Shown here in pieces: positions 1 to 64,000 of a stretch of DNA of 64,000 bases. The notes below the pieces were generated by a model. That model saw nothing but the letters and a program-made list of their open reading frames with translations, did no database searches and was not told where the DNA came from. The stretch covers positions 2,486,501 to 2,550,500 of the forward strand of contig OZ005698.1 in NCBI GenBank assembly GCA_963930775.1, written 5' to 3'. Numbering within the stretch: the first letter of the stretch is position 1; each line of letters starts with the position of its first letter. The DNA comes from Cliona cf. orientalis. Taxonomy: Eukaryota; Porifera; Demospongiae; Clionaida; Clionaidae. Position numbers and translations under genes: made by a program.

Positions 1-906
1 GGAACCATTACCATAATAATGTATATTGAAGTCCCCGATAAGCGCCTATGGGTGCTCTACGATACCATTGTCTGCATGGGTACCTGGTGTGGTGCCAAGC
101 AAAATTAAGTCACTGTTTCGTTAAGTATAGAAGCAATAATATAATATTATTACACTAAATTTGCACGAGTCAACAGTTGGTAGCAAATACGTGTATGATT
201 GATACAGATTAAGCTAATTATCAAATAATATATCCCACCTAAGTATACCTAAGTATTATATCAGCCGGGGTATAACTAGGATATTTTCCCTCCCTGAGGG
301 GTACAAGGGAAAATATGATCCATATTTCCCTCCCTCTGGCTATGACCTTGACCAATCAGAGCCATTGTTTAGTTCACACAAGCAGTCATATCATCATACC
401 TACTATATGTGCGTGTGCATCAGCACAGTGCTACTTCTCATTGCACCATGGTTGCACACAGACTATACTGTACATAGGCAGTAGACATTGTTTACATAGA
501 CACGGAAACACACGCACACTAATTGACACTAATCAGGAACCAATTAGCTATCACTCGATCTGGCAGTTCTACCACGTGGCAAGTTCAACTGCAAGTGAAA
601 CTGTACTAGCTGCTAGTCCAAGTCTCAGTAGCCATTGCCCGAGTTTGTTGAACAATGAAACTATTCTATTTGTTTTCGAAGCTACCTGACTGTCTTCTCA
701 GTGTTCACGGAAAGCTGAAGCACTGATTGATTCAACTAGCCATGGTTCCGTGACTCAAGCCATCCGTCATCGGGTGTTTCTTTGCTGGTTTGTTTTTACT
801 GTGTAACTCTTTCTGTTCGGAACTATTGTTGCTAGGTTAGAACGGTTGTTGCTATGCATGTAGACTACGGTGCGTGTGACTTTTAGCCAATCAGGTGGGA
901 TATATA
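1..906. other. Left edge, no gene recognised
   Basis: No convincing exon was found on either strand. The missing C-terminal exon(s) of the neighbouring fructosamine kinase were looked for here (a Phe-Asp-Pro-Ala type motif on the minus strand) and not seen, so they probably lie further left. Bases 30-70 resemble the 'aagcgcc' inner part of the small inverted-repeat elements seen elsewhere in the window. The 124-codon open frame at 315-689 has no recognisable domain and is probably chance. Confidence 0.5.
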
Positions 907-1025
907 ATAGTTATAGCACGGTTGCCAGGGATTTATGGCAACGTAAACCGCCCTTGTCCTCGGGCTACGCCCTCGGACTCGGGTCGGTTTACTGCCATAA
1001 ATCCCTGGCCCCGTGCTATAACTAT
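907..1025. mobile_element. Short hairpin element (MITE-like)
   Basis: An almost perfect inverted repeat. The left arm starts atagttatagcacgg and the right arm ends with its complement, ccgtgctataactat; both arms contain cagggatttatgg / ccataaatccctg. The loop is cctcgggctacgccctcgg, itself a small palindrome. It has no coding capacity. It lies just downstream (minus sense) of the last visible fructosamine-kinase exon, so it is probably in an intron. Confidence 0.75.
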
Positions 1026-1097
1026 AACGAATATTATTATGCATGACACTCTATATATAATAATGCGATGATGTATATTAATGTACCGTGAATGTAC

Positions 1098-2687
1098 CTG
1101 GGCCAGTTGTGTCTTGTCCAATATTTCCTGACCACAGATCCCCATGTAGGAGTGCAGGTTCAATTTGAATGCCTTGGAAGAACTCGGGAATCTTTGATTG
1201 TAATTTCGGCCACAAATCCTTCACTTCACGGTCTCTGTACTGTAATGCACAGAAGCAAGAGATCACTACAATGTAGCAAAAGAATAATATTAATGATACT
1301 TCTCTTCCATACTATATATATGTGTGAATCTTACTAACTTTCTTTTCAATCAAATCCAACTGAGGTTGAAGTCGCCGTTTGACATAAAAATCCTATATTG
1401 CAGAAATTCATTAGGGTGATTGTCACTTGCATTCTTACTACCCAAGGGTAGAAAAGATAGTACCGTAATGTCCCGGGCAAGCACCCACTCCCGGGTAAGC
1501 GCCCATGTACTGCATTTCAAGGGGCCACTGTAGCAGCTTCTACACAAACGTATAGAATTTTGATCTCAGGTAAGCACCAAAATCGCAAGTTGTATTTTAG
1601 CGCCCATGGGCGCTTATCCAGGACACTATGGTATTAATACCTGCATACGTGCCCTATAAAGCTCTCCTTATATTATTAGCATACATAACTACCTATACAA
1701 AAGTATGCCCGGTGACCTTAAAACAGCTTTTAGATACTTATCTCTTCACTCTTGTGTATATATGTAGCCAACTTTGTACTTCAAAAAGAGGAATTAGATA
1801 CTCTTCTCGCCACTCTTAAGGTATGCATGTAGCCAACTTACTATCCAGCTGCTCTCCCAGTTATTTTGCATGGGAATGAATCCACAGCATATTGTACAGC
1901 TGAATCCAAACTTATCCACATAGTCTGACTCTGCCTTCCGTGATGCATTGTGAAGATGTAGTCTAAAATGGTGAGATTATGAGTACAATAACAATTTGCT
2001 CTTCATAATATATTGCAGTAAAAGTGTCATAATTCATTATCTGCATGATGGCTATATACCAAAATATGGTGATTTTAAACCAAAAAATATAGATGTACAA
2101 ATGTATGCCTGAGCTATCTACAGTGTGCGGACATCAGGTTACCTGGCTAATTGTTCCCCTAGCCTAGCCTGATAGTTGGTCAATCCTTTGATATCCAAGT
2201 GCTCCATGGCAAATACCCACCCTTTGCCATCAGGTCCCTCAAATACCTGCAATATTATTAAAATAAATTATAATGACTATACAATGCCGGCATGATCATG
2301 AATAGCACTGATACGGTGCCGCAGCCTAAGGAAGCTCCTCAGTAGCTACTTGTATAGATAGCTACCTTGATTGGTTTTGGAACATGCACTGTGTTGGTCT
2401 GAAGCAGAGCCTGTAGACTTGCAGCTTCGCCTTCAAACATCATCTTAGCCTGTAAAGAGCAGAGCATCGCTGCTGTCAGTCACAGCATAGATAGTATCCC
2501 CTCTACTATCTTTAATAGTACGGTCACAGTTGCCACGCCCACTCACCTTGGGGTCCACATTGTGTTTCACAAAGATCCGTTCAGAATCTGTCTCGTAGCT
2601 GACCGCATCGCTAATATAACCACCTGAAGCCCGTCCCAGCGGCTTTAGCACTGTCAGCGATAGCTCTTTTCTTAGCAAAGCTTCCAT
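1098..2687 (-). CDS. FN3K: Fructosamine-3-kinase family protein, 3' part missing
   Basis: Kinase that phosphorylates sugar adducts (fructosamine or ribulosamine) on proteins so that they fall off; cytosolic protein-repair enzyme. Six coding exons were read on the minus strand: 2687-2547, 2449-2366, 2246-2143, 1962-1842, 1392-1339, 1239-1098, all with GT-AG borders and matching phases, giving about 215 residues. Family landmarks: start MEALLRKEL with GGYIS glycine loop, IFVKHN (ATP-binding lysine), [49 protein letters not shown], and the catalytic loop [10 protein letters not shown] near residue 200. Vertebrate FN3K and FN3KRP are about 309 aa, so roughly 90 C-terminal residues lie in exon(s) left of the window. 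I cannot separate FN3K from FN3KRP by eye. The start is the ATG at 2687, which matches the family N-terminus. It is divergent from CENPJ. Exon order and phases are seen; function is from the family. Confidence 0.9.
1461..1633. mobile_element. TA-CCGTA MITE in FN3K intron
   Basis: Inverted ends: left taccgtaatgtcccggg, right ggacactatggta. Both arms hold aagcgcccatg-type inner repeats. It is flanked by TA on both sides, as expected for a Tc1/mariner-like TA target duplication. About 173 bp, non-coding, in the intron between FN3K exons 4 and 5. It belongs to a set of elements in this window that share the outer CCGTA but differ inside. Confidence 0.7.
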
Positions 2688-3214
<527 letters not shown>

Positions 3215-6200
3215 ATGAGTCACCAGCAGTATGGCCCCATCAGCGTTCAAGTCTACCCCGGAGAAGCTGCTGTCAGCACTCCTCAGCAGAACATGGCCCT
3301 CCCACTGTCGGCCAGTAACCAAGCAGAACTGATGGAGCGACTGAAACAGCTACGAGCATGGCAGCAGAGGCAACAGGCTGACCTGCTCAGACAGCAACAG
3401 GAACAACTATTTAGGCTTAAGAGTGAACAACAGACAGCGATGCAAGAACGAGCTCAGAGTGGCACTTCTACGGGTGAAGTGTGGGAAGATGATCGAGTGA
3501 GAGAGGGAAAAGAAGGAGGGTTTGAACGGATGTTGTCCCTTCCCGAGAGTCTTAATTCTGTAAGCGGTGGTCAGAGTGTGTCTGGACAAGGATTGGCTGA
3601 GGGAGTAGAGTGTGGTGATGATGAAGATGACCAGGGACGGAATTTTGATTCACCTGGTCGTGAAAACCAAGGAGAAATTGGTCCAGGATCAGACAGTGAG
3701 GAGGCTACCAACTTTAGTCGTGTAAGTTCATCGAAGTACGTATGATGACATGATTTATGAGATATAGCGTGTAGTGAGAAATTTTCGAGCCCTGGATTCA
3801 AGGTTTGATGCATGCTTTTATGCCCCCATTATATACTGTACAGTTGTACTTGTTTGTGGTTCAATTTTCACGGTTGATCAATAATCCATGAAATTGGATC
3901 CATCAAAGAATTTTTCCGCTATACAGTATGGTATACGAACCAAAGTGCTAATATCGCGTTTTCTGGATAAAATTTAATAGTACATGACTACTGTCTGTAT
4001 TGTTCCTTTAGCCAGTGTCAAAAATCTCTCGTGGAGTATTTGGAGGCTCTCGTCTAACAAATGAAGAGAGACCTGTGCAGCCAGTAGCAGGTGAGCAACA
4101 AGTACATTACACTTGTATGGAATGTATCAAATTAATGTACATGTATGTATATATACTTGTGCTTATAGGCGATTTTGAGCAGTTTTTGGAGCAACAGCTT
4201 GAATTGGACAAGGTAGTACATGTGTATGTGTATAATTATGAGATACGCAACTATTACTTGTAGTTACACGTACTTACCCCCTTCTTTTTAAATGTACCCA
4301 ATAGTCCACTTCCCCTGGTGCTCCTCCCACTGACAACCATGTCAGCGTTCATCGCCAGAGAAAATACCCTTTCCTTCGAAGAGGAGAGGGGATCGCCAGA
4401 TTTGGAATGAAGAAGATGAAACTAAAACTCAAGAAATCCCCCAAAGCATCCAGCAAGCCTCCTGCCCCTTCTTCATCCAGTAATCAGAAATCACCACCGA
4501 AATCAAGCAAACCTCTTTCTTCTGTCCATAGCCAAAAGTCACCGCCAAAACGGACTCTGTCTCTACCTTCATCCAGTGAGCAGTATGATCGAGGTGCCAC
4601 TCGTGATAAGTGTGATGATAGCCGGCCACCACTGCTGCTTCAAAGTGAGTGGCTTCCCAAGGTCAGGAAGGTGGCTAGAGGAAAGCCAGAAGATGCCTCT
4701 ACTCAATCTCTCCAGGTATGCGGATTAATTTTTTTTATGAAAGATATGTCTGTGTTGTGATACATTGCCTTAGCTAGCTACATGTCCGGGAACGTTTTAT
4801 GAAAGTGACACTCAAATATTTCCTAGGATGCATGTATTATACGTATATGTAGCTGTTTGATTATTACCGCCGTCTTTTATGTACTTGTATGTGTATGCAG
4901 CTATCGTATCCCCGAGAGAGCACCCCTACCCTGTTCCGATGTGGCAGTGAAGACTCCTTCATTGTCAGGAGGGATGCCAGACTTCAGGTAAGTTACATGG
5001 CTGTAGGTGTCTGAGTGCATGTAAATTCCTGCTGTGGCTCTATTGAGTGGCTATGTTCAAGTAGGATTCACATGCAGATAATCATTGTGGTGGATAGTAA
5101 ACACACTGCTAAGAATAATAAAGTCCTGGGAAATCCAAGTTTCTCCCTAGGAAAAATCTCACTACTCAAGATTTAGATGTACATGTATGTGTGATTAGGG
5201 TATATTTGTAAGTGCCTATTACACTACAGCATGCAGCTGCAGAAGTCTAGATTACATGTACATCTTCAATTATTTTCCCAGCGTGAGGAAGAAGAGCTTC
5301 GTGAGTTTGAGCTCCTTGAGATGGCCACAGTTGGAGACACGCCCATATGCCACGCCTCCTCTTCCATTTCTCTGGACCAAGCCCCTCCCACTTTTGACAT
5401 TCCCCTCTCCCATCACCTCTTGCCAACTAGTCCCAGCCCAACTGGAGCGACCTTTGAACCAGCAACTGGTCCACCTTTGGAAATGCATTTAGTAGAAGGT
5501 GATGTACGGAACTATGATGTTGATAGCAATCTGAGACTCGTTGCATACAAGGATGATCGCACTCTACCTGGACATACTTTACCACCAAAAGAGGTTGCCC
5601 CTGAGTTAACGAACAACGTACTGTGGCAACAACCTCCTCCACTGCCTCCTGAAGAAGTATGCGCCGGTCGTAATGATGATCGTGACAATCTGGATGACAC
5701 GCTGACTGGGCCCTCTTTGTTGGGGGAGGTTGATTTTAACGATGAAGAGGAATGGCATAGCTTCAGTCAAGATTCCCCTGCGGCAGGACAAGCAAGAGAT
5801 GGAGTGGATTTCGTTGATTCTGAAGATGGTGCCAATGGATCCATGGTGAGTGTTGAGGTTGGTGCATCATGGTCATCGCCCGTCAGGAGGGAGAAGCTTA
5901 ATGAACAGGGGCTACCCATACTTCAATCACCTCTCCCCTCAGCAACACTGAGCAGTGTAGCTATGGTAAATCCTGAGATGATCAGGCAACAGTCACACCC
6001 ATTGGCTGATAGATACTCCACGAATCCAGAACCGTTGTCTACATCGGCTAGTATGGCTCAAACTGCTCCAAAATTTCATCCTATTCCTCAAAACGTAAGC
6101 AAAGCAAACTCTAACATGGCAGTTTCTGCTTCTCTGGGACCAAGGGGTACTGCGTCATCATCCCTGAGCTCTATGGAAACTCAAGCAACAAATCCTCAGC

Positions 6201-9200
6201 AACTCTCGAGTATCTCTTACCAACAGCAGCTTCCCCCTCCCTCTGCGTTGGTCGCCAAACTCTTCCCAGCTCTTAAAAAGGACAAGAGACCGCACGATCT
6301 CACAGTGGTCAGCTCCAAACCATCATCAAAGCCAGTTCGTGCTCAGTCTCCACACGTGGTGGACAAGACCCCCTCCCCCACGTCCAGCGCTGGAGGGGAC
6401 AGTGGGAAGGGATCGCTGGCCGCAGGATCTTCGGCTACTAGCGTCATGAATGAGGAGTTGCGGAGGAAGCTATGTCAGCTGGAGACAGAGATAGAGAGGT
6501 TCAAGTCAGAGAATGCTGCCCTGGAGAGGCTGAGGAAGGAGAAAGAAGAGGTGAGCTATGTGTGTACGAGTTGCATTTGTGTAATCATTATAGAAAAGCT
6601 ACCTCTACCGGTATATGCACTTGTACCTAAAAATCTTGTTAGCCCTAGTGTACATTAAAACGTATACATTGTAATTGTCATACATGTATGCACATTTAAT
6701 TTATGTTTGCAAATGATAGGGTGTTGCTCATTTGAAGAAGGAGATTGCAGAATTCAAGAGACAGAAGGAGGAAGAGATGACTAGATTTGAGGAATACAAG
6801 AAAGAGGAGATCAGAAAACTCAAGTAAGTAACCAATAATGTATTGGTTATTAAGAGGAAATTTCCCTTTCCTCCCCACTACCCCCGCCCAAAAATAAAAT
6901 ATCTGGGATGGGAGCAGCCTTCATTATACCAGTGTTATACATGGTGTTAATTATCAGTATTTTGTAGTATCCTGGATAACTCCTGGCCAGGTGCTTGTTT
7001 TGGCTACATACATAAAATGTTTAATGGGGAGTGCCTTCTCCATGGGAACCAGATCCCTACTGTTATGGTGTGCAAGTGCTTGTGCAAAATCTGCATATGA
7101 AAGAGCACTTGCTTCGAGAGACACAAATGTAGAGCTACACAAAGCCAAAAACGTAATTGATTGTTAGCTCGACTTGACCCCATCCACAACAAACAGCTTA
7201 CTAGTGGCAGTAGTCACCCATTTCATATAAGAAGTAGCTTCTGTACTTTATGAAAGAGTGACTGCTTGGTGTCTAAATAATTAGCTAGCAGCGATCAAGA
7301 TAAGTTATTAACCCTTGGCGCAATCGCGAAGGGTACGGTAATCATTCTGTGTGTGTGTCTGTTACTGTGCTAGGTGCTACACACTTGTTTTATATGTTGA
7401 AAACAAGGTGCTATAGGCTTTTCGTGGTAGTTTCAAGATCTGAATTGTATGGATTTCGTTGAAAACGCTTTGTTCAAAAGTTCTGCCAACATTTGCTGAC
7501 CACTATTGCCTTCTTTGCTTCTTGTTGAACTCTCGATTGACAAGTTCATTTCAAAAACATTAGTGTGTACATGTAGGTCTAGTGATAGTTTTTATAACTC
7601 GACCGATCACTAGTCACAGTAGGCTATCAACTACGCTTCTTGGCTTTACTTTGTACTAGATCTGTTGATCTGGCACGCACATGGTACTATTATGTAATGC
7701 TGTGCAATCAGTATACTTGTGGTTACTCTCTACAATACCAATAGTGTTGCTGGCTTACAAATTTGCAACATGTCGACTAGCTGTACTCTGTCACTTGTAC
7801 ATGTACCGTATCCTCCCGAAAATAAGCCCCCTTCAAAAATAAGCCCCCTCCCCTCTTTGACCCTCAAGTTCTTGCACAGGTATGTTTGCCTCGATTATAA
7901 GCCCCCCTCCCACCAAGTAGACTGCACACGTACACGCGCGCGCGAGCGTGTACGTACGTACGTACGTAACCCCGCCCTTCAATTGACTATGAGTACAAAG
8001 AAGAATCTGTGGTGGCTTTTAGAAAAGCCTGTTTTGATGTGATGGCACTTCTAGCTTAGCGAAGACACTTATGAGCCGGTCAAGATGCTTTTGCTCTCCT
8101 CTGAAGACGTACACACACGGAACAACAAGTCCTTTCTCCACCGCCGATCGTCGTCTGTTGCCGTCTACTTGACAGGCCATCTCGCTGCCGCTCTTTTGGA
8201 GAAAAAAATCAGCGAACTCTGGATACATGACCAACGATGGTGTCGTCCTTCAACACGGCGACTGCAAATGGGGGCCAAGGGGGGCTTATATTCGAGGGAA
8301 AATGCATATTCGAAAAGAAGCCCCCTCCCCAGTCTATGTCATGTCTACTGCTGAAAAAGGGGGGGCTTATTTTCGAGAGGATACGGTACTACTACATGTA
8401 CTTCTTTAGTAGTGCAATAAATCTCACCACACCGAGGCTTTTGCACCAATGGTGTTCATTATGATCGTGATTGTACATTGATTCCACCAATTAATTTGCA
8501 TATGGTTTGGCATAATAATATGTAACAGCTTCCCTCTCCTCTGATAATATCTAGACGTACATGCACTAACTATTTAGCATGCAGTGATAATAGTACTGGA
8601 TGCAATCAGTTCAGTTTTGCAGCATTTTCTATTAGTTTCACATGCACAGTGATGATTATAGCCATGCACATATACACATACTTTTGTATAATGTAAGAAT
8701 ATTCATATGGCATGCATGTACTATTTCAAGTATGAAGTTATTGTGTATTGTTCATTATTCTTGACCACGTTACCAGGTTGCAGGTGCAGCATAGCAGCAG
8801 CAATAGTTAGGACCACATATTTCTTGTGTACAACTGTATTGCTTAGTCTTGAGTCCTAGCCTGGCAGTGTTTCGCTGTCCATTTGTCGTAGTTGCTGGTC
8901 GAGAGGTATAAACATGATAGGTTCCGATACAGCTCCAATTGTCATGGGCTGTCTGGCTATCTTGAACATGCAGGAATGGACTTCCACAAATAGAGCTGCA
9001 GCTATCATGGTGTAGATACCATGGATTTGGACATTGCCTTCCAACAGCATACACTCTTCCATATAGGTTATTTTTGGTAGCGTGTGCTTGGCAAATTGCT
9101 TGAGCTAAAAGTTCTTCTGTGAAGTGGTGACCTGTATCTCTTTGACTACGAATCAGGCTGACATTTTCATCCTAAAAACAAGTATGCTTAATGTCACAGT

Positions 9201-12200
9201 CATGGAATAATGTGGCTAGTACATATGATTATCTATTAACAGTACATGCTGACGAACCATAGAGACGTAGTCTATGCACAAACAGTCTCCTGCCTGTGCA
9301 AGATTGCCCATTAGTACTGTGGACATGTGCAGGTGGAAGTGGCATGAACTTTGAACCTGTACCTATTATTGCAGAGGTCACACCCCTCACTGCAAGCAGC
9401 TGCTCTAAGTGTGCAATGGCGACGTTCTCACACTGCTCGAATGTTGCTACCGGACTATTGATAGGTATGATAAAGAACAGACCTTGCCTCTCGCTTCGCT
9501 CGAGGCTTGGTGGCTAGCGCCAGCGCCTACTCAGCAGGCCTGTGCAGCATTTTCACTCCGATCATTTGATAATGCGTCTCTAGCTCTAGCTATGGCCTGA
9601 GGCATTAAGGCCACTCTTCTTTGTGCACACAGCTCTACAGTTCTGACAAATTCTGAACCTTGTAGTACGGACTTTCTCTCTGCCCGCACTGCGTGTTCGT
9701 AGCAACCGTGCGCATCCAAGATGTGTATCCATGCCCTCGTGTAATGACACGGACTATATACATGTAAGACTGTCGGTTTCTCGATCAAGGTCCCAAGAAC
9801 CCACTCTAGGCAACTCATAGTGCAATGCACCGGGCTTTTGATTTCCCACTAAGGCCTGAACTTCTATAGGCTGTCGTTGCTTGTAATGTTGGCACACACC
9901 CCCTGTTCTTTTGCGAGACTATAGTATAATCATTAAAATACCTTTGAATTATTAATGATATCTGTGATGTTCTTTTCTTTGTGAGAGCCAGTATCATCAA
10001 CGGGTGCAGCTTTGACCGTCACAATCACACAGAGACCTAGTATTGCAATGATGCTGCTGATACCCTTCATCATCACTTGCAGAGCTGTAAATATACACAT
10101 TTCGTGAAGGTGGTAACAAGTAATCTCATGCATTAACGAAATAGTAGGTAAATCCGCTCGAAAATTTTCCGCTATATATTGCCATTACAACTAATGCCGT
10201 CAAGAGTATAGATACGTAAGTATCACTTACATTTAACTGTTGTGGTGATGTAGACTCTATCGAAGATGCATGTATTGCTCTCAGTGGGTAACACAGATCA
10301 GAATTTTTTGCCTTTTTATACATTCTGGCCAGTGTGTCCATGCTATGTCATTATCAATTAGATTAAAAGGGGTTACTGAAAGTACCATGTTGATATCTTT
10401 TATTACAGTAGCTATCCTTCATACAGTAGGTCGAAGTTTAATGGTCTGGGACTGAACCCACTCTAATAAACATTCCTTTTAAGACTGGGGTTTGATTATT
10501 AATTACCACAATTCTGTGTAGTATGTGGCAGTGATGTTCCTGCACTATACAGTGCATTAGATTAAAAGGGGTCACTGAAAGTACATGTACATAGGACTAA
10601 ACCCACTCTAATAAGCTGAAATTCACTGCTTATGGGATTGGACTTAGGATTTTGAGGGCTAGCGTTTTCCTGTGTGTACACAGCTATTGCATTGTTGCTG
10701 GCTCCAAGTGGTCTGCTGAGTATGCATTTGGGGCTGTGTACTCTTATTCAGAGTAATCCCTCTTAAGGGCCACATATAATATTATAATATCAAGGATCTT
10801 AATCCACTCTTGACAATACATATAGGAAGAAATCCCTGAGATAACTACATTTGCCAATGGTGACCACTATAAGCCCACACTGCGAGGGGGGGGGGGGGGG
10901 GAGGGGACAGGACATTATAGTTATCGATGCAGAAAAGGTGGGAGTGCCTGAGGATAAAGCGAATCTGAAGCTACATGTAAGCTGGGACTTATTTCGATTA
11001 ATATTTCAGGAAGGAGAGGAAGATGTTTGAGACGTACCAGCAGCAAGCCAGGACTGCCAGGGACAGAAAGGACAAGGAAGACATCACAGCACTCCGGAAT
11101 CAAGTAGGTTGGATTGATAGTTGTTCTAAACCGCAGCATCTCTAATTATCTGGATACAATATACCCTTTACTGAATGCGAAATACATGTACATGTACATG
11201 TACATGTACTGTACATGTAGTTTGTCAGGAAACTTTCACTAGTTGCTAATAACCAATAGTACATAATTATGGTTTTCATCTTAGCATGAAAAATGTACTA
11301 GTACCAATACATGCACAGTGTGCATGTATGTGTATAGCACCGTAGGATTGGTATGTTATACGAGGTTAAATTTATGCGACTTTCTAGTTAAGTATCATGC
11401 GATTTTTTATTTATGCGATAATACCATGAGCCAGACTCCACCTTTGAGGGTGGGGTATGGGAACGAGACTACCTGCTCTAGTAGAGGAAAGAGCTATCAG
11501 CCCTTAGAGGTGACTAACGCTGAAAATACTCACCAGTAATTAGTAAATATCGGCAGCTTACTTCTCTAGATTTCGATAAAGTTTGCATAATCGCATGAAT
11601 AAAAGTACCGCATAACATACCAATCCTAGGGTAACGTGATATTAGAATACTATCCATGTATGTGTATTATAATTTAAGCTTCAGGAGTTGCAAGAGGACG
11701 TCAGCCAGCGTGAGTCTCGCTGGGGGTCGGCCCAGTCCAGGCTGAGGCTGAGGATACAGAGTCTGGAGAAGGAGAACCAGGAACTGCGCTCTGACCTCAA
11801 GATGATGGAACAGACAAGACTACAGCTGTGGCAAAAACAGGTAAGAATATGGTTGGGGTGCACATGTCTACAGGGTTCATCCCTTTTTCCAAAAAAAGGG
11901 ATGCTGAAGGCATGGAAATTTTATTATGATGGGAAAGTTTGTGGGATAAAATTTCACACTAACCACCAGGCCTTAAATATTTTACTGAAAACCCTTACAT
12001 GTACATGTACATGCATTATCTCTCCTTGTAAATTTGTAGGTAAGGAAGATGATAATAACTAGATACTTGTACATATAATTGTGTGTACCTGATGATCAGA
12101 TGGAGCAGGAGCTGGAGCACGCCAAGAGGAGGAGGAAGGAGCGTTGCAGTGTTACCCCAGAGGTGGAGGTGGGACAGGGCCAGGGCATTGGTGTTGGTGA

Positions 12201-15200
12201 TGCTGTGTCAGATGGCTACCAGAGTGATGGGGAGGCAAGTGACATCTCATCGAGGGCAGAGGAGATCGCTCAACAAGTCGTAGAAGATGATCAGTGTAAG
12301 ATTATCCATACAGTATTGTTACAGGAATAATAGGATATACATTATGTACAGTGTACATGTACATACATGCACATAGCAGCTTAAAACGATCTCAATTGCT
12401 TGTGGGAGGGTGTGTCGTGGTTCTATGCCACTTTGTAAAAATTTGAATAGTTGCATATTGCACATTGTATTTATGTATAGTTGATGGACGAACCAGAAGG
12501 AGAACTCCAAGTGGTGAGCTGAAAGACCACTTTCCCTCTGATAGCAGTGAGCACACAACCACCACCAGTGGAGTGGAGCAGGAAATCCATATCAGGAAGA
12601 AGGTGGTGGGAACCAGCATCATCGATAACTCTAGGAAGAAACCAGCAGGCAAGCATGTCTGCTTCTCCACAAGCCCCAGGAGAAAGCCTAAACCTCTCTC
12701 CTTGTCTCCCTCCAAGAAGTTATCACAAAGTGCTAAACAGCAGAGAACCAGCCCAAAGAAGAAACCTACTGCTCCCCGATCACCCTTAAAGAGTGGAGGA
12801 GAGGGTGGGAGGACTGCGAGGGAGAGGGCAGGGAGCTTCAGTGATGGAACAGTAAGATTCAATCTAGTCATTGCATGTATACATACACATGCAGGGCTGC
12901 ATTTAGGGGTAGGTGTGGGGAGGGGCAATCCTCCACCCACCCCATCACCCCCTTAAGATTCATAGTGCGGCTGTGACATGTGAATGCCTATACGGTACCC
13001 CTGGTACACCCAAAAGGCATTTGCCCGCCTCCCTCCCTTCCCCCCCCCCCCCCCCCCCCAAATGCTGCCTTGACAAATTTATTAGTGGTTCTACATGTGT
13101 ATAATTATGCGTTTTATGTGATTTATGTAAGCATGCTTAACCATGGATGCACTGAGATGGTTTCCCTTAAAATTGAATTAGTACTGTTGTGAAAAATAAA
13201 CTTCAAGAGCTCCTGCAGGTAGAAAGCGATACCTGTTATTAACCCTCGGCGCATGCGCGAGGGCTACGGTAGTTGGTCTGTGTGTCTATCTGTCTGTTAT
13301 CACGCTAGCTGCTACATACCTCGTTTGCGAGTCCAATTTGCGGTGTTATAAGGTTCCTTATGGCGTTCCAAACCCATAATTTGTGTGGATTTTTCCGAAA
13401 ACGCTTTATTTGCCAGTTTTGGCGTCATTTGCCGATTCTAAGCTTCTTGACTTTGCTCGAGCTAGCGACAGCATGGCTTAACGTATAAATAGGTTGTGCG
13501 CTATATACGGTATGTATGTCTATCAACTCTCAGCGCATGCGCGGTTGCATCAGTCCCGCCGCTCAGTCCACTGGCGAGCTTTTGACGATCGTGGGATGAC
13601 AGTGGCTTCTTTTCAACTCTAAGGCTTAGCTGCCAGTTGCCATGTGTATTCTTGTGGTACTCTTTGACTCTCTGGCTTGTATGCATGCATGGCATTACAG
13701 TGCTTGAACCCAAGTGAGTTGTAATACAATATTGCTCAGTGTGCTTCAGTCTTGTGCCAAGTGTCAGTGTGGAGTTCGATACAACATACCAGGGTTGTTA
13801 CTGCTGTGAGTCGTTGAACCTTGAATAACACTGCTGTGCATTAGCCTCATCCCCAATCCTAGTAGTCTCGCCCCGGCAGCCCGTAGCCTTTAGCTACCCC
13901 CTTTTCTGCATGCACTTGTTTAAGCATGTAGCTAATGCCATGCAACGCGTCGAGGGTTTTGTGCTATAGAGAGCTCTAGTTCCTTCATCATTACAGGGTA
14001 GCCTGTGCCCAACTATAAGTCTCCCAAATGGCTGCAAATTCAAGCATCCAAGCAGTGATGCTACAGCCGTATGTAGCAGAAGCTACAAAAGTTCATGCGC
14101 ACTTACGGTTAGACGTAGTTGGACAGAATGTGCGTGCTTTATTGTTCTTTGAGTACAGTCTTTGTCCTTCATTAGACCCTTGTACACAGGAAAATTAATT
14201 TCAAGAGCTTCTGCAAGTAGAAGGCAATAAGTTTCATTACAAGGTAGCCTGTGCCCGACTATGTACATGTACAAGTCTCCTAAATGGCTGCAAAATCTAG
14301 CATCCAAGCAGTGATGCTGCAGCCGTATGTAGCAGAAGCTACAAGAGTTCACCCGCACATACGATTAGATGTACAATTGGATAGAATGTGTATAAACCAA
14401 AATATATGCTCCATGATCCTTAGAGTACAATCTTTGTCCTTCCAGTATCCTTGTAGACATGTACATTGTACATGTACATGTATGTAAAATTGAATATCAA
14501 AGTATATATATGTACTCAAGATGGCGTAGCAAGAAAACTCAATGTACACATGAGCTATAGAAAGATTGTTGTAGGAGGTAGAATCTTTGCTGATTTTACA
14601 GAGCATATGCATAATATTATATTATTGTTTTCTTGTAGAATGAGTCGAGTCAGGAAGATGGCAGTCGAGTTATTCTGTTTCCTAATGGTACGAGGAAGAT
14701 TATCAGCCCAGATGGAAAATCTACATCAGTGTATTTCTTCAATGGAGACGTCAAGCATGTGAAGCCAGATCAGACTGTGGTGAGTCTACATGTGTTACAA
14801 TGAAAGTTATGCATGTACATGATATTGTAGTCAGGAGCCCACACTAGCTACCAGAGTAGCAACCAAACTAAATTTTATCGTCTTATAATGTTGTTTCCAT
14901 GCAGGTGTACTTCTATGCTGAATCCAAGACCACCCATACCACCCATGCTGATGGATTGGAAATTTTTAACTTTCCAAAGCAAGTTATACTTGTGTACTTA
15001 CATGTACATATTGAAAATAATGTATAGGATGCCATATGCGTACATGTACATGTAAATGCAATGTTCCTTTTCACGTTCATAATTCGTATGTGCACAACTA
15101 CCATCCCTATCTCAAACATAAATGATCTACATTTATACGATATCATATTAGAATGTCACAGCAAATTTCTATCATGTCCGATTTTAGCCACTTTGATTAG

Positions 15201-16919
15201 AAATGTACATGTAGTTGGAGCAAAACAATGTATGTATATGTGGTGACCATGATCAGCTTGCTAGATTATAATTTCATTATCAATACACGTTGTTTTACAG
15301 TGGTCAGTGTGAGAAACACTTCCCTAGTGGAACTAAGGAGATCACATTTCCTGACCAGACGCTGAAATACGTCCACCCTAGTGGGGAGGAGGAGACCCAC
15401 TTCCCTGATGGGACACTGCAGAAGACTCTGCCACATGGGGACATGACACTGTTCTATGCCAACGGACAGAAGGAGATCTACACCAAGGAATTTAAGGTAT
15501 ATAAGCTATCAATTCAACTGTGCAATGTATATTAGTAGTGCACATGTATGTGTCCATGTACATGTATGCCAAATGGTATAATAATAAGAAAGGGATTTAC
15601 ATACATGTACATGTAGTATGATACATTTACATATTGTACATGTACCTACATGTACATTTAGTATGTGTTGTATACACCATGCAGGAGCACAATATTATAC
15701 TAATGCACTACGAAAGACTCTCTCAATTAGCTTTAGCCAATTAATTTTGTATGTAAGATATTTGCTTTATTCGCCACCTGCTGCATCCAGTTCAGTCATC
15801 ACATGCAGTACATAGCTGCTTACATACATCATTAGGATGTGAAAGGGCAGAGGTCATAGTGCATCACGGTGGTACTAAAGGAGTGAGTAGTTACCCCACG
15901 CACATGCGCAAGGGGTAAAGCAATCGGTTTGTCCGTCTGTTGTCATTGTCGTCGTCGTCAGCATGAAAATCGCCAGATCTCGCGTTCTAAGCATCTATGC
16001 ATGCTGTAAGCACAACCAATCGGTAGATATCGGTGAAAAACTGGTTTTTACGCACTTTGAATTGTTCAAAAAGGCTTACTAGTGCTACAAATCGTGCATT
16101 TTCTGTTCAGCATGCCTGTGGTTTATCGACCACACCCACTCTTTTGGCATAATAGTATGCTGATGTGACTGCGCATGCTCAAGCTCAATGTTGGAAAGGG
16201 TCGTCAAGTCATAGAACAGCTATATGTGCCACAAAGTGTTGCAATACTACGCTACAGTGGCTACAGAGTGCGCGGGGTATCTGCTCTATAGAGCTCTAGT
16301 TAGGGCATGGATTAGGTTATGTGCATCCTGTTTGAGCGTATGACCAAATCAGTTGGCTAAAATTGAGTCAGCAATTCTTTCATGACTCGAGCTGTTTTGC
16401 TATCTATAGACCACTACTGTGTATGCAGAATTTTTGCAAGGACAAAAGTTTTGCTGATTTTGCCACCTGCTTTCATTGGCGAAAATTTTATAATGCTAAT
16501 TTTTTGTCCTGTATTAAAGAGGATATGGTGACCTTTAGATAGAATATTAGACCGTATAACTGTAAATTTTTTGAGGGGTCCAATTAGCACAGTTTTGTGG
16601 ATAAGTACTAACCACGAGAATTATGACTACAAAATAAACACTATTATACAGTGTATAATGGGTGTGATCACATACGTCCATGAAAATTAAGCTGTAAACC
16701 TGAAGACTGATCTTCCGTGAGAATTGGACCCCACGAACATTCCCCGCTATTCAGTAGATTTCACTTGATATACCATTCCTGCAGCGTCGAGAGTATCCTG
16801 ATGGGACGGTGAAGACTGTGTACCCTGATGGCAGACAGGAGACTCGCTACGCCTCAGGGAGAGTGAGAGTTAAGGACAAGGAAGGAAAGACACTGTTTGA
16901 TAAGTTACCTGATGCTTAA
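3215..16919 (+). CDS. CENPJ: Centromere protein J / CPAP / SAS-4, complete
   Basis: Centriole assembly factor: binds tubulin and sets centriole microtubule growth, linked to STIL through its C-terminal domain. Fifteen coding exons keep frame to 1,289 aa (human CPAP is about 1,338): 3215-3721, 4012-4090, 4169-4212, 4305-4715, 4901-4987, 5282-6550, 6720-6823, 11010-11103, 11679-11840, 12100-12295, 12481-12851, 14639-14779, 14905-14978, 15301-15496, 16785-16919. Residues 26-70 are Gln-rich coiled coil; 180-210 include [11 protein letters not shown]; residues 230-243 read [14 protein letters not shown], the tubulin-binding region motif of the family, followed by a Lys/Ser-rich stretch; 775-985 form a long coiled coil; about 1115-1289 is the TCP10 C-terminal domain, a run of beta-strand repeats such as [13 protein letters not shown] and [13 protein letters not shown]. 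The exon 13 donor is GC (aa|gcaagt). A long intron 7 holds a nested minus-strand gene. Domain content makes the identity firm; exon borders are read by eye. Confidence 0.93.
7307..7500. repeat. Dispersed repeat, 5' end type 'ttaacccttgg..cgaaggg'
   Basis: Begins ttaacccttggcg, followed by a short palindrome, ggtaatca and a gtgtgtgtctgtt run. Related starts occur at 13237, 15884, 35680 and 59549. Its right border is not clear here; the other copies end in gagctctagtt. In CENPJ intron 7. Confidence 0.5.
7804..8388. mobile_element. TA-CCGTA MITE with 'aataagccccc' arms
   Basis: Ends are taccgtatcctcccgaaaat on the left and the complementary ttttcgagaggatacggta on the right; inside each arm is the string aataagccccc. 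About 585 bp with TA at both borders, in CENPJ intron 7. The open frames in it (for example 7719-8042) show no known transposase, so it is non-autonomous. Confidence 0.75.
8770..10073 (-). CDS. Secreted cysteine-rich protein nested in CENPJ intron 7
   Basis: Not a family I recognise. Two coding exons on the minus strand, 10073-9942 and 9171-8770 (in phase, GT-AG), give 177 aa. Residues 1-25, starting [13 protein letters not shown], form a signal peptide ending near VKAAP; the rest has ten or more cysteines, including the tail CGPNYCCCY, and reads as a small extracellular domain. A TATA box at 10320-10312 and a donor/acceptor pair (exon edge 10231; acceptor tttacag before 10088) suggest a non-coding first exon. 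The whole gene lies within CENPJ intron 7 on the opposite strand. A second copy sits at 22845-24064 in the duplicated CENPJ segment, about 80% alike by eye, with nine extra residues (SLIRSQRDT) here. Conservation of frame and cysteines between copies argues that it is a real gene. Role unknown. Confidence 0.75.
10312..10320 (-). promoter_or_regulatory. TATA box of nested secreted gene
   Basis: TATAAAAAG on the minus strand, about 240 bp before the ATG with a 5' UTR intron in between. The same element is kept in the second copy at 24302-24310. Confidence 0.55.
10345..10745. repeat. Dispersed repeat 'gattaaaagggg..cactgaaagt..ctaataag'
   Basis: Contains two loose copies of a unit with gattaaaaggggt, actgaaagtac, ctgaacccactctaata. 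Related sequence lies at 24355-24640, 37366-37740 and 57925-58960. It has no coding content. In CENPJ intron 7. Confidence 0.6.
11337..11633. mobile_element. TA-CCGTA MITE in CENPJ intron 8
   Basis: Left end ccgtaggattggtatgttat and right end ataacataccaatccta are complementary. Copy B at 25569 has the same intron without the element (gtgtatag|ta|acttgatattag), so the empty site is visible and the target is TA (left TA changed to CA). It arrived after the A/B duplication. Confidence 0.8.
13237..13990. mobile_element. Dispersed element 'ttaaccctcg ... gagctctagtt'
   Basis: Starts taaccctcggcgcatgcgcg with a short palindrome and cggtagttggtctgtgtg; ends ctatagagagctctagtt. It interrupts a repeat whose second copy (14188-14240) runs through without it, so both borders are approximately defined. 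Other copies: 15884-16305 and 35680-36388. No transposase was recognised. The hairpin close to a CTAG-T end is a little like a Helitron 3' end, but the 5' end does not fit; class unknown. Confidence 0.6.
14000..14465. repeat. ~200-bp direct repeat, two copies
   Basis: Units at 14000-14190 and 14235-14465 share gtagcctgtgcccgacta, atggctgcaaat, gcagtgatgct, cgtatgtagcagaagctac and tctttgtcctt. A single copy is in the matching intron of CENPJ copy D (53745-53940), so the repeat predates the A/D split and was doubled in A. Confidence 0.75.
15884..16305. mobile_element. Dispersed element in last CENPJ intron
   Basis: Starts gttaccccacgcacatgcgc and ggtaaagcaatcggtttgtc; ends ctctatagagctctagtt. 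In copy D (55185-55205) the flanks are joined without it, so it inserted after the A/D duplication. Same family as 13237 and 35680. Confidence 0.65.
16540..16770. repeat. Inverted repeat shared by CENPJ copies A and D
   Basis: Arms gtataactgtaaatttttt + gaggggtccaatt and gaattggaccccacg. A shorter form is present in copy D (55640-55745) at the same place before the last exon, so this element was in the intron before duplication. Confidence 0.6.
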
Positions 16920-17222
16920 TATCACTAATAGTATATAATTTCTAATTACATATGAAATCATTTAATTTTGATGGGAGAAAGTAGTCACCTTTTTCATTTA
17001 TGATCCGTGTTACTGTTACAGTAATACTGGTTTCAATTGTGTGGTTACGTTTACATGATTATAATATAATGAACATATGAAACCTAATTGAAAATTTTAA
17101 TTGTAAGTATTGACTGACAGCTACAATAATGTAGCATGCACTCATATAAGTACTGAAATCGATACTATATATTCAGTTTAATTCTGTAGTCATACAAATA
17201 CTACGTAGTCAAAGAAATAATA
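16920..17222. other. CENPJ 3' flank, AT-rich
   Basis: About 300 bp of AT-rich sequence after the CENPJ stop; presumably 3' UTR and spacer. No clear poly(A) signal was chosen. Much of it is repeated after copy D (55912-56060), showing that the duplication extended past the gene end. Confidence 0.5.
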
Positions 17223-17822
17223 TTATATAGACCTACATGTAGGTATTCGATCAGTAGATAATTTTTTTGTAATGTCGCTTAGAGTTAATAAATTAATACT
17301 AGTTACATTACTGAGCTGTCCGTAAACCAGCTGGAGAACCGATCCGCTCTTTTTGAACTTGTTCTGGCACGGCGACCAATATGCTCGGTGTTGACCCGCA
17401 TGGCCCTGGGCATATGAATTGGACCTCATAGTCCCTGCAGGTGTCTGGAGTGTTTTCATGATTCCAACATGCTCCTCCAGTCTGTACATTGCAGGTCATC
17501 GTCTGTCTGACGTCCTGATAATCCTGTCCTGTGCTTCTCTCTCTACACTTTATACCAATTAGATTGGGGCGTATCTGAAGTCATGAATTGTTTCACAGTC
17601 ACAGTATCCACTTCTGTATTTACCTGGGTTGTCTCTGTCAAGCCACTCAGTTTCACAGTAGCTAGTGCAGCTAATGCCAGTGGTGTCTTGAATGGTGCCA
17701 GCAGGACAGAGGAATCAAACTTGATAGTCTTGATCACAACTTCTATCACTTTGTTTAGTGTTCTGGAGAACAGAACTGTCATGAGCCAAACATGTCATGC
17801 ACAGTCTCTCCTGTACATGAAA
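17223..17822 (-). pseudogene. WxxW-domain protein gene remnant (exon 2 only)
   Basis: Minus-strand sequence matching exon 2 of the intact WxxW genes at 39.0 and 56.9 kb: TGGACWNHENTPDTCRDYEV, QFICPGPCGST, and on the far side CPAGTIQDT-like pieces. The short stretch that encodes FSPSQ in intact copies is missing near 17570, which breaks the frame, and the signal-peptide exon is absent. The right end passes from WxxW intron sequence straight into CENPJ exon 6 sequence near 17845, so this is a duplication breakpoint. A host-gene fragment, not a functional gene. Confidence 0.8.
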
Positions 17823-18749
17823 TGATGAAATTTCTGCATAAATTCGCTAAACTTTTCCCAGCTTCTAAAATGGACAAACGACCACAGGATCTTACAGCGG
17901 TCAGCTTCAAACCATCATCAAAGCCAGTTTATGCTCAGTCTCCACACGTGGTGGACAAGACTCCCTCCCCCACGTCCAGCGCTGGAGGGGACAGTGGGAA
18001 GGGATCGCTGGCCGCAGGATCTTCGGCTACTAGCGTCATGAATGAGGAGTTGCGGGGGAAGCTAAGTCAGCTGGAGACAGAGATAGAGAGGTTCAAGTCA
18101 GAGAATGCCGCCCTGGAAAGGCTGAGGAAGGAGAATGAAGAGGTGATCTACATGTATGTGTATAAGAATTGCATTAATTTTGTGCAATATAGAAAAGCTA
18201 CATCTGCCAGTATATGTACTTGTACCTAGAAATCTTGTTAACCCTAGTGTACATTCATTGTAATTGTCATGCATATATGTACATTTAATATATTAATTTA
18301 TGTTTGCAAATGTCATTGACAGGGTGTTGCTCATTTAAAGAAGATTGCGGAGTTCAAGAGACAGAAGGAGGAGATGACAAGATTTGAGGAATACCAGAAA
18401 GAGGAGATCAGAAAACTCAAGTAACTAATAATGTACTACTATTGGTTAATGAGAGGACATTTTCCCTTTCCTGTAACTAGTATTAAAATCTGTGATATGC
18501 CATCCTTAGCTCTGTAGTTCTCAAACCCCTCTCCCCCTGTCCAAAAATAAAATACCTGGGATCGTAGCAGCCTCTCACGATTTAGTGCTCATTTTACCAC
18601 TGTATTCTGTGTATATGGTGTTAATTTTAAATATTTTGTGCCCACTGGAGTGGTTTTAAATATGACCATAGTCCTGGTAACGCCTGGTCAGGTGCTTGTT
18701 TTGGCTACATAAATGATTAATGGGGAGTGCCCTCTCCAAGGTAAGTGCC

Positions 18750-18775
18750 CCGGGGGGGGGGGGGGGGGGGGGGGT
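18750..18775. repeat. poly(G) run
   Basis: A homopolymer G tract of about 22 bases after gtgcccc. Similar tracts occur at 10887, 22210, 25150 and 50897. Lengths in assemblies are unreliable at such sites. Confidence 0.9.
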
Positions 18776-18988
18776 GGAGGAGCTAAAACTATTAGTTAAT
18801 CTTCTTATCAACTTTAAGAATATTGTGTACATGTACATTTAGTATACTGTATGTACCATTAATTTATGTTTGCAAATGTCAGGGTGTTGCTCATTTGAAG
18901 AAGGAGATTGCAGAATTCAAGAGACAAAAGGAAGAGGAGATGACTAGATTTGAGGAATACAAGAAAGAGGAGATCAGAAAACTCAAGT

Positions 18989-19270
18989 AAGGCCAGACCA
19001 ATTTAATTTGTTGTTGCTCAGATATTGTGAGGTAAAAATTGGAGCGAGCGATCGAAAATAAAAAGAAAAAAAAACAATTAATTGGGTGTGGTTATAGACC
19101 ACAATCTAATTAAGACAGACTAATGTGACTATCTAGGACCAGGAAATCAACAAAAACCACTCTACTGTACATAAGCTCCACCCAACTTAATTAAAAAAAT
19201 TTTTTTTTGTTTGCCCAAAAATTGGAGCGAGCGAATCCGTGCAACAACTTATTTAATTGGTCTGGCCTAA
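18989..19270. mobile_element. MITE inserted at an exon 7 splice donor (copy B)
   Basis: Ends ggccagaccaatttaat and attaattggtctggcc are inverted; inner arms both carry aaaattggagcgagcga. It lies exactly after the exon border: the left reads aactcaagtaa|ggcc and the right ggcc|taagtaact, so the sequence aagtaa is present on both sides. It re-creates a GTAAG donor next to the exon. About 280 bp, non-coding. Confidence 0.8.
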
Positions 19271-19429
19271 GTAACTATTGGCAATCGAGAGGACATTTTC
19301 CCTTTCCTGTAGATTAAAATCTGTGGCATGCCATCCTTAGTTCTGTAGTGCTCAATCCCCTCACCCCCTGCCCAAAATAAAATACCCGAGATGGGAGTGA
19401 CCTCCCATGATTCACCCCACACTATTCAA

Positions 19430-19885
19430 TGAATGTGGAAGAGTTGTCTCGAGCTCCTACCATGCTGTACCGCATGGCCGTTCGGTTGATTGGAGCGGGT
19501 GACAAAACTTGAAATTCAAGGTGTTCAATGAATTAGGAAGGAAATAAATTACTTAAATTTGCCATTCAGACAATTAGAATAATTAGAGCAAGTACGGTAA
19601 TAGATTTATTTGGGGCTACATACCACATCTTGGACAGCATCTAAGAGTGGAAGGTAACACGGACTTACACAGATGGCGATCATTTTGTGATTGCTCACAC
19701 TGGAGCTCTAGATCTGATGATGTTAAACTTATAGTTGGACATCGACTACTATTTCTTCGTCGCTAGTGTTTTTTTCACCGGATCCGTTCTATTTACACTC
19801 GAACAAGCCATTGGCTGTATTTATTTACTTTCTATTTAATGCCGAATTGGCCGTTTGGATAATTAGAGCGAGTACGGTATACCAC
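19430..19885. repeat. AT-rich repeat with inverted inner motif
   Basis: Contains two related blocks, ccattcagacaattagaa...gagcaagtacggtaat (19560-19600) and ccgtttggataattagagcg + agtacggtat (19848-19881). No gene was recognised between 19.3 and 20.3 kb apart from this. Confidence 0.45.
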
Positions 19886-20389
19886 TATATTATTCTGTCT
19901 ACATACATGTAGTATTAATTGTAAAAAAAAAAAAAATTGTGCCCACTGGAGTGGTTTCAATATGACCATATAATGTCGTGTAATGTCCAAGTACAAGGCT
20001 AGTACATACATGTATTATGGAGAGAGTGCCCTCTGGAAGGTAAACAATTGTGATTGTACATTGATTTCACCCATTAATTTGTACATAGTTTGGCATAATA
20101 TTATTGTACTTGACATTGTAACAGCTTCTCTCCCTGAATAGCACATACATGTACATGCACTATTTGACATGCAGTTCAGTATTTCCTATCAGTTTTACAT
20201 GCATCTTGCGTACATGTACATGTGCATGCCGTATACTCTGATTAATAAGCACACGCTGTAAATGGAATGACAGTATGTGCTTATAATTATGGCACATAAC
20301 CATGCATGCCCACAAACGTTTGGGCACGTGACGGATATGAGACCCGCTCACGCTAGCGCTAGCTAGCTAGCTAGCCGGCTCATTTCCAA

Positions 20390-20755
20390 TCTGGAAGTGC
20401 TTGCAAATATGTCCCTGAGAAGCTCTTGGTGAATGGAAATCTTATTTCTGATCAGGAAGCTTTGATGTCTATCTGGGCAAGCCATTTTGAAGCGCAAGGA
20501 AAGTCGCGAGTCTCTTCAAACTGCTGGCTCAAGGAGGTGGTCCTGAAAGTGCACGATATGGAATGTGCATCATATGAGGAAGGTGATGAAGTAGTTAAAG
20601 AAGTGGAACACGCTCTCTGAAGCGTTTAAAATCTAAATCCTGAACATTTGAAGTTTGCTGGCCCTGCGCGTGCTTTTGTGAATTGACTGTGTCAAGTCAT
20701 CAACCGTATCTGTGAGCTAGAGCAAATACCATCATGCTTCAAGCAGGGTATTGTC
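20390..20755 (+). mobile_element. LINE reverse-transcriptase fragment
   Basis: Open frame 20426-20617 and the following codons read like the start of a non-LTR reverse transcriptase: LISDQEALMSIWASHFEA, then after a stop LNPEHLKFAGPARAFVN and ICELEQIPSCFKQGIV, which fits the family pattern of D-LT-EHLKY-GG...ILE-IP--L--GIV. Only about 110 codons remain, with at least two in-frame stops. The right end abuts a CENPJ exon 6 tail, so it sits at a rearrangement border in copy B. Confidence 0.65.
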
Positions 20756-20929
20756 ATGAATGAGGAGTTGCGGAGGAAGCTATGTCAGCTGGAGACAGAG
20801 ATAGAGAGATTCAAGTCGGAGAATGCTGCCCTGGAAAGGCTGAGGAAGGAGAAAGAAGAGGTGAGCTATGTGTGTACGGGTTGCATTTGTGTATAGAAAT
20901 GCTACATCTACCGGTGTATATACCGTAGA

Positions 20930-21200
20930 ATCCCGCGATTTTTAGCTCAAGTTCCTGCAAAGGTAGTTTCGTCTCGTGTATAAGCCCCCCTCTGACTGTA
21001 AAAATTAGACCATAAGCCAAGTAAAAACAGTAGCTACAATTAACAAACTAGCTACCTGTGTCATATTGTTATGCCTTATTACAGCCAGAGAAAGTACAGA
21101 GATCGCATGCCCACATGGTATTCGGTGGTTGGTAATGGTCGTCTCACGGAAATGTTAGGATCTCGCGTATAAACCCCTCCCCGCTTTATCCCAATGCCAT
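20930..21200. mobile_element. CCGTA-type element, partial
   Basis: Left end taccgtagaatcccgcgatt, inner ataagcccccc, right part ggatctcgcgtataaacccc. The right terminus is not clear. It looks like another member of the CCGTA set, in CENPJ copy B. Confidence 0.45.
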
Positions 21201-22744
21201 GCACAAGGGGGAGGGGGTACTTGTACCTAGAAATCTTGTTAACCCTAGTGTACGTTTAAACGTATATATAATTATTATAATTGTCATACATGTGTGTACA
21301 TTTATACCGTATGTACCATTAATTATTTGTTTGCAAATGACAGGGTGTTGCTCATTTGAAGAATTAAGGAGATTGCGGAATTCAAGAGACAGAAGGAGGA
21401 GGAGGAGATGACTAGATTTGAGGAGTACAAGAAAGAGGAGATCAGAAAACTCAAGTAAGTAACCAATAATGTATTGGTTATGAAGAGGACATTGATTTTT
21501 CCCTTTCCTGTAGTATTAAAATTCTGTGGTATGCTGTCCTTAGATCCCTACTGTCATATGTGGTGTGCAAGTGCTCATGCAAAATCTGCATATCAAAGAG
21601 CACTTGCATCAAGGGACACAAATGTAGAGCTACACATAGCAATTGATGGTTAACCTCATCTGCAATAAACAACTGACTAGTGGTAGTAGAGTCACAAATT
21701 TAGTATAAGAAATAGCTTCTGTACTTCATGATTTGTGTCTAACAGCTACATGTAGCTAGCAGTGATTAAGATTGAGTTACTAATACGATCACAATTGTGC
21801 ACTGACTCCACCCACCAGTTAACACGGTTTGGCATAATAATATTGTTGTAACAGCTTCCCTCTTTGAATATTGTACTACTAAAAATTCAGCCCACCCTTT
21901 ACCGAGTGATTGATAATTTTCGACGAAGGTTATCAGGCGCATGTGCTATAAATGGGAATAGAATGTGCACGCAAATGGAATATTGAATAATATTAACCAC
22001 TAAAATTCTGCAAAGCTTAAGCAATATTGTTTTCTAGCCAAATAAATACAGTAACACATAATATGTGATATAATATAATATCAAGGGGTCTTAATCCACT
22101 CTTGATAATACATCTAGGAAGAAATCCCTGAGGTACATGTAAGGCCCACCCCTCTATAATAATAGTATCATTTACCAATAGTGGCCACTGCACTGGACTT
22201 AAGGGGAGGGGGGGGGGGGACAATATCAATGCAGAAAAGGTGGGAGGGCCTGAGGATTATTAAGCGAATCTGAAGCTACATGTAAGCTGGGACTTATTTC
22301 AATTAATTTCCCCTTTGAATATCGTACTTCTAAAAATTCAGCCCACCCTTTACTGAGTGATTGAAAATAGTCTCTATGTTTCGGCAAAGGTTATCAGGCA
22401 CATGTGCTATAAATGGGAATAGAATGTGCACGCAAATGGAATAGAATATTACTCTCTAAGAAGTCGGTAAAGCTCAAGCAATATTACTTTCTTGCCCAAT
22501 TTTTTAGAAGAAATATAGTAACACGTACATGTACATGCACTAGCTATTGGCATGCAGTGATATAGTGTAGAAAGTAATCAGATCCGTTTTGCAGTATTTC
22601 CAATCAGTTTCACATGCATAGTGATGATTATAGCCATGCATCTTATGTACATGTACATGTAGTTTTGAAACAAGCATAATGTGAGAATCTTCATATGGCA
22701 TACATGTAACTACTATTTCAAGTATGTATGTATTGTTCATTATT

Positions 22745-22835
22745 CTTAATCAGCAAAGCAGCAGAAATAATTAGGGCAACAAATTCTTTGTGTACAAGTT
22801 TGTTTAAAAGATTTCAGTCCCAGCCTTGTACCATT
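22745..22835 (-). pseudogene. Short duplicate of nested gene 3' end
   Basis: The sequence cagcagaaataattagggca and the following ttctttgtgtacaag resembles the Cys-rich tail of the nested secreted gene just to its right. A small tandem duplicate with no intact frame. Confidence 0.5.
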
Positions 22836-22844
22836 GTTCTTTAT

Positions 22845-24064
22845 TCAGTACCATATTGCATAGCAGCAGCAATAGTTAGGGCCACAGCGTTCTTCTGTAC
22901 AACTTGATGGTGCAGACTTTAGTCCTAGCCTGGCAGTGTTTTGCTGTCCATTTGTTGTAGTTGCTGGTCGATCGGTATAAACATGATAGGCTCCAATACA
23001 GCTCCAATTGTCATGGGCTGTTTGATTGTCTTGAACATGCAGCTGTGGGCTTTCACAAATAGATTTGCAGTTATCATTCTTTGTAGGCCATGGACTCGGA
23101 CATTGCCTTCCAACAGCATACACTCTTCCATATGCTAGGTTATTTTTAGTAGCGTGTGCTTGGCAAATTGATTGAGCTATAAGTTCTTCTGTGAAGTGGT
23201 GACCTGTGACATTTTCATCCTAAAAACAAGTATGCTTAATGTCACAATCATGGAATAATGTGGCTAGTACATATGATTATTTATTAACAGTACATGCTCA
23301 CGAACCATAGAGACGTAGTCTATGCATGCACAAACAGTCTCCTGCCTGTGCAAGATTGCCCATTAGTACTGTGGACATGCACAGATGGAAGTGACATGAA
23401 CTTTTGAACCTTTACCTATTATTGCCCCTGTGCAATGGCGACATTCTCGCTCTGCTCGAACATCGCTACCGGACTATTGATAGGTATGATAAAGAACAGA
23501 CCTTGACTCTCATACCAGTGCCTGCTCAGCAGGCCTCTTGAAATGTGTGGCATTTTCACTCTGATCGTTCGACGATGCGTCTCTAGCTCTAGCTATGGCC
23601 TGAGGCATTAAGGCCACTCTTTTTTGTGCACACAGCTCTACAGTTCTGATAAATCCTGAGCCTTGTAGTGCGGACTTTCTCTCCACCTGTGTGCATTGTA
23701 TTCATGCCCTTATGTAATGACACGCACTATATAAGACTGTCAGTTTCTCGATTGAGTATAAGGGGCTTATATTTTTGTACTTTGGCCTTGGCAACCCATA
23801 GTGCAATGCACCAGGCTTTTGATTTCCCACTAAGGCCTGAACTTTCATAGGCTGTTGTTGGTTGTAATGTTGGCACACCCCCTATTCTAATTCTTTTGCG
23901 AGACTATACATGTATATTATTTTAATTTAATAAAATACCTTTGAATTATTAATATCTGTGATGATCTTTTCTTTGTAAGAGCCATCTGATTCAGCGGGTG
24001 CGACCTTGACTGTCATGATCACAAAGAGACCTAGTATTGCAATGATGCTGCTAATACCCTTCAT
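22845..24064 (-). CDS. Secreted cysteine-rich protein, second nested copy
   Basis: Same structure as the gene at 8770-10073. Exons 24064-23939 and 23219-22845 (in phase) give 166 aa: signal peptide from [14 protein letters not shown], then [41 protein letters not shown] and the tail CGPNYCCCY. The first of the two Met codons in the other copy is not Met here, so the start is 24064. A TATA box is at 24310-24302. It lies between exon 7 and exon 8 of CENPJ copy B, on the opposite strand, so it was duplicated together with the host gene. The frame is fully open and the cysteines are kept while the surrounding exons are partly broken, suggesting selection. Function unknown. Confidence 0.75.
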
Positions 24065-24301
24065 TATCACTTGCAGAGCTGTAAATATACACATTTCGTG
24101 AAGGTGGTAACAAGTAATCTCATGCATTAGCGAAATAGTAAATAAACCCGCTCGAAAATTTCCCGCTATATATTGCCATTACAACTAATGCCGCCAAGAG
24201 TATAGATAAGTATCACTTATATTTAACTGTTGTGGTGATAATATTATAGACTCTATCGAAGATATTGCTCTCGGTGGGTAGCACAGATCAGAAGTTTTTG
24301 C

Positions 24302-24310
24302 CTTTTTATA
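24302..24310 (-). promoter_or_regulatory. TATA box of second nested gene
   Basis: TATAAAAAG on the minus strand, same position relative to the gene as in the first copy. Confidence 0.5.
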
Positions 24311-24680
24311 CATTCTGGCCAGTGTGTCCATGCCAAAGTGCAATGTCATTATCAATTAGATTAAAAGGTGTTACTGAAAGCACCATGTTGATATTTTTTA
24401 TTACAGTAGCTATCCTTCATACTTGTAGGTCGAAGTTTAATGGTCTGGGACTGATAAACCTTTTAATAAGACTGCATGAATCCAGGATGCCGTTTTGATT
24501 ATTGATTACCACAAGTCTGTGTAGCATGTGGCAGTGACCTTCCTGCACTATACAGTGCATTAGATTAAAGGGGTCACTGGAAGTACATAGGACTGAACCC
24601 ACTCTAATAAGCAAAGATGCATTGCTTTTGGGATTGGACTCAGGATTTTGGGGGCTAGCGTTTTCCTGTGTGTACATAGC

Positions 24681-25045
24681 TATAGTATTGTTACTGGCTC
24701 CAAGTGGTCTGCTGAATGCATTTGGGGCTGTGTACTCTTGTTCAGAGTAATCCCTCTTCAGGGCCATCCCTGATGAGCTGCCTACCATATAATATCTTAA
24801 TCCACTAGTATTGTTACTGGCTCCAAGTGGTCTGCTGAATGCATTTGGGGCTGTGTACTCTTATTCAGAGTAATCCTTCCATCCCTGATGAGCTGCCTAC
24901 CATATAATATCAAGGGGTCTTAATCCACTAGTATTGTTACTGGCTCCAAGTGGTCTGCTGAATGCATTTGGGGCTGTGTACTCTTATTCAGATTAATCCT
25001 TCCATCCCTGATGAGCTGCCTACCATATAATATCAAGGGGTCTTA
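24681..25045. repeat. ~122-bp tandem repeat, three units
   Basis: Three units with tattgttactggctccaag, tggtctgctgaatgcatttg and ccctgatgagctgcctacc. Copy A has a single unit at 10684-10760, so this is a local amplification after duplication. Confidence 0.85.
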
Positions 25046-26785
25046 ATCCACTCTTGATAATAATACATCTAGGAAGAAATCCCTGAGATAAGGCCCACCC
25101 CTCTATAGTATCATTTGCCAATGGTGGCCACTATAAGCCCACACTGCGAGGGGGGGGGGGAGGGGACAGGACATTATAATTATCGATGCAGAAAAGGTGG
25201 GAGGACCTGAGGATAAAGCGAATCTGAAGCTACATGTAAGCTGGTACTTATTTTGATTAATATTTTAGGAAGGAGAGGAAGATGTTTGAGACATACCAGA
25301 AGCAGGCCAGGACTGCCAGGGACAGAAAGGAAAAGGAAGATATCACAGCACTCAGGAATCAAGTAGGTTGGATTGATAGTTGTTCTAAACCGCAGCATCT
25401 CTAATTATCTTGATACAATGTACCCTTTACCGAATGCCAAATACATGTACATGTAGTTTGTCAGGTAACTTTCACTAGTCACTAGTACTTACATGTAATT
25501 ATGGTTTTCATATTAGCATGGAATATGTACTAGTACTAATACGTGTACAATGTGCATGTATGTGTATAGTAACTTGATATTAGAATACTGTACATGTATG
25601 TGTATTAATTTCAGCTTCAGGAGTTGCAAGAGGATGTTAGCCAGCGTGAGTCTCGCTGGGGGTCGGCCCAGTCCAGGCTGAGGCTGAGGATACAGAGCCT
25701 GGAGAAGGAGAACCAGGAGCTGCGCTCTGACCTCAAGATGATGGAACAGACAAGACTTCAGCTGTGGCAAAAACAGGTAAGGGTGTGGTTGGGGGGGGGG
25801 GCGCTTGATGTCTACAGAGTTCAGAAAAAAATGGATGTGAAAAAATTTTGATGGGAAAGTTTACAGGATAAAATTTTCACACTAACCACTAGGCCTTAAA
25901 ATTAATATTTTGGCTGAAAACCCTTACATGCACATATACATATATTATCTCTATAATTTCTTCTTGTGAATTTGTAAGTAAGGAGGGTGGCAATAACTAG
26001 ATACTTGCAATTCTATATACATGTACCTGATCAGATGGAGCAGGAGCTGGAGCATGCCAAGAGGAGGAGGAAGGAGCATCGTAGTGTTACCCCAGAGGTG
26101 GAGGCCAGACCAGTCCAGGGCCAGGGCATCAGTGATGCTGTATCAGATGGCTACCAGAGTGACAGGGAGGCAAGTGACATCTCATCGAGGGCAGAGGAGA
26201 TTACTCAACAAGTCGTAGAAGATGATCAGTGTAAGATTATCCATACAGTGTTGTTACAGGAATAATAGGATATGCATTATGTACAGTGTACATGTACATG
26301 CACACAGCAGCTTAAAATGATCTCAATTGCTTGTGGGAGGGTGTGTCATCATGGTTCTATGCCACTTTGTAAAACTTGGAATAGTTGCCTATTGCATATT
26401 ATTATATTTATGTATAGTTGATGGACAAACCAGGAGAGTACCAAGTGGTGAGCTGAAAGACCACTTTCCCTCTGACGGCAGTGAACAGACAACCACCACC
26501 AGTGGAGTGGAGGAGGAAATCCATATTAGGAAGAAGGTGGTGGGAACCAGCATCATCAATGACTCTAGGAAGAAACCAGTGGGCAAGCGTATCTGCTTCT
26601 CCACAGGCCCCAGGAGAAAACCTAAACCTCTCTCCTTGTCTCCCTCTAAGAGATTGTCACAAAGTGCTAAACAGCAGAGAACCAGCCCGAAGAAGAAATC
26701 TACTGTTTCCCTGTCCCCTTTAAAGAGTGAAGGAGAGGGTGGGAGGACTGTGAGGGAGAGGGCAGGGAGCTACAGTGATGGAACA

Positions 26786-28162
26786 GTAAGATTCAATCTA
26801 GTCATTGCATACACATGCAGGGCTGCATTTAGGGGGAGGCGCGGGGAGGGGCAATTCCCCACCCACTCCACCACCCCCTTGAGATTCATAGTGTGGCTTT
26901 GACATGGGAATTTACCAACCCCTGGTACACCCAAAAGGCATTTGCCCGCCACCCTCCCCCCCCCCCCCCCGAAATGCTGCCTTGACATGTACATGTATGT
27001 TAGTGGTCCTACATGTGCATATGCCTTTTATTTGTATTTATGCAAGCATCCATTGAGACAACGGTATGTTTCTTATTATACAAGATTAGCCAGGGATGGC
27101 TAAATGCTAACCTCATCCCCAGGCCACTCCCACATGTTCAATGTTACACGCAGAAAGGGAGAAGGCCTGGTATGTAATTGCACATGATCAGCCGGCTTCT
27201 GCATAAAGTATGGGAAGGGTAGGGGAAGGGTACAAATTATGTGTACTTGCGGGTGTGCGCACGAATGTTAGTCATGTGAAATTAGATACCAGGCTCCCCC
27301 TCTTCTTTCGCGTGCGTTGAAAAAGATCTGGGAGCCTGGGGACGAGGCTAGCTAAATGCCACATCAGGGCCACTGGCAGCCTCTTCTTAATGGTCCATAT
27401 TGCTGTCCTAGCTTTAACTAATTAGACCCTCTTATTCAGCACGTGTCCAGACATTAATTTGAGTGAATGGGATGGATGATCGAATTAAGGTCTTGGAACT
27501 CCCCTCCCCCTCCCTCCCCCTCCCCAAAAAACAAACACACCTACACATGCATACACAGTGTCACACACTCATAGCTGTTATCTATAGTAACTGAAATGTT
27601 AATCACCAAATACTAGATGGGTACTGTTGAACTAGACAGATGAAAGGCAGACATTGGCCAATACTCGAGTATATAAATCTCCTTCATTAGCCTTGCAACC
27701 ACTAAAATTACATATACCGTAGTGTCCTGCAAATACGCCCCCCCCCTCGCGCATGAATGGGGTGAGGGTGTACACCAAATGATGCACTTTCATTGGGAAA
27801 AGCTGCCATAACAGGGCAAGAGATGCGCAACGAAAATGGAACGGGGAAATGATTTAGATCCAGTTGTGGAATGAGTTCCACTGGTTTCAAGTTAGTGTGT
27901 TCCCCAGTGCACCCAACTGCAGGCTGCAGCGTGGCCAATGGTGTGAGAGCTTTGCTGGAGTACTTAACAACCGTTCCACAGATTGTGGTCACTCTTGTAT
28001 GGATGTCAGCGATGAAGGCTGCTATCACACTGTCTGCTTCTCGACTGGGAAATGAGGTAGGTAGGCTCTTGAAGACACAACAGCCTGGGTAGCTGAGGGA
28101 AATGAGAGAATCATGTCTCAAGTGCGAGTGTCTGACAAAGCTTAATACCATCAGCATCACAT
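26786..28162. other. Gap after CENPJ copy B
   Basis: No gene recognised. Contains poly-C/poly-G runs, a CCGTA-like start at 27717 (taccgtagtgtcctgc) and a 150-codon minus frame (28160-27708) with no domain I know, for example SLSYPGCCVFKSLPTSFPSR. That frame stops just short of the foldback element and may be part of a mobile element or chance. Confidence 0.5.
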
Positions 28163-28235
28163 GGTAGTGAGCTCATGTAAGGTGTATCTAGAAAGTGAAA
28201 GTTAATCCAATTACTATAATTAGGGATGTTATTTC

Positions 28236-28905
28236 TGGTGCTCTTGGTGCCCTTTGTGTCAATGGTGCCCTTGGTGCCTCTGGTGTCATAGGTGCCACTG
28301 GTGCCCTTGTGTCCCTGGTGCCACTGGTGTCGTTGGTGCCCCTGGTGTCGCTGGTGCCTCTGGTGTCGCTGGTGCCTCTGGTGCCCTTGGTGCCTCCGGT
28401 GTCGTAGGTGCCTCCGGTGCCCTTGGTGCCCCTGGTGCCTCCGGTGTCCTTGGTGCCCCTTGTGCCTCTGGTGTCGCTGGTGCTCTGGTGCCCTTGGTGA
28501 CCCTGGTGTCGTAGGTGCCTCTGGTGTCGTTGGTGCCCCTGGTGCCTCTGGTGTCGCTGGTGTCCTTGGTGCCCCTGGTGTCGTAGGTGCCTCTGGTGCC
28601 CTTGGTGCCCCTGGTGAGACCTGGTGTTGTTAGTGCACCTGGTGTCGTAGGTGCCTCTGGTGTCGTTGGTGCCTCTGATGTCGTTGGTGCCCCCGGTGCC
28701 TCTGGTGTCGTTGGTGCCCCCGGTGCCTCTGGTGTCGTTGGTGCCCCTGGTGCCTCTGGTGTTGTAAGTGCCTCTGGTGCCCTTTGTATCGTTGGTGGCC
28801 TTGGGGCTTTTTGTGTCGTTGGTGCCTCTGGTGTCATTAGTGCCCTTGGCGTTGTTGGTACCTCTAGTGCCCTTGGATTTTTTGTTGGTGCCTCTCGTGT
28901 CGTTT
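28236..28905. repeat. Left-arm 9-bp minisatellite
   Basis: About 74 units of consensus ggtgcctct / ggtgtcgtt / ggtgccctt; the complement of the right-arm array. Confidence 0.95.
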
Positions 28906-29432
28906 CAGCCTTTGCACATATGACATGCATATACACACATGAAGTACGGAGTATAACCCCGGATCCGTATTGTATGGTTTTGGTGCTATTTTGCTATTAT
29001 TGCTCTTTTGCTATTGATAGTAGCAAAATAGCCCAAATAGCAAAATAGCACAGCTTCCAAAACTCTCTAACTAAAATAGCAAAATAGCACTGCATAGCAT
29101 AGCAGAACATCATCACTTACAATGATCATCATCAACCATCAATCATAATTTTATTATCTCATTATCATAAAAACAATAATGTTATTATTATAGTACACTT
29201 ATTAAAAATTTAATTATCATGATTACCGATTGATTGAATATTACATAATAATTATACGAATGATATATATTATAAATGAGCTTTACAATTATTCATCTAT
29301 GGGTGAGACAAAGATTAGATCTAAAGTAAAATAGAAACTGCTGGAATAGTGGCATGTGTAATACAAATTTTGCAGATCCGGACTTGTACTCTGTACTTCA
29401 TGTGTGTATATATGCATGTCATATATGCAAGG

Positions 29433-31075
29433 TTCCAACGACACCGGATAACAAACCAAGGGCACTAGAGACACCAAAGGCATCAAAGGCACCAACAACA
29501 CCAGAGGCACCAAGGACACCAGAGGCACCAACGACACCAGGGGCACCAGACACACCATTGACACCATGGGCACCAATGACACAAGGGGCACCAGAGGCAC
29601 CAACGATACCTAAGGCACCGACGACACCAGGGGCATCAAGAGCACCAGAGGAACCAAGGGTACCAGGGGCACCAACGACACCAGAGGCACCAGAAGCACC
29701 AGAGGCACCACCGACACAAGAGGTAACACGGGCACCAACGACACAAAAGGCCGCAGAGGCACCAAGGGCACTAGAGGCACCAGAGGCACCAGAGGCACCA
29801 GGAGCACCAGAGACACCACTGACACAAGAGGCACCAAGGGCACCAAGAAACAGCAAAGGCACCAACGACACCAGAGGCACCAGGTGCACCAAGGGCACCA
29901 GAGGCACCAGCGACACCAGGGGCACCAGTGGCACCAACGACACCAGAGGCACCAGGGGCACCAGAGGAACCAGGGGCACCAAGGGCACAAGAGGCACCTA
30001 CGACACCAGGGGAACCAAGGGCACCAGAGACACCAGCGACACAAGGGGCACCAGTGGCACCAATGACACCAGAGGCACTAGTAGCACCAACGACACCAGA
30101 GGCACCAATGACACCAGAGGCACCGGGGGCACCAAGGGCACCAGAGGCACCAGCGACACCAGAGACACCAGTGGCACCAACGACACCAGAGGCACCAACG
30201 ACACCAGAGGCACCAGGGGCACCAAGGGCACACCAAGGGCACCAGAGGCACCAGTGGCACCAACGACACCAGAGGCACCAGGGGCACCAAGGGCACACCA
30301 AGGGCACCAGAGGCACCAGTGGCACCAACGACACCAGAGGCACCAGGGGCACCAAGGGCACCTGAAGCACCAGCGACACAAGAGGCACAAGAAGCAACAA
30401 GGGCACCAGAGGCACCTACGATACCAGGGGCACCAGTGGCACCAACGACACCGGAGGCACCATGGGTACCAAGGGCACCAGAGGCACTTACGACACCAGG
30501 GGCACCAAGGGCACCAGAGGCACCAGCAACACCAGGGGCACCAAAGGCACCAAGGACACCAGAGGCACGAGCGACACCAGAGGCACCAGTGGCACCAATG
30601 ACACCAAGGCACAAGAGGCACCAAGGGCACCAATGGCACATACGACACCAGAGGCACCAGAAGCAACAAGGCCACCAGTGGCACCAACGACACCAGAGGC
30701 ACCATGGGCACCAAGGGCACCAAGGGCACCAGAGGCACCAATGACACCAGGGGCACCAAGGGCACCAAGGGCACCAGAGGCACCAACGACACCAGGGGCA
30801 CCAAGGGCACCAGAAGCACCAGCGACACCAGGGGCTCCAGGGGCACCAGGGGCACCAAGGGCACCAGAGGCACCTACGACACCAGAGGCACCAGGGGCAC
30901 CAAAGGCACCAGAGGCACCAGTGGCACCAACGACACCAGAGGCACCAGGGGCACCAAGGGCACCAGCGACACCAGGGGCACCAATGACACCAGAGGCACC
31001 AGAGGCACCAGAGGCACCTACGACACAAGAGGCACCAAGGGCACCATCAACACAAGGGGCACCAAGAGCACCGGA
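29433..31075. repeat. Right-arm 9-bp minisatellite
   Basis: About 180 units of ggcaccaga / ggcaccaac / gacaccaga. Higher-order units of 63 bp are visible near 30218-30345. In three plus frames it would give Gly-Thr-Arg, Ala-Pro-Glu and His-Gln runs; in minus frames Leu-Val-Pro, Ala-Ser-Gly and Trp-Cys runs. Confidence 0.95.
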
Positions 31076-31147
31076 AATAACAACCCTAATTATAATAATT
31101 TGGATTAACTTTCACTTTCTAGATACACCTTACATGAGCTCACTACC

Positions 31148-32365
31148 CATCACATGCCCCCCTCAACTGTTACAGTGAGTCATGTGGAGTAGGTAATGGT
31201 CGTCACAGGCGAAGTAGGTTAGCTATGCTCCATCCGCCCCCTTAGGTAAAGGTCGTCAGGGGTAAAAAGAGGTGTTAGCGTAATGGACTATATTCCACCC
31301 ACCCTTCACAGTACAACGCGACACATAATATTATATATATTTAGATCCTAGTTGTAACAAATACTGTTATCTGATTGGTCAGGAGCAGGTATCTATTTCT
31401 CATATAAACCTGTAAAAAGCTCATATAGCTAAACCTGTAAATTTTTCATATAAACCTGTAAAAAAATTGTTGCCTGTGGTTAGGATTGTTGCTAGGCAGC
31501 AGTTTATATGTCAAGCCTATGGGCATTGTTGCTAGGATCTAAAGTTGTTAGACACTGTTCAGGAGGTTTCTACGTAATTTAGAAGACCGAAGGGCTCTAT
31601 GTAGAATCCCGAGCGAAGCGAGGGTTCTACTGAGCCCTGAGGTCTTCTAAATCACATAGAAACCGACCTTCATACAGCAGTGTTATCCCCCATACATGGT
31701 AAATTAATGGTCACGGGATTGTGGCTGTAATTGCACAAGGTGCACACTCCCAAGCATGCTGTTACATAGCTAGTACTAACAAAATGAAGTGGCTCCCCCC
31801 AATTGTTATATTATTATGTATCTGCTTGTTCTTCTCTCCCATAGATCATGAGGATAGTGCAGCAGGTCTGTCGAGAGGGAGAGGTCGGAAACACATCTCT
31901 GCTATACTCCTGACTGTTTAATGTATAGTGACAAGTTTTTAAGTAAATTTTTTATTCGTGAGAAAAACAGAGGCTTCAGCTACACAATATAAATCCAGGT
32001 GCACAGGTATCACCCCCAGGTGTTCGAGTGAGGTGAGTTATGCTGTATCTACAGTGCTAAAAGCTGTTGCTGGCCATGTAACTTCATTTGGAGTGTGTAA
32101 CCAGCTATGCAGCTCCACTCCAAATACCTATATTATATATATGTCAATGCTCGGAGTGAATATCATGTGCAACCAGCAGCTAGACACTTCCACTAAGACT
32201 ATGTTACTTCAAACTTTAATTTCATCATGATCATTATTTTGACAAATCTCATATAAGTATGATTAGAAGAATAACTGATAATGACATTGTGATACTTTAA
32301 TGTCCAACTAACTACATTTTTGTCCATAGTCTTTAATTTCACAGATCATCAATTGAAGAGTGAAA
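31148..32365. other. Spacer with hairpin element
   Basis: No gene recognised. It holds three short repeats of catataaacctgtaaa (31400-31460) and the hairpin at 31551-31683. The open frames 31721-31921 and 31958-32230 show no family features. Confidence 0.5.
31551..31683. mobile_element. Short hairpin element (MITE-like)
   Basis: Arms acactgttcaggaggtttct and complementary agaaaccgacc...cagtgtt, with tttagaagacc/ggtcttctaaa; loop tcccgagcgaagcgaggg. Same style as the hairpin at 907-1025: near-perfect stem and a GC-rich palindromic loop. Confidence 0.7.
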
Positions 32366-32980
32366 TCAGTTGTAAACTATTTTCATAGAGAGCGTTTTAT
32401 CGTTAAACGGCTGGCAAAGAGTTGTGGTACAGAAGTTGTACGTTCCTGGACCGAACTCTGTCTTACCATGGAGCGAAATTTTAGTGCCTCCATAATCATA
32501 TCCAGAGTAGAGGCTCCATACTCCTGAAGAGACTACAAAGCTGGACACTCGACCTCCAATAGCACCGACATTAGGAGTTGAAGCAGTAAACACATGCGGT
32601 GTACCATGATTAGCATAACTATCAAACAGTGTGATTTTATATGAAAGTAACTTCACAGATAGAGTTGCATCATTATACGGCTGGCACAAAGTTGTGGTAC
32701 AAAAGTTGTACGTTCCTGGACCAAACTCTGTCTTGTCATGGAGCGGAATTTTAGTGCCTCCATAATTATATCCAGAGTAGAGACTCCATCCTCCTGAAGT
32801 GACTACAAAGCTGGACACTCGACCTCCAATAGCACCGACATTAGGAGTTGAAGCAGTAAACGTGTACGGTGTGCTAGTATTAGCATAACTATCAAACAGT
32901 GTGATTGAACCTCCAGATGCAAGTGCTGTTGCAGTTATTGCCAACAAGCAATATAAAGACCAAACCAGATGATTCATCAT
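32366..32980 (-). CDS. Secreted two-domain beta/gamma-crystallin-like protein
   Basis: Single-exon frame of 204 aa. Residues 1-22 (MMNHLVWSLYCLLAITATAL) are a signal peptide. Two tandem domains of about 88 residues follow, close copies of each other: ITLFDSYAN, TFTASTPNVGAIGGRVSSFV, WSLYSGYNYGG, EFGPGTYNFCTTTLCQP, then the same again. The hydrophobic-aromatic strand pattern with W-x-LY-x-x-x-YGG resembles the second Greek-key motif of beta/gamma-crystallins; sponges are known to have such proteins (geodin). Each domain adds a CTTTLC pair that could be a disulphide. The start is the first of two ATGs after a TATA box (33055-33048) 68 bp upstream. An upstream extension of the frame (to 33058) would place the signal peptide inside, so it was rejected. 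Role unknown; possibly structural or calcium-binding. High similarity of the two domains points to recent internal duplication. Confidence 0.8.
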   Translation of the reverse strand: MMNHLVWSLYCLLAITATALASGGSITLFDSYANTSTPYTFTASTPNVGAIGGRVSSFVVTSGGWSLYSGYNYGGTKIPLHDKTEFGPGTYNFCTTTLCQPYNDATLSVKLLSYKITLFDSYANHGTPHVFTASTPNVGAIGGRVSSFVVSSGVWSLYSGYDYGGTKISLHGKTEFGPGTYNFCTTTLCQPFNDKTLSMKIVYN

Positions 32981-33047
32981 TCCCACTACGTTTGCAGAGT
33001 TGCGATATCGAGCTGTGAAGTTTGACAAGAACAGTGTGAAATGATCA

Positions 33048-33055
33048 CTTTTATA
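33048..33055 (-). promoter_or_regulatory. TATA box of crystallin-like gene
   Basis: TATAAAAG on the minus strand, 68 bp before the ATG at 32980. Confidence 0.6.
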
Positions 33056-33719
33056 CACTGGGCAGTTTCCTTCTACTTACATCACGTTTCCTGAGAAGTT
33101 CCTGCAAAGATACAGGAAGGCTATGTGGCCTGTACGAAACTGCACATGAACAGATTCTAGAATGCTTCTTGAATAGTTGCATGAGCTATCATGTTCACTC
33201 AGGCAGAGCATCTCATGCAGTACCTCTAACTCTACTAATTTGTCAAAATAATAATATGATGATGGCAAGTTTTTCTAAACACAATGGAAAGTTAGTTGTA
33301 AAAAATGAAATTTCAGGTGACGAAATGTCAAGTAAAATGTACTTTCTATATTTTTTCACGAAGTTCTGCCTTATCCTCAACATTTTGTCACTCCTTTTGT
33401 TTACTTATGAATACCAGTGAAATGGCCTGTTGTAGGAGTCTATGGCATCTGTGCAATCAGAATCCCAGGGAAAAATTGGCTGCGTAGCAAAATTGTGGCA
33501 CACACACACGCACACAAACAGACCAACAACTCAAGGGGCTCCTGCTGCACATGCAGTAAGATGTATACAGGCTAGCTACGTACATAGCATTAACTTAAAG
33601 TTGCAAGAATTTTTCTTCCACTTTCGAAAACTTTAAGTTTTTTTGGCGGGCTAGTTTGCCGGTACTCAAAGCACAAAATTTTTAGTACCAGTGCCGGTAC
33701 CGTAACAGTAGACACAGCC

Positions 33720-34110
33720 TTTCCACTTACCGTGTCCTACGGCCCTGTTAAATTAATAGGTACTTGCAAACTGTCAGGCAGGTAGTAAAGTTGGCAAGAA
33801 TTTTGTACAGGCAGCTAGATTAAGTGTCAGTTGCATGCACATTCATTGGTTGCCATGGTATAATTATAGGATATAGGTAGCCAAGCAGAGAGCATGCATT
33901 AATGCACAGATGGCTCTTTAGGTACTTGCAAAATGTCAGGCAGGTATGTAAAGTTGGCAAGAATTTTGTATAGGTAGCTAGAATAAGTGTCAGTTGCATG
34001 CATATTCATTGTTGCCATGCATGGTAACATGGTAGCCGTGCAGAGAGCATGCACTGATGCACAGTTGGCTCTTTAGGTACCTGCAAACTATCAGGCAGGT
34101 ACCGTAAGTT
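33720..34110. repeat. ~170-bp satellite unit, three copies
   Basis: Units contain ggtacttgcaaactgtcagg, aaagttggcaagaattttgt, gctagattaagtgtcagttg and gcagagagcatgca. The same unit makes the longer array at 41010-41640, including the flank ccacttaccgtgtcctacgg, so the two loci share origin. Confidence 0.85.
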
Positions 34111-34289
34111 AAGTTGGTTTGCACTACGAGTTTGTGGTCTGCACTGTACTCAGATTTACTTTGACTCTGCCAAGTCCCTTCTCTCTCGAATCGTCGCAGG
34201 GCAACTAAGATGTGTCATGTTTACAAAATCGTTCATAAGCTTGTGGATGTGAAAATACTCCAGTTGTTTGCAGATCCTTGCAGTACAGT

Positions 34290-34470
34290 TGTCGGAGGAG
34301 CAGCTAACCCAATTCAGATACAAACTTTACATCTCAATATCAGTTCTCTTTGAATTTTACCCTCATTCCATCTCACCCTGGAATAATCTTTCCATAAGTA
34401 ATGACTCTTTATTATCCTTGGCCAGTTTTAAATATTCTGTTAATCAGTACAATAATAATAATAGCTAATT
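34290..34470 (+). mobile_element. LINE ORF2 C-terminal fragment
   Basis: The frame reads FRYKLYI...EFYPHSISPWNNLSISN...LASFKYSV, the typical end of non-LTR element ORF2 (pattern FPRTI-WN-LP----SL-SFK). About 60 codons only, with no upstream RT, followed by an aataataataat tail that suits a LINE 3' end. Confidence 0.6.
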
Positions 34471-34800
34471 TATTAGTTTATGTCAAGCCCTCCCTCTTCC
34501 TATGCCACCGGCGTCAGAGAAGGCAACACACTCCTTGTGTAAGGTATTTGCTGGATGCACGCATGCAGAAGATACTCTACATATTCACCGAATTACGTAG
34601 ATTGCTACTGAGGACATAATTATCTTGATACCATTTACTGAATGTAAAATGCATGTATGTAGTTTAGTAGGAAACTTTCACTAGGTACTAAAACATTTGT
34701 TTCATATTAGCTACTATACATAATTATTATACATGTACAATATGCATGTACATGTATGAGCATAATAATTTTGATATTATTATAATACATTCAACTTCAG

Positions 34801-36779
34801 TCAGGAGTTGCAAGAGGATGTTAGTCAGCATGAGTCTCGCTGGGGGTCGGCCCAGTCCAGGCTGAGGCTGAGGATACCGAGCCTGGAGAAGGAGAACCAG
34901 GAACTGCGCTCTGACCTCAAGATGATGGAACAGACGAGACTACAGCTGTGGTAAAAACAGGTAAGAATATGGTTGAGGTGTACATGTCTACAAGGTTCAT
35001 CCCAAATGGATGCTGAAGGCATGGAAATTTTATTATGTTGGGGAAAGTTTGTGGGGTAAATTTTCACACTAATCACCAGGCCTTAAATATTATACTGAAA
35101 CCCCTTCACATGCACATGTACATGTACATATATGACTGTATTTGACAAAACCCGGCATATGGGATCCTTGCGCTATTAGCACAATGCACGTTTTTAGTAC
35201 CTCCGGTCAAAAACATGTCAAAGTTGAGTTTTTGTCATATTCATGCCAAAGAATCTTATATTATATTATCTCTGTAATTTCTCCTTATAAATAATATTAT
35301 TGTAAGTAAGGAGGGTGGCAATAACTAGATCTTTGCTATTCTATATACCTGTACCTGATCAGATGGAGCAAGAGCTAGAGCATGCTAAGAGGAGGAGGAA
35401 GGAGCGCTGTAGTGTTACCCCAAAGGTGGAGGCCAGATCAGACCAAGGCCAGGGTATCAGTGATGCTGTGTCAGATGGCTACCAGAGTGATGGGGAGGCA
35501 ATTGACATCTCATCGAGGGCAGAGGAGATCGCTCAACAAGTCATAGAAGATGATCAGTGTAAGATTATCCACACAGTGTTGTTATAATTAAGGATATAGC
35601 TCCATGTACGTACATGTACATGCACACAGCAGCTTAAATGTTCTATGCTATACTTTGTGGAACTGGGAATGTTTGCTTATTATTACCCCGCGTGCGCGCA
35701 TGCGCAGCAGGGGGTAAAGCAATCGGTTTGTCTGTTGTCTGTTGTCTGTTGTCTGTTGTCTGTCGTCTGTCGTCTGTCAGCATAAAAATCGGCAAATCTC
35801 AACATTTAAGCAAAAGTAGGGTCAATAAATGGCATAAAATGGTGTAAGACTGCGAAAAAACACCTTCTGTCTCATTCTTAACCCCAGGCAATACCTAGGG
35901 AAGCTACAAATCGTGCGAGTATGTCGGACACGCCCACCTAGTACTTCATGAAGTCTATTGCGCATGCTCGAGCTATTCAACTATTTCTAGGGAGTCTACT
36001 GCGCATGCTCAAGCTGCTCTACTAGCACAAATTAATGTTATTTGTGATCATGGATCTCAGAAGGGAACGAAAAAGTTCAAGAGTAGCAAGAGATCCAAGG
36101 AAGCTAGAAATTGTGCGAGTATGTCGGACACACCTTCATCGATATCGGACATGCCCACCTAGCACCTCATGAACTCTGCCATGGGAGTCTACTGTGCATG
36201 CTAGAGCTGCTCTACAGCATATATATACTTCTAGCACAAAATTAATGTCATTTGTGATCACGGCTCTCAGAAGGGAACGAAAAAGTTCATGCGTAGCAAG
36301 AGACTAAACTTCAAAGAACAGAGGTCTCAGGCATGGCCATGGGGGAGATTGCAATGGCACGCGGGGTATGTGCTCTATGAGCTCTAGTTGTATATTGTAT
36401 TTATGTACAGTTGATGGACGAAGCGGAAGAAGAATGCCAAGTGGTGAGCTGAAAGACTTTCCCTCTGACGGCTGTGAACAGACAACCACCACTAGTGGAG
36501 TGGAGCAGGAAATCCATAATGAGGAAGAAGATGGTGGGAACCAGCATCATCAATAACTCTAGAAAGAAACCAGCAGGCAAGCATGTCTGCTTCTCCACAA
36601 GCCCCAGAAGAAAACCTAAACCTCTCTCCTTGTCTCCCTCTAAGAGATTGTCACAAAGTGCTAAACAGCAGAGAACCAGCCCAAAGAAGAAATCTACTGT
36701 TCACCTGTCCCCTTTAAAGAGTGGAGGAGAGGGTGGGAGGATTGTGAGGGAGAGGGCAGGGAGCTACAGTGATGGAACA
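34801..36779 (+). pseudogene. CENPJ fragment, copy C (exons 9-11)
   Basis: Exon 9 34801-34960 (with an extra tca at its start shared with copy D, and a CAA to TAA stop near its end), exon 10 35363-35558 (196 nt, open) and exon 11 36411-36779 (369 nt instead of 371, so the frame shifts near 36510). The intron between exons 10 and 11 carries the dispersed element at 35680-36388. No 5' or TCP10 exons are attached. It shares the tca insertion with copy D, so C and D are probably closer to each other than to A or B. Not expected to make protein. Confidence 0.85.
35680..36388. mobile_element. Dispersed element in CENPJ copy C intron
   Basis: Starts ttaccccgcgtgcgcgcatg and ggtaaagcaatcggtttgtc, with a short tctgttgtctgt run; ends ctctatgagctctagtt. 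In copies A and B the same intron has no insert, so it inserted into C alone. Internally it repeats the block gtgcgagtatgtcggacac (35908, 36113). Confidence 0.7.
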
Positions 36780-37024
36780 GTAAGGTTCAATCTAGTCATT
36801 GTATACATGCACATGCAGGGCTGCATTTAGAGGTAGGTGTGGGGAGGGGCAATCCCCCACCCACCCCACCACACCCTTGAGATTCATATTCAGTGCTGCC
36901 TCGACATGTATGTTAGTGGTCCTAGCTACATGTGCATATATGCCTATGTGTATTTATGCAAGCATACTTAACCATGATGTACTGAGATGGTTTCCCTTAA
37001 AATTGAATTGGTACTGTTGTGAAA

Positions 37025-37130
37025 AATCATGGAGTCCAGTAATAAGAGTTACCAGTAGTATCAGTGCATGCAGTATAGGCCACTTCTACCAGAGCACAGA
37101 GACTGAGAAAAAGATGTATGGAAGTACTCA
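37025..37130 (-). pseudogene. WxxW gene exon 1 remnant
   Basis: Minus-strand match to the signal-peptide exon of the WxxW genes (start atgagtacttccatacat, then tctcagtctctgtgctct). It breaks off within the exon; no exon 2 is attached directly. Confidence 0.65.
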
Positions 37131-39004
37131 TTTTTGAGTCTGTTGTGTAACTCTGGATCGGACTCTGTAGCTAGCTAATTATATTTCAGCTGGTTGAGAG
37201 ATCCTAGAATTTTGATGTGAGTTGCTGAGGGTATGCTCTGTCAATCCTTTTTAGATCAGTAAGCCACAGCGGTCCATGGCCAAAACACACACACACACAC
37301 ACACACAAACAATAGCTATAACGTAATGTAATAATATTATCATCATGATTATAAACAGTGATTCATTAAAGGGGTCTGACTCACTGAAAGTGCCTAAAAT
37401 AACTATATGCTCTCAAACTTGATGGCTATTAGCTATACCTCATCCTGATGTTGATGTTTTTTTTATTACAGTATATATAGCTACCCTTCATAGGTCGAAG
37501 TTTAATCATTCAGGACTGAACCCACTGAGCTCTAATAAGCATTAATTGACTGAAACCAGAACAGGAGCCTCCATCCTGATTGGGATTCATGTTTCCATTA
37601 TCCATTACCACATTATTATTGTGTGTGGTTTGTGGCAGTGATATCCTGTGTGGGCATGCACAGGGATATAATTATTATAATTAATTTTATCATTATACAA
37701 TGCATTAGATTAAAAAGGATCACTGAAAGTACATGTACTATGATAGTTGCAGCACTAGATGTAACAGTACGTAGTTCTCATGCACCTTCCCAGTTCGTCT
37801 GGTTGAAATTAGAAACTCGTCTGATGTTTATCTCACTATACAACCCCAGACAAAATCATGAAGCTATACACTCAGGGTACCTTGTGAGTAGCTAATCAGT
37901 CAAAGCCCATGTCAGAATATAAACATAGGCGTAGGAAGATATTGAAGGTTGGGTGGGCCCAATATCCAGTTGCGCGCAAACAGCGCAAAATGTTTACGAC
38001 CACGCCCATTTTGTGTCAAACCACGCCCATTTTTGCACGATCGAGACTGCTATTGCGAGTCTCTCGATGAATTCACGGTAAGTCGAATGGAATAGATTTG
38101 GAAGCAATTGAGGCACATTCACTCATAGTCACTGCAGACTATAGCTGGATTGGATCCTATTCTGAAATGCAGGTGTGAAATGTCAGCTCAAAAAGTGGGG
38201 GGGGCCCTGGCCCCTGTGGCCACCCCTAATCCTACGCCCGGCCATGAATAACATTCAAAGATGCTAAAATATAATATACTTTTAATAGGGTTTTCAAGCC
38301 CAAAAATTAAGACTTAGTTTGATTAGCCAGTCATTTAGATCTTTATGTACTTGAAAAGTAGGAAAAATGCCATGATTCTATCATGGGAAGATTTTACGTG
38401 ACTTCTCCCTTGGGTTAATCATGGGGAGATTTTACATGACTTCTGCCATGATCTAATCATGGGAGGATTTTACGTCACATGTAAAGTATTCCCAGTGTTT
38501 ACATTCGTTACTTTAGCTATATGGGAAGATTTTACGTAACCTGATTAGCCAGTGTGAAGCCACACTTGAAAACTGTAAATTATTTTATAGCACATGCATT
38601 GCATGAAAAAATTATTATGATTGTTTTATGGCCTTGTGTGTTGTTAATTAAGTTTTGCATAGCTACACACGCAGGACGCTGAGTCATACATGCATGCATG
38701 CATACTATAGCGGTGAGAGTTCTGCACTTCATTATAAGTGCAGGGTATTATGTATAGTTACTCAATACACAGTGAGCTATTCTATACACACATGTGCATG
38801 AGTCATGTATGCATTGTAGCGGTGAGCACTCCAGTGCATTCATTAATTCTAGTCATACAAGTCATAGAATTATGTAGCTATTCAGCAAAAGAATACTAAT
38901 AATATTATTATTATGACTTAGAGCTAGCTAGCTAAGATGTCAAAGAAAGTCACACTACTTAATTGTACTTGTTCTGCAGCTGCATGGTGCCGATATCCTC
39001 AGCA
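37131..39004. other. Repeat-rich spacer
   Basis: No gene. Contains a CA microsatellite (37287-37308), a 'gattaaaaagg..cactgaaag' dispersed repeat (37366-37740), an element with ends ataggcgtaggaag and cctacgccc (37927-38241), and a tandem of atcatgggaagattttacgt units (38370-38540). Confidence 0.55.
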
Positions 39005-40694
39005 TTAAGTTGACCAGCATGGCTCTGAGCATATGAACTGGACCTCATAGTCCCTGCAGGTGTCTGGAAAGTTTTCAATATTCAGACATAATCCTCCAGT
39101 CTGCACATCGCAGGTCATCGTCTGTCCGATATCCAGATAATCCTGTCCTGTGCTTCTCTCTCGGCACTTTATACCAATTGGATTGGGGCATACCAGGGAA
39201 GGACTGAAGTCACGAATTGTTTCACAGTCACAGGTTTTACTTGGGTCGTCTCTGTCAAGCCACAGAGTTTCACAGTGGCTAGAGCAGCTAATACCAGCGG
39301 TGTCTTGAATGGTGCCAGCAGGACAGAGGAACCGAACTCGATAGTCCAGACAATTTCCATCACTTTGTTTAGCATTCTGGCAAACAAGACCTTTATGAGC
39401 CAAACAAGTCACAGTCTCTCCTGTACATGAAAATAATGATGAAATGTCATGCATAAAGTCATAATTTTATAGAGAATCAAAATAGTACACGAGAGCACAT
39501 ATCCCGTGCGCTGCATTGGCATTCCGGAGCGTGAGCCACACAGTATGCAGCAGCACAAGTGTACCTGTTGACGAACTTCACTTATACCCGCATGATATTC
39601 TGCAATTATAGGTACCGCCGGAACCATATCCATCTGGAGTAAACGACCAATATCGGGAGAACGGAAACAGCTGTGATCGTTGGTCTTGCGCAAGGATGTA
39701 GCCCCACTAACGTAGCTAATGCTTGCAAACCGAATGGTACCTAGCTTGGGGCGATGTTGTGTTTTCGCGATATATTCCGCCAGTATCCAAAAACTGCAGT
39801 TTTCGGACAAAACCATCAATTTTCGGACAGCGCTAATCATAATATGTGTCCAGAAGCAGAGCCAGATATCGAAAGCAGCCTGCAAAGTTGCAGCTTATAT
39901 TTGTTCCTCTAACACACCTCCAAACCTTGACTGCAAACGACCTCATTTGCCCTCAGCAGCGTTGCTTGTATTTGCCCGATTTCTAAATAATTGATCCCGA
40001 TATTGGTGTCTGAATATTGATGTGTCCAACAATAATTGAAGGGTCGAGAACCAGAGGGGCCTAACCCCAAATTGAATGTGGGAAATTGTCCGAAAAGCTC
40101 AAAAATGGACTAAAAACCAAACACCCTACTCTACCAAATCTGATTCACTCAAATTTTCAAAAATGTGAATTCTCTGTTGCTCATGAAATGCATTTTGAAC
40201 ATATTTTCAAGGGGGCTAACTCAACATTTGTGGGTTAGGCCACTCTGGTTCTGAGCCCTTCAATTATTGATCGATCACTGTACTCACGAGTCGCTCAGAT
40301 TTCTAGATAAGTCTCCAGATTACTTCATCCCTTGCTGCGCATGTGCGTGGGGACAATAATTTTTGCAGCATGCATAGTATATAGCTATAATAATTGGTAA
40401 CACTATAATTATTATTATTATTTGCAATTCGAATCTGTAGTTGCGTGACATATTTAATTTATTGCACGTACCTGTACTTTGATATGGTTGACCAGATGTA
40501 GTTTGACACTCAATTCCGACTGGCCTTGGGCAGACCTGGGATTCAGGAAAATTATGTAGAGTTTCCCAGTCACCAGTTTTTCCGGGATTGTCTCGATTAA
40601 ACCACCGAGTCCAGCAATAATTAGTACCAGTGTGGCTCGTATACACCACTCCTACCAGAGCACAGAGAAGCAAAAGCTGTGTGGAGGTACTCAT
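39005..40694 (-). CDS. Secreted protein with two WxxW domains
   Basis: Extracellular protein; the WxxW (Mucin2_WxxW) domain is a cysteine-rich module of mucins and cartilage intermediate layer protein. Two exons, 40694-40472 and 39420-39005, give 212 aa. Signal peptide MSTSTQLLLLCALVGVVYT; domain 1 starts CWTRWFNRDNPGKTGDWETL and continues CPRPVGIECQ, crossing the intron to CQNAKQ..LDYRVRFLC; domain 2 runs from LWLDRDDPSKTCDCETI through CPNPIGIKCRERSTGQDY to CRDYEVQFIC and ends CWST. The first W of W-x-x-W is replaced by other residues in domain 2. TATA at 40805-40798. The intron holds a MITE (40038-40261). It is one of a family of at least four related copies in the window, each placed after a CENPJ fragment. 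Confidence 0.8.
40038..40261. mobile_element. 'gaaggg' MITE in WxxW intron
   Basis: Ends gaagggtcgagaaccagag and ctggttctgagcccttc are inverted; both sides flanked by aatt. Inner arms carry ctaacccc...ttaggcc. Same family as the element at 60388-60618. Confidence 0.8.
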
Positions 40695-40797
40695 TTTTGA
40701 GAGTGCAAGAGTTACTAGCTGTAAATCAGATAGTTCAGCTGGTTGACAGATCCTAGAATTAATTTCGATGTGCTATTGCAACTAGCTAATTCTGTCA

Positions 40798-40805
40798 TTT
40801 TATAG
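40798..40805 (-). promoter_or_regulatory. TATA-like box of WxxW gene
   Basis: TATAAAAT on the minus strand, about 105 bp before the ATG at 40694. Confidence 0.5.
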
Positions 40806-41009
40806 CTACTATTTTGGCTAGGTATGATGTTGATCTAAAAGTGTACTTTAACCTCATCGGAGCACTTTGCTAACCCAATTAGGCCATCACTTATAATAAA
40901 ATAGTCTCCCGTCCCCTTCCCTGCATGCTTTGGCACCCACATCCTCACTAATTATTGAGTTTCATTGGCCACACCCCTTAATTCGTGGCAGCCTTCCACT
41001 TACCGTGTC

Positions 41010-41640
41010 CTACGGCCCTATTAAATTAATCATAGGTACTTGCAAACTGTCAGGCAGGTAGTAAAGTTGGCAAGAGTTTTGTACAGACAGCTAGATTAAG
41101 TGTCAGTTGCATGCACATTATAGGATATAGGTAGCCAAGCAGAGAGCATGCACTGATGCACAGATGGCTCTTTAGGTACCTGCAAACTATCAGGCAGGGT
41201 ATGTAAAGTTGGCAAAAATTTTGTACAGGTAGCTAGATTAAGTGTCGGTTGCATGCACATGCATTGATTGCCATGCATGGTAACAATAAATATCATAGTG
41301 GTAGCTGTGCAGAGAGCATGCACTGATGCACAGATGGCTCTTTAGGTACCTGGAAACTATCAGGCAGGTATGTAAAGTTGACAAGAATTTGTACAGGTAG
41401 CTAGATTAAGTGTCGGTTGCATGCACATGCATTGATTGCCATGCATGGTAACAATAAATATCATAATGGTAGCTGTGCAGCCGGAGAGCATGCACTGATG
41501 CACAGATGGCTCTTTAGGTACCTGGAAACTATCAGGCAAGAATTTTGTACAGGTAGCTAGATTAAGTGTCGACCAGTTGCATACACATGCATTGGTGCCA
41601 TGCATGGTAAACAATATTAATAATAGTACTAGCATAGCAT
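41010..41640. repeat. ~170-bp satellite array, about four units
   Basis: Units with ggtacctggaaactatcagg, aaagttggcaa, ttttgtacaggtagctagat, gttgcatgcacatgcattga and gagcatgcactgatgcacag. Same unit as 33720-34110. The two minus frames reading MHGNQCMCMQPTLNLATCTK are repeat translations, not genes. Confidence 0.88.
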
Positions 41641-42238
41641 CACCAGCTAATGTTCACTACATCTTGCTACAGTATGGCGAATAATTTTCGTTATTTTCGT
41701 GGTTGACTTGGCAGTCACGAAATTTTAATGATGGGCGTGGCCACAAACATCGATCGTGGTAGTGCTTTCCACTATTAGCAAGCAATAGTAGCCACTATCA
41801 TCCAGCGTCTTCGACACTAATATTCTTCTATCTCATACCGTGCAGAGAGCATGCAGCTCTTTAGGTATCTGCAAACTATCATGATGCAGGCAGGGCAGGT
41901 ATACGTAGCTAAGTAAAGTTGGCATGAATTTTGTACAGATGCATCTATTTATATTATAGGTCATTGATAGTATAAGAATACCTGTTGTTTATAATAATAT
42001 TATTATAGATTATAGATGTATAATTATTATACGTAAGTTCTATAATCTATGTTCTTATCAATCAGTGACTACATGTTACTGACACAGCTAGGTGATTATG
42101 AAACGTGCAATATGAGAGGTTATAATATTATAATTCCCGGTATAGTACCGTAGAGGACGGGTTTTACTGATTGCGTAGTTTAATAGCTAATTGCGTTCTA
42201 GTCTGACAAGTCAGGCCAAATTGCGAATCCAATAATTG
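41641..42238. other. Spacer before LTR element
   Basis: AT-rich, with one further piece of the satellite (41850-41935). No gene recognised. Confidence 0.5.
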
Positions 42239-42243
42239 TGACG

Positions 42244-44453
42244 TGTTGTATATTATCGAACTTGAACTTAGACAATTTCTATAGTGTATGCATGTATTAA
42301 TTTCTGTAGCAAACGACGTTGCTGACGAGAAGAAAGTGGCAGTGTTTCTGAGTCTAATTGGTAGCAAGACCTATTCTCTTCTTCGAAATCTCGTGTCACC
42401 CACCCGTCCCCAGGAGAAGTTGTACAAAGACCTGGTGGAGGTTCTGAAAGACCATTACGAACCCAAGCATATCGTCATAGCGGAGAGATTTCATTTTCAT
42501 CGCCGTGCTCAAGCCGGAGGTGAGTCGATTTCTGAATACCTGGCTGAGCTTCGCAGGCTGTCAACGCACTGTGAGTTCGGGGCTTACCTTGAAGAGGCCC
42601 TGAGAGACCGCCTTGTGTGTGGTCTACGGAGCGAATCGATTCAAAAGAAGTTGCTCACTGTGGCTGACCTCTCACTTGTAAAGGCACAGGAAGTGTCATT
42701 AGGTATGGAGGCAGCTGAGAAAAGTGCAAAATTGCTAAAAACCATGGAGCCTGCAGTGAACAAAGTAGCTATCAACGAAAGTGTGCTATCGATGTGGCAA
42801 AACAAATCACGACCAGAAAGAGTGTCATTTCAAAGACGTTGACTGTCACAACTGTGGCAAGCATGGACACATTGCGGCAGTATGTCGATCACCGAAGAAA
42901 TCAGCAAAGGCACATCCGACTCGCCGTACAAAGCGATACAGCAGGGAGCACCGATCACAAACAAAGTACGTCACCGCTGAAGCCAACTCAGAACCGGAGG
43001 ATGACGAGCTTACAGTTGAGGAAGGCTGCCTATTGTGGGGTGGCCGAGTCATCATACCCCACTCCTTGAAAGCGAAAGTTATGGCAGAGCTACACAAAGA
43101 GCATCTTGGGATTGCTAAAATGAAGGCAGTAGCCCGAAGTTACGTGTGGTGGAGGGGTATTGATCGAGATCTAGAGCAAATAGTGAAGTCTACTCAGCAT
43201 GTGCTGCTGTGAAACAAGCGCCAGTAAAAGCACCCCTACACCCCTGGACATGGCCGAGTCGCCCGTGGGAGAGGGTTCATATCGATTTTGCGGGCCCCTT
43301 TCTCAACAAGAACTTCTGATCGCAGTGGACGCTCATTCCAAATGGGCTGAAGTAGTCGAAATGTCGCAAACAACGACCGCTAAGACTATCACCGCATTAC
43401 GTCACATGTTTGCCACGCATGGCATTCCCGAACAGTTAGTGTCGGACAATGGTCCGCAGTTTACGTCAACCGAATTCGTCGAATTTGTCAAGGCAAACGG
43501 AATCAAACACACGAAATCCTCTCCTTATCACCCCGCCACAAACGGCGAAGCTGAAAGGTTTGTCCGTACCTTCAAGGAAGCGATGAAAACAGGATGAAGT
43601 GGTGGACTGACATTAGCACACCAGTTGGATAATTTCTTGTTGACCTATCGCACAACCCCACATTCCACAACAGGAGTGCCACCGTGTGAGTTGCTGATGG
43701 GAAGGAGTTTACACACTCGCCTTGATCTGTTGAGACCAAATCTTGGTAGAACTGTCCGACAAAGCCAGTCGAGAGAGATAGAACAGAAGCAGGGATCCAC
43801 AAGACTGAGAAACTTTGACATTGGTGCCCCGGTGATGGCGAGAAGTTTTGGTGGATCTGGTCCAGACTGGGTTCCTGGAGTGATCGCTCAAAAGATAGGA
43901 CCGTTGACTTACCTCGTCGATGTCTCGGGAGGCAGACTCTGGAAGCGACACGTGGACCACATAAAGGACCATCAAAGGCCCGTGACTGTCTCTGATGATA
44001 GTGAGATAGATGTGGACATTCCAGATACACCTGAGCCTCAAGAACCTGACGTTATCGATAACCCAGAAACCAAAACACCAGAGGAGCCCACGGAACCCAC
44101 TCCACCCGAGGAGCCAAGTGCACCTGATCCCTCCACCGAGAGCAGGCGATACCCTATTCGACAACGCCGAGCTCCAGAACGGTTCGACTCCCAAACCTGG
44201 TGAGGGAGGGATGTTGTATATTATTGAACTTGAACTTAGACAATTTCTATAGTGTATGCATGTATTAATTTCTGTACGCATGCGTGTTAGTTGGCCGGAC
44301 CTTTTGCCCGGTTCATTGTTCTTGTTTTGCGCTGGCCGCCAGCGGCCCGCCCTTTACCTGCTTTGTGCTATCATATATATGTTATCGTGTCATGACAATA
44401 ATACAGTTTTTAGCATCAGATCTTTCCGCTAACAAAACGTACGAGACGTAACA
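42244..44453 (+). mobile_element. Ty3/Gypsy LTR retroelement fossil
   Basis: The element is bordered by the 5-bp target duplication tgacg (42239-42243 and 44454-44458). The right LTR (44212-44453, 242 bp) begins tgttgtatatta and ends in aaca, and is preceded by a purine tract. The left-end repeat agrees with it at 64 of 65 positions compared, so the insertion is young. Recognisable parts: a gag-like region with two zinc knuckles (CYRCGKTNH, CHNCGKHGH), an integrase zinc-binding region, integrase core and a GPY-like C-terminal stretch. It is broken, with several breaks, and does not show all parts of a complete family member. Confidence 0.85.
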
Positions 44454-44624
44454 TGACGGACGACCCTGTACCGTACAGTAGTATACGTGCACGTTTATGT
44501 TTGCGAATCTATTATTAATTGCTATATAAACGTAAAAAAAAAACTCGCAATTCACAATTAATAGATACTTGCAATTAAAACCCAATCTACGGTATGTGAA
44601 TGCCATCAACTATTAATGTACAGT

Positions 44625-44915
44625 ATGCTTAGTGTGTGGTCTCCTTGAAAGAAAAAGGTGTAATACTCGCTTAGACAGAAAAATCTCTTCATTGTCTTTG
44701 AGCATCCAACATTCTGTTTCAGACAGGTTGATATGTAGCCAATATGGTATGGACCACTTTTTGTGATAGAGTTCTCAATAAATTTATGATAACAATAATT
44801 ATTCAAAAATATACATGTCATGTATATTAAAGTGCCCCGGCTTTCTTTCTACTATGGCGCATAGCTATATAGCTAAGCTTATGTATTAAGAGGCAGCCGT
44901 GACAGATTGTTGTCA
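44625..44915. repeat. Direct repeat left of NLR gene
   Basis: Shares tactcgcttagacagaaaaa, gagcatccaac, tctgtttcagac, ggttgatatgtagccaatat, tttctttctactatgg and gtattaagaggcagc with 49690-50110, in the same orientation. The pair brackets the NLR gene. Confidence 0.75.
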
Positions 44916-45317
44916 TGCATGGTGATGGATATCAGGTAAAGAATGTCCCCTTCAGTGGCGTAAGAAGATGTTTTTGAACAGGGAAGCTATAAATAAAATT
45001 GCGTGCAAAGCACGCAAAAATTAGTTTCGATCACACGATAATATTATATCTTCAAACCATGTCCATTATTATGCTAATTTGGCTGTAAAGTAGATTTTAC
45101 ATCATAATCTGAAGATATCAAGGTTTAGGCCCACTTGGCTGACAAACTTAAGATTGGGGGGGGGCAAAATATCCTGATCTACAGGTACTGTACCATTGTG
45201 AAAGAGGGCCCACTACGGAATGTCGGCCCACCCCCTACTTTGTGCTCAATTTCCTGCTGATTCTCTTCCTAGCCCCTCCCATTAGCCACACCCCTCTCTC
45301 TCTTTTCTCCCCCGCAG

Positions 45318-45448
45318 TGACCAGTCGTTGTAAGCACTGTTTCCATATGCACTGCATGTATCATGAAGTGGTTGGCTGCTCAGCAGATGCAGCAGCACTG
45401 TCCCATGCATGTGCAGGCAGGAATGGCAGTTCAGTGACTGATCTGTAG
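45318..45448 (+). CDS. Possible orphan terminal exon with Cys/His cluster
   Basis: A strong acceptor (pyrimidine tract then cccgcag) precedes an open stretch reading TSRCKHCFHMHCMYHEVVGC and ending with TAG after SSVTDL. The C-x2-C-x-H-x-H-C spacing could bind zinc, as in RING- or C1-like modules, but it is too short to assign. No matching upstream exon was found. It may be a relic or chance; low confidence. Confidence 0.25.
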
Positions 45449-45510
45449 GAACAGCTTCAATCATAAAATTGCAAGTTACATGCATGTGAAACACAACTAT
45501 CATGATGATA

Positions 45511-45770
45511 ATGCACCTATCAATGCAAATCCCCACCCACCCCCTCCCGGGCATGGGTGGGGATTTGCCACAGAGGGGGTAAAAAAGACGCTCCCCGGGG
45601 GGTAAACATTTTGGCAAATAACCCTAGTATAAGTATATGGAGCATGTAATACACGATACTCTGAGTATACAAAAGCACCACCCCTGGGGCAGGGCTTGAG
45701 GATCAAGAGACGCTCAAATCCCCACTTGTGCCCGGGAGGGGGTGGGTGGGGATTTGCATTGATAGGTGCA
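45511..45770. mobile_element. Inverted-repeat element with 'tgcaaatcccc' ends
   Basis: Left gcacctatcaatgcaaatcc and right ggatttgcattgataggtgc are perfect complements, with ccacccaccccctcccggg / cccgggagggggtgggtgg inside. About 260 bp and non-coding. Confidence 0.85.
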
Positions 45771-46227
45771 TAATATTAAAGCGACATTTTATGTGATATA
45801 TTTTGAGTTTTATTATTAATATGAATTATGCAAATCAAACAATGGTTAAATCCTGACCCCAATATTAATAATAATATTATTATTAATCTAATTATGATTA
45901 AAAATTTGACACAAAATAAAATAAGTATTAAGCTTGAGGTTTTCCCAAATAGTATTTAGGACGAAAAATTACATACATACATTCTACAATTGATAGCTAC
46001 GAGCTAGATCTTGTTACACCAATCCAGCATTATTCTTCTCAGTGAAAAATAATAATTCATCATAATGTCATACTCTAGACTAAGTCCAATATACAATGTC
46101 ATGTGACAATATTAACCTTTGCCGAAAGTTTGAGTATAATATAATAATTATTATTATTGTGTTGAATTAAATGATAATTATTATTAGAGGTGACGAAAAA
46201 ATTATACAATTTATTGTAATATTTTGA

Positions 46228-49200
46228 TTAATATACGTGAATATCTGGCAGTCCATTTCTCCTTCTTGCTTCATTGATGGTCTTCCTCGCTTCATCGCGA
46301 CATGGCATGCCCAGTTTCTTCAGCCCTGAGTGCCTGGAAACAGTTTCAACTAAACATATCAGTCCATTCTCAGTTATTGCTCCATTGCCATGGATGAATA
46401 AGAAATCCAGTGTATTGTTAGTATGGAGTGCATCAGCCAGTGAAGCCACTCCAGTGTCAGTCATACCACAGTTATCGATTATGAGCTCTTTCAATGTTTT
46501 GTTTTGTTTGAGGGCATCAAATATAGACTGCAGTCCTTTGTCACCAATTTTTGGATTATTACTTAGCCGCAAACTACTCAGTACACCAGTACTATTGAGT
46601 ACCTTAGCGATGTGTGAGGCACCTTCTTCACTAATCTGATTGAATCTGATGTTTAGTGTCTCCAGCATATTGTTAGTATGGAGTGCATCAGCCAGTGAAG
46701 CCACTCCAGTATCAGTCATACCACAGTCAGCGACTCCGAGCTCTTTCAATATTTTGTTTTGTTTTAGAGCATCACATATATTCTGTAGTCCTTTGTCACC
46801 AATTGGATTACCATTTAGCCACAATAAACTCACTGTGCTAGTACTGTTCAGTAGCTCAGCTATGTGTGAGGCACCTTCTTCATCAATCTCATTCATCTCC
46901 AGCTGCAAATAAAGGTGGGTATTTACTGTGCTGTGAGGGTCTATACTCCTACAAATACTTTGCATCAGGCTCTTGGTGCCAGCATCTCCTAGGGAGCAGT
47001 TGAAGAGGTGCACTGTGAACTTCTTGGCATTACTAGTAGTAACAGAGACAGAAGAAAGAAAGTAGCCAATTGCAATGGAGTCCACCGGAGTTAGTGAGGT
47101 GTACCTAAGATTCAACTTATTTCCCAGTTGCTCTGTCACAAACTGGCAGAGAGATGGATCCTGAGCCTCATACAAGCAGTGAAGGAGAGAGACTAAGAGA
47201 GTTTTAGGTTGATCGTACTGAATACTTTTCTGTTTCTTAATGATCTTCCTAAGAAGGTCTCGCACACCTGCTGGGACAGGACACAACCAATGTGGTAATT
47301 TGCTGAGAAATGGTCTTGATGCGCGAAGCTTTGTGATGGGTGCATAAAATTGGAACACTGCAATAAATCTGGAGTCACTAAATAGCGAATCGAATGTCGA
47401 GATCTGCTTACTGGCTGGCATGCGAGAGATGTAAACTGCTGACAGCATCTCTTGTATGGACAAGTGAAGAAAGTTATAGTATACTGTTCTGCCATCAGAA
47501 AGTATGCTGGGTGTGGCTTGAAGTAGACCCACCTCACAAACCACCGCTGAGTCTTCGACAGCCTCTAAATCACTCTGAGAAAATGTGACTTTATTCTGGG
47601 ATATTCCTGTGAATGCTAACTCACAGAGCTGATGAAAAGGAGCTTGTAATTCTTGTGGTAATCCATCTAGTGATGACAATTGTGCTTGTTGTGTTTTTCC
47701 CAGTCGCTGGCACATGTAGTGAGAGAGACAATGCTGAATAAGAGAAGAAAAGATGCCATGAACAGTGTGAGGGAGGGAGCCATCACTCAGGTAAAGATGG
47801 GCTACAATGGAAGCATTCAGAGGAAGGTAGCAACTGCCCTCTACGGCTGGATTTTCTTTCAGTCTCTCCGTTAGAGTGTTTACAGCTTTGGTGTCTCCCT
47901 TTAGACACTCGATGAAGTATTGCCTCTGCTCCTCCCAAGTGAAACCCAGCACCTCAATTCGGGAAGAGACCATTCCACTGAGCTCACCTGATGAGACTGG
48001 ACGTGATGTGACAATCACTGAGCTATGAGTGATGGGAGAGTGAAGAGAAGGTGTGATCATATCTCTGAGAAGCGATTTTTCTCGAAGGTGTGATGGGAGC
48101 TCATCCCATCCATCCATTACCCACAGGATGCCCCTGCCGTCAGTGTCGGTAATTGCATTCGCTACTTGTTGAGCAGTTTCTTTGTCTCGACAAGGGATCA
48201 AGTCGGCTATACTCTGTGCACTTTGCACTTCTGGGTCTCGTAATTGGATAAGTATGACGATGGTGAACTCTTGAAACAGTTCACCTCTGCTCCATCTCTG
48301 ATAGATGTGTAGCTACTGTCAGTGTGCTCTTCCCGCTACCTGGAGCACCATCGATCAAAATCACTTTTCTCTCTCCTTCAATATTCTCAAACAGCTTTTC
48401 CAGTTCAATTGGTGATCTCTCCAACAGGATATCGTCCACTTCTCCCCTGATCTTGCCAGGTTCAATATCCTCTTTCTTGATGATGGCCAGGTTGAAGATT
48501 TTTTGCGTTGGTGAGGGAAGCCATTTGTTGGAGGCTGCAGCGATGTAGACTTGGGAGTGTCTCTCCTTTAGGTAGCCGCTGTACCAGACAAGCTTTTGAT
48601 GTTGAGTGGTGTGCTGTGTGTTTGGTTGAGGAGGTGTGGTGGGGGACACTAGTATGCTGCGCAGATTATCAATGACATCAGCTTTGTGAGTTTCATGGAG
48701 GGCAGTGATCAGCATCCTGGAACAATTAATAATATTATATTCATGGCTTATGAATTAACTAATGGTTAGCTATTAAAACATAGTCTCGTGCCCAGCCCCT
48801 CCTACGCAAAAAGGGGAGGAGGGGCACGAGACTAATTAAAACACTTCAGTTATTCATCAGCAGTCACGCATAAAAATATCTGATTGTCATGTGATGTGTG
48901 ATTCGGCACTGTGAATATTACATAATTCTTATTGGGTATTGTGATCCCAAGTAATCAAAATACTGGTAATAGTCTATTAGTGGTAGTAAAATGTCAGTGG
49001 CATGCATAAATTGCACTATGCTGATGACTTTGTTGGGCACATGCATTCTGTTTCTCAGTTTCATTCTTTGTACAAAATCAAAATTAATGAATCATTACTA
49101 ATAGTTTGACCAGTACTGATCTGTATGTGGCCTGTAATGATAATATTTACCATCTCCTCAACTTTTGTTTTACTCTAGATCTAGAGCTAGGTCCATTTTA

Positions 49201-49516
49201 CTTGCAATATTGATCCACCCATTTACCTGTAAGTTGCTTTTGATTGGTTCTTTTGTTGCCAAGTTTTGAACATTTCCAGTCGCTGGACGGCTGGCTTCCT
49301 CGGCCAGGTAGTTTGAACGTCGTCTACCTCGACAGTCGACAGCTTTAGATCGGTGGCCAGCATCACCATACTCTCTGTGTCAATCATGTGAACTAGTTTG
49401 CCAAGGTGAGACTCGGTACATGGTCGATCAAGGAGATGAGCAGGGAACTTGGACAGCTGCTCCTCAAGGCTAAGCCAACAACTCCGAACAACACCAGAAA
49501 CGCCGCCTTCAGCCAT
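46228..49516 (-). CDS. Death-NACHT-LRR receptor (NLR), one frameshift
   Basis: Intracellular pattern-recognition receptor of the NLR type; this domain order is common in sponge NLRs. Exon 1, 49516-49227 (ATG at 49516), encodes a Death domain: LGKLVHMIDTESMVMLATDL, TWPRKPAVQRLEMFKTWQQK, whose last helix continues in exon 2 (MLITALHETHKADVIDNLRS). Exon 2, 48716-46228: NACHT ATPase with Walker A GAPGSGKST, Walker B ILWVMDGWDELP, helical region, then ribonuclease-inhibitor-like leucine-rich repeats (about six), e.g. LKELGVADCGMTDTGVASLA. The sum of exons is 2,779 nt, one base over a multiple of three. The frame jumps between STLTVAT and YQRWSRGELFQEF near 48301-48312, shortly after Walker A. With that base excess the protein would stop early; the rest is open over 660 codons, so a recent mutation or sequencing error is likely. 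About 926 residues otherwise. Confidence 0.88.
48780..48833. repeat. Small hairpin in NLR intron
   Basis: agtctcgtgcccagcccctc and the complement gaggaggggcacgagact around a cgcaaaaagg loop. In the intron between the Death and NACHT exons. Confidence 0.75.
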
Positions 49517-49544
49517 TGCTAGGATTTATGTGAGTGATCTGTAG

Positions 49545-49650
49545 ATACGCAGCATACGCCCCTTCTCTAGCGAGATACGCCCCCTGTTCAAAAAATCCAT
49601 CACAAACGCACGTGCACCCACCAACGAGATACGCCCCCTTTTTCACAAAA
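49545..49650. repeat. 'gatacgccccc' short repeats upstream of NLR
   Basis: Four spaced copies of atacgcccc within 90 bp, starting 30 bp upstream of the NLR ATG. The same string appears next to the CCGTA end at 27717. Probably a mobile-element fragment that now lies in the NLR 5' region. Confidence 0.5.
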
Positions 49651-49689
49651 TTGCCATGTCAGCAAATAAAAAAGGCACTGATTGACACT

Positions 49690-50110
49690 TGATGCTGTGA
49701 ATTACTCGCTTAGATAGAAAAATCTCTTTTTCTCTGAGCATCCAACCTTCTGTTTCAGACGGGTTGATATGTAGCCAATATGGCATGGACCATTTTTGTG
49801 ATAGAGTTCTCCATAATGTGATTTCAAATGCTAACATATCCTGCAGTATAAGCGCCTTGGTGTCTATTGTACTGGTGATGGTCGAACTGTTGCTGACTAT
49901 CTTTTGAGCTCTAGTTAATAACTGTAATTCCTATTCTTTATAATAACTATTTCTTGTACACATTGAATGGTGTGTTCATCGAAATTATTATTATAAATTT
50001 TTGATACCGGTAATTATTCAAAAATGTAAGTGCCCCTTTCTTTCTACTATGGACCACTCTCTGTAGTGCCAGCATATACGTATTAAGAGGCAGCTGTGAC
50101 AGCCTAGTTA
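49690..50110. repeat. Direct repeat right of NLR gene
   Basis: Partner of 44625-44915, interrupted by extra AT-rich sequence at 49830-50020. Confidence 0.7.
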
Positions 50111-50895
50111 ATTAGATCGGATACGATAAAGTTATGGCCCTTTTGAAGTTTCCCCACGCGCACATAGATTTGACGACCTTCACCCAATTTGGCCAAAATT
50201 AGAGTATGATCAGGGGCAGCCTGCTTGCATTGCGTGGCTCTACAAAGCATCCAGCTCAACTATGTCGTGGTTTCCGGAAATTTTTTTTTTTTTTCTGGTT
50301 AGTGTGTGGTCTCCTTTAAAAAAAAGTGAATATGAAGCTATTAAGCTGGGACTTGTTTTGAATAACATTTCAGGAAGGAGAGGAAGATGTTTGAGACATA
50401 CTAGCAGCAGGCCAGGACTGCCAGGGACAGAAAGGATAAGGAGGACATCACAGCACTCAGGAATCAAGTAGGTTGAATTTGTTTTTAAACTGCAGTATCA
50501 TATTGTTCTCTAATGAAAACTTGACCTCGTCGTCCTCAGTATAATATAGCTGGCATCAAAGTGGTATGTATGGTAAAGGTCGTCATTATGGTGGGTTCAC
50601 AGTCTACATCGCGTATCAATGCCGGCGCCTCAGTCGTAGACTCAAATCATCAGGAGTCTGGGAATGGTTCTTGACCTCAATAGTGATAAGCTTTGAAGCT
50701 TAAATCACAGAGAAGAACTCAACAGCCCAGCATAGCTTTAGACCAGTCCGGTGGCACAATGCTCGTGGTGTGTGCTATAAAAAATATATAGTGCAGGGCT
50801 ATCTATATATATCCACGGGATTATGTTAGCCGAAAGAATCCGTGAATTTCGGCCATTGCTGCACGTCACAGGGGCATAACCAGGATTCTGAGCAT

Positions 50896-50896
<1 letters not shown>

Positions 50897-50928
<32 letters not shown>
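50897..50928. repeat. poly(G) run
   Basis: More than 30 G in a row in the intron of copy D, in a 'gggcataaccaggattctgagcat' context. Confidence 0.95.
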
Positions 50929-51560
50929 CTTGACAGTACAATGCAGTATTCATAGAGTACTTACTGCAAGGAAGCTAATGTTAACCCACTATGGCTGATG
51001 ACAAAGGGGGGCTCAAGCCCCCAATTGCAAAGCCCCCCCCTCCTCTGCCTACACCACCGGCGTCAGAGAAGGCAACACACTCCTTGTGTAAGGTATTTGC
51101 TGGATGCACGCAGAAGATACTCTACATACCATACTTAATCTAATACAACGCATGGAAAAAAAAATAATTTCAATTTTGAAAAACGCGCGTTTTTTTGGTA
51201 AAGGTCGTCAGTCGCTCGATATATAAATGTTGCGAGAATTTGTAAAAATTAATGCTAATTTATTACATTAAATTGGATCTGCATCATCATCATGCGTTGT
51301 ATTCGATTAACTATGGGTATACACCGAATTTCAAGTCTCAGAAGGCTCCATCGAGGCGATGAATTTACCTCATAGATCATCATAATTAGCTACCTAATAA
51401 CTGCAAAAAGTAAATTGCTACTGAGGACATAATTATCTTGATACCTGTTACCGAATGCAAAATACATGTATATAGTTTATTAGGAAACTTTCACTAGTTA
51501 CTAAATATTAACTACTATACATAATTATTATACGTATACAATGTACATGTATGTGCATAA

Positions 51561-51951
51561 TACCGTAGAAAGTGGTTGTTAAGCGCTGCTCGCTGTTAAG
51601 CGCATACTTTTTGTTAAGCGCATAGTTTTGTGCGAGCTTTACCACTCTTTGTTAGGCGCATATGCCCAGCAAACCACCTGAACGACGAGCGATCGGTTAC
51701 ACGATCCCAGAAAGAAGGCTAGAAGTAGGCTGAGAAGAAAATGTCGAGAAATACGCTCTCTGGTCACTTCTTGGCCATCGCTGTAGGCCTTTCTGCCCTC
51801 GACACGTTCTTTACGCACGCCCCACCTACCGTATTTTAGCACTTTTAATTAAGCGCATGCTTCCTGTTAAGTGCATACTTTTTGTTAAGCGCATATTTTC
51901 TTGCTGCCGCGTGTTATAAGCGCATGCGCTTAACAACCAATTTCTATGGTA
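51561..51951. mobile_element. TA-CCGTA MITE with 'gttaagcgca' arms, copy D
   Basis: Ends taccgtagaaagtggttgtt and aacaaccaatttctatggta. Inside, several gttaagcgcat motifs. The empty site in copy C (34762-34775) is cataa|ta|attttgatatta, giving a TA target. It sits at the same TA as the different element at 11337 in copy A. Confidence 0.8.
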
Positions 51952-52604
51952 ATTTGATATTAAAATACTATCCATATATGTGTATTGTGTACATTCAACT
52001 TCAGTCAGGAGTTGCAAGAGGATGTCAGTCAGCGTGAGTCTTGCTGGGGGTCGGCCCAGTCCAGGCTGAGGCTGAGGATACAGAGCCTGGAGAAGGAGAA
52101 CCAGGAGCTGCGCTCTGACCCCAAGATGATGGAACAGATAAGACTATAGCTGTGGCAAAAACAGGTAAGGGTGTGGTGGTGGGGGGCACTTGATATCCAC
52201 AGAGTTCACCCCTTTTCCAAAAAAAGTGGACACTGAGACAAAGCCACACCCCCAAATTGGATGCAATGAAAACCACGCCCCTCTTCTTTCACACGCGCGT
52301 GCAAATCATATATGCATAGCAGATAGTGTTAAACACGAGCTAACTACGACTGAACTACGAAGCTGCGTTGTGGAGGCGATGATCCGTGGCTACCACAAGT
52401 ATCAAAGCATTTGGGAGGCTGAAGTTGGAGAAAATCTGACGTGTATCCGAGAACCCGGCAACGTCCGTGACCCCTACGTTTCTTGTTCAAGGTGCTAGTT
52501 AGATAGAGAAGCAAAACGTGTCACGAGACGGCATTTACTTGCACATGACGTTACTGACGTAAACAGCACTAGTGCTGACCTGCTATGTGTCGTAAGTTTA
52601 ATTT

Positions 52605-52690
52605 TGAGGTATAACATTTCGCGGATTCACCCTGATCCATGAAAACAGCGAAAATTAATACCCTCGAAAATTTCCCGCTATACGGTATGA
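52605..52690. repeat. Inverted-repeat relic 'cccgctatacggta'
   Basis: Left ggtataacatttcgcggatt, right aaatttcccgctatacggta. Similar 'ttcccgctata' ends are at 3916-3932, 10155 and 24160. Non-coding. Confidence 0.45.
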
Positions 52691-54834
52691 TGGGAAAGTT
52701 TGTGGGGTAATTTTCGCACTAACCACAGACCTTAAATATTTTGTTGAAAATTCTTGCATACACATGCACATGTACATGCATTATCTCTATAATTTCTCCT
52801 TGTAAATTTGTAAGTAATTGCAATTCTGTGTACCTGATGATCAGATGGAGCAGGAGCTGGAGCATGCTAAGAGGAGGAGGAAGGAGCGTCGTAGTGTTAC
52901 CTCAGAGGTGGAGGTGGGACAGGGACAGGTTGTTGTTGAATATTAACCTCTGAAAAATTTGGCGAAGATAAAGCAATATTATTATTTTCATGCCGAATTT
53001 TTAGAAGAAATACGGTACGTACAGTTGATGGATGAAGCAGAAGGAGAGTGCCAAGTGGTGAGCTGAAAGACCACTTCCCCTCTGACGGCAGTGAACAGAG
53101 TCACAATTCACCACCAGTGGAGTGGAGGAGGAAATCCATATTAGGAAGAAGGTGATGGGAACCAGCATCATCAATTACTCTAGGAAGAAACCAGCGGGAA
53201 AGCGTGTCTGCTTCTCCACGAGCCCCAGGAGAAAACCTAAACCTCTCTCCTTATCTCTCTCTAAGAGATTGTCACAAAGTGCTAAACAGCAGAAAACCAG
53301 CCCAAAGAAGAAACCTACTGCTCCCCTATCACCCTTGAAGAGTGAAGGAGAAAGTGGGAGGACTGGGAGGACTGTGAAAGAGGGCAAGGAGCTATAGTGA
53401 TGGAACAGTAAGATTCAATCTAGTCGTTCTGTACGTACATAATTATATGCATCAGTGTTCTCCCCAGGCCCTTTCAGCATAGCACTCTGCCTTCCTATAG
53501 CCATGTTTCTTGGATGTGGTAACCAAAATGATGGATGTGATCACAAACCCACCACAAGCCATATACCCATCCGCTAAAGGTTACATATTTCCAGGGGGAA
53601 CCCTGTGATGGTCCTACGTGTACATGTGCCTTTTGATATTGTAAGCATGCTAACCATGCACTAAGATGGCTTCCCTTAAAATTGGATTGGTAAATATTAA
53701 AAATATTTTGAGAGCTATGTACATGTAAAAGGTAACACTTGTCATTCCCTTTAATCTGTCGCCCAAATGGCTGCAAATGCAAGCATCAAAGCAGTGACGC
53801 TGCACCTGTGTGTAACAGAAGCTACAAAAGTTCATGTACAGATACGATTAGATTAGTCAGATGGAATGTGTATGCCCCCAGGTATGTGCTTTGTGGTCCT
53901 TTGACTATACTTCCAAGATCCTTGTGTAATATTAGCATATTATTATGCTCAAGATGGCATAGCAAGGAAACTCAGTGTACCTGTATAATAGGTATAGAAA
54001 TTATAGGAGGTACATGTAGTGTTACTACTGATTTTACGGAGTACCATAATACTAGTGGGAAACTTTAGTATGGCCTATGATAGCTCATTTTAGGGATCCA
54101 GTCATGTTGTGACAATCTGTATCTGGTATTGTCAATATCCAGAGGTCAACATGATATGAGTACACACACTGTCAGGTGGGGATGAGTAATAGACGATTTT
54201 CTTTGTGTATGATAGATGTTACCAAATCATACTGGACATAATTATTATCCATCCTCTTTATTATGATATCGTATCGATTTCAGGTATACTTCTATGCTGA
54301 ATCCAAGACCACCCATACCACCCATGCTGATGGATTGGAAGTTCTTAACTTTCCAAAGCAAGTTGTACTTGTGTACATATTGAAAATAATGGGGGTGTGC
54401 CACATTATTGTGCATGTGACAATGACACAATAGACTCGTTTTCAGGATTGATTTTGATATGAATGATTGATAAATAAGCAGCAGAATCAAGCCAAGGAGT
54501 TTTCTGCCATGTTTTTGCCTTGAACCAACGATCAAGCATGGCTTGCGATCATGACCACACCCATTTAATTATATTCACGCATGAATGCGGCTACTATTTC
54601 TTTTGCAGAGCTCCATGTGCGGCTACTATTCAAGGGTGGCTACTAATGGATGCAGCTTTTATTCAAACAAATACCGTGTGTACGTACGTGTATGCCGAAT
54701 GGTATGAGGGAGGGAGTGTACATACATGTAGTATGATACATGTACACATTATGCATGTATACCTACGTGTTGGTGTACGCAGATAATGCATTATGCAAAA
54801 GTTTTGAGATGTAGCTCAAATTAGTCTTGAAAGT

Positions 54835-55115
54835 AGGATATTGCTTTATTGGCCATCTGTTGCACCCGAATCAGTTATTTTGCATGTATCACAGTAGGTT
54901 ATTGCTTTATTGGCCACCTGTTACACCAGATTCAGTATCTTGCATCAAAGTAGGATATTGCTTTATTGGCCACCTGATGCACCCGAATCAGTTATTTTGC
55001 ATGCATCACACAGTAGGATATTGCTTTATTGGCCACCTGTTGCACAGGGATCAGTTATATATCTTGCATGCAACATTGCTTTCTTGGCCACCTGTTGCAC
55101 CCGATTCAGTTGTCT
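54835..55115. repeat. ~60-bp tandem repeat, five units
   Basis: Units carry ttgctttattggccacctgt, tgcacccgaatcagttattt and tgcatcacagtagga. Copy A has one unit at the matching place (15766-15810), so it expanded in D only. The frames reading GYCFIGHLLHPNQLF are repeat translations. Confidence 0.9.
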
Positions 55116-56164
55116 TGCATCACATGCATACATAGCCAGAGCTGCTTAGTTACAGCTCTGAGGTATGAAAGGGCAGAGCTAATAGTGCACCAAGGAGGGG
55201 GCATGGATTATGTAGGTCATGTGCATCCTATTTGAGTGTGTGACCTAAGTTGGGCAATTTTTGTCAAGATTTGAGCTGTTTTACTATTAATTTATTAATC
55301 ACTTGGTCTACCGTATATGCGGAAATTTTTGTGAGGAGAAAGTTTCAGTAATCTTGCCACCTGCTCTCATTGGTGAAAATTTTATCATGCTAATTTTTTT
55401 TGTTTTGTGTTAAGAAGATATGGCGACCTTTACCATATTGATGAAAAGTTTTCCACAAACTTTTTCTGTAGCTGGGCTTGGTGAAATTCTTATCCATTTT
55501 CATAATAATAATATACATGCACGGTACATGAAAATCTCCATTGTTGCATATACCACCTGTCAGTAGCTTCAGGTCAATGGAAATGATTTGGCCTCGGGAT
55601 AACATACAATACAATAGATCTTTAGATAGAGTATTAGAATACTGTATAACTGTAAATTTTTTGAGGGGTCCAATTAGCATGGTTTTATGGATAAAGTCTT
55701 CCGCGAAAAATTGGACCCCATGAAAATTTTCCACTGTTCAGTAGATTTCACTTTGATGTAGCTACCATCCCTGCAGTGTTGAGAGTATCCTGATGGGACG
55801 GTGAAGACTGTGTACCCTGATGGTCGACAGGAGACTCGCTACACCTCAGGGAGAGTGAGAGTTAAGGACAAGGAAGGAAAGACACTGTTTGATAAGTTAC
55901 CGGATGCTTAATACCACTAATAGTATGTAATATGTAAAATCATATTTTTTTAGAAAATAGTCACCTTTTTCATTTATGATCCATGTTACTATAACAGTTG
56001 TACTGTTACAGTAGGACTGGTTTCAATTGTGTGATTGAAATTTACATGTACATTTAATATACTAGGTAAATTAATTGCAAATTTTCGTCTGAGATTGTAT
56101 AGTAAGACAAACATCTTTCTAATTCCAACCAGACAAACTGCTGACAGCTACAGTAATGTTACTG

Positions 56165-56265
56165 TAATATCACAGGGGCATATGAATTGAACGTCATAGT
56201 CCCTGCAGGGAGCTCGAGAATTATTGTCATTATTCCAGCATACTCCACCATCACCAGAATTACCT
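56165..56265 (-). pseudogene. Small WxxW gene fragment
   Basis: Minus-strand piece matching the end of WxxW exon 2 (ggggcatatgaattgaacgt, catagtccctgcagg). No intact frame. Lies between copy D and the intact WxxW gene. Confidence 0.55.
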
Positions 56266-56866
56266 TAATTAACTCATAAAACAGTTATTTTTCGTGCATG
56301 TGCTATAAAATAACTTGCAGCTTTTGTGGCTTCATACTAGCTATTCAAAATTAATTTTTGGGCTATAAAAGTATTTTGAATGTTATTCATGGGCTTTGAC
56401 TGATAGACTACACGCAAACTACAGTGTATAGCTTCATGTAAACATTCAGATTTCGTCTGTGGTTGCATGTATAGCAAGATAAACATCAGATTTATAATTT
56501 CAACCAGACAAACTGGGAAGATGAGAACTACGGTATATACCTAGTGCTGCAACTGACTTGTCATGATCTAGTTGGAGTGAGGTGCAGAGACAAGAACACT
56601 GGACTGAACTATCAGAGTGTGCATGGGGCAGAATATGTTCAGTTAAATTTGTATACACATACATGAGTCATGCATGTAGCGATGAGCACTCCAGTACATT
56701 CATTAATTCTGTAGTCATACAAGTCATCTATAGAATTATATAGCTATAATATTCAGCAAAAGAATACTGTAATAATGTTATTGTTTAAGCTAGCTATGTA
56801 CAAAATGTCAGAGAAAGTTACACTACTTGTAGTCCTGTTCTGCAGCTGGTGCCGATATCCTCAGCG

Positions 56867-57669
56867 TTAAGTTGACCCGCATGGCCCTGGGCATATGAAC
56901 TGGACTTCATAGTCTCTGCAGGTGTCTGGGGTGTTTTCATGGTTCCAACATAATCCTCCAGTCTGCACATTGCAGGTCATCGTCTGTCCGACGTCCTGAT
57001 AATCCTGTCCTGTGCTTCTCTCTCGGCACTTTATACCAATTGGATTGGGGCATATCTGGGAAGGACTGAAGTCACGAATTGTTTCACAGTCACAGTATCC
57101 ACCTGGGTTGTCTCTGTCAAGCCACTTAGTTTTACAGTAGCTAGTGCAGCTAATGCCATTGGTGTCTTGAATGGTGCCAGCAGGACAGAGGAACCGAACT
57201 CGATAGTCCTGACAATATCCATCACTTTGTTTAGCATTCTGGCAAACAAAACCGTCATGAGCCAAACAAGTCACAGTCTCTCCTACATGTACAATGATTA
57301 AAATAATTAGTTATTATAATAGAGAATACATAATTATTTGGAAGTATGCATGATAGTAATAGCTATAACTCTAGAGCATAGCTACTGGTACATAATTTGC
57401 AATTTTTTCTCTTAGACTAATGCAGTGTTTGTACCTGTACTTTGATATGGTTGACCAGATGTAGTTTGACACTCGATTCCGACTGGCCTCGGGCAGACCT
57501 GGGCTAGAGGAATATCACGTAGCACTTCCCAGTCACCAGTTCCTGAGGGATTATCTCGATCCATCCACGGAGTCCAGCAGTAAGAGTTACTGGTAGTGTC
57601 AGTGCATGCGGTATAGGCCACTTCTATCAGAGCGCAAAGACTGAGCAAAAGATGTGTGGAAGTACTCAT
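56867..57669 (-). CDS. Secreted protein with two WxxW domains, intact
   Basis: The cleanest member of the family: exons 57669-57435 and 57282-56867, 216 aa. Signal peptide MSTSTHLLLSLCALIEVAYT; domain 1 CWTPWMDRDNPSGTGDWEVL, CPRPVGIECQTTSGQPYQST, then across the intron VTCLAHDGFVCQNAKQSDGY and CQDYRVRFLC; domain 2 TKWLDRDNPGGYCDCETI, CPNPIGIKCRERSTGQDYQD, TCNVQTGGLCWNHENTPDTC, YEVQFICPGPCGST then stop. Cysteine order matches the WxxW module (Mucin2_WxxW) known from gel-forming mucins and CILP. TATA at 57798-57791, about 120 bp upstream. The intron is only 152 bp, unlike the element-filled introns of the sister genes. Likely an extracellular matrix or mucus component; the exact role is unknown. 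The upstream poly Cys-Val start of the frame is the CA repeat and is not coding. Confidence 0.85.
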
Positions 57670-57790
57670 TTTTGAGTCTGTTGTGTAACTCTGAATCGGA
57701 TAATTATAATAATATTTCTGAATCAGCTGGTTGAGAGATCCTAGAATTTTTTTATGTGAGCTGCTGTGGGTAGCTAAGTTCTGTTGATCC

Positions 57791-57798
57791 TTTTTATA
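57791..57798 (-). promoter_or_regulatory. TATA box of WxxW gene
   Basis: TATAAAAA on the minus strand, about 120 bp before the ATG at 57669. Confidence 0.55.
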
Positions 57799-57829
57799 CC
57801 ACTCAATCGTTAAGCCACAGCAGTCCAAA

Positions 57830-57832
<3 letters not shown>

Positions 57833-57868
<36 letters not shown>
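57833..57868. repeat. (CA)n microsatellite
   Basis: About 18 CA units just upstream of the WxxW TATA box. A shorter CA run is at the corresponding place beside the exon 1 remnant (37287-37308). Confidence 0.95.
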
Positions 57869-57872
<4 letters not shown>

Positions 57873-57985
57873 CAATAACATAATGTAGCTAATGTCGTCA
57901 TCATGGTTATAAAATTTTAATAGTGATTAAAAGGGGTCACTCAGTGAAAGTGCCTATAATATATAATTACTCTCAAATTAACACT

Positions 57986-58471
57986 GCAAAAAGAAAAGGG
58001 TTACTTTAACCCAACTTTGGTTACCTGAGTTGCACTGATGAACAATGCATACACAGTCATCCATGAATGCATGATTTTGGAATATATAATCATAATGTGT
58101 ACCCATTGCACATAGTTTCTTGAGACGTGCATTGCTATGGAGAGCCAAGTAGAGCAAGAGTATTTGCAGTGCTTCTGGTAATTACCACTTCACTTACTTC
58201 AATTACCAATTGCAACCACTTCACTCAATGTCATTCACCTTCATGTCCCTGTGCCAACTATAATAATTACAATAAGGTAGCCTTAGCAACTTCATGCACG
58301 TCTCAGATATGTGAATAGCCTGGCTTCAAGTATGTTATATGATCAAAGCTAGGAATACTTTCATTTACATTCCATAATCATGGCTGGTCACGAACTGCAT
58401 TCTTTTAGCTTGTGAGTGCAACTCAGGTAACCTAAGATAGGTTAAACTAACCCTTTTGTTTTTGCAGTGAA
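57986..58471. mobile_element. MITE with 'cactgcaaaaa' ends
   Basis: Left cactgcaaaaagaaaagggt and right acccttttgtttttgcagtg are inverted, with ggttacctgagttgcac inside both arms. Flanked by aattaa on both sides. About 485 bp, non-coding; the 63-codon frame inside is chance. Confidence 0.85.
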
Positions 58472-60250
58472 TTAATTAACGTTATGCATGGCTATTATAA
58501 TAATATTAGTATTATACCTCATCCTGATATTGATGTTTTTATTACAGTAGCTACCCTTCATGGTCATAGGTTGAAGTTTAATTGTCCAGGACTGAATCCA
58601 CTCTTAGACTAATATCAAGCATTATTGATTGACTGAAACCAGAACAGGAGCCTCCATGCAGATTGGGATTCATATTTCCATTATCCATTATTGTGTGTAG
58701 TTTGTGGCAGTGATATCCTGTGTGGGCACAGGGCTAGCTACACCATATTATAGTGCATTAGATTAAAAGGGATCACTGAAAGTACATGCACTATAAACAG
58801 CTGCATATCCTTGATAGGTTGAAGTTTAGCTGTCTGGGACTAGCTGAACCCACTCTAATAAACAAAAAAATTATTGCTTTTGAGATTGAACCCAGGATAT
58901 CAGACTGGATAGTGTGCTCTTGTTCACAGAAATGCATGAGTAACCCTTCTTATAATTAATAAGGGCCATCCCTGATGAGCAGCCAACCTGTCTATAAGGG
59001 CCACTTGATCCCAATTTCACTATAATATTATATTATGTACTTCATTATGCAACCATTTTATAGGAAGAAATTCGTTAGTCTAAGAGAAGGCCATGCATCT
59101 CTTAATTTAGTACCTCCAAGTATTATGGATTTGTCAGTACAGTGACTTTTACTGATGATTATGACCATTATGATAATAATTATTTAAAATTTTACTGAAA
59201 AATGGGGGGATTAAATTTTAGTGCATGCATATGCATCATATTATATAATAATAATATCATTATTATTATCGTTATAAGACTAACTTTGTTTTATACATAA
59301 AGTCAAGATCTAGAGTGCATTGGTAACACACATGGCATTGCATGGTAGCTATTAATTATTCCCAGTACATCTTGTGGATTTTGACGTCATTGCAGCTGTG
59401 GCTTAAGCGCTTTCATGATTGGTGGGAATGATGCAGGGTATCCAATGCTCCCTTTAAGTTTGTATTGGTAGGCCAGGTGGTTGACAAAGCATGCACTCGT
59501 TAACTATAAGCTTCGTCACCTTGTTGCAGCATCCATACTTCAATTTTTAATTTTTAACCCTCGCCGCAAAGCGTAGGCGGAGGGTTACTGCAATCGTTTG
59601 GCGATTTTTGTCCGTCCGCGTCTGTTTGTCCGTCCGTATGGTAAGGGTCGTCTGAGAGCAAGTACGCATCTGAGGATTACCAGGCATCAAGGAAGAGTGG
59701 TCACGTTAAGTCCTGCCCAGTGGCATAATAGTGTGCAGCTGTGGTTGCCGTTCTGTGCCTTGCTGGTCAATTGTCAATGCATGCAGTGACAGTGTAAACA
59801 GGCAGTGGCTCTTAAGTGCATAATTGAGTTTAAGCAGTCACAGAGGCTTTCAGTTATTATTATAATAGTGACATAGGCAGGTGCCTTCCCCCTAGCCTAT
59901 ATCATGCACTGACTCTGGAGTACCTCAGGTGCAGGGTATAGTATTGAACTATAGATATACATACTACCATAATATTATGGTAGTATGTATCTAGTGAATA
60001 TACTCCTTATATTGAGCAGGCATACATGCACACTGAGATATATGCTAGCTACTATAGATCTACATGTGCATGAGTCATGCATGCGTGTAGCGGTGAGGGT
60101 TTTGCACTCCTGTGCATTCATTAATTCTGTAGTCATAATAATACATTGCCAAGTAGCTACTAGCTAGTCATAGAACTAAATAATTAATCATTATGTATAT
60201 ACACAGGCCTAGGTATTCAGCAAATAATGTGGCACTCAGAGTTAAATCAC
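58472..60250. other. Repeat-rich spacer between WxxW genes
   Basis: No gene. Holds 'cactgaaagt..ctaataa' repeats (58540-58960), AT-rich sequence with a palindrome (59960-59990) and a dispersed-repeat start at 59549 (taaccctcgccgcaaagcgt) with cgtccgtccg runs. Confidence 0.55.
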
Positions 60251-60387
60251 CATTATAATATATAGCTAGTTACATTACTGAGCTGTCTGCAAACCAGCTG
60301 AAGAACTGATCCGCTCTTCTTGAACTTGTTTTGGCACGGCCACCGATATGCTTGGTGTTGACCTGCATGGGCCTGGGCATATGAACT

Positions 60388-60618
60388 GAAGGGCTGAGAG
60401 CCATAGTGGGCTAACCCACAAATGTTGAATTAGCCCCCCGAATCTTGAAAATATGTTTTTAAAATGTGTTTCATGAGCTGCAGAAAATTCATATTTCTGA
60501 AAATTTCAGCAACTTGGTAGAGTACAATGTATGGTTTTTTGTCCATTTTTGGGCTTTTTAGACAATTCCACACATTTTAATTAATTTGGGGTTAGCCCAC
60601 TATGGCTCTCGCCCCTTC
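60388..60618. mobile_element. 'gaaggg' MITE inside WxxW exon 2
   Basis: Ends gaagggctgagagccatagt and actatggctctcgcccctt + c are inverted; aact is duplicated on both sides. Inner arms read gggctaacccac / ggggttagccc. Same family as 40038-40261. Confidence 0.85.
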
Positions 60619-61050
60619 AACTGGACCTCATAGTCCCTGCAAGTGTCTGGAGTGTTTTCATGATTCCAACATGCTCCTCCAGTCTGTACATTGCAGGTCA
60701 TTGTCTGTCCGACGTCTCGATAATCCTGTCCTGTGGTTCTCTCTCTGCACCTTATACCAACTTGGATTGGGGCATATCTGGGAAGGACTGAAGTCACGAA
60801 TTGTTTCACAGTCACAGTAGCCACCTGGGTTATCTCTGTCAAGCCACTCAGTTTCACAGTAGCTGGTGCAGCTAATGCCAGTGGTGTCTTGAATGGTGCC
60901 AGCAGGACAGAGGAACCGAACTCGATAGTCTTGATCACAATTTCCATCGCTTTGTTTAGCATTCTGGCAAACAAGACCGTCATGAGCTAAACAAGTCACA
61001 GTCTCTCCTACATGTATATACAAAAATAATAATGAAATGCCAATTACGGA

Positions 61051-62268
61051 GTGGCTATTGACACCGACAAACCGGTGGCGATATTAATTAAACAGCCACG
61101 AAGCGTCTATTGACACCGACAAATTGGTGACGCATGTACAACCACTTACTGGCTACCGACACGGGTCAGTGTTCAATCATCAACTTAATTGTAGTACTCT
61201 GACTTACAGTTAGCCTCGTCCTCCAACATTCAATTGATATAGCACGAAAACATCATGCACATGCAGTGAGTTGGACGCCGGTGCAGCTCCGCCCATCATT
61301 AATTAACTCTTGACGGTGCTTGAGCGCTCATCAAATGTACTAACATACATATATACTGTACAGAATATGTGACTGTATGAACATAAACATTAATACACAA
61401 CAATACATGTACACAATCACGGGGAGAGTGAAGCCGAAAGCCTGTCACTCTTGGGCATTGCGTCGTTAGTAATAATCACCAGTTTAGTGTTTTGTGTTCT
61501 ACTACTGGTTTCCTCTTTCACTCTCTCGATCAGTGCCCATGCATGGTATGGTGCACACATACTGGAGTTCCTTGACTACAAAGTGGTAGCTAACGGTTAG
61601 ACAGCCTCTGCACTGGTGCATGTTCTTGTCTTCCATGAGGTTGTTTCAATGTTTTCTTCCTTTCTTTGAGGGCCAGAGAGTTTATACTTGCCCCTGCCAA
61701 TAGAGATTAACCCGTGAGCACTCTCTGAGAACCCTATATGCGTAAGGGGCATTCACAAAATTAATTAGTTTGTTAGTAACTTTAGGCTACATAAAATAAC
61801 TTACTAAAGCATCTACGTACACTGAAATGAATGCACATGTATACATGTTGTCCTACAATGAGCTGTGTCACAGGGTGATAACTGTAGTTCTCCACGGGTG
61901 TGCTGAGCCTAGAGTGTGATTAGGATCACATAGATCTGGTGTACCAGTACCCATGATAGCTTCTAGAGCAGGCATGGCACTGGGACACTCATCAAGTTAT
62001 TTTCCCTATGTGAAACTGGTCATCTTGATCCTTTAATAATATCCGTCAGAGTCCTATCATCGGTCGTAGGCTCACCATGGAGCTGAACTGGCTACTTCAA
62101 CAACGTCCTGTCACTTCTCGGACCTCGACCTCCCATACGCGCGCCGCGCCCACGTCCCCGCCCACTGTCGGTGTCATTAGTCAATTTGTGGCTCTTCGTG
62201 CCACCGACCGGTGGTAATAGTCACTTTGTGGCTGTTATTGCCACCGTTTTGTCGGTGTCAATAGCCAC
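61051..62268. mobile_element. ~1.2-kb inverted-repeat transposon in WxxW intron
   Basis: Left gtggctattgacaccgacaa, right ttgtcggtgtcaatagccac, with sub-repeats of the same motif inside both arms (61100-61125; 62165-62235). No transposase was recognised in the interior; non-autonomous. In the intron of the broken WxxW gene. Confidence 0.8.
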
Positions 62269-62993
62269 GGCCAAAAAAAATTATTCCCGCGCGCTGCACT
62301 GGCAGTCAGGAGCAGCAGCGCGAGTGTACCTGCATGTTGACGACCTTTACCCGCACGTTATTGTGCAAGCAGACAAGCAGACAAAACACTGTCCATACGC
62401 ATGGCACTGACTACAGTGACCAACAAAAAGGTACTATTGTGACGCTCGTGGACCGTATCCATCTATTTGAAGCATACTAAATTAAGCCTCAGTTTTTCGC
62501 CAAGTTCGATGAATCACTGTGCTCCAGATCTATTTTTATCCTTTGCTGCGCATGCGCGCGCGGGGTAATAATTTTTACAGCATGCATAGTATAATAATAG
62601 TTATTATTATTATTATTATAACTATTAGTAATTATTTGCAATCCTGTAGTTGCATGACATTGCATGTACCTGTACTTTGATATGGTTGACCAGATGTAGT
62701 TTGACACTCAATTCCGACTGGCCTTGGGCAGACCTGGGCTTTAGGAAAATCACGTAGAGTTTCCCAGTCACCGGATCCCGAGGGATTGTCTCGATCCAAC
62801 CACTGGGTCCAGCAATAAGTATCAGTGCACGTATACACCACTCCTACCAGAGCACAGAGAAGCAAAAGCGCTAGCTGTGTGGAGGTACTCATTTTTGAGA
62901 GTGCAAGAGTTGCTAGCTGTGAATCAGATATAGCTAATCTTCAGCTGGTTGATAGATCCTTGAATTTGATGTGCTACTGCGACAATTTCTATC

Positions 62994-63001
62994 CTTTTAT
63001 A
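62994..63001 (-). promoter_or_regulatory. TATA box of third WxxW gene
   Basis: TATAAAAG on the minus strand, about 100 bp before the ATG at 62892. Confidence 0.5.
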
Positions 63002-63480
63002 CTATTTTGGCTAGGCATGATCTAAGAGTGCATTTTAACCTCCTCAGAGCACTTTGCTAGCCCAATCACCAAAATTATTAGAATTGTTTATTATGAAATC
63101 ACCGATTTACCTTTGAGGTAGTAGATCAGTCCAAGCATGGTCCAAGGGTCATAGGATGTTTCTAAAGACAGACTAAAGAGACTTATAGCTTTTGCAGCCT
63201 ATGGCGCCTCAATTGAAGCCACCGGACGTGAGTATACAGCAGCATGACGTTTCTATGTAGCACTTCCGGCTCTGGCGCCACGTGAATACAACTTTGATGT
63301 TTGTATTGCGCATGCGCCATACTTGATCAGCAATTAGAATTTAATTTAGTTTGCAATTAAGGTACCATTAAATTGCGTGGGCGTGAGGTGGGGGATATGA
63401 CACCTAAACCACATCAAAGTCATTAGTGAGGTGCATGTTGTGTAACCACGCCCTTTTAATTGCACAGGTCTCAGGGGTGT
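63002..63480. other. Spacer between WxxW gene and right edge
   Basis: No gene recognised. Contains the usual sponge-like short palindromes (gcgcatgcgc). GC content rises after about 63480. Confidence 0.45.
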
Positions 63481-63822
63481 GGCTGCTAGAGCCGGAAGTG
63501 TTCATTTAATATCCTCCATGGACCGGAAGCCGAGCCGGAAGGGAGGGGCCAGGCCACGCCCAAAACAGCCCCACCCTGTTCCCCAAGGACCACCATTCTT
63601 AATCAAGTGCCTACTAACCACCGGATGTCCACCGGAAGCCCACAATCAATCCCAATTAAAACACACAGCTTCCTCAAGGCCAAAACACACACAAACACTT
63701 GGAGGCCGTTCTGCCACACCGCCCACGCAAGAGCTCACCTCATTTCCTGTGTGGGCGGAGTAACAACACGTCATCGCAACCACATCCGCTTCAAACCATC
63801 GTCAGCTTCCGTCCAGCCGTAC

Positions 63823-64000
63823 AGGCCCCTCGATCGCACCGGCGTACAGTGCCTCATTAACTGACATGGCCTCACCTTTGACCTCCTGCCACGCCCCCAA
63901 AGCCTCCTCGCGGGGTTCAAAGGTCACCACCGCTTCCGGGACACGCCCACCTATCGCCGAGGCCAAGTCCCAGGCGCCGATATCCAAGCACTGGCCCGTG
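63823..64000 (-). CDS. Possible partial exon at right edge
   Basis: A minus frame open from the window edge reads TGQCLDIGAWDLASAIGGRV, FEPREEALGAWQEVKGEAMS, VNEALYAGAIEGP and then meets a possible donor (cct|gtacgg). The stretch MSVNEALYAGAIEGP is faintly like plakin-type repeats, but this is weak. The plus strand is also open here (Ser/Ala/Thr/Pro-rich), as expected opposite an acidic Ala/Gly-rich exon. GC content is far above the rest of the window. Unproven. Confidence 0.3.

Follow-up and report, generated by a model that had tools for sequence, protein, structure and literature searches.

Fold-back-like transposons with 9-bp minisatellite arms in the genome of the sponge Cliona cf. orientalis

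We describe an inverted-repeat element of 2,985 bp, located at positions 28163-31147 of the window (the whole 64,000-nucleotide stretch of Cliona cf. orientalis DNA that was analysed), which is very probably a fold-back-type class II (cut-and-paste) transposon that is non-autonomous and moved in trans. Two sets of features fit the foldback structural class: long and unequal tandem-repeat arms standing between unique outer and inner blocks, and dispersed copies with target-site duplications, the ends being present at 72 sites in the host genome. The first-pass annotation of this DNA had read the element as a fold-back-like transposon, and both its structure and its dispersed copies bear this out.

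The element begins with GGTAGTGAG at each end and is flanked by exact 8-bp target-site duplications, CATCACAT, at 28155-28162 on the left (plus strand) and at 31148-31155 on the right (plus strand). The outer blocks, of approximately 73 bp each (28163-28235, plus strand; 31074-31147, minus strand), are inverted copies with 97% identity. The first ~43 bp of the left block are common to a second arm type and to MITEs (see below), and the remainder is AT-rich and type-specific. Inwards of these blocks lie two arms composed of the same 9-bp minisatellite, GGTGYCNNN, in opposite orientation, 670 bp on the left (28236-28905, plus strand) and 1,639 bp on the right (29437-31075, minus strand), lengths which are those of the assembly and of the arrays as delimited here. 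Each arm is followed by an inner block (28906-28961, plus strand; 29372-29432, minus strand), the two being inverted partners with 89% identity over 53 aligned bases, and these enclose a core of about 0.4 kb (28962-29371, plus strand) without recognised protein domain. The inverted ends with their 8-bp duplication, the unique outer and inner blocks, the 9-bp array facing opposite ways, arm lengths of about 670 and 1,640 bp and a core without visible transposase had all been put forward from the letters alone, and each was upheld on measurement.

The arrays of the window element have periods of 9, 18, 27 and 45, and their GGTG strand runs inwards on each side. Their autocorrelation peaks at lags 18 and 27 and is high at lags 9, 36, 45 and 54, with 0.31-0.32 at lag 10, and from one GGTGYC motif to the next the spacing is a multiple of 9 in 92% of cases in the left arm and 96% in the right. 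The two arms match each other as inverted repeats, with up to 78% pairing over a length of 308 nt. Long open frames cross the element, mostly as read-through of the arrays, and a Pfam scan of five frames returned collagen as the sole match, on both strands. Elsewhere in the window we observed two tandem arrays 7 kb apart whose units, 155 and 168 bp long, look related (33757-34101 and 41139-41538), as well as long-period tandem repeats of 270 and 123 bp (32399-32906 and 24683-25052).

The search for copies covered the host genome (216.8 Mb), with the reversed pattern as control. The terminal 32-mer was found at 58 sites with at most three mismatches and the terminal 19-mer at 72 sites with at most two, with a control of 0 in each case. 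The whole core occurs at four places, on contigs C10 (the window), C15, C3 and C16, and the C10, C3 and C16 cores are 94%, 92% and 90% identical, respectively, to that of the C15 copy; partial core, a GCTATTTTGC-type repeat, is scattered at further places. All four core-bearing copies have arms of the 9-bp array (hereafter A-type) in inverted orientation, and in each of them the arms have the ends on their outer side. In the C3 copy the ends are 16.8 kb apart because some 12-13 kb of ~1.8-kb tandem repeats (L011/L036/L010, C3:5.459-5.476 Mb), lying within the left arm of the fold-back, splits the left array in two. The C15 copy has a second A-type array beyond its left end (L009, 1-760), within a direct flank duplication of ~0.6 kb. 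Other copies with these ends had been named beforehand in the first-pass annotation as a point on which its reading would turn, and the 72 sites and four cores supply them. With 58 and 72 end sites against none in the control, and full-length cores at four separate places, chance and assembly error are both unlikely. Since the cores are 6-10% divergent from the C15 copy, the present activity of the family is doubtful. Outside this genome, the exact terminal 19-mer was looked for in viral contigs and in the prokaryote collection, with 0 matches in each.

Target-site duplications were sought at 12 end pairs. Exact and abutting 8-bp duplications occur at three of these, in unrelated flanks, namely at the window element (CATCACAT), at a 209-bp MITE (L026; AATGAATC) and at a 15.9-kb element (L031/L032; CCTGTGCA). 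At other pairs an 8-bp duplication stands 7 bases (L016) or 1 base (L011/L010) away from an end, or there is a 7/8 match (L019), a 7-base match shifted by two bases (L029) or an abutting 6-base match (L030). No convincing duplication was found at 4 of the 12 pairs (L009, L033, L044 and L021). The element had also been proposed as a likely source of rearrangement, for which we have only a few suggestive copies: these four pairs without recognisable duplication and a single array joined to a Mutator-like element.

The same first ~43 bp of the end also precede a second type of arm (B-type), whose unit, TCTTGTGCATTCTCTGTG, is 18 bp long and whose arrays have sub-peaks at lags 9, 27 and 45 (0.41-0.47), compared with 0.22-0.24 at lag 10. 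Elements of this type measure 8,775 bp (L029), 3,351 bp (L030), 2,684 bp (L033) and 15.9 kb (L031/L032, with arms of 3.7 and 3.8 kb), and there are single-ended or partial representatives at L028, L041 and L048. Their cores have common blocks at 80-96% identity, in which no transposase was recognised. The ends are found as well in short forms of 209 bp (L026), 144 bp (L019) and 137 bp (L044), together with two end pairs only 58 and 60 bp apart (C2:2164884 and C11:1956198), which are known by their coordinates only. Finally, a GAACTC subtype makes up 12 of the 72 end sites, and three examples were read, each within one ~1.3-kb repeat. These loci (L034, L035 and L047) hold, inside that other repeat, the short remnant of an A-type fold-back bounded by GAACTC ends, and thus represent one repeat spread by another.

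The comparison of arms by k-mer profiles (k = 20) provides clues on how they change. It comprised four two-armed A-type and four B-type elements, single-armed loci being excluded and the left arm of the C3 copy entering with its inner piece only. In the A-type, arms from the same side of different elements have a mean similarity of 0.48, as against 0.39 for the left and right arm of a single element and 0.40 for opposite arms across elements, and the true side labelling is the best of 8 possible. This pattern is suggestive of descent by side, left arms from left arms and right from right, among the four elements. Hairpin exchange between the arms of one element is not seen in this type, as these are no more alike than opposite arms across copies. 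In the B-type the corresponding values are 0.38, 0.39 and 0.33, and the true labelling is again the best of 8; descent by side is weaker here, given that the two arms within an element resemble each other as much as same-side arms do, and some exchange between them is possible. Change in the arrays can also be followed in three segmental duplicates on C7 (L012-L014; C7:1.286, 1.304 and 1.352 Mb), whose flank and interior are 99.2-100% identical. In their 0.63-kb end-plus-array stretch, the three pairwise comparisons contain six gaps, four of 9 and two of 6 bases; stretches other than end-plus-array have gaps too, of other sizes. These 9-bp steps, which are accompanied by a 6-bp step, agree with a change of the unequal arms by repeat units; that the arrays expand or contract independently had already been advanced for the window element. 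At the same three loci a frame for an AIG1/GIMAP-like GTPase (L012:1395-2516) adjoins a lone A-type arm, and the two were copied together in the segmental duplications.

The units show no similarity to the end sequence beyond chance (all p > 0.2), and the 9- and 18-bp units themselves, which align over 15 letters if four gaps are allowed, have no demonstrable relationship (shuffle p = 0.056). What the two array types behind one 43-bp end have in common is a 9-bp phase, an inward polarity and an inward-reading strand that is poor in A (A 3-5% versus T ~35% in one, A 10-13% versus T ~48% in the other). It is a long shot that the arms are a device in which selection acts on period, polarity and strand composition and not on sequence. 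If this were true, the arm would be a transferable module acting by spacing, for example through phased transposase binding or strand-specific pairing in transposition.

The A-type array is far from confined to these ends. A 33-mer of it has 1,381 genome matches at up to three mismatches (control 0), the best 100 of which fall into 32 loci, 12 of them with both strands; all 12 run plus then minus, that is, inwards (C5:4658716 and C5:4692294 have equal spacing and may be duplicates of each other). Among the loci from these best 100 of 1,381 matches, no known end lies within 2.5 kb at 9 of the 12 with both strands and at 22 of all 32, and these ends alone thus fail to explain the spread of the array. 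The nine inward-facing loci in question are C1:13020576, C13:1053532, C13:7965477, C18:1013379, C5:4219314, C5:4658716, C5:4692294, C7:6864880 and C7:8948622. The end-less loci might be either older or diverged members of the family, or cases of the array travelling with other ends. Parts of two of them were read, and at the one array edge reached (L062) the flank resembles the GAACTC-subtype subterminal block over 27 bp.

An array present at many places without these ends, which in one frame reads Gly-X-Y with a Pfam collagen match (E 2.9e-19), brings to mind a host minisatellite, such as a collagen-like coding repeat, that was duplicated in inverted form and next to which the ends are incidental. 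However, the opposite strand gives a collagen match as well (E 1.2e-14), and a collagen origin of the array was rejected on this ground; the match is spurious, since a 9-bp unit containing GG yields it by itself. This is also a warning for gene prediction, in which 9-bp repeats with GG may produce convincing yet spurious collagen matches. Moreover, the ends are found outside the arms wherever the core is shared, the array faces inwards at 12 of 12 both-strand loci (best 100 of 1,381 matches), and the exact 8-bp duplication abutting both ends of the window element makes a host minisatellite hard to hold, so that we regard it as very unlikely. Long tandem arrays are difficult to assemble, and the inverted arrangement could in principle be an artefact of a collapsed or inverted repeat. 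Nevertheless, separate copies at four places have core, array polarity and ends in common, and exact duplications stand in three unrelated flanks, which renders an artefact extremely improbable.

To envisage what moves the element, which we read as a non-autonomous transposon, we searched the host genome for six transposase families and set the matches against the 72 end sites, all family counts being lower bounds. No match of the six families stood between paired ends, nor did an autonomous relative sharing these ends, recommended as a target in the first-pass annotation, come to light. Among the matches listed, the nearest to an end lies at 90 kb for KDZ (Zisupton group; at least 41 places from 68 matches, pieces merged), 109 kb for MULE (at least 58 matches) and 55 kb for hAT (at least 148 matches compared, 150 of 230 candidates having been scored), 3.1 kb outside a GAACTC-subtype end for the P-type (at least 111 places from 118 matches), and 14.9 kb outside an end for Merlin (at least 67 transposase-domain matches). 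A PF20700-like protein occurs in at least 118 places (146 matches, pieces merged), and L041 is the only one within 40 kb of an end. Pfam scans were run on 29 open frames inwards of ends and on five pieces of the L041 gene, and beyond piggyBac and retrotransposon genes the frames gave host-type domains or nothing. The piggyBac transposase, 3.3 kb inside a solo end (L020), was read as a neighbour or nested element, as were the retrotransposon genes at L017 and L023; piggyBac leaves TTAA.

Judging by the ends, with their 5'-GG termini and 8-bp duplications, a Merlin-superfamily transposase is tentatively the most likely mobiliser, Mutator-type and P-type transposases being the main alternatives. 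Merlin elements have 5'-GG termini, 8- or 9-bp duplications and ends of 24-462 bp, and tandem repeats have been reported inside them (PMC8101967, available in part); the arms of the window's family are far longer than such ends. Merlin copies are present in the host genome: one (L058, 579-1951) has 91-bp inverted ends, GGTAAGAC/GGTTAGAC, and an 8-bp duplication, CTTTTTAG, and the second that was read (L057) has no such end pair and duplication. Only the first four letters, GGTA, are common to the L058 ends and those of the present family. With so few shared letters, and no Merlin transposase between paired ends, we do not file the element under Merlin.

The strongest pointer towards a Mutator-type, Rehavkus-like mobiliser is L041, which might be its decayed autonomous form. 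This locus has an end at 504 and an 18-bp array at 628-2443, followed on the opposite strand by a broken gene, its 3' side towards the array, with matches to Mutator-like PF20700 (E 6.9e-8), weakly to an Ulp1 protease (E 0.0015) and to a PHD finger (E 4.8e-5, narrowly below the curated threshold). Rehavkus elements likewise combine a PHD finger with a minisatellite before the 3' end (PMC6446971), Tm1 was assigned to Mutator (PMC3169594), and in one paper most foldback elements seemingly belong there (PMC4079207/PMC3169594), as far as the available parts of these sources go. In contrast, the L041-type transposase occurs at over 100 places, most of them on contig C1, and among the 118 compared none but L041 has an end within 40 kb. 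In four other copies read at the junction, the place of the L041 array is taken by a different sequence that the four have in common. L041 also lacks the inner block that follows the array in L030, L031 and L033, and its junction therefore looks like a break inside an array. Furthermore, Rehavkus duplications are 9 bp long, versus 8 bp in all three exact cases here, and overall such a mobiliser is unlikely. A THAP-type transposase of the P superfamily would, by analogy with Galileo, move the element and bind sites in its arms. In the parts of the Galileo accounts available, about 40 bp of the ends are kept between species, the long arms consist of family-specific tandem repeats and secondary binding sites are demonstrated (PMC3688188), and the host genome has at least 118 matches to a P-type transposase domain. 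Yet Galileo duplications are of 7 bp (PMC3573991) rather than 8, none of at least 111 P-type places lies between paired ends, and the nearest listed is outside an end of the GAACTC subtype, whose three read examples are inside another repeat; this mobiliser appears quite unlikely.

The Mutator-like transposon of which the L041 copy holds pieces (Mutator domain, Ulp1-like protease and PHD finger) deserves mention in its own right. With an open frame of up to ~1,150 aa, it is present in many copies at C1:17-37 Mb, a strong concentration in the distal half of this largest contig. Many hAT-type matches likewise map to the distal half of C1, which may be an unusual chromosome region.

For the preferred reading, a non-autonomous fold-back transposon, we put forward the following course of events. 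Conservation of the ends rather than the arms, together with the 8-bp duplications, leads us to infer a transposase acting in trans. Encoded elsewhere, it would recognise the ~43-bp ends, excise the element and insert it into staggered target DNA, an insertion that would leave the 8-bp duplications observed. The arrays would lengthen or shorten by whole units, such as the steps seen between segmental duplicates, probably through replication slippage, and would be carried along by side, as the four elements of the window's family suggest. By analogy with Galileo, they probably add secondary transposase-binding sites or represent tolerated filler.

Inverted arms filled with short tandem repeats are known from Foldback (FB) of Drosophila melanogaster and from TU of the sea urchin, with duplications of 9 bp in FB and 8 bp in TU, and with units of 10, 20 and 31 bp in FB and 15 bp in TU. 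Compared by description only, the window element is like both in its short-repeat arms and unlike them in unit lengths. Foldback elements are mentioned in sea urchin in the Tetris account also (PMC4079207), and the comparisons that follow draw on the available parts of the respective publications. Tetris of Drosophila virilis is non-autonomous too, with outer, tandem-repeat and inner arm domains around a non-coding middle, ends partly common with a MITE, duplications of 8-10 bp, no autonomous copy identified and repeats that also occur in longer arrays; its repeats, however, are of ~220 bp and may derive from the outer domain (PMC4079207), whereas here they are of 9 bp and have no detectable similarity to the ends. 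Tm1 of root-knot nematodes (Mutator/Foldback) has composite arms with short terminal motifs, 13-15-bp tandem repeats and an inner motif, and resembles the present family in its unequal arms, variable repeat number, MITE-like relatives and some copies without duplication. It differs in its mostly 9-bp (8-10) duplications, a 14-bp unit and a transposase-bearing group (PMC3169594), in contrast to the 8-bp duplications, 9- and 18-bp units and lack of any transposase-bearing copy found here. Galileo of Drosophila similarly joins conserved extremities of ~40 bp to family-specific long arms whose tandem repeats change in number independently, with chimeric copies lacking matching duplications, but has 7-bp duplications, ~210-bp repeats and a known transposase (PMC3688188, PMC3573991). 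Rehavkus elements, also DNA transposons, carry a minisatellite beside one end; unlike here, it stands at the 3' end only, with 9-bp duplications and their own PHD-finger transposase (PMC6446971).

Since repeat-filled inverted arms are described in Drosophila (Foldback, Tetris and Galileo) and in root-knot nematodes (Tm1), the novelty is smaller than the first-pass annotation had claimed. No such element in sponges was found among the leading matches in the open-licence literature. In the available parts of the Tm1, Tetris and Galileo accounts (PMC3169594, PMC4079207, PMC3688188, PMC3573991), we saw neither a 9-bp unit nor arms inherited by side, nor two array types of equal phase, polarity and strand bias behind one end. 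The present family thus adds to these systems a set of fold-back elements whose arm repeats are very short (9 bp). Its genome-wide set could show what moves such elements, the question left open for Tetris, and is large enough to study the evolution of arms through unit-by-unit change, inheritance by side and the placement of different arrays behind a fixed end.
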